Of a stretch of DNA of 37,105 nt, positions 1 through 37,105 are shown in pieces. Position numbers and translations under genes: made by a program. The notes under the pieces are model-generated. The model searched no databases. It was not told the origin of the DNA and saw nothing but the letters and a program-made list of their open reading frames with translations. Within the stretch, counting starts at the first letter, position 1. Each line of letters starts with the position of its first letter. The DNA is from Comamonadaceae bacterium. Lineage in GTDB: Bacteria > Pseudomonadota > Gammaproteobacteria > Burkholderiales > Burkholderiaceae_C. The DNA is taken from the NCBI GenBank assembly GCA_947447405.1, contig CANFKQ010000005.1, positions 1 through 37,105 on the forward strand. The letters run 5' to 3'.

Positions 1-3000
1 AGGGCCAAGGTGTAGAGCACGTATTGCACTTCGTAGCGTTTGTGCAGCACCGCGTCTTGCAAGGTGGCGCTGTCGTAACTGGGCAGTTTGTTCGACTTGT
101 AGTCCACCACCCAATAGCGGCCATCGTGTTGCAGGACCAAGTCCATCGAGCCGGTGAGCATGCCTTGCATCACACGCGCTTGCAGTGCGGGGCGTGGCGT
201 GCCTTCAAACACATGGCTTTGAATGAGTTGGTCTAGCGCAGTGGCGCTGACGTGGGCCACTTCGAGGTTGAACTCCATCTCGGGCCACATGTGCTCGGTG
301 CTGAGTTCGCACAGTGTGAGTTGTCCAGCGTTGAGTTCGTGCAACGGCAGCGGCGTTTGCACCACGGCTTGCAGCCAGGGTTCTAGTTGCGCACGAGGTG
401 CGTCGTCGAGTTGCAACCAGCTGGCTTTGCGTTCTAGCAAATTGACCCACGCTTGCTTGGTCCACTCAGGCGCTTGCGTGTTGGCCAGAGGCCAATTGTT
501 TTGCGACAGCCATTCCAATAAATCGTGCAGCAGCGTGCCGTAGCGTGCACCGGCGGGGAAGCTTTGCCATGCGCTGATGCTCTCAGGCTCTGGTGTGGGT
601 GCGGCTGATGCCGCCACTGCAAAGGACTGTGCATCCGAGCTAGCGTCAGTGATGGCATCTGCCACCGCTTCGTCACGTTTGGATTCAGACACCAGCCCAC
701 GTGTGATGGCGCTGAAGCTGGCCGTCCACCACAGGCTGTGGTGCGTGCTTGTGGGTGTCAGGGCATCTTTGGGTGCGCTGATGGCAGCGGGGGCTTGGTA
801 GCGAATGCCTTGCAGCTCTGGCAAGTCGGCCACTTGGATGTGATCACACGTGCCCCACAAGGCGTGTAACTGATAGCCTAAATCACCGCGTTCTTTGCGC
901 ATCAGCAATTGAGACAACGCACTCAGCTTTAAATCGCTCTTGGTGGTGGCTTTGCTCACATCATTTTTGGTTTCTGCCACGCCCATCCATAAACCACGTT
1001 GCGCACGGGTAAGGGCCACGTACAACAAGCGCATGTCTTCTTCCACCGAAGTGGCGGTTGGGTCGCTGTCGTCCTCGCCCTCGTCTTCATGTGCGAAGTT
1101 GGTCTTGGCTTTTTTCTCCACGGCAAACGCGCCTGCAAACGGCACAAACACCAGCGGGTATTGCAAGCCCTTGCTCTTGTGATACGTGATGACTTTCACG
1201 CACAAAGCATCGGTTTCTAAGCGGGCTTGCTGTGCATCGTTGTCGTGGTGTTGGCTTTGAATTTGTTCGCCCAGGTGGCGCACCAGCGCGTGTTCGCCTT
1301 GCAGGCTTTGCTCGGCGTGTTGCAGCAGCTCGCCCAAGTGCAGCAAGTTGCTTAAGGTCCGTTCACCATCGGGTTGGGCCAGTATGCGCTGCGCCACGTG
1401 CTGGCTGTGCAGCCATTGGTGCAGCATGGGAAGCACGCCGTGTTGTTGCCACAGGCCGTGCCATTGGTGGAATTGCTCTAGCAGTTGCTCCCACTGAGTC
1501 TCATCTTGCGTGATGGCCAGCACTTGATGCAAGTCCAGCGCCCACAAGCGGCTGCCCACGGCCGCACGCACCCAACCTGTTTGGCGGGGCGAAGCCACCG
1601 CACGCAATAAGCGCCACAAGTCGGTGGCCTCGGTCGATTGGTACACGCTGGTGTGGTCTGACAAATACACACTCGGGATGTGTCGCGCACGCAGGGCGTG
1701 GCGCATCGCATCGGCTTGCTTTTGGCTGCGCACCAGCACGGCCATCTCGCCGGGGGTGGCTGCGCCTTTGTTGAGTAGGTCTGCCATTTGGTCGGCAAAC
1801 ACTTGTGCGGTGTGGTGCAAGTAGCTGGTGCTGCTGACGACATCCGCGTCACCTTGTGCGTGCATTTGCCAGACGGTGAAGGGCGGGCATTCTTCGCCGT
1901 TCACCACCAGCGCAGGCTCTTTGCCTTGAGCCGACACCTCCACAAACTCAATCTCACCTTGGTTGGATGCAAACGGTTGCGCGGTTTGCATGAACACGTG
2001 GTTCACCGCTTGGACCAAGCCCACGCTTGAGCGGTGGTTGCCGGTGAGGGTGTGCAGCGCGTCTGGGTTCGTGGCTTGCGCATCGTTGCGCGCCTGCAAG
2101 TAAGTGCCTAGGTCTGCACCACGGAAGCTGTAGATGGCTTGCTTGGGGTCGCCAATCATCACCAGTACGTTGGTTTCGTTGCATGCGTCTGGCGCATAGA
2201 TGCGGTTGAGCGTGCCGTACTGCCAAGGATCGGTGTCTTGAAACTCGTCCACCAACGCCGCCGGGTATTGCTGGCGAATGGCTGTGGCCAATCGGCCATC
2301 GTCCGCCATCACCGCGTGATGCAGGTTTTGCAACAGGTCTGAGAAGTCAAACGCGGCGCGTTGGGTTTTGGCAGCCTTGTAGGCTTCGTTCACTGCGTGT
2401 GCAGCGTGCAGCGCAATGTCTTTGTCGGTGCTTGGCTTGGCGTCAAACAATGCAACATAGGTTTGCATCGCCGCGAAGAAAGCAAAGCCCTCGGCCTCGG
2501 CCCAGCCTTTGTCTTGCAGGGCTTGGGTGGTGAAGCGCTCGAGCACTTTGAATTCTTCTTTGCTGACTTGAGCCTTTGCACTTTGCGTGGCCCATGCTTG
2601 CAGTGCTCTGAGCCAGTTGGCAAAGTAGTCGGCACGCAAGCCTTTGATTTTTTTCTGTGCACCTGCTTCTTGCAGGGCTTGCAGGGTCGTCTCACTCCAG
2701 GCCTCATGCGCAGCAAGTGCTGCAGCTTCGACCTGCGCTTGCCACGCCATGTGGGTGTCAATGGCTTGGGTGGGATTGATGTCGGGTGCGATCACTTCGC
2801 GCGGTTTTCGTTCTTGTTCCTTCCACATCTCGCTCAAGGTTTTCAGCAGCTTGGCTGGGTCTTGGCCGATGAGGGGTGTGATGTGTTGTAGCGTGTCACC
2901 GCTGAGTGGGTAAAACCATTCGCGCCAATAGTCTTGCACCAGCGTGAGCTTGAGTTGGTCGGCGTTTTCTAAGCGCGTTTGTTCAAACAGGTTGTGGCTT

Positions 3001-3437
3001 TCCAGCGCGTGCTGCGTGAGCATGCGGCGCGACCAACCGTGAATGGTGTAAATGGCCGCATCGTCCATCCACTCGGCGGCGCAGTTGAGCTGCAAGGCGC
3101 AGCGTGGCCACAGCGCTGCGTCAAAACTGTCGCGCAGTGTTTCTAAAAACGCATCCACCTTCAACGAGGTAGGAAACTCGCGGCCTTGCGCACTCAAGTC
3201 AAAGTACGTAGCAGCTTGACTTAGCCGTGTGCGAATACGCTCGCGCAATTCAGCCGTAGCGGCGTCGGTGAAGGTCATCACCAAAATTTGCGGGGGTAGC
3301 AAAGCCTCGGTGCGTTCGTGGCCCAGCACCAGACGCAGGTACAGCGCAGCGAGTGTCCAAGTTTTGCCCGTACCTGCACTGGCCTCGATCACTTGGCGGC
3401 CTTGCAGCGGCAGGGTATGTGCGTTGAGGGCTTTCAT
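1..3437 (-). CDS. recB: RecB, exodeoxyribonuclease V beta subunit (3' end outside window)
   Basis: UvrD-like helicase plus nuclease subunit of RecBCD, which unwinds and degrades double-strand ends and loads RecA at Chi. No start-to-stop frame exists because the gene runs off the left edge, but the reading frame is open from the ATG at 3437 for about 1145 codons. Visible motifs are Walker A EASAGTGKT (residues 18-26), motif Ia VMTFTDAATAELRERI, the DEFQDTD box (about 396-402) and GDPKQAIYSFRGAD (about 428-441). The C-terminal nuclease has MDLV (Asp1099), VDYKSNK (Asp1112, Lys1114) and YEVQYVLYTLAL. These match the E. coli RecB catalytic Asp/Asp/Lys and the Q-Y motif. I checked frame at three widely spaced motifs and saw no frameshift. 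The ATG overlaps the recC stop (ATGA), so translation is probably coupled. Only a few tens of residues are missing. recD may lie beyond the edge. Confidence 0.96.
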   Translation of the reverse strand, partial: MKALNAHTLPLQGRQVIEASAGTGKTWTLAALYLRLVLGHERTEALLPPQILVMTFTDAATAELRERIRTRLSQAATYFDLSAQGREFPTSLKVDAFLETLRDSFDAALWPRCALQLNCAAEWMDDAAIYTIHGWSRRMLTQHALESHNLFEQTRLENADQLKLTLVQDYWREWFYPLSGDTLQHITPLIGQDPAKLLKTLSEMWKEQERKPREVIAPDINPTQAIDTHMAWQAQVEAAALAAHEAWSETTLQALQEAGAQKKIKGLRADYFANWLRALQAWATQSAKAQVSKEEFKVLERFTTQALQDKGWAEAEGFAFFAAMQTYVALFDAKPSTDKDIALHAAHAVNEAYKAAKTQRAAFDFSDLLQNLHHAVMADDGRLATAIRQQYPAALVDEFQDTDPWQYGTLNRIYAPDACNETNVLVMIGDPKQAIYSFRGADLGTYLQARNDAQATNPDALHTLTGNHRSSVGLVQAVNHVFMQTAQPFASNQGEIEFVEVSAQGKEPALVVNGEECPPFTVWQMHAQGDADVVSSTSYLHHTAQVFADQMADLLNKGAATPGEMAVLVRSQKQADAMRHALRARHIPSVYLSDHTSVYQSTEATDLWRLLRAVASPRQTGWVRAAVGSRLWALDLHQVLAITQDETQWEQLLEQFHQWHGLWQQHGVLPMLHQWLHSQHVAQRILAQPDGERTLSNLLHLGELLQHAEQSLQGEHALVRHLGEQIQSQHHDNDAQQARLETDALCVKVITYHKSKGLQYPLVFVPFAGAFAVEKKAKTNFAHEDEGEDDSDPTATSVEEDMRLLYVALTRAQRGLWMGVAETKNDVSKATTKSDLKLSALSQLLMRKERGDLGYQLHALWGTCDHIQVADLPELQGIRYQAPAAISAPKDALTPTSTHHSLWWTASFSAITRGLVSESKRDEAVADAITDASSDAQSFAVAASAAPTPEPESISAWQSFPAGARYGTLLHDLLEWLSQNNWPLANTQAPEWTKQAWVNLLERKASWLQLDDAPRAQLEPWLQAVVQTPLPLHELNAGQLTLCELSTEHMWPEMEFNLEVAHVSATALDQLIQSHVFEGTPRPALQARVMQGMLTGSMDLVLQHDGRYWVVDYKSNKLPSYDSATLQDAVLHKRYEVQYVLYTLA

Positions 3438-6400
3438 GCGTCAGCCTCCTCGGCGTGGTCGGCGCTGTCGGCATTCAGGTGAATCACCTTGGCGGCTTTG
3501 AACATGGGTTCGTACAAGCGGGTGGCCCAATGGTTCAGGTCTGCTTCCACATCTTCAAAGCTGGTGAACACACGTTGCAAGGCTGGCGAGCCTGTGTATT
3601 CGCCGCTCTTGCCGAAGCCGCCTTCAAACGCAGCTTGCGCTTTGCCCATGGCATCTTTGCTACCGCCGTGCACGCCCATCAGCAACGCGCAGGCAGTTTT
3701 GGCGGCTACGGGCAGTGGCTGCGCCCATGCTTTTAAATACGCATCGCATAGGTCTTGTAAATGTTCTTGCGCTTGTTCCGCTTTGATGGGTTTGAGTTCG
3801 ATGGCGGCATCAAACCCAATTTGTACGCTGGTGGTGGGCGTGCCACTGGCGCACGCGGCCAAATGGTGCAACCACAGTTGGCTGAGTGTGTCGATGCGTG
3901 GGATTTGGTTTTCTTTTTTGCCTTCGGTCACCGCACCTGGGCGCAGGGCCACTTGCAGCCACTGCTGCCCAGCGCCTTGCGATTTGCCGTTGGTGTGCCA
4001 CATGGTTTGGCCATTGGCCCACTCGGCACTTAAGCGTGTTTGGCCCAGTGGCCAGTGGGCGGATTGCACGCTCAAGTGGTTGGGCCACTTGGGCAACAAC
4101 ACATCGAGTTGCTCGCGCAGTTTTTCGCGGTCGTTCTCAAACAGGTGTTGCTGCGCTTCGCCAAAACCAGCCATGGCCAATTGGCCGCTGAGGCGCAGTT
4201 GGTCAATGGCTTGCTTCGCATCTTCGGCCTGCGCAATGCGTTGGTTGAGTTTGTATTTTTCTAAACCGTCGAGCGAGAAAGGCTCGTCTTCCTCGGCGGC
4301 TTCTTCGGGCTTGTCTAGTCGCAAGCGCAAACGGTCCACCAAAAACACGTCCACGGGTTGGCGCAACAAGCGCTGCAAATGTTGCAGCGTCAGCTCGGTG
4401 GGTGCTGCTTCGCTTGGCGTTGCGTCGTTTGACGCAGTTGCAGCAGACGAAGCCGAGGGCGACAACAAAGCACGCTGCCAATCATTGGCATAGGTTTGGA
4501 GTGTGGAGTCTTGCGTGAAGTACTTGGGCGAGAACGCTTGCAGCGGTTGCAGTGGCGCATCACACGCCATGCCACCATCACGCGTCCACACCGCATTGAG
4601 GTAGTCCATCAGCTGCGCCACCAACACCGAAGGCGGCTTCACTTCATGGTCTGTTGTGCGCCGTCCTTGCCAGCTGATGTAGAGCCTGTCGCGTGCTGAT
4701 AGCAACGCCTCTAAAAACAAATAGCGGTCGTCTTCGCGACGCGAGCGGTCGCCGGCGCGCCAGTGAGATTGCGTGCTGCCTGCGTGTGCGGCGTCGCTCA
4801 TCAAATCAAAGTCGCGTGGGGTTTGGCTGCGTGGGTAGTCGCCATCGTTCATGCCCAGCAAGCACACGCACTTGAAGGGGATGGAGCGCATGGGCATGAG
4901 CGTGGCGAACTGCACGCCACCACCAAAGAAGCGGCGTTGCATGGCGGGCTGTTGTAGCTGGGCCATCCAGTGTTCACGCACCACCACCAGTGGCAGTGGG
5001 CTGTCGAGGCGGGCCAGTTGACATTCGGCCAGCCATGTTTCTAGCGGTGCCATCACGCGTTCTATCAAGCGCTCATCCGCTTCGTCGCTGGGCTTGAAGA
5101 ACAAGCTCACCAACTGCTGCAACACCGCCACCCATTCAGTGGGCGTGTGTTCTTGGCGCAGTTTGATCAGCGCAATGTGTGTGTGGCGCAGCCACTGCAA
5201 CAGGCCATCGACCACGCGTGCATCTAGCCCGCCCACGCCTGCTTGGGGCAGTGTGTCGGCCCACGGTGTGGCGAGGTCGTCGCTTGCGCCTGTGGCGTAG
5301 CCCAACAGCAAACGCTCGATGCCAAACAGCCAACTGTTTTGGTTGGCATCGGCCATGTCGGGCGCGATGCCCCAAGGCTTGCGGTGTGTTGCGTCTAGGC
5401 CCCAGCGCACGCCGGCGTCGGCCAGCCAAGTGTCGAGCTGGGCCACGTCGTGTTCTTCTAGGTCAAAGCGTTCGCGCACGGCAGCCACTTCAAACAGGCT
5501 TTGCCACTCCACGCGCGTCACGCGCAGTTGGGGCAGTTGCAGCAGGGTGTCTAGTGCCTGCACCAGTGGCTCGGTGCGCGGTGTGGTGTCGGCTACGGTG
5601 TAGGGCAGGTGGCGTGGGTCGTTGCTGGCGAAGCGCCCAAACACCGCATGGATGTGCGGCGCAAAGTTGGCCATGTCAGGCACCATCACCATGATGTCGC
5701 TGGGCTTTAAGGTGGGGTCTGCATCCAGCCACGCCAGCAGGCGGTCGTGCAGCACCTCGACCTCGCGTTGGGCTGAGTGCGTTTGCACAAAGCGCACGCT
5801 GCTGTCGTGCGAGGCTACTTCGCTTAATTGGTCTGGCAATTTATCGAGGTTGAGCAGGGACGACTGCAAGTGCTCCAGCATTGTGGGTGCGCGGTCTTCA
5901 TCGGCGGCGGTGTCTGCGGGGTCCACAAACACATCCACGCGCTTGAATTGGCCTTTGTATTGGTCCACATCGTCAAAGCCATCGAGCAAGTGCAAGTAGT
6001 CGCGTCCATGTTTGCCCCATGCGGCCAGCAGGGGGTGCGTGTCGGTGTGCAGGGTGTATTGGTCTGCTTCGGTCAGCGAGCCATCGTCTTGCGGTACGGG
6101 CAAACCGGCTTTGTGTGCTTGGCGTTGCTTGGCGAGTTTTGCCAATGGCACACGGCTTTCCACCACATGACCCCAGTAGTGCTGACAGGGGTTTTGCACC
6201 AGCATGAGCACTTGGCACACGCGGCCCAAAGCGGCCAGCGCCTGCACGGTTTGCATGGGCAGCGATGTCACGCCAAACACCATGATGCGATGCGGCACAC
6301 CCGTAGGGCGTTGGCCCTCAGAAAGAGTGGCCATCTTGGCCATGAAGGCCTCGTGCACTTTGGCGCGTGAGCTAAAGCTGTGTTGCAGATCGTCTTTGAC

Positions 6401-7006
6401 TTCGGCATCAGCCGCAAGGTCGTCCAGCAAATCGCGCCACAGCTCGGGCTGCCAGCTTTGTGCGGCGGGCAGGGGTGTGGCCATGCCCGCTTGTGTGCGC
6501 AGTTGGTATTGGCTATTAGTCCAGTCTTCTAGCCAATCGGCGCGGTAGTTTTGGTAGCCGTCCAGTACGTCGGCCAGCTGTGCGGCCAGTTGATACGCGC
6601 GGCGGTTCATGGGCGACGCGTCAGCATCGGCTTGGCCTAGGTAGTTTTTCAGCGGCGTAAAGCTGGGCTTGGCCAACAACACAGGCAGCAAACGCATGAT
6701 GCGCCACACCAGTGGCGACTTGTCCAGTGGCATGTGCGCGGGCACGTGGCTGGGGCCCAACACGGCGCGGTAAATTTGCCACAGCTTCGTCGATGGCAGC
6801 TCCACCTGCGTGGCTGCGCAAATGCCTAGGTCTTTGGCCAAAGCCAGCTCTAGCCAATGCTTCATGCCGTTGCTTTGCACCAGCAACACCTCGGGCGCGA
6901 GTACGGGCAGCGGGTGGTTGCGGATGAACTGCACCGCCAGTTCACGCAGGCCCTCTAGCTGGTTGCTATGAAGCACCATAAAACCGGTGGCGTAGGGGCT
7001 AGACAT
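3434..7006 (-). CDS. recC: RecC, exodeoxyribonuclease V gamma subunit
   Basis: Scaffold and Chi-scanning subunit of RecBCD, 1190 residues (E. coli RecC has 1122). The N-terminus carries the family signature: VLHSNQLEGL near residue 11, then VLLVQSNGMKHWLELALA around 41-58 and the ICAATQVELPS segment, equivalent to the E. coli YHSNRL and ILVQSTGMAQWL blocks. RecC has helicase- and nuclease-like folds without active sites, so no catalytic motif is expected. It is followed directly by recB with a 4-base overlap. The ATG at 7006 has no clear Shine-Dalgarno. A second ATG at residue 10 would start just before VLHSN, so the start is uncertain by nine residues. The upstream 164-base spacer (7007-7170) separates it from the receptor gene and probably holds its promoter. 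Confidence 0.95.
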   Translation of the reverse strand: MSSPYATGFMVLHSNQLEGLRELAVQFIRNHPLPVLAPEVLLVQSNGMKHWLELALAKDLGICAATQVELPSTKLWQIYRAVLGPSHVPAHMPLDKSPLVWRIMRLLPVLLAKPSFTPLKNYLGQADADASPMNRRAYQLAAQLADVLDGYQNYRADWLEDWTNSQYQLRTQAGMATPLPAAQSWQPELWRDLLDDLAADAEVKDDLQHSFSSRAKVHEAFMAKMATLSEGQRPTGVPHRIMVFGVTSLPMQTVQALAALGRVCQVLMLVQNPCQHYWGHVVESRVPLAKLAKQRQAHKAGLPVPQDDGSLTEADQYTLHTDTHPLLAAWGKHGRDYLHLLDGFDDVDQYKGQFKRVDVFVDPADTAADEDRAPTMLEHLQSSLLNLDKLPDQLSEVASHDSSVRFVQTHSAQREVEVLHDRLLAWLDADPTLKPSDIMVMVPDMANFAPHIHAVFGRFASNDPRHLPYTVADTTPRTEPLVQALDTLLQLPQLRVTRVEWQSLFEVAAVRERFDLEEHDVAQLDTWLADAGVRWGLDATHRKPWGIAPDMADANQNSWLFGIERLLLGYATGASDDLATPWADTLPQAGVGGLDARVVDGLLQWLRHTHIALIKLRQEHTPTEWVAVLQQLVSLFFKPSDEADERLIERVMAPLETWLAECQLARLDSPLPLVVVREHWMAQLQQPAMQRRFFGGGVQFATLMPMRSIPFKCVCLLGMNDGDYPRSQTPRDFDLMSDAAHAGSTQSHWRAGDRSRREDDRYLFLEALLSARDRLYISWQGRRTTDHEVKPPSVLVAQLMDYLNAVWTRDGGMACDAPLQPLQAFSPKYFTQDSTLQTYANDWQRALLSPSASSAATASNDATPSEAAPTELTLQHLQRLLRQPVDVFLVDRLRLRLDKPEEAAEEDEPFSLDGLEKYKLNQRIAQAEDAKQAIDQLRLSGQLAMAGFGEAQQHLFENDREKLREQLDVLLPKWPNHLSVQSAHWPLGQTRLSAEWANGQTMWHTNGKSQGAGQQWLQVALRPGAVTEGKKENQIPRIDTLSQLWLHHLAACASGTPTTSVQIGFDAAIELKPIKAEQAQEHLQDLCDAYLKAWAQPLPVAAKTACALLMGVHGGSKDAMGKAQAAFEGGFGKSGEYTGSPALQRVFTSFEDVEADLNHWATRLYEPMFKAAKVIHLNADSADHAEEADA

Positions 7007-7170
7007 GTGGGGCAGAGCGGGGAAAAATGACTAAATCTATGTGTGAAACAGTGAGCATACTGGAAGGTGAGGCGCAGCCGATGAGCCTGCGGGTCGTTGC
7101 ATCGCTCAGCGTGTGGTGGCGCTGACCACAAGGCCGCTGACGTTCATCAAGTAAGTCAACGACAACGGGC

Positions 7171-8175
7171 TTAAACCCCTTCAGGTTTGATTTGCGCCCG
7201 TGCAATCACAGGCTTCCAACGCGCTTGTTCGAGTTTGATGAACGCTTCAAACTCGGTCCGCGTGTTGCCTACGGCCAGCGCGGTGTCTTGGCTGAGTTTG
7301 TCGCTCACCACTTTGCCGCGCGCGGCTGCGATGGCTTCTTTTTCTAGCTTGTCGATGTGGGCTTTGGCCATTTGACTAGGGGCTAGCAGGCCGTACCACT
7401 GCGTCATCTCAAAACCTTTGAAGCCTTGCTCGGCCACGGTGGGCACTTCGGGCAACAGGGGCAAGCGTGTACTGCTGCCGGTGGCAATGCAACGCAGCTT
7501 GCCTGCTTTGATGAACTGCAACAGCGCCGGTGCGCCCACGGCTGCGGCATCTAAACGGCCCGCCATCAGGTCGGTCAGCATGGGGCCAGTGCCACGGTAG
7601 GGCACGTGTAGCACAAAGGTGTCGGTGACCATCTTTAAGTATTCAAATGCCAAGTGGCCTGCGCTGCCGTTGCCTGCCGAGCCGTAGTTGAGTTTGGCGG
7701 GGTTGGCTTTGGCGTAGGCCACAAACTCTTTGAGGTTCTTCACGGGCAAGTCGGGGTGCACCACGTAGAGGCTGGGCACCTTCGAGATGAGTGTGATGGG
7801 TGTGAAGTCTTTGTTGGGGTCGTAGGGCAGTTTGGGGAAGATGTATTGGTTCACGGCCAGCGTCCCGATGTGGCCCAAGATAAGGGTGTGGTCATCGGTG
7901 GCGTGTGCCACGTCTTGCATGGCAATGTTGCCTGCGCCGCCGGGCTTGTTTTCAACAAACACGCTTTGACCTATGGTCTTGCTCATCTCGCCCGCCAAGG
8001 CGCGCGCCACAATTTCGCTGCTGCCGCCGGGGGCAAACGGCACGATGAAACGCAAAGGCTTGCTCGGCCATGCCGCTTGAACTTGAGAAAGTGCCGGCGA
8101 CACACCGAGTGCGCAGGCTGTGGTCGCGGCTAAGAGTTGGCGGCGGGTGAGGGGTGTGTCATGGTGGCTTTGCAT
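7171..8175 (-). CDS. Bug-family tripartite tricarboxylate transporter receptor (TctC-like)
   Basis: Periplasmic solute receptor of the Bordetella uptake gene (Bug/TctC) family, 334 residues, the usual length. The N-terminus carries a twin-arginine-like sequence (LTRRQLLA near residues 9-16) followed by a hydrophobic stretch ending ALSQVQA, so export may be by Tat. Family hallmarks are WPSKPLRFIVPFAPGGSSE, the Asn-Lys-Pro-Gly-Gly element (VENKPGGAGNIA) and the VPYRGTGPMLTDLMAGRLD block. Ligands of this family are carboxylates or related small acids; the actual ligand cannot be read from sequence. It is the last gene of a GntR-Bug-Bug operon (17-base gap to the previous gene). No TctA/TctB membrane genes are in the window, so it would need a transporter encoded elsewhere or act in sensing. 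Confidence 0.93.
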   Translation of the reverse strand: MQSHHDTPLTRRQLLAATTACALGVSPALSQVQAAWPSKPLRFIVPFAPGGSSEIVARALAGEMSKTIGQSVFVENKPGGAGNIAMQDVAHATDDHTLILGHIGTLAVNQYIFPKLPYDPNKDFTPITLISKVPSLYVVHPDLPVKNLKEFVAYAKANPAKLNYGSAGNGSAGHLAFEYLKMVTDTFVLHVPYRGTGPMLTDLMAGRLDAAAVGAPALLQFIKAGKLRCIATGSSTRLPLLPEVPTVAEQGFKGFEMTQWYGLLAPSQMAKAHIDKLEKEAIAAARGKVVSDKLSQDTALAVGNTRTEFEAFIKLEQARWKPVIARAQIKPEGV

Positions 8176-8192
8176 GTATTGGTCTCGCTCGA

Positions 8193-9188
8193 TTATTCGG
8201 TGGTGATGTGGCGTTCTTTGATCACACGCGTCCAGAGGGTGATCTGTTGCTCTATGAATTTTTTAGCTTGTTCTGGCGAGCCTTTTTGAATGTCACCACC
8301 AAGCTGTGCCACACGTGCTTTGACTTCAGGTGATTCCAACGCTTGTTGAAAAGCCGCTGCCAATTTGGCCACCACGGGCTCGGGTGTGTTAGCGGGGGCG
8401 AACACCGCATTCCATTCGTAAATCTCTGCGCCTTTCAAACCCGATTCGGCCAATGTGGGTACATCGGGCAGGATGGGTGAACGCTTCGCCGAGGTGACCG
8501 CCAATGCTTTGAGCTTGCCTGACTGCACATGTTGCAGCGTTGATGCAAGGTTGCCAAAGAACAAAGGCACTTGTCCACCTATTACGTCATTCAATGCAGG
8601 GCCGCCGCCTTTGTAGGGCACGTGCACCATGTCGACCTTGGCCGCTGATTCAAACAGTGCACCCGCCAAGTGCTGAGCCGAGCCGTTGCCTGATGATGCA
8701 TAGGACACCACATCTTTGTTTTGACGTGCGGCTGCAGTGAGTTCTGCAATGTTCTTTGCAGGGAAGTTGGCGTTGACCAACACCACGTTGGGGAACAAAG
8801 CCACTACGCCGATGGGCTTGAAAGCTTTGAGGCTGTCATAGGGGAGCTTGGGATACAGGGCTGGGTTGGCTGAGAACGACGATGCATCCAGCATGATGGT
8901 GTAGCCATCGGGTGCAGCTTTGGCGACAGCTGATGCGCCAATTTGACCACTGGCCCCGGGCTTGTTTTCGATGATCACGGCTTGACCCAGTGCCTCGCCC
9001 ATCTTGGGGGCAATCAACCGTGCCATGGCATCTGCGCCGCCACCAGGTGGATAGGTCACGACCAATGAGATGGGCTTGTTGGGGAAAGCGCCTTGTGCCA
9101 AAGCGACAGGTGCAAAGACGCATGTGCTGAGTACAGCCAGTGCCAATGCTTTGCGTGTGAGGCGGGCTTCAGAAGTGTTTGTCATCAT
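8193..9188 (-). CDS. Bug-family tripartite tricarboxylate transporter receptor (TctC-like), second copy
   Basis: Second periplasmic Bug receptor, 331 residues. A Sec-type signal peptide ends near VALAQG (cleavage after ALA, about residue 31). The family blocks FPNKPISLVVTYPPGGGADA, IIENKPGASGQIGA and VPYKGGGPALNDVIGGQVP are present. It is clearly diverged from the neighbouring Bug gene and uses a different export signal, so the two probably bind different acids rather than being a recent duplication. A good ribosome-binding site (GGAG) lies about 8 bases before the first ATG at 9188; a second ATG follows immediately. Eighteen bases separate it from the upstream GntR regulator gene, which probably controls it. 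No membrane partner is nearby. Confidence 0.94.
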   Translation of the reverse strand: MMTNTSEARLTRKALALAVLSTCVFAPVALAQGAFPNKPISLVVTYPPGGGADAMARLIAPKMGEALGQAVIIENKPGASGQIGASAVAKAAPDGYTIMLDASSFSANPALYPKLPYDSLKAFKPIGVVALFPNVVLVNANFPAKNIAELTAAARQNKDVVSYASSGNGSAQHLAGALFESAAKVDMVHVPYKGGGPALNDVIGGQVPLFFGNLASTLQHVQSGKLKALAVTSAKRSPILPDVPTLAESGLKGAEIYEWNAVFAPANTPEPVVAKLAAAFQQALESPEVKARVAQLGGDIQKGSPEQAKKFIEQQITLWTRVIKERHITTE

Positions 9189-9206
9189 GGTGTGTCTCCG
9201 GAGTTG

Positions 9207-9947
9207 TTATTGCAGTTGGGTGGTGTACTTGAATGAGAAGGCATCGCCACGCGTGGTGCGTAGCTCGACGCAGCGACCCGCCATGTCAAAAGCTTGGCGC
9301 TCGACCAACACGCAAGGGTGCGCTGGCGCTAGTTTGAGACGTTTGGCCTGCGTGGCGTTGAGTTGCGAGAAGCTCAAGCTGTCATGTGTTTTTTGAATCA
9401 CCACGCCGCAGCGTTGTTGGTACATGGGGTAGAGCAAGTCGTCCCATGAGTCGCTGTCTGACTCTGCCAACTTGCCAAACAGTGGCAAGGGCACGACGAT
9501 GGTTTCTAGTAAGCAAGGGTCGTTACCTAGACTGCGCAGCCTTTCGAGCTGCAGCACTTGTGCGCCTTTGACCATGGTGAAGGCGTTGACTTCTTGCGTG
9601 CTGGCACTCCGCATGCGGCTAGACAAAATGCGTGATTCGGGGGCTTCGCTCTGTCCATCATCTACCCCACGAAAGCGAAAGAACCGCATCATGGATGCAC
9701 CATCGACGCCTTTGGTGACAAACGTACCCCTGCCATGGCGGCGTTGCAGCACACCGTCTTCGACCAACAAAGCCAGTGCTTGACGAATGGTGCCCAGTGC
9801 CACGCCGTAGCTTTGTGCCAGTGCTGATTCGGCTGGAATGACTTCGCCCGGCGCCCATTCACCTTGCAAGATGCGGTCGCGCATGGCCAAGGCCAATTTG
9901 CCGTAACGGCTTTGCCCAGGGGTGTGTGTGAGAAGTTGTGCCGTCAT
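9207..9947 (-). CDS. GntR-family transcriptional regulator, HutC type (UTRA domain)
   Basis: Ligand-responsive DNA-binding regulator, 246 residues. The N-terminal winged helix-turn-helix spans about residues 12-78, with the GntR signature ILQGEWAPGEVIPAESALAQ, then GVALGTIRQALALLVEDGVL and the wing RRHGRGTFV. The C-terminal part (about 95-240) has UTRA/HutC features such as VLQLERLRSLGNDPCLLET and ALDMAGRCVELRTTR-like order. HutC-type proteins are usually repressors released by a pathway metabolite. The gene heads the operon with two Bug receptors and diverges from the amidohydrolase gene across 29 bases containing a perfect inverted repeat, so it probably controls both directions. No obvious Shine-Dalgarno precedes the ATG. 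Confidence 0.92.
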   Translation of the reverse strand: MTAQLLTHTPGQSRYGKLALAMRDRILQGEWAPGEVIPAESALAQSYGVALGTIRQALALLVEDGVLQRRHGRGTFVTKGVDGASMMRFFRFRGVDDGQSEAPESRILSSRMRSASTQEVNAFTMVKGAQVLQLERLRSLGNDPCLLETIVVPLPLFGKLAESDSDSWDDLLYPMYQQRCGVVIQKTHDSLSFSQLNATQAKRLKLAPAHPCVLVERQAFDMAGRCVELRTTRGDAFSFKYTTQLQ

Positions 9948-9955
9948 GATTTAAA

Positions 9956-9967
9956 CTAGACATCTAG
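9956..9967. promoter_or_regulatory. Candidate operator of the GntR regulator
   Basis: The 29-base spacer between the divergent GntR and amidohydrolase genes contains CTAGA-CA-TCTAG, a perfect 5-base inverted repeat with a 2-base spacer. A third copy of the half-site (ACTAGA) lies at 9971-9976, directly before the amidohydrolase ATG. HutC-subfamily regulators bind short palindromes of TCTAGA-like composition, so this is the most likely site. Assignment is inference from position and symmetry. Confidence 0.55.
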
Positions 9968-9976
9968 AGGACTAGA

Positions 9977-10780
9977 ATGTACACCATGAATTTAACACCG
10001 TCAAAACAATGGGTCGATACCCACTTTCATGTGTTCAACGCTGGCATGGCTGTCGAGGGTGCGCGCTATGTGCCGCAATACACCGCAGCCTTGCAAGAAT
10101 GGATGGCGCTGGCACAAGGTGTGGGCGTCTCGCGTGGGGTGTGGGTGCAGCCTAGTTTTTTAGGGACAGACAACAGCTTGATGTTGCGTGCCTTAGACGA
10201 ACACCCAGATGTATTGCGTGGTGTGGCGGTGGTGGCAACTGACGTTCATCCAGATGAGTTGAAGGCGATGGATGAACGCGGTGTACGTGGCATTCGTTTG
10301 AACCTCGTGGGCATTGACCACGAGATACCTGAGTGGACGCGCGCCGAGCGCGTGTGGCAGAGCATGCACGACTTGGGCTGGCACTTGGAGGTGCATACAG
10401 ACCCAGGTGGTTTACCCAAGGTATTGGCGCAGTTGCCAACAGATATGCCTTTGGTGGTTGATCACATGGCCAAGCCCAGCGAGGTCAAAGCGAGGGATGT
10501 CACGGTGCAAGCTTTGTCGCATCGCGCGCACCGAGTGCCAACACATGTCAAGCTCAGTGGTGCGTATCGTTTGGGCGGAGTGAGCGCCGCAAGTTTGGCG
10601 GATCTCTGGCTACATGAGCTGGGTCCACAGGCATTGTTGTGGGGTAGTGATTGGCCTTGCACCAACCATGAGCACCTGGCGAACTATGAAGCGTTATTGG
10701 CGTCAGTTCAAACGTGGATTGGCGCGCAGCATCTTGATACTGTGCTGAATCACAACCCCGAAAGGTTATTTGGATTTTGA
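9977..10780 (+). CDS. Amidohydrolase-family hydrolase (amidohydrolase_2, lactonase-like)
   Basis: TIM-barrel hydrolase of the amidohydrolase superfamily, 267 residues. Candidate active-site residues are visible: the HxH pair in DTHFHVF (His16, His18), LEVHTDP (His140), VVDHMAKP (His163) and GSDWPCTNHE (Asp225). This cluster of the family includes 2-pyrone-4,6-dicarboxylate hydrolase (LigI) and related lactonases of aromatic-acid degradation. The substrate is not determinable here. A purine-rich AGAGG six bases before the ATG at 9977 supports this start; an in-frame ATG three codons later is possible. It leads a plus-strand group with a ring-opening dioxygenase and is divergent from the GntR-Bug operon. 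That fits hydrolysis of a lactone or ring-fission product whose precursor the receptors bring in. Confidence 0.88.
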   Translation: MYTMNLTPSKQWVDTHFHVFNAGMAVEGARYVPQYTAALQEWMALAQGVGVSRGVWVQPSFLGTDNSLMLRALDEHPDVLRGVAVVATDVHPDELKAMDERGVRGIRLNLVGIDHEIPEWTRAERVWQSMHDLGWHLEVHTDPGGLPKVLAQLPTDMPLVVDHMAKPSEVKARDVTVQALSHRAHRVPTHVKLSGAYRLGGVSAASLADLWLHELGPQALLWGSDWPCTNHEHLANYEALLASVQTWIGAQHLDTVLNHNPERLFGF

Positions 10781-10837
10781 TGTAGCGCCTGTTCGCTGAC
10801 AAAATCACAGACTTGATTCAAATTTGAAAGACATGAG

Positions 10838-11632
10838 ATGCGCGTAAACCGAATGCCAGCCATGTACCTGCCCCACGGTGGTGGACCCTCGTTTTTTATG
10901 ACGGGTGAGCGCAAAGAGCGCTACCACGAGACAGAAGTTTTTTTGCGTGGCATTCGCAGCACATTGCCAGCCACCCCCAAAGCTATTCTGATCGTCACGG
11001 CGCATTGGGAAACCAACATTCCCACGTTCACCGGAGGCAACGCCCCATCGTTGATTTACGACTACTACGGTTTTCCGCCCGAAACCTACGACATTCAATA
11101 CCCTGCACCCGGCCAGCCTGAGGTCGCTCAGCGAGCTGCTGAACTGCTGCAACAAGCGGGCTACCCCGTGCATGTGGATGATGACTATGGCTGGGACCAC
11201 GGCGTTTTTATTCCTTTGAAGGTGATGTTCCCTGAAGCAGATGTGCCCGTGGTGGCCATGTCGATTCACCCGAGCTTAGACCCCGTGTTGCATTGCAAAT
11301 TGGGCCAAGCTTTGAGCGGTTTGCGCGATGAAGGTGTGTTGGTGATTGGCAGTGGCATGAGCTTTCATAACTTGCGCAATTTTTCGCAAGGTGGACCTGT
11401 GTCTGAACAGTTTCATGCGTGGCTGGACCTTGCACTGGATGGCAATCAAGCTGAGCGTACTGAGCGTTTGATGCACTGGAGCACCGCACCTGGGGGGGGA
11501 GAGTCGCATCCGCGTGAAGAGCATTTGATTCCTTTGATGGTCGCCAGTGGTGCCGGCAGTGATGCACCTGGCCGACGGATGTGGGCGGGTAGGGTGGGGC
11601 CGACACATTTGGGTGCTTGGGTCTTCGATTGA
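10838..11632 (+). CDS. Class III extradiol ring-cleavage dioxygenase (DODA/LigB family)
   Basis: Non-heme iron or zinc dependent extradiol dioxygenase of the 4,5-DOPA dioxygenase/LigB family, 264 residues, the usual size. Conserved histidines are in place: YLPHGGGPSFF (His13), IVTAHWET (His56), YGWDHGVFIPL (His121), GSGMSFHNL (His177) and REEHLIPLMVASGA (His229). The PAPGQPEVAQRAAELL and WDHGVFIPLKVMFPEADVPVV blocks are typical of bacterial YgiD/DodA proteins. It would open a catecholic ring between a hydroxylated and an adjacent carbon; the natural substrate is unknown. It sits 57 bases after an amidohydrolase of the lactonase group and before a solute receptor, consistent with an aromatic catabolic set. 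Some members act on natural-product catechols instead. Confidence 0.9.
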   Translation: MRVNRMPAMYLPHGGGPSFFMTGERKERYHETEVFLRGIRSTLPATPKAILIVTAHWETNIPTFTGGNAPSLIYDYYGFPPETYDIQYPAPGQPEVAQRAAELLQQAGYPVHVDDDYGWDHGVFIPLKVMFPEADVPVVAMSIHPSLDPVLHCKLGQALSGLRDEGVLVIGSGMSFHNLRNFSQGGPVSEQFHAWLDLALDGNQAERTERLMHWSTAPGGGESHPREEHLIPLMVASGAGSDAPGRRMWAGRVGPTHLGAWVFD

Positions 11633-11708
11633 AGTTGTGCGTTTTACGGGTTTTCCCGCCGGTTGAATCCTTATCGTGCCTGTCGCTTTGGCATCTGGTC
11701 GCTTTGAA

Positions 11709-11737
11709 TTGACGTGCAGAATGCAAATTCCAAAAAT
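11709..11737 (+). promoter_or_regulatory. Possible promoter of the solute-receptor gene
   Basis: TTGACG at 11709-11714 and AAAAAT at 11732-11737 are separated by 17 bases, in the 126-base gap before the receptor gene. The -35 box is good (5 of 6) and the -10 box is weak (4 of 6). It would give the receptor and downstream aroE-like and amidohydrolase genes their own transcript. Confidence 0.35.
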
Positions 11738-11758
11738 TTTTCAAAACAGGAGACAAAG

Positions 11759-12895
11759 ATGAAATTATTCAAGCAACTGGTGCTCTCGTCATTGATTGGT
11801 GTGTCCGCGATGGCGAGTGCACAAAACGTCAAAATTGTTGGCTTGGTCGAGTTGACCGGTACGGGCACCACGTCGGGTACCAACTTTGACAACGGCATCA
11901 AACTGGCGGTGAAAGAGATCAATGCTGCAGGTGGCATTCTGGGCAAGAAGATCGACTACGTGTCCTACGACACGCAGTCCAATCCCGGTGTGGCCAAGGG
12001 CCTGACCGACAAGGCTGTGGATGACTCGGCTTATGTGGTGATGGGCCCCGTGTTTTCAGGTTCCATCATGGTGAGCATGGCTTCCACCAAGCGCGCTGAA
12101 ATTCCTAACTTCACCGGTGGTGAAGCGGCAGCGATTACCCAGCAAGGCAACCCGTATGTCTTTCGCACGTCCTTCACGCAATCCACCGCCATGCCAAAGA
12201 TTGCAAACTACATCAAAGACAAGGTGAAAGCGAAAACAGTCGACGTGGTGTACGTGAATAACGACTTTGGCAAAGGTGGCCGCGACTTGATCATCAAGGC
12301 TTTAGAAGCGCGTGGCATCAAAGTAGGTGCAGACATTTCGTCTGAGCCAGGCCAAGTGGACTTCAGCAGTGTGGTGGTCAAAGCTAAGCAATCCAATGCT
12401 GATGCTTTGTTTGCTTACACCAACGAAGAAGAGTCCGCACGTTTGTTGCGTGAGCTGAAAAAGCAAGGTTACAAAAAACCTGTGTTGGGCGAAACAGTCC
12501 TGACCAGCCAAAAAGTGATTGAGTTGGCAGGTGATGCCGCTAACGGTGCGATTGCCCATGTCGGTTTGACCGCAGATGCGCCACAAGCAGGTGTGAAGAA
12601 GTTTGATGCAGCCTTTCAAAAGGAATATGGTTCACGCTCAGACCACAACGGCTTGAAGGGTTACATCGGCATGTACACCGTCAAGGCTGTGACCGAAAAA
12701 ATTGGCAAGTTTGATTCCAAGGCGTTTGCTGCAGCAATGAAGAACATCAGCTTGTCTGCTAAGACCAACCCCGGCTTGCTGTTAGACATTTCGTACGACG
12801 AGAACGGTGACTTGGACCGTGAAAGCTACTTGACCAAAGTGGTGAATGGCAAACAGGTGGTGAGCGAAATCTTGCCGCCCGTGAATAAAAAGTAA
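11759..12895 (+). CDS. ABC transporter periplasmic binding protein, branched-chain amino acid/aromatic type (Peripla_BP_6)
   Basis: Periplasmic ligand-binding protein of the LivJ-like type I fold, 378 residues. I place the start at the ATG at 11759: AGGAG at 11748-11752 is six bases upstream, and a signal peptide follows (MKLFKQLVLSSLIGVSAMASA, cleavage near ASA-Q). A longer frame opens at a GTG at 11714 but would put 15 hydrophilic residues before the signal. Family features are KIVGLVELTGTGTTSGTNFDNGIKLA-type opening, INAAGGILGKKI and the VVYVNNDFGKGGRDL block. No permease or ATPase of the Liv type is in the window, so this is an orphan receptor. Members near aromatic genes often bind benzoate-like or other aromatic acids; that is inference here. 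Confidence 0.92.
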   Translation: MKLFKQLVLSSLIGVSAMASAQNVKIVGLVELTGTGTTSGTNFDNGIKLAVKEINAAGGILGKKIDYVSYDTQSNPGVAKGLTDKAVDDSAYVVMGPVFSGSIMVSMASTKRAEIPNFTGGEAAAITQQGNPYVFRTSFTQSTAMPKIANYIKDKVKAKTVDVVYVNNDFGKGGRDLIIKALEARGIKVGADISSEPGQVDFSSVVVKAKQSNADALFAYTNEEESARLLRELKKQGYKKPVLGETVLTSQKVIELAGDAANGAIAHVGLTADAPQAGVKKFDAAFQKEYGSRSDHNGLKGYIGMYTVKAVTEKIGKFDSKAFAAAMKNISLSAKTNPGLLLDISYDENGDLDRESYLTKVVNGKQVVSEILPPVNKK

Positions 12896-12909
12896 TGAAA
12901 GTTTGAAGA

Positions 12910-13752
12910 ATGTCAGACAGCAATCAATTCAAGTTGGCAGGCGTCATGGGGATGCCGGTGTTTCAATCGCGCTCCCCCATCCTGCACAACTATTGGATTA
13001 AGAAGTACAACCTGAAAGGTGCCTACGGGCACTTTCCAGTGCAGATTGAAAACGTGGAAGCGGCCGTCAGAGGTTTGTCTGCGTTGGGTATTGCAGGCTG
13101 CAACATCACGCAGCCTCACAAACTGATGGCCATGAAGTTGATGGACCAACTCAGTCCCATGGCTCAACGCATCGGTGCAATCAACTGCATCGTGGTACAG
13201 CCTGATGGCAGTCTTCATGGCTTTAACAACGATGGGTTTGGCTACATTCAAAGTTTGAAAGATATCAAGCCCACTTGGCGTGCCGACGAAGGTCCTGTCG
13301 TGGTGTTGGGGGCGGGTGGCGCTGCGCGTGCGGTGGTCATCAGCTTGCTCGATGAAGGTGCGAAAGAAATTCGTTTGATCAACCGCACACGCGCCAAGGC
13401 TGATGAGTTGGCTTCGGTAGACCCCACGATGGTGAAAACTTATGAATGGGATGAGCGCCATATGGCGCTTGAAGGTGCGGCCCTGTTGGTCAACACCACG
13501 AACCAAGGCATGTATGGTCAGCCACCTCTGGAGATTAGCTTGGATGCGTTGCCCAAGTCTGCCATGGTGTCTGACTTGATTTACATCCCACTTGAAACAC
13601 CGTTGCTAGCTGCGGCACGTGAGCGTGGCCACGTGACAGTGAATGGATTGGGTATGTTGCTTAACCAAGCGATTCCTGCATTTGAGGCATGGTTTGGTGT
13701 GAAGCCTGAAATCACCGATGAATTGCGCAACGCGATTCTTGCTACCTTTTGA
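12910..13752 (+). CDS. AroE-family shikimate/quinate dehydrogenase-like protein
   Basis: NAD(P)-dependent dehydrogenase of the shikimate dehydrogenase family, 280 residues. Substrate-site residues are retained: SRSP (Ser20, Ser22), NITQPHK (Lys71), GAINCIV (Asn92), Asp108 in GFNNDGFG, and the GLGMLLNQA glutamine near residue 258. The nucleotide site has VVLGAGGAARAV (132-142) and INRTRAK (157-163); the NRT-x-K pattern favours NADP. The usual NTD at the substrate site reads NND here. The gene lies 14 bases after the receptor gene and 3 bases before an amidohydrolase, so it is in a catabolic-looking operon rather than an aromatic biosynthesis cluster. It may oxidise shikimate, quinate or a related hydroaromatic acid. 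A housekeeping AroE role cannot be excluded but is less likely. Confidence 0.88.
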   Translation: MSDSNQFKLAGVMGMPVFQSRSPILHNYWIKKYNLKGAYGHFPVQIENVEAAVRGLSALGIAGCNITQPHKLMAMKLMDQLSPMAQRIGAINCIVVQPDGSLHGFNNDGFGYIQSLKDIKPTWRADEGPVVVLGAGGAARAVVISLLDEGAKEIRLINRTRAKADELASVDPTMVKTYEWDERHMALEGAALLVNTTNQGMYGQPPLEISLDALPKSAMVSDLIYIPLETPLLAAARERGHVTVNGLGMLLNQAIPAFEAWFGVKPEITDELRNAILATF

Positions 13753-13755
13753 TGC

Positions 13756-14577
13756 ATGAGTATCTTCACAGAATCCAAAATTGATTCGCACTGCCATGTG
13801 CTGGAGCCGAGTCGTTTTCCTTATGGCGAAAACGCATCGTATCGACCTGCGGGGCAGGAGATGGGCAGTGCCACATACTTTCAAGAGGTGATGGCTTGCT
13901 ACTCGGTGAAGCACGCGTTGCTGGTGGGGCCTAACTCGGGTTACGCCATGGACAACCGCTGTTTGCTCGATGCGATTGCATGTGCACCCGAGGTGTTTAA
14001 GGGCATTGCTGTGGTGCCTAACGACATCAGCTTGGAGGCCTTGCAGCAATTCAAATCGCGAGGGGTGATCGGTGTGGCATTCAATCCTTCCTTGATGGGG
14101 TTTGATTACTACGCCAACATTGAACCCTTGTTGCAGCGGCTCAAGCAGTTGGACATGTGGGCGCAGTTCCAAGTTGAGAATGAGGTGTTGCTCGACTTCT
14201 TACCTATGCTCGCTCGTGTGGATGTCAAGATGATGGTGGACCACTGCGGTCGCCCTAATTTGAGTGGTGGTGTGTCGCAGACAGGGTTTCAAGCGCTGTT
14301 GGCCTTGGGACGCGAGGGCCGTGCCGTGGTCAAAATTTCAGGCTTTGCCAAGTTCTCGCAGGTGGGTTATCCCTTTGCCGACACGCGTGCTTTCACAGAC
14401 GCATTGGTGCGTGACTTTGGTGTGGCAAACTGTGTGTGGGCCTCTGATTGGCCCTACCTTAAAGCGCCGTACCGTCTGGATTACGGGCCGATGTTGAAGG
14501 TGTACGACAACACCTTCAGTGCCTCAGAGCGTCACGCCATGATGTGGGATGCACCGAAAAAGCATTTCGGGTTTTAA
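13756..14577 (+). CDS. LigI-like amidohydrolase (2-pyrone-4,6-dicarboxylate hydrolase relative)
   Basis: TIM-barrel hydrolase, 273 residues, diverged from the first amidohydrolase of the window. The opening IDSHCHVLEPSRFPYGENASY resembles the LigI opening with its DxHCHVF, FPY and aromatic-site tyrosine. Further active-site candidates are His12/His14, MMVDHCGRP (His163) and WASDWPYLK (Asp231). At the strand that usually carries a metal-bridging Lys or His, the sequence is WAQFQVENE, so a metal-independent LigI-like mechanism is plausible. It begins 3 bases after the AroE-like stop, so translation is probably coupled. A lactone or cyclic-ester intermediate of aromatic acid breakdown is the likely substrate class; the exact one is unknown. 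Confidence 0.87.
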   Translation: MSIFTESKIDSHCHVLEPSRFPYGENASYRPAGQEMGSATYFQEVMACYSVKHALLVGPNSGYAMDNRCLLDAIACAPEVFKGIAVVPNDISLEALQQFKSRGVIGVAFNPSLMGFDYYANIEPLLQRLKQLDMWAQFQVENEVLLDFLPMLARVDVKMMVDHCGRPNLSGGVSQTGFQALLALGREGRAVVKISGFAKFSQVGYPFADTRAFTDALVRDFGVANCVWASDWPYLKAPYRLDYGPMLKVYDNTFSASERHAMMWDAPKKHFGF

Positions 14578-14591
14578 ACAGCGGATGGCCC

Positions 14592-15350
14592 TTAGTTCGA
14601 ACTGGCGCGTCGCAGTGCGCTGACGCGACGGTGTTCGTCAAGCGCGTTGTGTTCAATGCTCTCACGGATGTAGCCACTGTGTTCTTTCGCTGCCACGCTG
14701 GCTTTGTCTGCTTTGTTGGCCTTGATGGCTTTCCAAATGGCGCGGTGTTGACTGCGCAGTTGTTCCCATTTGGCAGGGTGCGTGTGGGAGTGCTTGAGGT
14801 TGTTGGTCACATGGTCGTGGATGACACGCATCAAGCTCGCCGTGAGGTGGCCAATTAGCACGTTGTGTGAGGCTTCGGCAATGGCTTGGTGAAACGCCAC
14901 ATCAGCGGCAATCGATTCGTCCAAATTTTTATTGGCATAGGCCTCGTCCAGTGCTGTAAAGGCTTTGTCGATGCGCGCCATATCCACATCAGTCGCACGC
15001 AGTGCGGCCAGTGCAGCGGCTTGACCCTCCAACATTTCACGGAACTCCAAGATGTCGCTGTGCAGCATCGGATGGTCCTTCAACATGTCTTGCCATGGGT
15101 CCATGAAGGGAGCATCGAGTTTGTCGGTGACCGTGGTGCCACCGCCATGACGTGTGACAAGCAAGCCTTTGGCCACCAACTTTTGAATGGCCTCGCGGAT
15201 GGAGGGGCGAGACACGCCGAAGTCCTCAGCCAACTTGCGCTCAGACGGAATGCGATCTCCGGGGCGCAGAGCGCCATCCAGAATTTGATTCTCGATTTCA
15301 CTGACGACGGTATCGGCTAATCGAACAACAGGGAAGGCGAGGTGGACCAT
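14592..15350 (-). CDS. FadR-type GntR transcriptional regulator (FCD domain), LldR/PdhR-like
   Basis: DNA-binding regulator of 252 residues if started at the ATG at 15350. The frame stays open upstream to 15431, but the extra 27 residues match no family feature and would cover the operator at 15363. The N-terminal winged helix has VVSEIENQILDGALRPGDRI, PSERKLAEDFGVSRPSIREA and TRHGGGTTV. The C-terminal all-helical FCD domain has EFREMLEGQAAALAA, a DVAFHQAIAEASHN metal/ligand block and the final HRAIWKAI histidine. The gene converges on the amidohydrolase and diverges from the lactate permease. Two TGGT-N3-ACCA palindromes of the LldR/PdhR type flank the divergent region, so it probably represses itself and the permease until lactate or a related acid is present. 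Confidence 0.92.
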   Translation of the reverse strand: MVHLAFPVVRLADTVVSEIENQILDGALRPGDRIPSERKLAEDFGVSRPSIREAIQKLVAKGLLVTRHGGGTTVTDKLDAPFMDPWQDMLKDHPMLHSDILEFREMLEGQAAALAALRATDVDMARIDKAFTALDEAYANKNLDESIAADVAFHQAIAEASHNVLIGHLTASLMRVIHDHVTNNLKHSHTHPAKWEQLRSQHRAIWKAIKANKADKASVAAKEHSGYIRESIEHNALDEHRRVSALRRASSN

Positions 15351-15362
15351 AAATTTGAAAAG

Positions 15363-15373
15363 TGGTAAGACCA
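15363..15373. promoter_or_regulatory. Operator O1, FadR/LldR-type palindrome
   Basis: TGGT-AAG-ACCA lies 13 bases before the regulator start. Its flanks (AAG before, AA after) match the second copy at 15474. FadR-subfamily regulators such as PdhR and LldR bind TGGT-N3-ACCA sites. Confidence 0.68.
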
Positions 15374-15473
15374 AATTATTGGCCGAATCACCATCTTTGA
15401 AACGGGCATGAGACCAATGCAGGGTAAGCACCTAGCTGTAAGACGCTTGGCAGGTTCTTACACTATGGTTAAG

Positions 15474-15484
15474 TGGTATTACCA
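15474..15484. promoter_or_regulatory. Operator O2, FadR/LldR-type palindrome
   Basis: TGGT-ATT-ACCA, 31 bases before the permease start and 111 bases from O1. The longer context AAGTGGTA-N2-ACCAA is shared with O1. This spacing allows looping as described for the two operators of E. coli lldPRD. Confidence 0.7.
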
Positions 15485-15514
15485 ATTTTGATTGAACTTT
15501 TGTAGGAGATGAGT

Positions 15515-17176
15515 ATGGTTTGGCAACAGGTCTATGACCCGTTTAACAACATGGTGGTGTCCACCTTATTGGCTGCGATCCCTGTGGTGGTGATGTTGGT
15601 GGCTTTGGGTTTCATGCACATCAAGGCACACATTGCTGCAGGTTTGGGTTTGGTCGCCGCTTTGGTTGTGGCTATCTTCGCTTATGGCATGCCTGCTGAT
15701 ATGGCTGGTAAGGCTGCGATGTATGGTGGCTTGACGGGTTTGTTGCCCATCGGCTGGATCGTGCTGAACATCATCTTCTTGCAACAAATGGCTGAGCAAA
15801 ACGGCAGCTTCAAAGTGTTGCAAGACTCTTTGTCTGGCATCACCGATGACCGCCGCTTGCAGTTGTTGTTGATCGCATTTTGTTTTGGCGCGTTCTTCGA
15901 AGGTGCTGCTGGCTTCGGTACCCCTGTGGCTGTGACCGCAGGTATCTTGATCGGTTTGGGCTTCTCGCCTTTGGCCGCTTCGGGTTTGAGCTTGATCGCC
16001 AACACCGCGCCTGTGGCGTTTGGTGCCTTGGGTACGCCTGTGATCACGCTGGCTAAAGTGCACGGTTACGACTTGATGGAAGTCACCGCGATGATTGGCC
16101 GTCAGTTGCCTTTCTTCTCGCTGCTCGTACCGTTCTGGTTGATCTGGGCGTTTGCCGGTCGCAAAGCCATGATGGAAATTTGGCCTGCCATTTTGGTGAC
16201 AGGTTTGTCGTTTGCCATTCCTCAGTATTTGGTGTCTAACTTCATCGGCCCAGAGCTGGTGGACATCATTGCGGCCATCGTGTCGATGACAAGCTTGATT
16301 TTGTTCTTGCGCGTGTGGCAGCCCAAAACCATTTGGACTTCGCCTTCGCTCAAAGGCCACGAGACTGATGGCGGCGAAGCCAAGCCAGCTGTTGCAGTGG
16401 TCAACCATTCACGTGCCGAGTTGGTGCGTGCTTGGACCCCTTGGGTGATCTTGTCTGTGTTTGTGTTCATTTGGGGCTTGCCACCGGTGAAGGCTTACTT
16501 CAACAGCGTCTGGGCGCCTGCATTCCCCATCGAAGGTTTGCACAACTTGATCGAAAAGATGCCACCCGTGGTACCTAATCCCACCAAAGAAGGTGCTGTT
16601 TACACACTGGGCTTGTTGTCTGCCACAGGCACAGGTATTTTCTTCTCAGCCATCGTTGGCGCGTTGGTGATGAATTACAAACCATTGGAAATCGTGCGCT
16701 CCTATGCACGCACCTTCTGGTTGGTGCGCTATTCGTTGTTGACCATTGTGTTGATGTTGGGCTTGGGCACATTGACACGTTTCTCTGGCACGGACACCAC
16801 CCTCGGTTTGGCGTTTGCCAACACGGGTGTGTTCTACCCCTTCTTCGGTACGTTGATGGGCTGGATTGGTGTGGCCATGACGGGTTCCGATACCGCTTCC
16901 AACGTGTTGTTTGGCGGTATGCAAAAAGTGGCGGCTGAGCAACTGGGTCTCAGCGCCAACTTGATGGGGGCAGCCAACAGCTCGGGTGGTGTGATGGGCA
17001 AGATGATTGACGCACAGTCCATCGTTGTGGCCTCGACCGCGACACGTTGGTTCAACCACGAAGGCGACATCTTGCGTTATGTGTTCTTCCACTCGATCGC
17101 ACTGGCGAGCTTAGTGGGCTTGTACGTGACGCTGCAAGCGTACGTGTGGCCTTTCCACTTGATGGTCGTGGGTTAA
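15515..17176 (+). CDS. lldP: L-lactate/glycolate permease, LctP/LldP family
   Basis: Inner-membrane lactate:H+ symporter of the LctP family, 553 residues and about 12 or more membrane helices. Near-identical landmarks to E. coli LldP are the WQQVYDPFNN opening, FCFGAFFEGAAGFGTPVAVT, NTAPVAFGALGTPVI, VGRQLPF-like IGRQLPFFSLLVPFW and SNFIGPELVDI. The C-terminal half has TGSDTASNVLFGGMQ and AANSSGGVMGKMIDAQSIVVA. I prefer the ATG at 15515: AGGAG at 15504-15508 is six bases before it, but abuts the earlier in-frame ATG at 15509. It is divergent from the FadR-type regulator with an operator just upstream, and ends in a strong terminator, so it is a single-gene transcript. Lactate dehydrogenase genes are not present. 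Confidence 0.95.
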   Translation: MVWQQVYDPFNNMVVSTLLAAIPVVVMLVALGFMHIKAHIAAGLGLVAALVVAIFAYGMPADMAGKAAMYGGLTGLLPIGWIVLNIIFLQQMAEQNGSFKVLQDSLSGITDDRRLQLLLIAFCFGAFFEGAAGFGTPVAVTAGILIGLGFSPLAASGLSLIANTAPVAFGALGTPVITLAKVHGYDLMEVTAMIGRQLPFFSLLVPFWLIWAFAGRKAMMEIWPAILVTGLSFAIPQYLVSNFIGPELVDIIAAIVSMTSLILFLRVWQPKTIWTSPSLKGHETDGGEAKPAVAVVNHSRAELVRAWTPWVILSVFVFIWGLPPVKAYFNSVWAPAFPIEGLHNLIEKMPPVVPNPTKEGAVYTLGLLSATGTGIFFSAIVGALVMNYKPLEIVRSYARTFWLVRYSLLTIVLMLGLGTLTRFSGTDTTLGLAFANTGVFYPFFGTLMGWIGVAMTGSDTASNVLFGGMQKVAAEQLGLSANLMGAANSSGGVMGKMIDAQSIVVASTATRWFNHEGDILRYVFFHSIALASLVGLYVTLQAYVWPFHLMVVG

Positions 17177-17183
17177 TGACCCT

Positions 17184-17204
17184 CGCTGAGGCCGTGCCTC
17201 AGCG
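17184..17204. repeat. Perfect hairpin downstream of the lactate permease
   Basis: CGCTGAGGC-CGT-GCCTCAGCG: nine-base arms with a three-base loop, eight bases after the permease stop and just before the intrinsic terminator. It has no T-run of its own and may stabilise the transcript 3' end. Confidence 0.6.
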
Positions 17205-17212
17205 CTGATTTC

Positions 17213-17243
17213 AAAGCCGCTGTTTTCGGACCGCGGCTTTTTT
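17213..17243 (+). terminator. Intrinsic terminator of the lactate permease gene
   Basis: AAAGCCGC and GCGGCTTT pair as an eight-base stem with a 12-base loop, and the T-run continues to 17243. It lies 37 bases after the permease stop. Confidence 0.82.
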
Positions 17244-17298
17244 ATTGGCGCATCTTGGTGTTTAATTTGCAACTTCATTCTTTAAGAAAAGCACATCC

Positions 17299-17808
17299 AT
17301 GATTGCCAACTCTGTTTCAGACTTCGTTCGCACGCTCACCGCTTTGAGCGGCATCTTAGACAAAGGTGCCGCCTCAGCCCAAGCCCGTAAGATTGACCCA
17401 CTGGTGCTCACCAGCGCGCGCTTGGCCCCCGATATGTTTGCGCTGGCTCGCCAAGTGCAAATTTCGTGTGACGTCGCAAAAAATGGCTTCGCCCGTTTGA
17501 GCGGTGTGGATGCGCCCAAGTTTGAAGACACCGAAACCACGTTTGCTGAACTGCAAGCCCGTATTGCCAAAACGATTGATTTCTTGCACAGCGTGAAGGC
17601 CGAGAGCTTGGCAGGCAGCGAGGACAAAGTGGTGTCGTTCCCTGCGGGCCCCGAGCGGGTGCTGAAGATGAAGGGCGATGCTTACCTCTCGCAGTGGTTG
17701 CTGCCCAATTTGTATTTCCACACCGTCACGGCCTACAACATCTTGCGCCACAACGGTGTGGATGTGGGCAAGATGGATTACCTCAAAGGTGCAGACCTGC
17801 TGCCTTGA
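17299..17808 (+). CDS. DUF1993 family protein
   Basis: Soluble, probably all-helical protein of 169 residues, matching the usual size of DUF1993. The C-terminal signature FHTVTAYNILRHNGVDVGKMDYL is the most typical block of the family, preceded by a SQWLLPNLYF helix. The N-terminal half has a long helix pattern and LARQVQISCDVAKN. The family is often compared with DinB-like four-helix bundles, but no metal-binding histidine triad is clear and the function is unknown. It is monocistronic, following the permease terminator, and converges on the RND pump gene with 13 bases between stops. Confidence 0.88.
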   Translation: MIANSVSDFVRTLTALSGILDKGAASAQARKIDPLVLTSARLAPDMFALARQVQISCDVAKNGFARLSGVDAPKFEDTETTFAELQARIAKTIDFLHSVKAESLAGSEDKVVSFPAGPERVLKMKGDAYLSQWLLPNLYFHTVTAYNILRHNGVDVGKMDYLKGADLLP

Positions 17809-17821
17809 GGTTTAGCCTTGT

Positions 17822-20800
17822 TTAGGCTTTCGCTGGGTTATTGGACTTAGAGAACCACGACACATACAACGCTGGCAAAACCACCAGCGTGAGCAGTGTG
17901 GCGGTGACCAAGCCACCAATCACCACAATGGCCAAGGGGCGTTGGGTCTCAGACCCAATGTCATGGCTCAAGGCCATGGGCAATAGGCCTAAGGCTGCGA
18001 GCATGGCCGTCATCAGCACGGTGCGCAGTCGCTGCAGTGCGCCTTCTTTGACCGCATCAATTACGGTATAGCCCGCGTTGCGCAATTGCTGGAATACCGA
18101 GAGCATCACCACACCATTGAGCACCGCTTGGCCCGACAGCGCAATAAAGCCAATGGCCGCAGAGACTGACAGCGGGATGCTGAAAATCCACAGTGCCACA
18201 AAGCCGCCAATCAAGGCCAAAGGCACGTTGATCAAAATCAGGCCCGCTGTTTTGAATGAGCCAAAGGCATCAAACAGCAGCACAAAAATCAGCAGCAACG
18301 AAATGGGCACCACCACGCCCAAGCGTTTCATGGCGCGTTCTTGGTTTTCAAATTCGCCAGACCATGTGACGGCGTAGCCATCGCTGATAGTCACGTTTTT
18401 GGCGACGCGTGCTTGCATGTCAGCCACGACCGAGCCCATGTCACGACCTTTCACAAAGATACCGATGGCCATGGTGCGTCGTCCTGCTTCGCGGGCGATG
18501 TTCATGGCACCGCTGCCCTGGCGAATGGTGGCCACGTTCTCCAACGTAGCGTAGCCGCCGCCGGGCAGGGCGATGGGGATCGCCGGCAGGTTGACGACCG
18601 ATCGGCGGTCACCCGCCAAGCGCAGCACCACCGAGAACTTGCGCTCGCCTTCCCAAATTTCTGTAGTGGCGTGACCAGCCAAAGCGGACTCGATCACATC
18701 TTGAATGTCGCCCACGTTCAAGCCTAGGCGTGCGGCGCGGTCGCGGTCGATATCGACGATCAGTTGTGGCACTTCGCCCAAACGGTCAATCTCGGCGCGT
18801 TGCACGCCCACGACTTGCTTGAACTCGCGTTGCATGGCTTCGGTCGTTTTACGCAACACGTCCAGGTCGTCACCTGAGACCTTGACCACGATTTGGCCTT
18901 TGATCTGCGAGATCGATTCCAGTACGTTGTCACGAATGGGCATGGAGAACGCAGGGTCGACACCGGGGATGATGGCCAGCTTTTGGTCCATTTCCTCAAT
19001 CAACAAATCACGCGTCATGCCTTTGCGCCATTCTTCAGCAGGCTTCACGTCTACAAACACCTCTGCCATGCTGAGAGTTTTGGGGTCGGTGCCGTCTTCA
19101 GGTTGACCGGCTTTGGACACTACAGTGCGAACCTCGGGAATGGTCAGCAGTTGCAAGCGTGCTTTGCGCAGCACTTTGGCCGCTTCGTCTTGCGACACGC
19201 TGGCGGGCATGTCCCAGTTCACCCAGAAGGTGCCTTCGTTCAATTCAGGTAAAAACTCAGAGCCTAAGCTGCCCGCTGCCAAGATGGATGCGGCAAAACA
19301 AGCCAGGGCAATTTTGACGACTTTGCTTGGCTGCTCCAGCGCCCAGTTGAGCACGGGTTCGTACACGCGCTTGGCCCAAGACACCACCGCGTTGTCGCCA
19401 TGCGGCACGCCTTTGCGCAGCAGCCAATAGGCCAGAAGTGGCACCAGCGTGAGCGAGAAAATGAGCGAACCAATCAATGCCGTGGTCACCGACAGGGCCA
19501 TGGGTTGGAAGATGCGGCCTTCGTGGCGTTGCAGCGCAAAAATAGGAATATGCGCGGCAATGATGATGAGCATCGAGAATACCGTGGGGCGACCCACTTC
19601 ACTGGCTGCGTTGGTGATGAGGGTGCGACGTTCTTTCTCGTTCATACCTTCACCACGCTCAGCCAAGCGGTGCATGATGTTTTCAATCACGATCACCGCA
19701 CCGTCCACGATGATGCCAAAGTCCATCGCGCCCAAACTCAGTAAGTTGGCAGGTACACCCAAAATTTTCAGACCTAAGAAAGTCGACAGCAAAGCGAGTG
19801 GAATCACCACGACCACCGCCAATGACGCACGCATGTTGGATAAAAACAAGTACAGCACCAACGACACCAGCAACGCACCTTCCACCAAGTTTTTAAACAC
19901 AGTGGTGAGGGTCTTACCCATCAACCAAGTGCGGTCGTAGAACGGCACGATTTGCACGCCCTTGGGTAGCACGCGCTCGTTGAGGTCGGCCACTTTGTCT
20001 TTGATGCCTTTCAACACGACGCTGGGGTTCTCTCCCTTGCGCATGATGATGATGCCGGTCACCACATCGTCATCCATGTCTTGGCCCACCGTGCCTAAAC
20101 GGGGTACGGCGCCAATGGCGACGGTGGCGACGTCTTTGACCAGCACAGGTGTATTGCCACGCGCGGTGACTACGATATTGCCAATGTCTTGCGCGGAATG
20201 AAGCAAGCCAATGCCACGAATGGCGAACTGTTGAACGCCTTGCGCCACGTAGCTACCACCGGCGTTGGCATTGCCTCGGCCCATGGCGTTTTGCAAGTCT
20301 TGCAGCGTCAGCTTGAAGGCCCGCAGCTTTTGCATGTCGGGCTGCACTTCGTATTGCTTGATGTAGCCGCCCATGCCCACCACGTCGGCTACGCCTGGGA
20401 TTTGGCGCAGAGCACGTTCCACGGTCCAGTCTTGGATGGTGCGCAGATCGGTTGATGTTTTGCCATCTCCCTTTAGGCGGTAGCGCATGACTTCGCCCAC
20501 GGGGGTGGCGTTGGGCATGACGTTGGCTTGCACACCGGTGGGCAAGTCGATGCTGCTGAGGCGTTCGTTGACTTGCTGACGCGCCAAGTTGACCTCGGCC
20601 TTGTCGTCATACGTGACCACGGTGAAGGACAAACCAAACTGCGTGTGTGAGAACACACGAATCGAGTTGGGCAAACCAGACAGAGCCACTTCGATCGGCA
20701 GCGTGACTTCTTTTTCCACCTCTTCCGCCGCACGACCGGGGTAGAGAGAAATCACTGTCACTTGCGTGTCGGTGACGTCGGGAAAGGCTTCAACGGATAA

Positions 20801-20896
20801 GTTTTTAAAGGCGAACACGCCCGCCATCACAAACAGCAAGGTGCCCAAGAGGATGAACAGCGGCTGGTTCAGCGCATAGTCAATGAGGCGCTTCAT
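17822..20896 (-). CDS. Heavy-metal efflux RND permease, CzcA/CusA (HME) family
   Basis: Proton-driven inner-membrane pump, 1024 residues, near the usual 1040. The N-terminal helix (about 10-30) is followed by SVEAFPDVTDTQV and YPGRAAEEVEKEVTLPIE, both typical of CzcA proteins. Transmembrane helix 4 holds MDFGIIVDGAVIVIEN with Asp392, Asp398 and Glu405, the proton-relay trio of divalent-metal HME pumps. Of the three methionines that bind copper in CusA, only the middle one (LSMAEVFVD) seems retained, so a Cu(I)/Ag(I) role is unlikely; the metal is unknown. It overlaps the adaptor gene by 4 bases (ATGA). No CzcC-type outer-membrane factor is encoded here, so it must borrow one. Confidence 0.93.
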   Translation of the reverse strand: MKRLIDYALNQPLFILLGTLLFVMAGVFAFKNLSVEAFPDVTDTQVTVISLYPGRAAEEVEKEVTLPIEVALSGLPNSIRVFSHTQFGLSFTVVTYDDKAEVNLARQQVNERLSSIDLPTGVQANVMPNATPVGEVMRYRLKGDGKTSTDLRTIQDWTVERALRQIPGVADVVGMGGYIKQYEVQPDMQKLRAFKLTLQDLQNAMGRGNANAGGSYVAQGVQQFAIRGIGLLHSAQDIGNIVVTARGNTPVLVKDVATVAIGAVPRLGTVGQDMDDDVVTGIIIMRKGENPSVVLKGIKDKVADLNERVLPKGVQIVPFYDRTWLMGKTLTTVFKNLVEGALLVSLVLYLFLSNMRASLAVVVVIPLALLSTFLGLKILGVPANLLSLGAMDFGIIVDGAVIVIENIMHRLAERGEGMNEKERRTLITNAASEVGRPTVFSMLIIIAAHIPIFALQRHEGRIFQPMALSVTTALIGSLIFSLTLVPLLAYWLLRKGVPHGDNAVVSWAKRVYEPVLNWALEQPSKVVKIALACFAASILAAGSLGSEFLPELNEGTFWVNWDMPASVSQDEAAKVLRKARLQLLTIPEVRTVVSKAGQPEDGTDPKTLSMAEVFVDVKPAEEWRKGMTRDLLIEEMDQKLAIIPGVDPAFSMPIRDNVLESISQIKGQIVVKVSGDDLDVLRKTTEAMQREFKQVVGVQRAEIDRLGEVPQLIVDIDRDRAARLGLNVGDIQDVIESALAGHATTEIWEGERKFSVVLRLAGDRRSVVNLPAIPIALPGGGYATLENVATIRQGSGAMNIAREAGRRTMAIGIFVKGRDMGSVVADMQARVAKNVTISDGYAVTWSGEFENQERAMKRLGVVVPISLLLIFVLLFDAFGSFKTAGLILINVPLALIGGFVALWIFSIPLSVSAAIGFIALSGQAVLNGVVMLSVFQQLRNAGYTVIDAVKEGALQRLRTVLMTAMLAALGLLPMALSHDIGSETQRPLAIVVIGGLVTATLLTLVVLPALYVSWFSKSNNPAKA

Positions 20897-22185
20897 TTGT
20901 GACCTGCGATGCTGGCTGGAGCGGCAGAGCCTGGGGCTGGGGTGTGTTGCATGGCTTCGTCCTGCGCATTGCGGAACTCACGTGCCAGCAGCAAGCTGTT
21001 TTCTTTCACCACCCATTCGTTGGCTTGCACACCATCGACGATGAGCACGTCTTGTAAGCCTTCGTAGCCCAGTTTGACGAGGCGTGGCTCGTACACGCCG
21101 GGTTCGGTTTGCACGTAGGCCCAATGCTCTGAACCACGCAATTGCACAGCGCTCGCGGGCACCAACACACCAGCACCCAGCTTGCGTTCGATGCGGGCGG
21201 TGCCCAGCATTTCGGCTTTGAGCACGCGTTGCTTGTTGTCGATGACGGCGCGCACTTTGATGGAGCGTGTGGTGCTGTCAATGAAGTCACCCGTGGCGGT
21301 GATCTTGGCTTCAAAGGTTTGACCAGGAAAATTAGGCAAGGTGAGCGAAATTTTGGTGCCTGGCTTGAGCGATGCGGTGTCTGATTCACGGGCATCAATT
21401 TGCACCCACAACACGCTGGGGTCACTCACCACAAACAGGGCTTGGTTGCCCGGACCGCCTTGATCGGGACGTACTTCTTGGCCCGCACTCAGGTTGCGTT
21501 CGACGACGACGCCTTTGACGGTAGCGGCGAGTCCGAGTTGTTGGTTGACGTTGTTGGCGCTGCTGCCATACATGCGTGTGCGCGCTTGGGCACGAGCCAG
21601 CTCAGCGCGTGCGCGCATGGCGTCGGCTTCGGTCAGGTCGAGTTCTTTGCGCGAAATGACGTCGGCTTCAAACAAAGTTTGGTGGCGGGCCAAGGCTCGT
21701 TCGGCCACTTGCGCATCGGCCATGGCTTTGGCGGTGTCTGCTTGGGCTGCGCCGAATTCAGGCGAGGCCAAGGTGGCCAGTACTTGTCCTGCGTTGACAC
21801 TTTGGCCGATGTCTGCGTTGAGGCTCAGCACACGCCCTGCGAACGCTGGATAGATGCGCTGGGTGCGTTCTTCGTTCCACACCAGGCGTGCGGGGAGTTC
21901 GATGGTCACGCTCTCGGCTGCTTTGGCTTCGGTTGTGCTTAACAAGGCGAGCTGAGGGTGACCTGCCGGAAAGCGGAGTTGCTGGCCTTGCACGATGGGT
22001 TGTGGTGCAGGGGGTTTCATCGCCGCATCTTGGTTGAAGAGCGCGTAGGCCAATACAGCAACGGCCAGTGCTGAACCACCAGCAACGTAGCGCTTGGTGG
22101 GCGTGTCAAGTAGTTGGCGGGTGTTTTCGCGAAGGCGATCTTGTAGGTTATGTCGTATGCTCATGCCACGTTTATCGTTCATCAT
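20893..22185 (-). CDS. RND periplasmic adaptor (membrane fusion protein), CzcB/CusB type
   Basis: Periplasmic linker between the RND pump and an outer-membrane channel, 430 residues. A membrane anchor (about 33-50, YVAGGSALAVAVLAYALF) replaces a lipoprotein signal. The order then follows HlyD-type adaptors: a barrel-sandwich half (LSLNADIGQSVNAGQVLATL), a coiled-coil hairpin of about 60 residues rich in Ala and Arg, a second half (VKGVVVERNLSAGQEV), a beta-barrel with GTKISLTLPNFPGQTFEAKI and a C-terminal membrane-proximal domain. There is no His-rich metal-binding N-terminus as in classical CzcB. It heads a two-gene operon with the pump, divergent from the two-component system across a 50-base spacer, which probably regulates it. 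Confidence 0.92.
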   Translation of the reverse strand: MMNDKRGMSIRHNLQDRLRENTRQLLDTPTKRYVAGGSALAVAVLAYALFNQDAAMKPPAPQPIVQGQQLRFPAGHPQLALLSTTEAKAAESVTIELPARLVWNEERTQRIYPAFAGRVLSLNADIGQSVNAGQVLATLASPEFGAAQADTAKAMADAQVAERALARHQTLFEADVISRKELDLTEADAMRARAELARAQARTRMYGSSANNVNQQLGLAATVKGVVVERNLSAGQEVRPDQGGPGNQALFVVSDPSVLWVQIDARESDTASLKPGTKISLTLPNFPGQTFEAKITATGDFIDSTTRSIKVRAVIDNKQRVLKAEMLGTARIERKLGAGVLVPASAVQLRGSEHWAYVQTEPGVYEPRLVKLGYEGLQDVLIVDGVQANEWVVKENSLLLAREFRNAQDEAMQHTPAPGSAAPASIAGHK

Positions 22186-22194
22186 GGCTGACCA

Positions 22195-22214
22195 ATTCCT
22201 GACCTGATTCCTGA
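22195..22214. promoter_or_regulatory. Direct repeat in the pump/two-component divergent spacer
   Basis: ATTCCTGA occurs twice in 20 bases (22195-22202 and 22207-22214), a 12-base period, in the only spacer between the adaptor gene and the response regulator gene. OmpR-family regulators bind tandem half-sites about one helical turn apart, so this is a candidate response-regulator box. Confidence 0.4.
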
Positions 22215-22235
22215 TTTCATTTCCCTAATACTTTC

Positions 22236-22925
22236 GTGCGAATTTTATTGATTGAAGATGATGCCGTGTTGCAAACGGTGATGTTGCGTAGCCTGAGCGA
22301 TGCAGGCCACCGCGTGGACGTCGCCAGCCATTTGGAAGAGGGCGCGCATTTTTGGCAGGTGCAAGCCTATGACGCCGTTTTACTTGACTTGAACCTGCCG
22401 CTCAACGGTCAGTCACACGCCGCTCAAGGGAGTGGCTTACAGCTGTTACGCGTTGCCCGCGCCCGCGGCGATCGCACGCCGGTGTTGGTGCTGACCGCTC
22501 GCAACCGAACCGACGAACGCATTGCTGGCTTAGACGCTGGCGCTGACGATTACTTGGGCAAGCCCTTTGATTTGGAAGAAGTGGAAGCCCGCTTACGCGC
22601 CTTGGTGCGACGCACCCAAGGTGTGAGTGACGAGGTACAAGTGGGGCGTTTATGCCTGAACCGTAAGCTGCGCCGCATCTTTGTGGACGATGCTGATTTG
22701 GCTTTGCCTACGCGCGAGTTTGAGGTGTTGTGCGAGTTGATGACCCCGCCTGGTCGAGCCGTGAGCAAGCGAGTGTTGTCTGACAAGCTCTCAGGTTTTG
22801 ATGAGGCCTTGGGTGACAACGCCTTAGAAGCCTTTATTTCTAGGTTGCGTAAAAAGCTGGCAGACAGTGGTGCGTCTATTCGCACTTTGCGCGGCATTGG
22901 TTATGTCCTAGAGGAGCAAATATGA
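22236..22925 (+). CDS. OmpR-family response regulator
   Basis: Two-component response regulator, 229 residues, starting with GTG. The receiver domain has the acidic pair Asp8-Asp9 (LLIEDDA), phospho-acceptor Asp51 (AVLLDLNLPL), the LVLTAR threonine and the DYLGKPF lysine. The C-terminal winged helix (about 130-226) has LPTREFEVLCELM, FISRLRKKL and IRTLRGIGYVL. After Leu-Pro in the loop following Asp51 there are about eight extra residues (NGQSHAAQGSG) compared with the usual spacing to the Gly-Leu-x-Leu-Leu helix. It overlaps the kinase gene by 4 bases. It is divergent from the RND pump operon, the usual layout for metal-responsive systems of CzcR/CusR type. Confidence 0.94.
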   Translation: MRILLIEDDAVLQTVMLRSLSDAGHRVDVASHLEEGAHFWQVQAYDAVLLDLNLPLNGQSHAAQGSGLQLLRVARARGDRTPVLVLTARNRTDERIAGLDAGADDYLGKPFDLEEVEARLRALVRRTQGVSDEVQVGRLCLNRKLRRIFVDDADLALPTREFEVLCELMTPPGRAVSKRVLSDKLSGFDEALGDNALEAFISRLRKKLADSGASIRTLRGIGYVLEEQI

Positions 22926-24322
22926 ATGCCACTGAACGTAAACCCTCCTTGCGCAATCGGCTGCTGCGCCATGTACTGATACCGCTGGCGGTGACTTGGC
23001 TGCTGGGGTCTGCCTTGGTGGTAGGTATTGCTTCTTACTTTACGCAGCAGGCGTTTGACCGCTCGCTGCTGGATGATGCATATCTAGTGGCCAGCCATGT
23101 GCGGCGCACGGCTGACGATGCAGGCAGCTTGGACTTGAGCCTATCTGCGCAAGAGATGAGCACAGTGCTGTTTGACCAAAGTGAGTCCTTGTACTTCGCC
23201 GTACTGAGTCCCACAGGTAATTTGTTGGCCGGTCATGCAGGTCTTCGTCCAGCGCAGTTTGGTGAGGCCGTGAAACCCCAATTTGCAGCCATGGAATACC
23301 AAGGGCGCGTGTTGCGCACGGTGACAATTCATCGCCAACAGCCGGGTGATTTTTATGTGGTGATGGCGCAAACCACGGCCAGTCGAGATCGTTTGTTGCA
23401 ACGCTTGTTGACGTTCTCTATCGTGCCGCAGCTGTTGTTGCTCGTATTGTTAGCCGCTTGGTTGCAACGCGCGATCGAAGACGATTTGACGCCATTGGCT
23501 GCTTTAGAAAAAGCGGTGGGGCAACGCGACGCACGCGAACTGACCCCTGTGCCTGTGACCGCCACCACGCGCGATGTGCAACGTTTGGGACAAGCCATCA
23601 ATGCCCTGCTCGGACGTATCGCTTACAGCGTGCAAGCGCAGCGCGAGTTCTCGGGCAACGTGGCGCACGAGTTGCGCACGCCACTGGCGGGCATTCGCGC
23701 CTTGGCTGATTACGGTTTGCGACAAAACGACCCACAGGTATGGCGCGAACAGTTGCAAGGCATCGCACAAAGCCAAGAGCGAGCCAGCCATTTGGTGGAT
23801 CAGTTGTTAGCCCTTGCTTTGGCAGATGAGGCTAAACAAACCCTAGAAAACACGCCTGTGGCTTTAGATGTCTTGGTCGGTGAGGCCGTGCTGCGCTTTT
23901 TGCCGCGCGCGGATGCGGCGGGTGTAGACCTAGGCGCCAAAGGCATTGACCATGCAATGGTGGTGCAAGGCAACGCGGCGTTGATTGAAGGTATCTTGAA
24001 TAACTTGATTGACAACGCGCTGCGCTATGGTCACTCTGAAAGTGGTGACAGCCACATCACCGTGTCGGTGGAGCACAGCTACCCACGCGTTACCTTATCG
24101 GTCACCGACAACGGTGTGGGCGTGCCCGCTGAGAAATTACAGCAAATCAGCCAGCGCTGGGTGCAAGGTGCAGCTGGCGAAGCACTGAAGGCCGGCATGG
24201 GTTTGGGGCTGGCTATTGTCGGCACTTATGCCAAGTTGCTGGGTGCACGCGTAGATTTGAAGCCGGTGCAGCCACAGGGTTTTTGCGTGAGCGTGGTGTT
24301 TGAAAAACCTCCACAAAGTTAA
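22922..24322 (+). CDS. Sensor histidine kinase, TctE/QseC-like (2CSK_N sensor)
   Basis: Membrane sensor kinase of 466 residues. Helix 1 is at about 17-40 (LLRHVLIPLAVTWLLG) and helix 2 at about 161-181, with a periplasmic sensor of about 120 residues between. The opening LRNRLLRHVLIPLA and the DRSLLDDAYL block are typical of the two-component sensor kinase N-terminal domain. The H-box is NVAHELRTPLAG with His249. The ATPase has NNLIDNALRYG, VTDNGVGVP and GMGLGLAIVGTYAK. The periplasmic part has two histidines but no Cys-rich or Met-rich metal motif, so the signal is not evident. Partner of the response regulator directly upstream. The pump gene arrangement suggests control of metal efflux; TctE-like kinases elsewhere sense carboxylates. 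Confidence 0.94.
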   Translation: MNATERKPSLRNRLLRHVLIPLAVTWLLGSALVVGIASYFTQQAFDRSLLDDAYLVASHVRRTADDAGSLDLSLSAQEMSTVLFDQSESLYFAVLSPTGNLLAGHAGLRPAQFGEAVKPQFAAMEYQGRVLRTVTIHRQQPGDFYVVMAQTTASRDRLLQRLLTFSIVPQLLLLVLLAAWLQRAIEDDLTPLAALEKAVGQRDARELTPVPVTATTRDVQRLGQAINALLGRIAYSVQAQREFSGNVAHELRTPLAGIRALADYGLRQNDPQVWREQLQGIAQSQERASHLVDQLLALALADEAKQTLENTPVALDVLVGEAVLRFLPRADAAGVDLGAKGIDHAMVVQGNAALIEGILNNLIDNALRYGHSESGDSHITVSVEHSYPRVTLSVTDNGVGVPAEKLQQISQRWVQGAAGEALKAGMGLGLAIVGTYAKLLGARVDLKPVQPQGFCVSVVFEKPPQS

Positions 24323-24344
24323 CTAATCAGTGCAGGAGATTTCC

Positions 24345-24806
24345 ATGGATGCCTTTCAAGATCACTACCCAGAAAACGTGGCCCATTGCTATGGCTGCGG
24401 TCACCTGAACGAGCACGGCCACCAAATTAAAACCGTGTGGGAGGGTGATGAAACCGTCACGCGTTTCAAGCCCGAGCCATATCACACCTCTGTGCCGGGT
24501 TATGCGTATGGCGGCTTGATTGCGTCACTCATTGACTGCCACTGCACAGGCACAGCTGCGGCGGCCATGTATAAGCAAGAAGGGCGCAGCCACGATTCGC
24601 TGCCTGCTTTCCGTTTTGTCACAGGTTCATTGCATGTGGACTTTTTAAAGCCAACGCCGCTGGATGGCGAGTTGGTCATTCGTGGCCGTGTGAAAGAAAT
24701 CAAAGGCCGCAAAGTGGTGGTCGAGGCCACCGTCTACGCTGGCGATGTGGCCACCGCGCGCGGTGACGTGGTGGCGCTGCAAATGCCAGAGAGCTTTGGC
24801 CAGTGA
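24345..24806 (+). CDS. PaaI-type hotdog-fold thioesterase
   Basis: Single-domain hotdog protein, 153 residues, likely an acyl-CoA thioesterase. I start it at the ATG at 24345, six bases after AGGAG (24334-24338), rather than the GTG at 24330 which precedes the ribosome-binding site. The N-terminal HCYGCGHLNEHGHQIK has two cysteines spaced as in a subgroup of PaaI/4-hydroxybenzoyl-CoA thioesterase-like proteins. The helix GYAYGGLIASLIDCHCTGTAA carries the family Asp, and LHVDFLKPTPL plus LVIRGRVKEIKGRKVVVEA form the sheet. The substrate is unknown. It follows the kinase gene by 22 bases and may be co-transcribed without functional linkage. Confidence 0.88.
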   Translation: MDAFQDHYPENVAHCYGCGHLNEHGHQIKTVWEGDETVTRFKPEPYHTSVPGYAYGGLIASLIDCHCTGTAAAAMYKQEGRSHDSLPAFRFVTGSLHVDFLKPTPLDGELVIRGRVKEIKGRKVVVEATVYAGDVATARGDVVALQMPESFGQ

Positions 24807-24815
24807 CGACCTTGC

Positions 24816-25430
24816 TTAAGCCTTGGGCCGCCACATGTGAAACAGTTGCTCTGGTCCGATACTGAAGTAGTCGGCAGGACCACCGCCACGCAAGATATGG
24901 CCTGCATTGGCGGTGTCGTAAATGCCGTCTTTGAGCAAGTGGTCGGCAATGTGCACGCCCACGACTTCGCCCAACACCAACCACGTAGGTACCTTTTGTT
25001 TGTCAAGGCCTTCGAGCTGAATGATTTGCGTGCTGCGGCACTCAAACGACACAGGGCTTTCTGCCACACGGGGCACATTGACCACGCGTGAAGGTGCGGT
25101 GGTGAGGCCAGCCAACTCAAACTCATTCACCTCGGGGCCGACTGGTGCGCAGGTTTGATTCATGGCTTCGGCCAAAGGGCGTGTGACGAGATTCCACACA
25201 AACATGCCATTTTCTTGTACGTTGCGCAGCGAGTCTTTGGGGCCGGTGCTTGAGAAGCCCACGATGGGCGGGATGTAGTTGAAGGCGGTGAAGAAACTGT
25301 AGGGAGCGAGGTTCAACACACCGTCGTTGCTGCGGGTCGAGACCCAGCCAATGGGGCGAGGGCCAACGATGGCGTTGAACGGGTCATGGGGCAGGCCGTG
25401 GCCATCTTTGGGTTCGTAAAAATGCGTCAT
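24816..25430 (-). CDS. Flavin reductase-like (FMN-binding split-barrel) domain protein
   Basis: Soluble 204-residue protein of the flavin reductase-like family. The FMN-binding core is visible: FNAIVGPRPIGWVSTRSNDG, NLAPYSFFTAFNYIPPIVGFSS and KDSLRNVQENGMFVWNLV (phosphate-contact segment). The region VPTWLVLGEVVGVHI closes the barrel. Members bind FMN and act as flavin reductases or as oxidoreductases of unknown substrate; the class without a paired monooxygenase in the neighbourhood is common in Burkholderiales. It converges on the thioesterase gene (9 bases between stops) and lies downstream of the channel operon with a 69-base gap that has a short hairpin (25456-25475) but no T-run. Confidence 0.9.
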   Translation of the reverse strand: MTHFYEPKDGHGLPHDPFNAIVGPRPIGWVSTRSNDGVLNLAPYSFFTAFNYIPPIVGFSSTGPKDSLRNVQENGMFVWNLVTRPLAEAMNQTCAPVGPEVNEFELAGLTTAPSRVVNVPRVAESPVSFECRSTQIIQLEGLDKQKVPTWLVLGEVVGVHIADHLLKDGIYDTANAGHILRGGGPADYFSIGPEQLFHMWRPKA

Positions 25431-25499
25431 GGCTATACGGTAAACGCAAACGGGTAAGCAGGCTGTCGCCTACTTGCAAAACCGCAAACGCTGTGGGCC

Positions 25500-27092
25500 T
25501 TAGAACGTGCGTTTTGCGACGATGGACAACACATCGAGTTCGGCTTGGTGATCCGCCTTGATATCGTTGAAACTCTTGCGTAACTTGTCTTCGCCGGTGG
25601 CTTGGGTAATCAAGCTGAGTTGGTCCACCAATAGCTTGAACTGGGCCGCAGCCAGCGCTGGGTGAGCCTTGGCATCGAGCACCAAACCGTTGGCGTGCGT
25701 GTGGTCTTCGGCTTCTTTGGCGGCAAATTCGGCGCGTGCTTCGTCGGTCAGGCGTTTGACTTCGTCGCCTGACAAATGCAGGCGCTCGGCTTCGGCCACG
25801 ATGAGTTCTTTTTCAGCACGGTCAAGCATGCCGTCTTCATATGCCAGCATTAAGCGTTGCTTGAAGGCTTCGCGGTCAATACGCAGTTGGTCGGTGAATG
25901 CTGATGCCAACAGGCCCGCAGGGATGGCAAAAATACCAATACCAATCAAAGCCACGACCACCGTGAGCAAGCGGCCCAATGGGGTGATGGGCGAAATGTC
26001 ACCGTAGCCCACTGATGCCAAGGTGATGATGGCCCAGTAAATGGATTGGGGAATATTTTCAAACTTGTCAGGCTGCGCCTCATGTTCGAGCAAGAAGCCC
26101 AAGCTGGCAGTCAGCACCACCAGTAACATCATCACAAATACCGATGCAAAGATGACTTGCCACTCGCGCTGCACCACTTTATAAAGGGTTTCCAGGGCTG
26201 AGGTGTAGCGTGTGAGTTTGAGCATCCGAATCAAACGGAAGACGCGCAAGAAACGCAAATCGACATGTTGACTAAATAGGCTTTCCAACACAAAAGGCAA
26301 GATCGCTAACAAGTCGATGATGGCGGAGCCCGAGCGTATATGGGCCCAATGTGGCAAGCGCAGATGCTTGTACTTTGGGTTTTCAGGTGCTGTGTAAACG
26401 CGAGCGATGTATTCGATGGTGAAGATGGTGAAGGCCATCATGTCCACGACATGAAATTCCATAGCAAATAGAGCTCTGAAGGATTCCACGGATTCAAGAA
26501 TCACACAGGTGATGGACAGTGCCACCCAAAACACAATGAAGTTGTCGATGTAGGTGTGCAAGCGACCCGAGTGTCCGGTCGGCACCAACAACGCAAATAT
26601 TTTGGCGCGAAGGGTTCGATCTGCATTGAGCTCTTGAAACTCATGCCACGCCGGAATGATTTGGCGTGACAGTTTGAACATTCGAGCCAATCGCATGATT
26701 CGTAACACGCGCAACATTTCCACATCGACATCCACGAAACGGGCGAAGTAGAAAGGGGCGATGGCAATCAAATCAATTAGCGCATAAAAGCTTATGGCAT
26801 ATCGCAAACGTGGGAAGCTTTTGCCTGCAAAGTCAGGGTTTAGGTGTGCTGTAGCCACACGCATCACATATTCGGCGGTGAAGATGCCTACTGTGACGAT
26901 GTCAAACCAATGGAACCAGTGTTTGTAGTCGTTGTAAATTTCTGGCGTGTTTTCGATCAAGACCGCAATCACGCTCGCCACAATCAGAAACGCAATGCTG
27001 CGTTCCACTTGGCGTTGAAAGCCGTGCTTGAACTCGGGGTCAAACACCCACTTGTAAAAACTGGCGAGTGGCGAGGTGTTGTGCGTGGTCAT
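25500..27092 (-). CDS. Tandem voltage-sensor K+ channel (VSD-VSD-pore)
   Basis: Voltage-gated ion channel superfamily protein of 530 residues with an extra voltage sensor. Sensor 1 has S1 about 32-48, S2 61-80, S3 98-118 and S4 127-143 (LRVLRIMRLARMFKLSR, six charges every third residue). It is not followed by a pore. After a linker, sensor 2 has S1 181-200, S2 212-233, S3 254-273 and S4 279-295 (LRFLRVFRLIRMLKLTR). A pore domain follows: S5 about 311-336, filter TLASVGYGD (357-365) and S6 373-399. The filter is canonical for K+. The cytoplasmic tail has the acidic-helical motif shared by four channels here (420-448) and a further helical stretch. The start overlaps the BacNav-like stop (ATGA), so both are made from one transcript. 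How four or more extra sensors pack around a tetramer is unknown. Confidence 0.93.
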   Translation of the reverse strand: MTTHNTSPLASFYKWVFDPEFKHGFQRQVERSIAFLIVASVIAVLIENTPEIYNDYKHWFHWFDIVTVGIFTAEYVMRVATAHLNPDFAGKSFPRLRYAISFYALIDLIAIAPFYFARFVDVDVEMLRVLRIMRLARMFKLSRQIIPAWHEFQELNADRTLRAKIFALLVPTGHSGRLHTYIDNFIVFWVALSITCVILESVESFRALFAMEFHVVDMMAFTIFTIEYIARVYTAPENPKYKHLRLPHWAHIRSGSAIIDLLAILPFVLESLFSQHVDLRFLRVFRLIRMLKLTRYTSALETLYKVVQREWQVIFASVFVMMLLVVLTASLGFLLEHEAQPDKFENIPQSIYWAIITLASVGYGDISPITPLGRLLTVVVALIGIGIFAIPAGLLASAFTDQLRIDREAFKQRLMLAYEDGMLDRAEKELIVAEAERLHLSGDEVKRLTDEARAEFAAKEAEDHTHANGLVLDAKAHPALAAAQFKLLVDQLSLITQATGEDKLRKSFNDIKADHQAELDVLSIVAKRTF

Positions 27093-27904
27093 CGGGGGTG
27101 TTGGTCGATCATTAATTGGCGCAGCGCAGCCATTTCTTTGCGCAGTTCTTGCAGCTCTTCTTGCACTGTAAGTTGGTGGTGGTGATCACGATGGTCTTTG
27201 TCATGGTCTGCGGTGATGGAGTCCACGATCACAGCGATGAACAAGTTGAAGATGATGAACGTGGCGATCAGGATGAACAGAATGAAGAAGATCCACGCAT
27301 AGGGGAACATTTCCATGACAGGTCGCGCAATTCCGTCTGCCCAGCTTTCCAGCGTCATCACTTGGAACAGGGTAAAGGCACTGGTGCTCAAGTCGCCAAA
27401 CCAATCTGGAAAGTCGTGGCGGAAGATGTTGGTGGCAATCACCGACGCCACATAGAAGATGATCAGAATCAGTCCAAACACCGAGCCCAAGCCAGGCAAT
27501 GAGCTGAGCAAGCCGCCCACCACTTTGCGCATGCTCTCGACTTTGTTGATGAGGCGCAGCACCCGCAACACACGAAGTGCACGCAGCACAGACAAAGAGC
27601 CAGAGGCAGGCACCAGTGCAATGCCCACCACGATGAAGTCAAACACACTCCAAGCGTCTTTGAAAAACGAAAAGCCACGCGCAGCAATGAGCAACACGAT
27701 TTCGGCGATGAAGATGCCCAAGATGACGTGGTCTAGCAAGAACAATTCATGCCCCCACGACTCCATCACACTGTGGTTAGTCTCAATGCCCAAGATGGCG
27801 GCGTTGATGACGATGAGAAAAACTAAGAAATTTTGAATGCCATGGTGCGTAATGAATTGTTCAATTCGATCACGCCAAGTGACGACTTCGATGGTGCTTT
27901 GCAT
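27089..27904 (-). CDS. BacNav-like voltage-gated cation channel with TLESWAD filter
   Basis: Single six-helix channel of the NaChBac/NavAb type, 271 residues, the usual length. S1 is about 23-42, S2 53-75, S3 82-101 and S4 105-120 (LRALRVLRVLRLINK, five charges). S5 is about 138-162. The filter is TLESWAD (184-190), identical to NaChBac through TLESWA, then Asp where NavAb has Met. S6 is about 200-229 with FNLFIAVIVDSI. The neck has a His/Asp-rich stretch (232-243, DHDKDHRDHHH) and a coiled coil (245-267), as in BacNav C-terminal bundles. Aspartate at the outer filter position is the kind of change that raises Ca2+ permeation in engineered NavAb, so Na+ versus Ca2+ preference is open. It is the first gene of the operon with the tandem-sensor K+ channel. 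Confidence 0.94.
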   Translation of the reverse strand: MQSTIEVVTWRDRIEQFITHHGIQNFLVFLIVINAAILGIETNHSVMESWGHELFLLDHVILGIFIAEIVLLIAARGFSFFKDAWSVFDFIVVGIALVPASGSLSVLRALRVLRVLRLINKVESMRKVVGGLLSSLPGLGSVFGLILIIFYVASVIATNIFRHDFPDWFGDLSTSAFTLFQVMTLESWADGIARPVMEMFPYAWIFFILFILIATFIIFNLFIAVIVDSITADHDKDHRDHHHQLTVQEELQELRKEMAALRQLMIDQHPR

Positions 27905-28031
27905 TGCTAAATCCGCGAGCTAACGGTTGATATGTGACAACCTTCCACTCTACCTTATCGAGCTGTTTGTCTCACTGAACGGTGTGTTGGCAGGCGGACG
28001 GAATCCTCAGGTGTTGAAATCAAAGACTTTG

Positions 28032-28062
28032 AAAATTTATTGAATTATTTGATATAAATTTT
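28032..28062. repeat. Perfect AT-rich inverted repeat in the channel spacer
   Basis: AAAATTTAT (28032-28040) and ATAAATTTT (28054-28062) are perfect nine-base inverted arms with a 13-base spacer. The symmetry and position suggest a regulator-binding site; no T-run hairpin terminator is evident. In so AT-rich a tract chance is possible. Confidence 0.5.
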
Positions 28063-28162
28063 GGATTCTTTTGAATTAAAAAAATAATAGATATTTGGTG
28101 AATGTGATTCCCCTTGAATTGAAATAAATCCTTATGGGTTATTCGTGAGGTGTGGTGAGTAC

Positions 28163-28190
28163 AGTGGTCATTCTTAAAATGATGACCGCT
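28163..28190. repeat. Inverted repeat upstream of the K+ channel start
   Basis: AGTGGTCAT and ATGACCGCT pair over nine bases (one G-T) around a 10-base loop, 40 bases before the channel ATG. It could be an operator or a leader hairpin. Confidence 0.45.
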
Positions 28191-28230
28191 CCAAATTTTC
28201 CATTTGGTACCAATAAGGAAAGAAATACCT

Positions 28231-29262
28231 ATGCATGCAAATGTGCGTTACCAAGAAAACTCAGACAGCGTGATTCAACGCGTCTTCACAGACCCCACGA
28301 GCAATGCCTTCATGCGTTGGGTGGCGATGATCAATTTCTGGATTTTTGTGTCTTGTTTGTCTCTGGCCGGTGAAACCGTAGAGCCCTACGCCACCGTTCA
28401 TGCGAACTTGTTCAATTACATTGAATACGCCGCAGTGCTGTTCTTCACGATCGATTACCTTGGCAACTTGTACTTTGCCAAAGATCGCATGAAGTATTTC
28501 TTCAGCTTCTGGGGTTTGGTGGACTTGATCTCCATTTTGCCTACCTACTTGACCATCATGAACTTGACCGCCTTGCAAGGCTCTAAAGTTTTCCGCGTTT
28601 TGCGCGTGGTCCGAGTGCTCCGAGTGTTGAAGATGGCACGCATTGCTTTGCAACAGTTGGAACAAAAACTGGAAAGCTCCAACCCCATCCTGACCAACCT
28701 CAAGATCTATTTCATCGCCTTGTTTTCTGTGGTGATGATCTCTAGCACCTTGATGTACTACGTCGAAGGCGATTTGTATTCCGCAGACGCGATCGCACTG
28801 GGCCAAGCCAAGTTGGATGCGCAAATCAAAGCGACACCGTTGCCTGCGGATGCGCCACCTGAAGCGGCTAAGTTCATGCCTGTGGATCCCATCAGTGGCA
28901 ACCCAATTCCTGAAGACAAGCGTTTCTTCACATCCATCCCTGCAGCGATGTGGTGGTGTATGGTGACTTTGACCACGACGGGTTACGGCGATATGTTCCC
29001 GCTCACTTTTGGTGGACGATTCATTGCCGCAGTCACTATGTTGATGGGCTTGGTACTGTTTGGTATTTTGTTGAACATCGTGGGTAAAACCATCATGGTG
29101 TTGCTGTTTGGTGAGCAGTTGACCGAAGACAACACATCGCCAGCATCACGCGAAACTATTTTGCGCATGATGGTGAGCCGTAAATGGATTTCAGAGCACC
29201 GTGCTTACGAGTTGGAGCTGATGTCTGAAGAAGATATCAAGAACCGCGCGAAAGACCTCTAA
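28231..29262 (+). CDS. Six-helix voltage-gated K+ channel with long turret
   Basis: Voltage-gated K+ channel-like protein, 343 residues from the ATG at 28231, which has AAGGAA ten bases upstream. A TTG-initiated longer form from 28204 is unlikely. S1 is about 29-47, S2 61-82, S3 89-110 and S4 119-137 (KVFRVLRVVRVLRVLKMAR, with Arg or Lys every third residue). S5 is about 158-178. A loop of about 55 residues (179-233), rich in Ala and Pro, separates S5 from the pore helix; most bacterial channels have far shorter turrets. The filter is TLTTTGYGD (246-254), a K+ signature with Thr in place of the usual Val. S6 is about 262-294. The tail is short and lacks the acidic-helical motif of its neighbours. 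Single-gene unit converging on the DUF4337 gene. Confidence 0.93.
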   Translation: MHANVRYQENSDSVIQRVFTDPTSNAFMRWVAMINFWIFVSCLSLAGETVEPYATVHANLFNYIEYAAVLFFTIDYLGNLYFAKDRMKYFFSFWGLVDLISILPTYLTIMNLTALQGSKVFRVLRVVRVLRVLKMARIALQQLEQKLESSNPILTNLKIYFIALFSVVMISSTLMYYVEGDLYSADAIALGQAKLDAQIKATPLPADAPPEAAKFMPVDPISGNPIPEDKRFFTSIPAAMWWCMVTLTTTGYGDMFPLTFGGRFIAAVTMLMGLVLFGILLNIVGKTIMVLLFGEQLTEDNTSPASRETILRMMVSRKWISEHRAYELELMSEEDIKNRAKDL

Positions 29263-29280
29263 GTCATATTTGCCCAATAA

Positions 29281-29310
29281 AAATGGCCGCTCAGTGAGCG
29301 GCCATTTTTT
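29281..29310. terminator. Bidirectional intrinsic terminator
   Basis: AAATGGCCGCTCA and TGAGCGGCCATTT form a 13-base stem around one central base (loop of 3-5 in practice). An A-run precedes and a T-run follows, so it can end both the rightward K+ channel transcript and the leftward operon ending at 29323. Confidence 0.88.
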
Positions 29311-29322
29311 ATGCGGGTTCAT

Positions 29323-29895
29323 TTAGATGAACAACATAAATCCGTTGATGGTGCAGAAGATGCCCACCAAGCCTAGAAAGCAAGGAACCCAAAAGAGGGC
29401 CATGGTTCCAGTCAAGATGGCTACCGAGGTGAGTACGATAGAAATTTGCAGCAAAGCTTCTGCATAGTCAAACCAAGGGTCTTGGCGCAAAGCGATGTCG
29501 CGCTCATGCTCGTGTTCTTTGGCTTTTTCCATCAGCTCTTTCTTGCCGTCGCCAGTTTCTGGTTCGGACTCGTAGCGAGCGATGTTCTTTTCGTAGGCCT
29601 CTAGTTTCTTCTCAGCCATTTGTTTAGCAGCAGGCGAGAGTTTGTCGCTGGCCAGTTGAATGCGTAGCTCATCCGCAGCGATTTTGTAATCTGTCTGACG
29701 AATGTTTTTGGCTTGGTAGAACGAATAAGCGTTGGCAGCCAAGATGTTGTTGCTCATGCTTTCTTTGGACGCGTTGTTACCGCCTAAGCTGGCGATGGCC
29801 AAGCACATGGCCAAAGTCGAGACCAACATGGCGCAACGGGTGCGAAATGGGTCGTTGCCGTGTTCTGGCAATTCGGTTTCTGGAACCTCACTCAT
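29323..29895 (-). CDS. DUF4337 family membrane protein
   Basis: Membrane protein of 190 residues resembling DUF4337. One helix lies at about 20-39 (CAMLVSTLAMCLAIASLG) and a C-terminal pair at about 146-167 and 169-190. Between them is a charged, coiled-coil-prone segment (about 60-135) that opens with AYSFYQAKNIRQ, the recognisable block of the family. The function of DUF4337 is unknown. It is the last gene of the leftward channel operon, overlaps the 67-residue membrane protein gene by 4 bases (ATGA) and ends at a shared terminator. Its position makes it a candidate auxiliary or assembly factor for the channels. It could be an unrelated passenger. Confidence 0.82.
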   Translation of the reverse strand: MSEVPETELPEHGNDPFRTRCAMLVSTLAMCLAIASLGGNNASKESMSNNILAANAYSFYQAKNIRQTDYKIAADELRIQLASDKLSPAAKQMAEKKLEAYEKNIARYESEPETGDGKKELMEKAKEHEHERDIALRQDPWFDYAEALLQISIVLTSVAILTGTMALFWVPCFLGLVGIFCTINGFMLFI

Positions 29896-30095
29896 AGATC
29901 TTCCTTGTTTTTATCTTTGCGTTTGACAAATAATTTGTAGATGGCGACCACGGTCAAGACGGCAGCCACCACACATACCACCAATTCGGTGATGGTCAGT
30001 TGGTGGACGAATTGATCAACGTAGTCGTAGGTCGAGAGAGGCGTGTAAACGTCTGGGTTCTCTTGTTTGTACTTTTCGTAAGCGCCGTTGTCCAT
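29892..30095 (-). CDS. Small single-helix membrane protein, unknown function
   Basis: 67 residues. A charged, tyrosine-containing N-terminus (DVYTPLSTYDYVDQF) is followed by one transmembrane helix at about 34-57 (ITELVVCVVAAVLTVVAIY) and a strongly basic tail (KLFVKRKDKNKEDL), which predicts a cytoplasmic C-terminus. It matches no family I recognise. Evidence that it is real: it fills the space between the channel gene (18-base gap) and the DUF4337 gene (4-base overlap), and an AGAAAG precedes the ATG. The topology is like that of small beta-type or KCNE-type channel auxiliary subunits, but that is only an analogy. Confidence 0.75.
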   Translation of the reverse strand: MDNGAYEKYKQENPDVYTPLSTYDYVDQFVHQLTITELVVCVVAAVLTVVAIYKLFVKRKDKNKEDL

Positions 30096-30113
30096 GCTTG
30101 CTTTCTGTGAGGT

Positions 30114-31082
30114 TTAGGCCTGTTTGTTGGCTGCAGAGATTTGCTTCTCTTCTTCCATCTGGTGTTTGATGGCGTCCACTTGCTCATCAGACATACCCAG
30201 TTTGGCTTGCATGATTTTAAGTTGGGCTTGTTCCTCGTCTGTCACGACACCATCGGCTAGCACGTTGCGAACTTCCATCTCATACAGGGCTTGTCGGCGC
30301 TCCACTTGTGCGGTGTAGGCCGTTGCCACCACACCCGTCAGGATCGCGGCCAAAGCGATGGACAAAATTTGCGTGAAGATGACCAAAATTGTTCCGAAGA
30401 AGGTGATCGGATCCACGTTGCCCCAGCCAGACACGATGGTGATGACAAACCAGTGCATGGCCGCAGGGATGGAGGGAAACACTTCAGGTTGCTCATGGCC
30501 TTCGATGATGTAGATCAGCGAAGAGAACAACAAACAGCTGATGAACAGCAAAAACACGGCGGATGAAAAAGAATCTTTTTCAGCCTTGACGGCTGCCACC
30601 ATGTCTTCAAATGCACTGTTATAGCGAGAGAGTTTGAAAATTCGCATCAAACGGAACATACGCAGTACGCGTAAGTCTGCGCCTGGGAACAGCAGTTGCA
30701 AGTAAAACGGCACCGTGCTGACAAAGTCAATGATGCCGTAGAAGCTGAACACATACTCTTTTCGTCCATCCCACTGCGTCCCACCCGTGCGGAGGTACTT
30801 TTCGCCATAGGACCAAACGCGCATGACGAACTCTACCGAGAACACCGCGACACTGAACATGTCAAACAAGTGGAACTCGTGTTCAAAGGCTTCATGAATT
30901 TCGGGCACAGACTCCAAAATGATGCCAATCACGTTTGCCACCACCAATAGGGCAATGAAAATTTCGACGAAGTGACTGTACTTGTCAGGCACCTCACCTT
31001 CCATGATTTCGAAGGTGCGACGCTTGATGCGTTCGTAAGTAGAAGGGGTCGTAACTGCTGTGGTCATGGTGCGCTCATTCAT
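30114..31082 (-). CDS. Voltage-gated channel-like protein with non-canonical GWGN filter
   Basis: Six-helix voltage-gated channel superfamily protein, 322 residues. S1 is about 37-58, S2 71-91, S3 109-131 and S4 138-153 (LRVLRMFRLMRIFKLSR). S5 is about 171-194 and S6 229-258. Where K+ channels have TxTVGYGD, this protein has TIVSGWGN (215-222): Val for Thr, Ser for Val, Trp for Tyr and Asn for Asp. The pore helix, filter glycines and DP turn remain, so it should still form a pore, but selectivity cannot be predicted. The tail has the acidic-helical motif (277-305) shared with three neighbours. The start overlaps the previous channel gene by 8 bases; an in-frame ATG at 31067 is an alternative start. 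Confidence 0.9.
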   Translation of the reverse strand: MNERTMTTAVTTPSTYERIKRRTFEIMEGEVPDKYSHFVEIFIALLVVANVIGIILESVPEIHEAFEHEFHLFDMFSVAVFSVEFVMRVWSYGEKYLRTGGTQWDGRKEYVFSFYGIIDFVSTVPFYLQLLFPGADLRVLRMFRLMRIFKLSRYNSAFEDMVAAVKAEKDSFSSAVFLLFISCLLFSSLIYIIEGHEQPEVFPSIPAAMHWFVITIVSGWGNVDPITFFGTILVIFTQILSIALAAILTGVVATAYTAQVERRQALYEMEVRNVLADGVVTDEEQAQLKIMQAKLGMSDEQVDAIKHQMEEEKQISAANKQA

Positions 31083-31986
31083 TGGCGGACGATTTGTTTT
31101 TGGCGCGGAGCATCATGGCTTCGACTTGCTCATCTGTCAGGCGGTAATGTGCTTGCAGACGTTGCAGCGTTTCTTGCTCTTCTTCTGACATGTTGCCATC
31201 TTTGAAAACTTCGCGCAGCTGGGCTTCAAATGCCGCTTTCTTGCGTGCCACTTGGTTGGAGAAGGCCGAAGCCACGATACCGGTCATGATGGCGGCCATA
31301 CACACGCCCAAGAAGCCAGTGATGAGCGCAATGGCTTCACCTGCTTTGGTCATGGGCTCGACGTTGCCGTAACCTGAGGTGATGGTCACGATGGACCAAT
31401 AAATGGAATGAGGAATGGTGCCAAAAAACTCGGGTTGGTGGTGTCCTTCAGCGAAGTGCATCAACGAGGCTGACACGATGGTGGCGATGGTCAACAAGAA
31501 CACAGCTGAGCCAAATGCTTGGCGTTCGGAGTGAATGGCATGAAACAGGTCTTGCAACGCAGTGTTGTATTTGGAGAGTTTCAAAATCCGCAGCAGACGC
31601 AGCACCCGCAAGATGCGTAAGTCCAAGCCGGGCATGAACATGTGCATGTAATAAGGCATGGTGGCAAAGAAGTCCACCAAACCAAATGCGCTGAACATGT
31701 ACTCAAAGCGGCCTTTCCAAGTTCCGCCGTGTTCTTGGCTGTATTTGGCGCCCAAGGACCACACGCGAGAAATGTATTCACATGTAAAGAACATCACGCT
31801 CCAAAATTCGAGCTCATGAAAGAAGTCACGAAATTCTGCGTGGATTTCGGGGACGGAATCAAGAATCACGGCCGAACAGTTGACCAACACCACAAGTGTG
31901 ATGGCCCATTCAACGTAGCGGCTGGCTGTGTGCTTGGGCGAGCCATCCAGTATTTCCATCAGGGTGTTCTTAAAACCTGTAGTCAT
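31075..31986 (-). CDS. Voltage-gated channel-like protein with non-canonical SGYGN filter
   Basis: Six-helix voltage-gated channel superfamily protein, 303 residues. S1 is about 24-45, S2 60-78, S3 96-117 and S4 123-139 (LRILRVLRLLRILKLSK). S5 is about 155-179 and S6 213-243. The filter reads TITSGYGN (201-208), keeping Gly-Tyr-Gly but with Ser for Val before it and Asn for Asp after it. It is clearly a paralogue of the GWGN channel encoded next, with the same layout and tail motif (263-291), and the two genes overlap, which suggests heteromeric assembly. Upstream is a 94-base spacer with a strong hairpin and an AT-rich promoter-like stretch, so it may begin its own transcript. Confidence 0.91.
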   Translation of the reverse strand: MTTGFKNTLMEILDGSPKHTASRYVEWAITLVVLVNCSAVILDSVPEIHAEFRDFFHELEFWSVMFFTCEYISRVWSLGAKYSQEHGGTWKGRFEYMFSAFGLVDFFATMPYYMHMFMPGLDLRILRVLRLLRILKLSKYNTALQDLFHAIHSERQAFGSAVFLLTIATIVSASLMHFAEGHHQPEFFGTIPHSIYWSIVTITSGYGNVEPMTKAGEAIALITGFLGVCMAAIMTGIVASAFSNQVARKKAAFEAQLREVFKDGNMSEEEQETLQRLQAHYRLTDEQVEAMMLRAKNKSSANE

Positions 31987-32007
31987 TGCGAAGGTCTAAC
32001 GAAATTA

Positions 32008-32013
32008 AATATA
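32008..32013 (-). promoter_or_regulatory. Possible -10 box for the GYGN/GWGN channel genes
   Basis: On the minus strand TATATT is followed by TAATTT in an AT-rich stretch 22 bases before the ATG at 31986, just beyond a strong hairpin. A TTGGCT at 32025-32030 is too close for an ideal -35 box to this site, so the exact promoter is uncertain. Confidence 0.3.
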
Positions 32014-32029
32014 AGAAGTGTTTGAGCCA

Positions 32030-32064
32030 ACAAGCCGCCACACGTTCAAGGTGTGGCGGCTTGT
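32030..32064. repeat. Strong 14-base-pair hairpin between channel genes
   Basis: ACAAGCCGCCACAC (32030-32043) and GTGTGGCGGCTTGT (32051-32064) are perfect arms with a 7-base loop, 16 bases after the stop of the upstream tandem-sensor channel. No good T-run follows on the minus strand, so it is either a weak terminator or a processing/stability element that sets different levels of the genes on each side. Confidence 0.75.
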
Positions 32065-32080
32065 GGATGGAGACCTTGGC

Positions 32081-33718
32081 TTAGGCTTTGCCTTGAATTT
32101 TTTGCCACAAGGCCAATTCATGGGCCGACAGACGTTCACCTTGTTGCGCTGCTGTCTCAAATTGGGTCGCATCGGTTTGCACGCCGAGTTGTCGAATTTG
32201 GCCTAACAACACTTTGTAGTGCTCGACAGCCAGAGCTGGATTTTCTGCAATTTTGTGAATGGGCAGCGGGTTGCGTTCTTCCAACTCGTGTTCTTTGATG
32301 ACCACTTCAATCAAGGCGTTGACTTCAGCGGTTGTCAAATGCAAGCGCTTGGCTTCGGAGCGAATGATCACAGCTTCATCGTCGCTGATGTGGCCGTCTT
32401 TGAGGATGGCAAACAAGTTGGCTTTCAACTGGTCACGTTCTTTGACCAATTCATCACTGAAGGCCGAGGCCAACAGCGCAGCAGGAATCGCAAATATACC
32501 AATGCCCATCAAAGCCAGAACGCTTGTCATCGCTCGGCCCATCGGTGTGACAGGTGAAATGTCGCCATAACCCACAGAGGCCAAGGTGATGACCGCCCAG
32601 TAGATGGAGGTGGGAATGTTCTCAAATTTCTCAGGCTGAGCGTCGTATTCAAACAAGTAGCCTAAGCTGGCGGTCAAGACCAATAGCAACATCATGATGA
32701 AGGTGGCGGCCCCCATGACAGGCCATTCGCGCACGACGACTTTGACCAACACGGCGGTAGCATCGCTGCCGCGTGTTAGTTTGAGCAATCGTGCCAATCG
32801 GAAAACTCGCAAGAAACGCAAGTCCATCAAGTGATGCAAGAACACTTCCAAGAAGAAGGGCAGCACGGCCAAGAAGTCAATGAACGTGGAGGGTGATTTG
32901 GCCTGCTTGAAGCGACCCAAAAACGCACCTTTGTAACCAGGCTCTTCCACGCAAGAGTAAATGCGCATGCAGTACTCAACCGTGAAGATGGCCACGGCCA
33001 CGGCGTCCAAGATGACAAATTGCAAGTGCAACACGTAGTGAATGCCCTTCACCGATTCCAAGATCACAGCCATCACAGACAGCAAAACCCACACTGCAAT
33101 GAACACCTCAAAGATGTTTTGCATGGTGCCGCCGTAGTTGCTAGGAAATACCAAGGCATGAACTTTTTGGCGGAAGGTACGGTCTTTGTTGAGTTCTTTG
33201 AATTCAGCCATGGCTGGAATCAACACACGGAACAACTTCAAGATTCGCAAGAGTCGCAAGAATCGCAACACGCGCAAGTCGATGGGGATGAAGGCCTTCA
33301 AGTAGAAGGGCGCCACAGCTAAGAAGTCGATGATGGCGAAGGGGCTAGACACAAAGCCCCAACGTGCATGCTTGCGGTTTTTGAACTCTTCGTCCTCGGG
33401 GGCGAGGTACAGGCGCAAAGCGTATTCAATGGTGAACACGGCCACCGATAGGATGTCAAAAAACTCAAACCATCCGCGGTACGGCTCGTATACGGCAGGT
33501 ACGTGTTCAAACATGAGGCTGAACAAGTTACCAATAATCAGATAGCTGATCCACTTGTCCAGGTCTTTTTGAAAGTTGCCAGGAATGTTGGGATCCAGCA
33601 GCCATGAGTACAACCACTTGCGCATCGGCAGGTTGCGATCAATGTTGGCCTCTTCGTCTTGTCCCAGAATGGCTTGGACGTTGAGGTCTTTTAGAAATTT
33701 GTCGTGTTTGTTTTCCAT
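32081..33718 (-). CDS. Tandem voltage-sensor K+ channel (VSD-VSD-pore), second copy
   Basis: 545 residues with the same architecture as the protein encoded at 25500-27092, but diverged. After a hydrophilic N-terminus of about 50 residues, sensor 1 has S1 55-72, S2 85-105, S3 125-143 and S4 148-164 (LRVLRFLRLLRILKLFR). Sensor 2 has S1 202-221, S2 234-255, S3 277-294 and S4 300-316 (LRFLRVFRLARLLKLTR). S5 is 331-356, filter TLASVGYGD 378-386 and S6 395-420. The tail carries the shared acidic-helical motif (441-469) and a further helical stretch that resembles the tail of the first copy. A Shine-Dalgarno GAGG six bases before the ATG overlaps the upstream stop, and only eight bases separate the genes. 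The K+ filter is canonical. Sensor 1 has a full set of charges, so it is probably functional rather than vestigial. Confidence 0.93.
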   Translation of the reverse strand: MENKHDKFLKDLNVQAILGQDEEANIDRNLPMRKWLYSWLLDPNIPGNFQKDLDKWISYLIIGNLFSLMFEHVPAVYEPYRGWFEFFDILSVAVFTIEYALRLYLAPEDEEFKNRKHARWGFVSSPFAIIDFLAVAPFYLKAFIPIDLRVLRFLRLLRILKLFRVLIPAMAEFKELNKDRTFRQKVHALVFPSNYGGTMQNIFEVFIAVWVLLSVMAVILESVKGIHYVLHLQFVILDAVAVAIFTVEYCMRIYSCVEEPGYKGAFLGRFKQAKSPSTFIDFLAVLPFFLEVFLHHLMDLRFLRVFRLARLLKLTRGSDATAVLVKVVVREWPVMGAATFIMMLLLVLTASLGYLFEYDAQPEKFENIPTSIYWAVITLASVGYGDISPVTPMGRAMTSVLALMGIGIFAIPAALLASAFSDELVKERDQLKANLFAILKDGHISDDEAVIIRSEAKRLHLTTAEVNALIEVVIKEHELEERNPLPIHKIAENPALAVEHYKVLLGQIRQLGVQTDATQFETAAQQGERLSAHELALWQKIQGKA

Positions 33719-33726
33719 GTCAGACC

Positions 33727-34314
33727 TCAGAATTCGAATTCAGCAACTTTGATGGCATAGCCGCCCTTGTCACACACGGACAGGCGCAACTGCATCTTGT
33801 AGTCAATGGGGTCGGCTTCGATCAATTGCGAGGCCACAAAGGGGGTGGCAGAGCCAGGTGGGGTCGGCATCAAGTCTTCCAACAAGATGGCGCCCATCAA
33901 GGTGCGGTCAGAAGGCACGCATGCCGGCACAAAGTGTGGTGCGACATTGAAGAATGGATTGATTTGCTCTTTCAGATCCGTGGTTTCCATGATGTGTGCC
34001 AAGCAAGCGCCCCACGTGCCAGCAGTGCCTGCTTTGGCGTCGGCGCCAGGTTTGGTGCCCCCTTTGCAGGCAGGGTGCTGCGTGTTGGCTTCAAAGCGCG
34101 TGGTGCCGGTTTCGGTCAACCACGCAACCCAAGCCTCGCCATTGCTTTTGGCCGTTTCGGTCTTTAGAGCTTCTTTGTAATTGACCACACCTAGCCAGGT
34201 AACGGCAATCACAATCAAGACTAAAAAGGCTAGAAAAATTTTGTCGGCGGTGTTGGGGCCGAGTTGCTGCTGATCGCTTGAGTGATCTGTGGAAGATGCC
34301 ATGGGTATCGCCAT
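33727..34314 (-). CDS. Membrane-anchored periplasmic protein, unknown; first gene of channel operon
   Basis: 195 residues with no family I recognise. A short hydrophilic start is followed by one membrane helix at about 25-45 (KIFLAFLVLIVIAVTWLGVV). The remaining 150 residues should be periplasmic and contain exactly four cysteines (83, 104, 132, 181), which could form two disulfides. There is no lipobox or prepilin motif. It is 8 bases before the tandem-sensor K+ channel gene, whose ribosome-binding site overlaps its stop, so the two are made together. A channel auxiliary subunit that contacts the extracellular face is a reasonable inference but untested. An alternative start at the ATG at 34302 would remove four residues. 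Confidence 0.82.
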   Translation of the reverse strand: MAIPMASSTDHSSDQQQLGPNTADKIFLAFLVLIVIAVTWLGVVNYKEALKTETAKSNGEAWVAWLTETGTTRFEANTQHPACKGGTKPGADAKAGTAGTWGACLAHIMETTDLKEQINPFFNVAPHFVPACVPSDRTLMGAILLEDLMPTPPGSATPFVASQLIEADPIDYKMQLRLSVCDKGGYAIKVAEFEF

Positions 34315-34460
34315 TGAAATGAAGGAAATCCGGTCTGGCTAGAGAGATAGCTGGCCGGTCGAAAGTGGGTTTGATGATATTCGTAAATATGTTGAATTTA
34401 TCGAATTAACACGAGATATTAGGGCGGCTCGCTGTTCTTAATGAATATTAAAGATGTAAA
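34315..34460 (-). promoter_or_regulatory. AT-rich leader/promoter region of the leftward channel operon
   Basis: About 145 bases without a gene between the ABC-importer terminator and the first channel-operon gene. The stretch 34371-34420 is AT-rich. It holds a small palindrome ATATT-CGTA-AATAT (34377-34390) and an imperfect repeat (TTCG-TAAAT, 34380-34388, against ATTTATCGAA, 34396-34405). TATCAT on the minus strand is a possible -10 box, but I see no convincing -35. Confidence 0.45.
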
Positions 34461-34486
34461 AAAAGCCGCTATGAAAGCGGCTTTTT
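34461..34486. terminator. Intrinsic terminator of the ABC importer operon
   Basis: AAAAGCCGCT and AGCGGCTTTT pair as a ten-base stem with a five-base loop. On the minus strand a T-run follows directly, 13 bases after the permease stop. The T-run on the plus strand also allows action in that direction. Confidence 0.82.
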
Positions 34487-34499
34487 CGTTTGTTAAAAC

Positions 34500-35267
34500 T
34501 CAGTGGTTTTGCGAGCCTCGGTGGGCCCAGCCTGTGGTGTGTTTTTCCACCAAACTGAACAGCTCATACATGATCATGGCCATGGCACCCACCACCACCA
34601 AACCTGCAAAAGCTAAGCCCATTTGCATGGCGGAGCCCGCTGAGATTAGCAAGTAGCCAATGCCTTCGTTGGCAGCTGTCATCTCAGAGACGGTGGTGCC
34701 CACAAAGGCCAAGGTGATCGCCACTTTGAGTGAGCCATAAAAGTAGGGCATGGAGCGAGGCAGGCCCACTTTGATTAGCACGTCCCAGCGTTTAGCGCCC
34801 AAGACGCGTAACACGTCTTCGAGCTCGGGCTCAAGCGTCGCTAAGCCCGTGGCGATGTTCACCATGATGGGGAAGAAGCTGATCAAGAACGCGGTCAAGA
34901 TGGCCGGGCCCACGCCAATGCCAAACCACACCACTAAGATCGGTACAAAGGCGGCTTTGGGCAAAGCGTTGAAGCCCGTCATAAGCGGGTACACGGCAGC
35001 ATAAGCCAAGCGTGAGCTGCCGATGACAAAGCCCAACAGAACGCCCACGACGATGGCAATCCCAAAACCCACCATGGTCACCCAATAGGTACGCCAAGCG
35101 TGGCCTGCAATGACGTCGCGGTATTCGACCATTTGCTCCCAAATGCGCAGGGGCGAGGGAAAAACAAATTCAGACACATTAAATAGCGAACACGCGGCTT
35201 GCCAAATGAGCAAAGTAGTCACGAGCAAGCCCCAAGGCGCCCAAGTTTCAAGTTGTTTTTGGTTCAT
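34500..35267 (-). CDS. ABC importer permease, TauC/SsuC type
   Basis: Inner-membrane permease of 255 residues with about six helices. The ATPase-contact EAA-like loop is visible as LEDVLRVLGAKRWDVLIKVGLPRSMPYF. Other family blocks are WVTMVGFGIAIVVGVLLGFVIG and LPKAAFVPILVVWFGIGVGPAI, followed by FVGTTVSEMTAANEGIGYLL. Proteins of this group import sulfonates, nitrate or thiamine/pyrimidine precursors; the substrate is not decided by the permease. It follows the ATPase gene by 5 bases and is the last gene of the operon. Confidence 0.93.
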   Translation of the reverse strand: MNQKQLETWAPWGLLVTTLLIWQAACSLFNVSEFVFPSPLRIWEQMVEYRDVIAGHAWRTYWVTMVGFGIAIVVGVLLGFVIGSSRLAYAAVYPLMTGFNALPKAAFVPILVVWFGIGVGPAILTAFLISFFPIMVNIATGLATLEPELEDVLRVLGAKRWDVLIKVGLPRSMPYFYGSLKVAITLAFVGTTVSEMTAANEGIGYLLISAGSAMQMGLAFAGLVVVGAMAMIMYELFSLVEKHTTGWAHRGSQNH

Positions 35268-35272
35268 GGGGT

Positions 35273-36097
35273 TTATTGCCCGAGTTGGATGCCGACTTTA
35301 CGCATGGCACCGATGTGACCACGCAGCTCATGCACGATGTTGGTGAACTCGGGTGTATAGGTCACCTCAAGGTCGCGGGGGCGTGGCAGGTCGATGTCGC
35401 GTTTCACCACAAAGCGGCCTGGGCTTTTGCTCATCACGTACACGGTGTCGGCCAAGAAAACGGACTCGCGCAAATCGTGGGTGACCAAGATGACGTTGAA
35501 CTTTTGTTCAGCATGCAAGTCGCGCAGCGTGCACCACAGCTCTTCTCGGGTGAACGCGTCGAGCGCGCCAAATGGCTCGTCCAGCAACAGCATTTTGGGT
35601 TCATGAATTAGCGCGCGGCAGATGCTGGCGCGTTGTTGCATGCCACCTGACAGCTCCCACGGAAACTTACGCTCGTAGCCGCCCAAACCCACAGTTTGCA
35701 GAAGTTTCATGGCGCGGGCTTCGTATTCGGCCTTCTTGGCTTTGAAGTTGGAGCGATAAGGTTCCACAATTTCTAAAGGCAGCAATACGTTGTCTAGGGT
35801 CGTGCGCCAAGGCAATAGGGAGGACGATTGAAACGCCATGCCACTGATTTTGAGTGGGCCGTTGACAGGCTGGCCATCGACATAAATCTCACCACGGCTG
35901 GGTTTCTTCAAACCTGTGGTGAGCTTCATGAAGGTGGATTTGCCGCAACCCGAGGGTCCCACAATGGCGATGAACTCGCTTTGTTTGACCTGTAGGTTGA
36001 TGTCCTCCACTGCAAAGTGGTTTTGTGCCAGCAACTCGTCGTTGTAGGCGAGCCAGACGTTTTGAAAGTCGACGAAATGTTCAGGAGAGGCGGTCAT
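35273..36097 (-). CDS. ABC importer ATP-binding protein, TauB/SsuB type
   Basis: ATPase of 274 residues. Walker A is GPSGCGKST (47-55), the Q-loop is in GMAFQSSSLLPWR, the signature is LSGGMQQRASICRAL, Walker B is MLLLDEPFGALD and the switch histidine is in LVTHDLRESVFLAD. The DLPRPRDLEVTYTPEF tail is usual for TauB/SsuB-like proteins. It energises the neighbouring permease and lies 15 bases after the receptor gene. Confidence 0.95.
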   Translation of the reverse strand: MTASPEHFVDFQNVWLAYNDELLAQNHFAVEDINLQVKQSEFIAIVGPSGCGKSTFMKLTTGLKKPSRGEIYVDGQPVNGPLKISGMAFQSSSLLPWRTTLDNVLLPLEIVEPYRSNFKAKKAEYEARAMKLLQTVGLGGYERKFPWELSGGMQQRASICRALIHEPKMLLLDEPFGALDAFTREELWCTLRDLHAEQKFNVILVTHDLRESVFLADTVYVMSKSPGRFVVKRDIDLPRPRDLEVTYTPEFTNIVHELRGHIGAMRKVGIQLGQ

Positions 36098-36112
36098 GCA
36101 GAAGGGCCTAGA

Positions 36113-37105
36113 TTACTTCTTACCCTTGGGCAACACGTCGAGTTCTTTGGCGCTAGGCAAGAAAGAACCGTTCCACACATCGTCCGCTTTGACGCGTGTC
36201 TTGGTGTTGAACGCGTCGGACACTTGAGAAGCCATCAAAGACAAACGTGGACCTTTGACTTGACCAAAGCCTTCCGCGCGTGCGTCCGGGCTGTTGATGA
36301 CGGTGTCGATGGCCAGCTTCAAGCGGCGTGTTTCGAGTTCTGAGTTGATGATGCCGTCTCGTGCCTTGACCGTTTCAATGGCTTTGGCAGGGTCGGCAAT
36401 GACGTCTTTCGCACCTTTGGCAAACGCAGCCAAGAAGGCTTTGAGGGCGGCTGGGTTTTCTTTGATCAGCTTAGGGGAAGCGATGATGGCGTTGCCATAT
36501 AGCTTCACGCCCAAGTCGGGGTATTGCATGACGACCACGTCGTCAGCCTTGACACCACGGGCTTCGATGTTGAGCAACGAGGTAAAGGTGAAGCCTGTGA
36601 TGGCGTCTACATCGCCGCGCACCAACATGGTTTCACGCAGAGGAGGGTCCATGGATACCCAGGTGACCGCGCCCACTTTATTTTCTTTGGCGAAGATGGG
36701 AAACGCGCGACGGCCTGCGTCGAACACTGGTGCGCCCAGTTTTTTGCCAGCCAAGTCAGCCGGGGTTTTGATGCCAGACTTTTTCAATGCCATCACCGAA
36801 GCGGGGGTATTGTTGTAAACCATCATCACAGCCACAGGCTTGTTGGGCGCGTCTGGGTTATTGGCGTGGAATTCCATCAAGGCGGCCAAGTCGGCAAAAC
36901 CCACGTCGTATGCGCCAGAGGCCACGCGGTTGACCGCACCGCCAGAACCGTTACCAGCATCGACCGTCACATCAAGCTTGGCGTCCTTGAAATAGCCTTT
37001 GGCGGCGGGAACCAAGAAGAAGGCGGCAGGGCCTTCAAAGCGCCAGTCGAGCTGGAACTTGAGGGGCGTGGTTTGTGCCGAAACGCCTGCAAAACTGGCA
37101 GCCAG
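36113..37105 (-). CDS. ABC importer periplasmic receptor, NMT1/TauA type (5' end outside window)
   Basis: Periplasmic receptor of the nitrate/sulfonate/thiamine-precursor group, at least 330 residues. The frame remains open to the right edge (37105), so the TTG at 37015 is not the start. Residues in the last 90 bases read LAASFAGVSAQTTPLKFQLDW, the end of a signal peptide (cleavage after VSA) and the mature start. Typical blocks are DWRFEGPAAFFLVPAAKGYF, NGSGGAVNRVASGAYDVGFAD and the GKKLGAPVFDAGRRAFPIFAKEN segment. Only the first part of the signal peptide is missing. The ligand is unknown. It heads the importer operon with the ATPase and permease genes. Confidence 0.92.
   Translation of the reverse strand: MAASFAGVSAQTTPLKFQLDWRFEGPAAFFLVPAAKGYFKDAKLDVTVDAGNGSGGAVNRVASGAYDVGFADLAALMEFHANNPDAPNKPVAVMMVYNNTPASVMALKKSGIKTPADLAGKKLGAPVFDAGRRAFPIFAKENKVGAVTWVSMDPPLRETMLVRGDVDAITGFTFTSLLNIEARGVKADDVVVMQYPDLGVKLYGNAIIASPKLIKENPAALKAFLAAFAKGAKDVIADPAKAIETVKARDGIINSELETRRLKLAIDTVINSPDARAEGFGQVKGPRLSLMASQVSDAFNTKTRVKADDVWNGSFLPSAKELDVLPKGKK

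Follow-up and report, generated by a model that had tools for sequence, protein, structure and literature searches.

A candidate auxiliary subunit encoded directly upstream of a clade of bacterial voltage-gated K+ channels

Many voltage-gated K+ and Na+ channels of animals owe part of their properties to auxiliary subunits with a single membrane pass, and bacterial channels have been studied as stand-alone pores. The animal Nav beta subunits have an immunoglobulin fold and a type I topology, opposite to that favoured for the protein described here. DPP6 and DPP10 are auxiliary subunits of animal Kv4 channels; DPP6S acts on the S1-S2 region of Kv4, and S1-S2 binding is known for DPP6S only (PMC8566240). 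Among the KCNE subunits of Kv7 channels, KCNE3 acts on S1 of KCNQ1, and KCNE1 is a protein of 129 residues (PMC10950684). A search of the open-access literature turned up neither a membrane or periplasmic auxiliary subunit described for a bacterial voltage-gated channel nor a bacterial K+ channel with two sensors and one pore; both are weak negative evidence, because the search covered open-access papers only.

The window analysed here is a stretch of 37,105 nucleotides from a Comamonadaceae genome. Gene X lies on its minus strand (33727..34314) and encodes a protein of 195 residues with a single anchor and four cysteines, a putative channel partner. Translation probably starts at Met5 (34302), since 20 of 20 close relatives share this residue; it is also the first residue common to the X homologues, and the protein would then have 191 residues. 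The dN/dS values of X against its relatives are 0.07–0.28, which indicates purifying selection, and X is therefore a real gene; it evolves faster than its neighbour C1 (0.03–0.14). No family was matched in Pfam or NCBIfam up to E = 1, no member of the X family alignment gave a convincing match to Pfam, the matches in Pfam, NCBIfam, PHROGs and PDB were at chance level only, and a plasmid search returned no X homologue.

X is located 8 nt upstream of the channel gene C1. The stop codon TGA of X overlaps the GAGG ribosome-binding site of C1 (33719..33729, minus strand), which stands 6 nt before the C1 ATG, the junction being TTC TGA GG TCTGAC ATG. The pattern TGAGGT, followed by 4–6 bases and ATG, is preserved in Limnohabitans-like relatives, and in a distant family the stop and start overlap as ATGA. 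The gene next upstream of X on the same strand encodes an ABC permease (34500-35267) and is separated from X by a terminator-like hairpin (34460..34486), so X is taken as the first gene of the operon. The initial annotation had described X as a protein of no recognised family, first in its operon and translationally linked to a channel gene whose ribosome-binding site overlaps its stop, and all of this agrees with the data, the linkage itself being conserved.

C1 (32081..33718, minus strand) encodes a K+ channel of 545 residues, in which two voltage-sensor domains and one pore are recognised as two Ion_trans stretches and Ion_trans_2. The first voltage sensor spans residues 50–176 (33191..33571), the second residues 197–314 (32777..33130) and the pore domain residues 332–441 (32396..32725), all encoded on the minus strand. 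The arginine ladders of the two S4 motifs are found at residues 149 and 301, the selectivity filter is TLASVGYGD, and the model of C1 places its membrane helices in a 4+6 layout. For the second sensor together with the pore, the best PDB matches, by sequence and by fold, include KCNQ and Kv channels. Two single-sensor channels, C2 (303 residues, 31075..31986) and C3 (322 residues, 30114..31082), follow downstream in the same operon on the minus strand.

X and C1 form a consistent and closely spaced gene pair, in which the stop of the one overlaps the ribosome site of the other. Wherever the flanks could be read, whether at the genus, the family or the order level, each X homologue lies directly 5′ of a channel of the C1 clade. 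At 20 X loci from a species-level genome collection, X stands directly before C1 wherever the channel side could be read; the ABC genes on the flank and the more distal channels are variable. In the same genus, 84 genomes were compared: X is present in 71, C1 (at ≥60% identity) in 71 and both in 70. This set has 75 X matches. In 69 of them a C1 channel follows directly downstream; the remaining six are at or within ~620 nt of contig ends, and one of these still shows the N-terminus of C1. None of the 54 other channel matches in the genus (C4, the C1b group and single-sensor forms) is preceded by X. In the family sample (301 genomes), the five genomes with X are also the five with full-length C1; in one of them (G178; L104 / L027) both genes are broken, X by one stop and the channel by a frame change, which is consistent with a joint decay. 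In the order sample (349 genomes), true X and C1-clade tandem channels are shared by the same three, namely the genome of the window, G1044 and G920. Two further families carry the pair among unrelated neighbours: X overlaps the tandem channel by ATGA in G1044, with an FlhB-like gene in the neighbourhood, is flanked in G920 by a C2-like channel and the tandem channel, and is found in the order TrkH, X, tandem channel in G1057 and G1061. Hence the pair has outlasted changes of its surroundings, in three families in all. The initial annotation had named homologues lying mostly away from channel genes as evidence against its reading; the searches at genus, family and order level gave the opposite picture.

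Loci that lack C2, C3 or the ABC genes retain the pair as well, and C2 and C3 were ruled out as the partner of X, given the persistence of X-C1 without them at several loci. Two further matches in the order sample were rejected as X, one in G985 (E 7.9e-4), which is a true prepilin, and one in G1001 (E 1.1e-3), which is a membrane-fusion-type protein; at this E level ~0.3 false matches are expected over 349 genomes.

On a tree built from the second-sensor/pore region of the channels, a quick tree with several moderately supported nodes, the X label requires 2 changes versus ~20 in shuffles. The distribution may be read as X having been gained once, at the root of the C1 clade, and lost once, in C1b. 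X is linked to one channel clade, not to tandem-sensor channels as such, and any tandem-sensor channel was ruled out as its partner, since C4 and C1b are without X. The proposed co-occurrence with tandem-sensor channels was thus found for the C1 clade and not for C4 or C1b, and two single-sensor members of the clade keep X as well. These two channels, in G277 and G621, are each preceded by an ORF of 154 residues with four cysteines, a divergent form of X (hhalign E 1.5e-9; score 61.7 versus at most 21 in 100 shuffles with the cysteines fixed, 0/100 reaching it). Since X is retained by channels that lack the first sensor, its likely contact is the second-sensor/pore module, and it is probably this module that X serves. 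Among the residues unique to the X-linked channels, Trp332, where S5 begins, is the only conspicuous one (23/23; Thr in C1b; mixed elsewhere), and it is too weak to claim as the X interface.

The C1b tandem channels (L100, L101, L102, L107, L108, L109; 53–56% to C1) form a long branch nested in the X clade. They have lost X, are located elsewhere and most have an ORF of 111 residues downstream, which makes them a natural X-free control. X is, so, not intrinsically needed by this channel type.

Taken as a reading of the genetics, X probably serves the bacterial voltage-gated K+ channels of the C1 clade as a dedicated partner, and auxiliary subunit, as the initial annotation had suggested, is its most likely role. 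X would be translated first, just before the channel, would insert into the membrane by its one helix, and its remaining domain, probably periplasmic, would be folded by two disulfides formed from the four invariant cysteines. It could then join the channel while the latter is being made, and coupled translation would keep the amounts of X and C1 matched. The helix of X may pack against the second voltage sensor or the pore, like the single-pass partners in animal Kv channels, and such packing would shift the gating, stability or assembly of C1. X could in this way influence the movement of the sensor, as DPP6S does at S1-S2 of Kv4 or KCNE3 at S1 of KCNQ1. The main rival, which we consider decidedly unlikely, is that X is a channel-specific assembly or insertion factor, which holds the nascent ten-helix channel while it folds or assembles into a tetramer and forms no part of the working channel. 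The first position of X, the conserved overlap of stop and ribosome-binding site and the one-to-one pairing would fit this role equally well. However, single-sensor channels without the extra helices keep X, and the tandem channels C4 and C1b exist without it.

X contains one hydrophobic segment (residues ~26–45). In the AlphaFold2 model, this segment and an extension form a continuous helix predicted for residues 22–72 (34099..34251, minus strand; local pLDDT 68–94). The structure prediction that had been proposed for the outside domain gave a mean pLDDT of 68 for the model, with the domain poorly modelled and three C-terminal strands at low confidence. Foldseek returned nothing below E 1.8 with the X model, as expected because of its low confidence. 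An alignment of 24 X proteins (17–87% identity to the X of the window) has six invariant columns only, Asp20, Cys79, Cys100, Cys128, Gly137 and Cys177 in the 191-residue numbering. In the 195-residue numbering, the invariant aspartate at the start of the membrane helix is Asp24 (codon 34243..34245) and the cysteines are Cys83 (34066..34068), Cys104 (34003..34005), Cys132 (33919..33921) and Cys181 (33772..33774), all on the minus strand and each found in 24/24 proteins. The four cysteines are thus invariant down to 17% identity, and the linker between the first and the second is highly variable in length.

The single anchor and the four cysteines described in the initial annotation are borne out, and its placement of the domain outside the cytoplasm is likely, although the charge rule leans the other way. 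Summed over the 24 proteins, K and R within 15 residues of the helix number 35 before and 64 after it, a count that by the positive-inside rule is ambiguous, leaning to a cytoplasmic domain. We nevertheless place the domain in the periplasm with good confidence, because its four invariant cysteines are isolated, Arg makes up only 2.1% of the soluble part and X is similar to pilins. It is improbable that X plays the same partner role with its four-cysteine domain in the cytoplasm (N-out, C-in) and its cysteines acting as metal ligands or as a thiol sensor. The short and poorly charged N-terminal tail of X would suit such an orientation, as does the positive-inside count, but the cysteines stand singly and far apart, not in CxxC pairs, the Arg content is low, and the domain of pilins is outside. 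A role for X as an independent envelope sensor or structural protein, which would only share its expression with the channel as part of a common stress response, is highly improbable: in other families the genes beside X serve K+ or transport functions (TrkH), but X was never found without the channel and the pair stays together across the three families.

Since ~0.3 false matches are expected over the order sample, the single prepilin match in G985 proves nothing alone; what justified following the lead was the support from shuffle controls and from the unselected Cys/NPF region. The X profile aligned with three four-cysteine prepilins (L154-L156) at an hhalign probability of 93% and E 2.6e-7. 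The order Cys-Cys-NPF-Cys-Cys is common to both, with Cys-Cys-NPF aligned to Cys-Cys-NPF, and the invariant Asp20 of X aligns with Glu5 of the four-cysteine pilins, being Asp instead of Glu. The helix part of X scored 28.6 versus 9.6 ± 2.5 in segment shuffles, and the C-terminal part gave a weak score of 18.9 versus 10.1 ± 1.9; in both cases 0/100 shuffles reached the real score. For the region in which pilins carry their globular domain (beta sheet, D-region disulfide), X thus shows this weak score and, in the model, the three low-confidence strands. When the X profile was ranked against 82 unrelated single-anchor ORFs, a small background that includes spurious ORFs, the pilins came at the top. 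The predicted X helix 22–72 corresponds to the long alpha-1 helix of pilins (~50 residues, one half in the membrane and one half exposed), and an acidic residue at the start of the long N-terminal helix is common to X and type IV pilins. Unlike the pilins, X has no cleavage motif and sits with a channel. The prepilin peptidase motif (G-F-x-x-x-E) is absent before the helix in all 24 X proteins, no pilin family was matched in Pfam, no pilin was found in the PDB at E up to 10, and none appeared among the best 50 Foldseek rows. The resemblance of X to four-cysteine type IV pilins without a prepilin cleavage site is therefore a lead, not proof. A tentative and rather doubtful extension is that betaproteobacteria captured a four-cysteine type IV pilin and made of it an auxiliary-subunit family of their own for voltage-gated K+ channels. 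X would then be a pilin that lost its prepilin cleavage site, remained anchored and now informs the second voltage sensor of conditions in the periplasm (redox, ligand or wall contact, via the disulfide domain).

Compared with the animal subunits, X shares a layout and no sequence relationship, in line with the initial annotation, which had likened the layout, not the sequence, to animal channel beta subunits; searches of Pfam, NCBIfam and PDB gave no sequence homology to DPP, KCNE or Nav beta proteins. Like DPP6/DPP10, X has one membrane helix, the bulk of the protein as a folded domain on one side and a pairing with a voltage-gated K+ channel. The DPPs carry a large dipeptidyl-peptidase-like domain, whereas X has ~150 residues with four cysteines and is coupled to its channel in an operon. 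Like the KCNE subunits, X would be a small single-pass partner of a K+ channel, and the best matches of C1 include KCNQ, but X has a conserved cysteine domain. With the Nav beta subunits X shares a single anchor and a small cysteine-containing domain; no sequence or fold match was found between them. The dedicated association with a voltage-gated channel that marks animal beta subunits is seen in X as genetic pairing, and the single helix is present, with the charge count leaning to a cytoplasmic main domain. The likeness to DPP6S and KCNE3 is one of functional analogy, not homology.

X is thus a strong candidate for the kind of dedicated channel partner that has so far been familiar only from animals. 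X-C1 would be a minimal, operon-encoded channel/partner pair of independent origin in freshwater bacteria, with the X-free paralogues in the same genomes as controls. It makes testable why the channel carries two voltage sensors and what use the bacterium has for it.

Six genes of the voltage-gated-channel type are clustered in a region of ~8 kb (25500-33718), in an island largely conserved in close relatives. Its members are C1, C2, C3, a K+ channel of 352 residues on the plus strand, a Nav/Cav-like channel of 271 residues and C4, a second tandem-sensor channel. Within 25500-27904, C4 overlaps the stop of the Nav/Cav-like channel gene, and thus it is coupled to another channel instead of X; in G656 (L128), two Nav/Cav-like channel genes flank a diverged tandem channel. 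The filters of C2 and C3 are non-canonical (TITSGYGN and TIVSGWGN) and are repeated in orthologues, that of C1 being of the TxGYGD type. The island also encodes, at 29323-30095, a DUF4337 protein and a single-helix protein of 67 residues, which are kept with the channels in close relatives and absent from more distant X-C1 loci.
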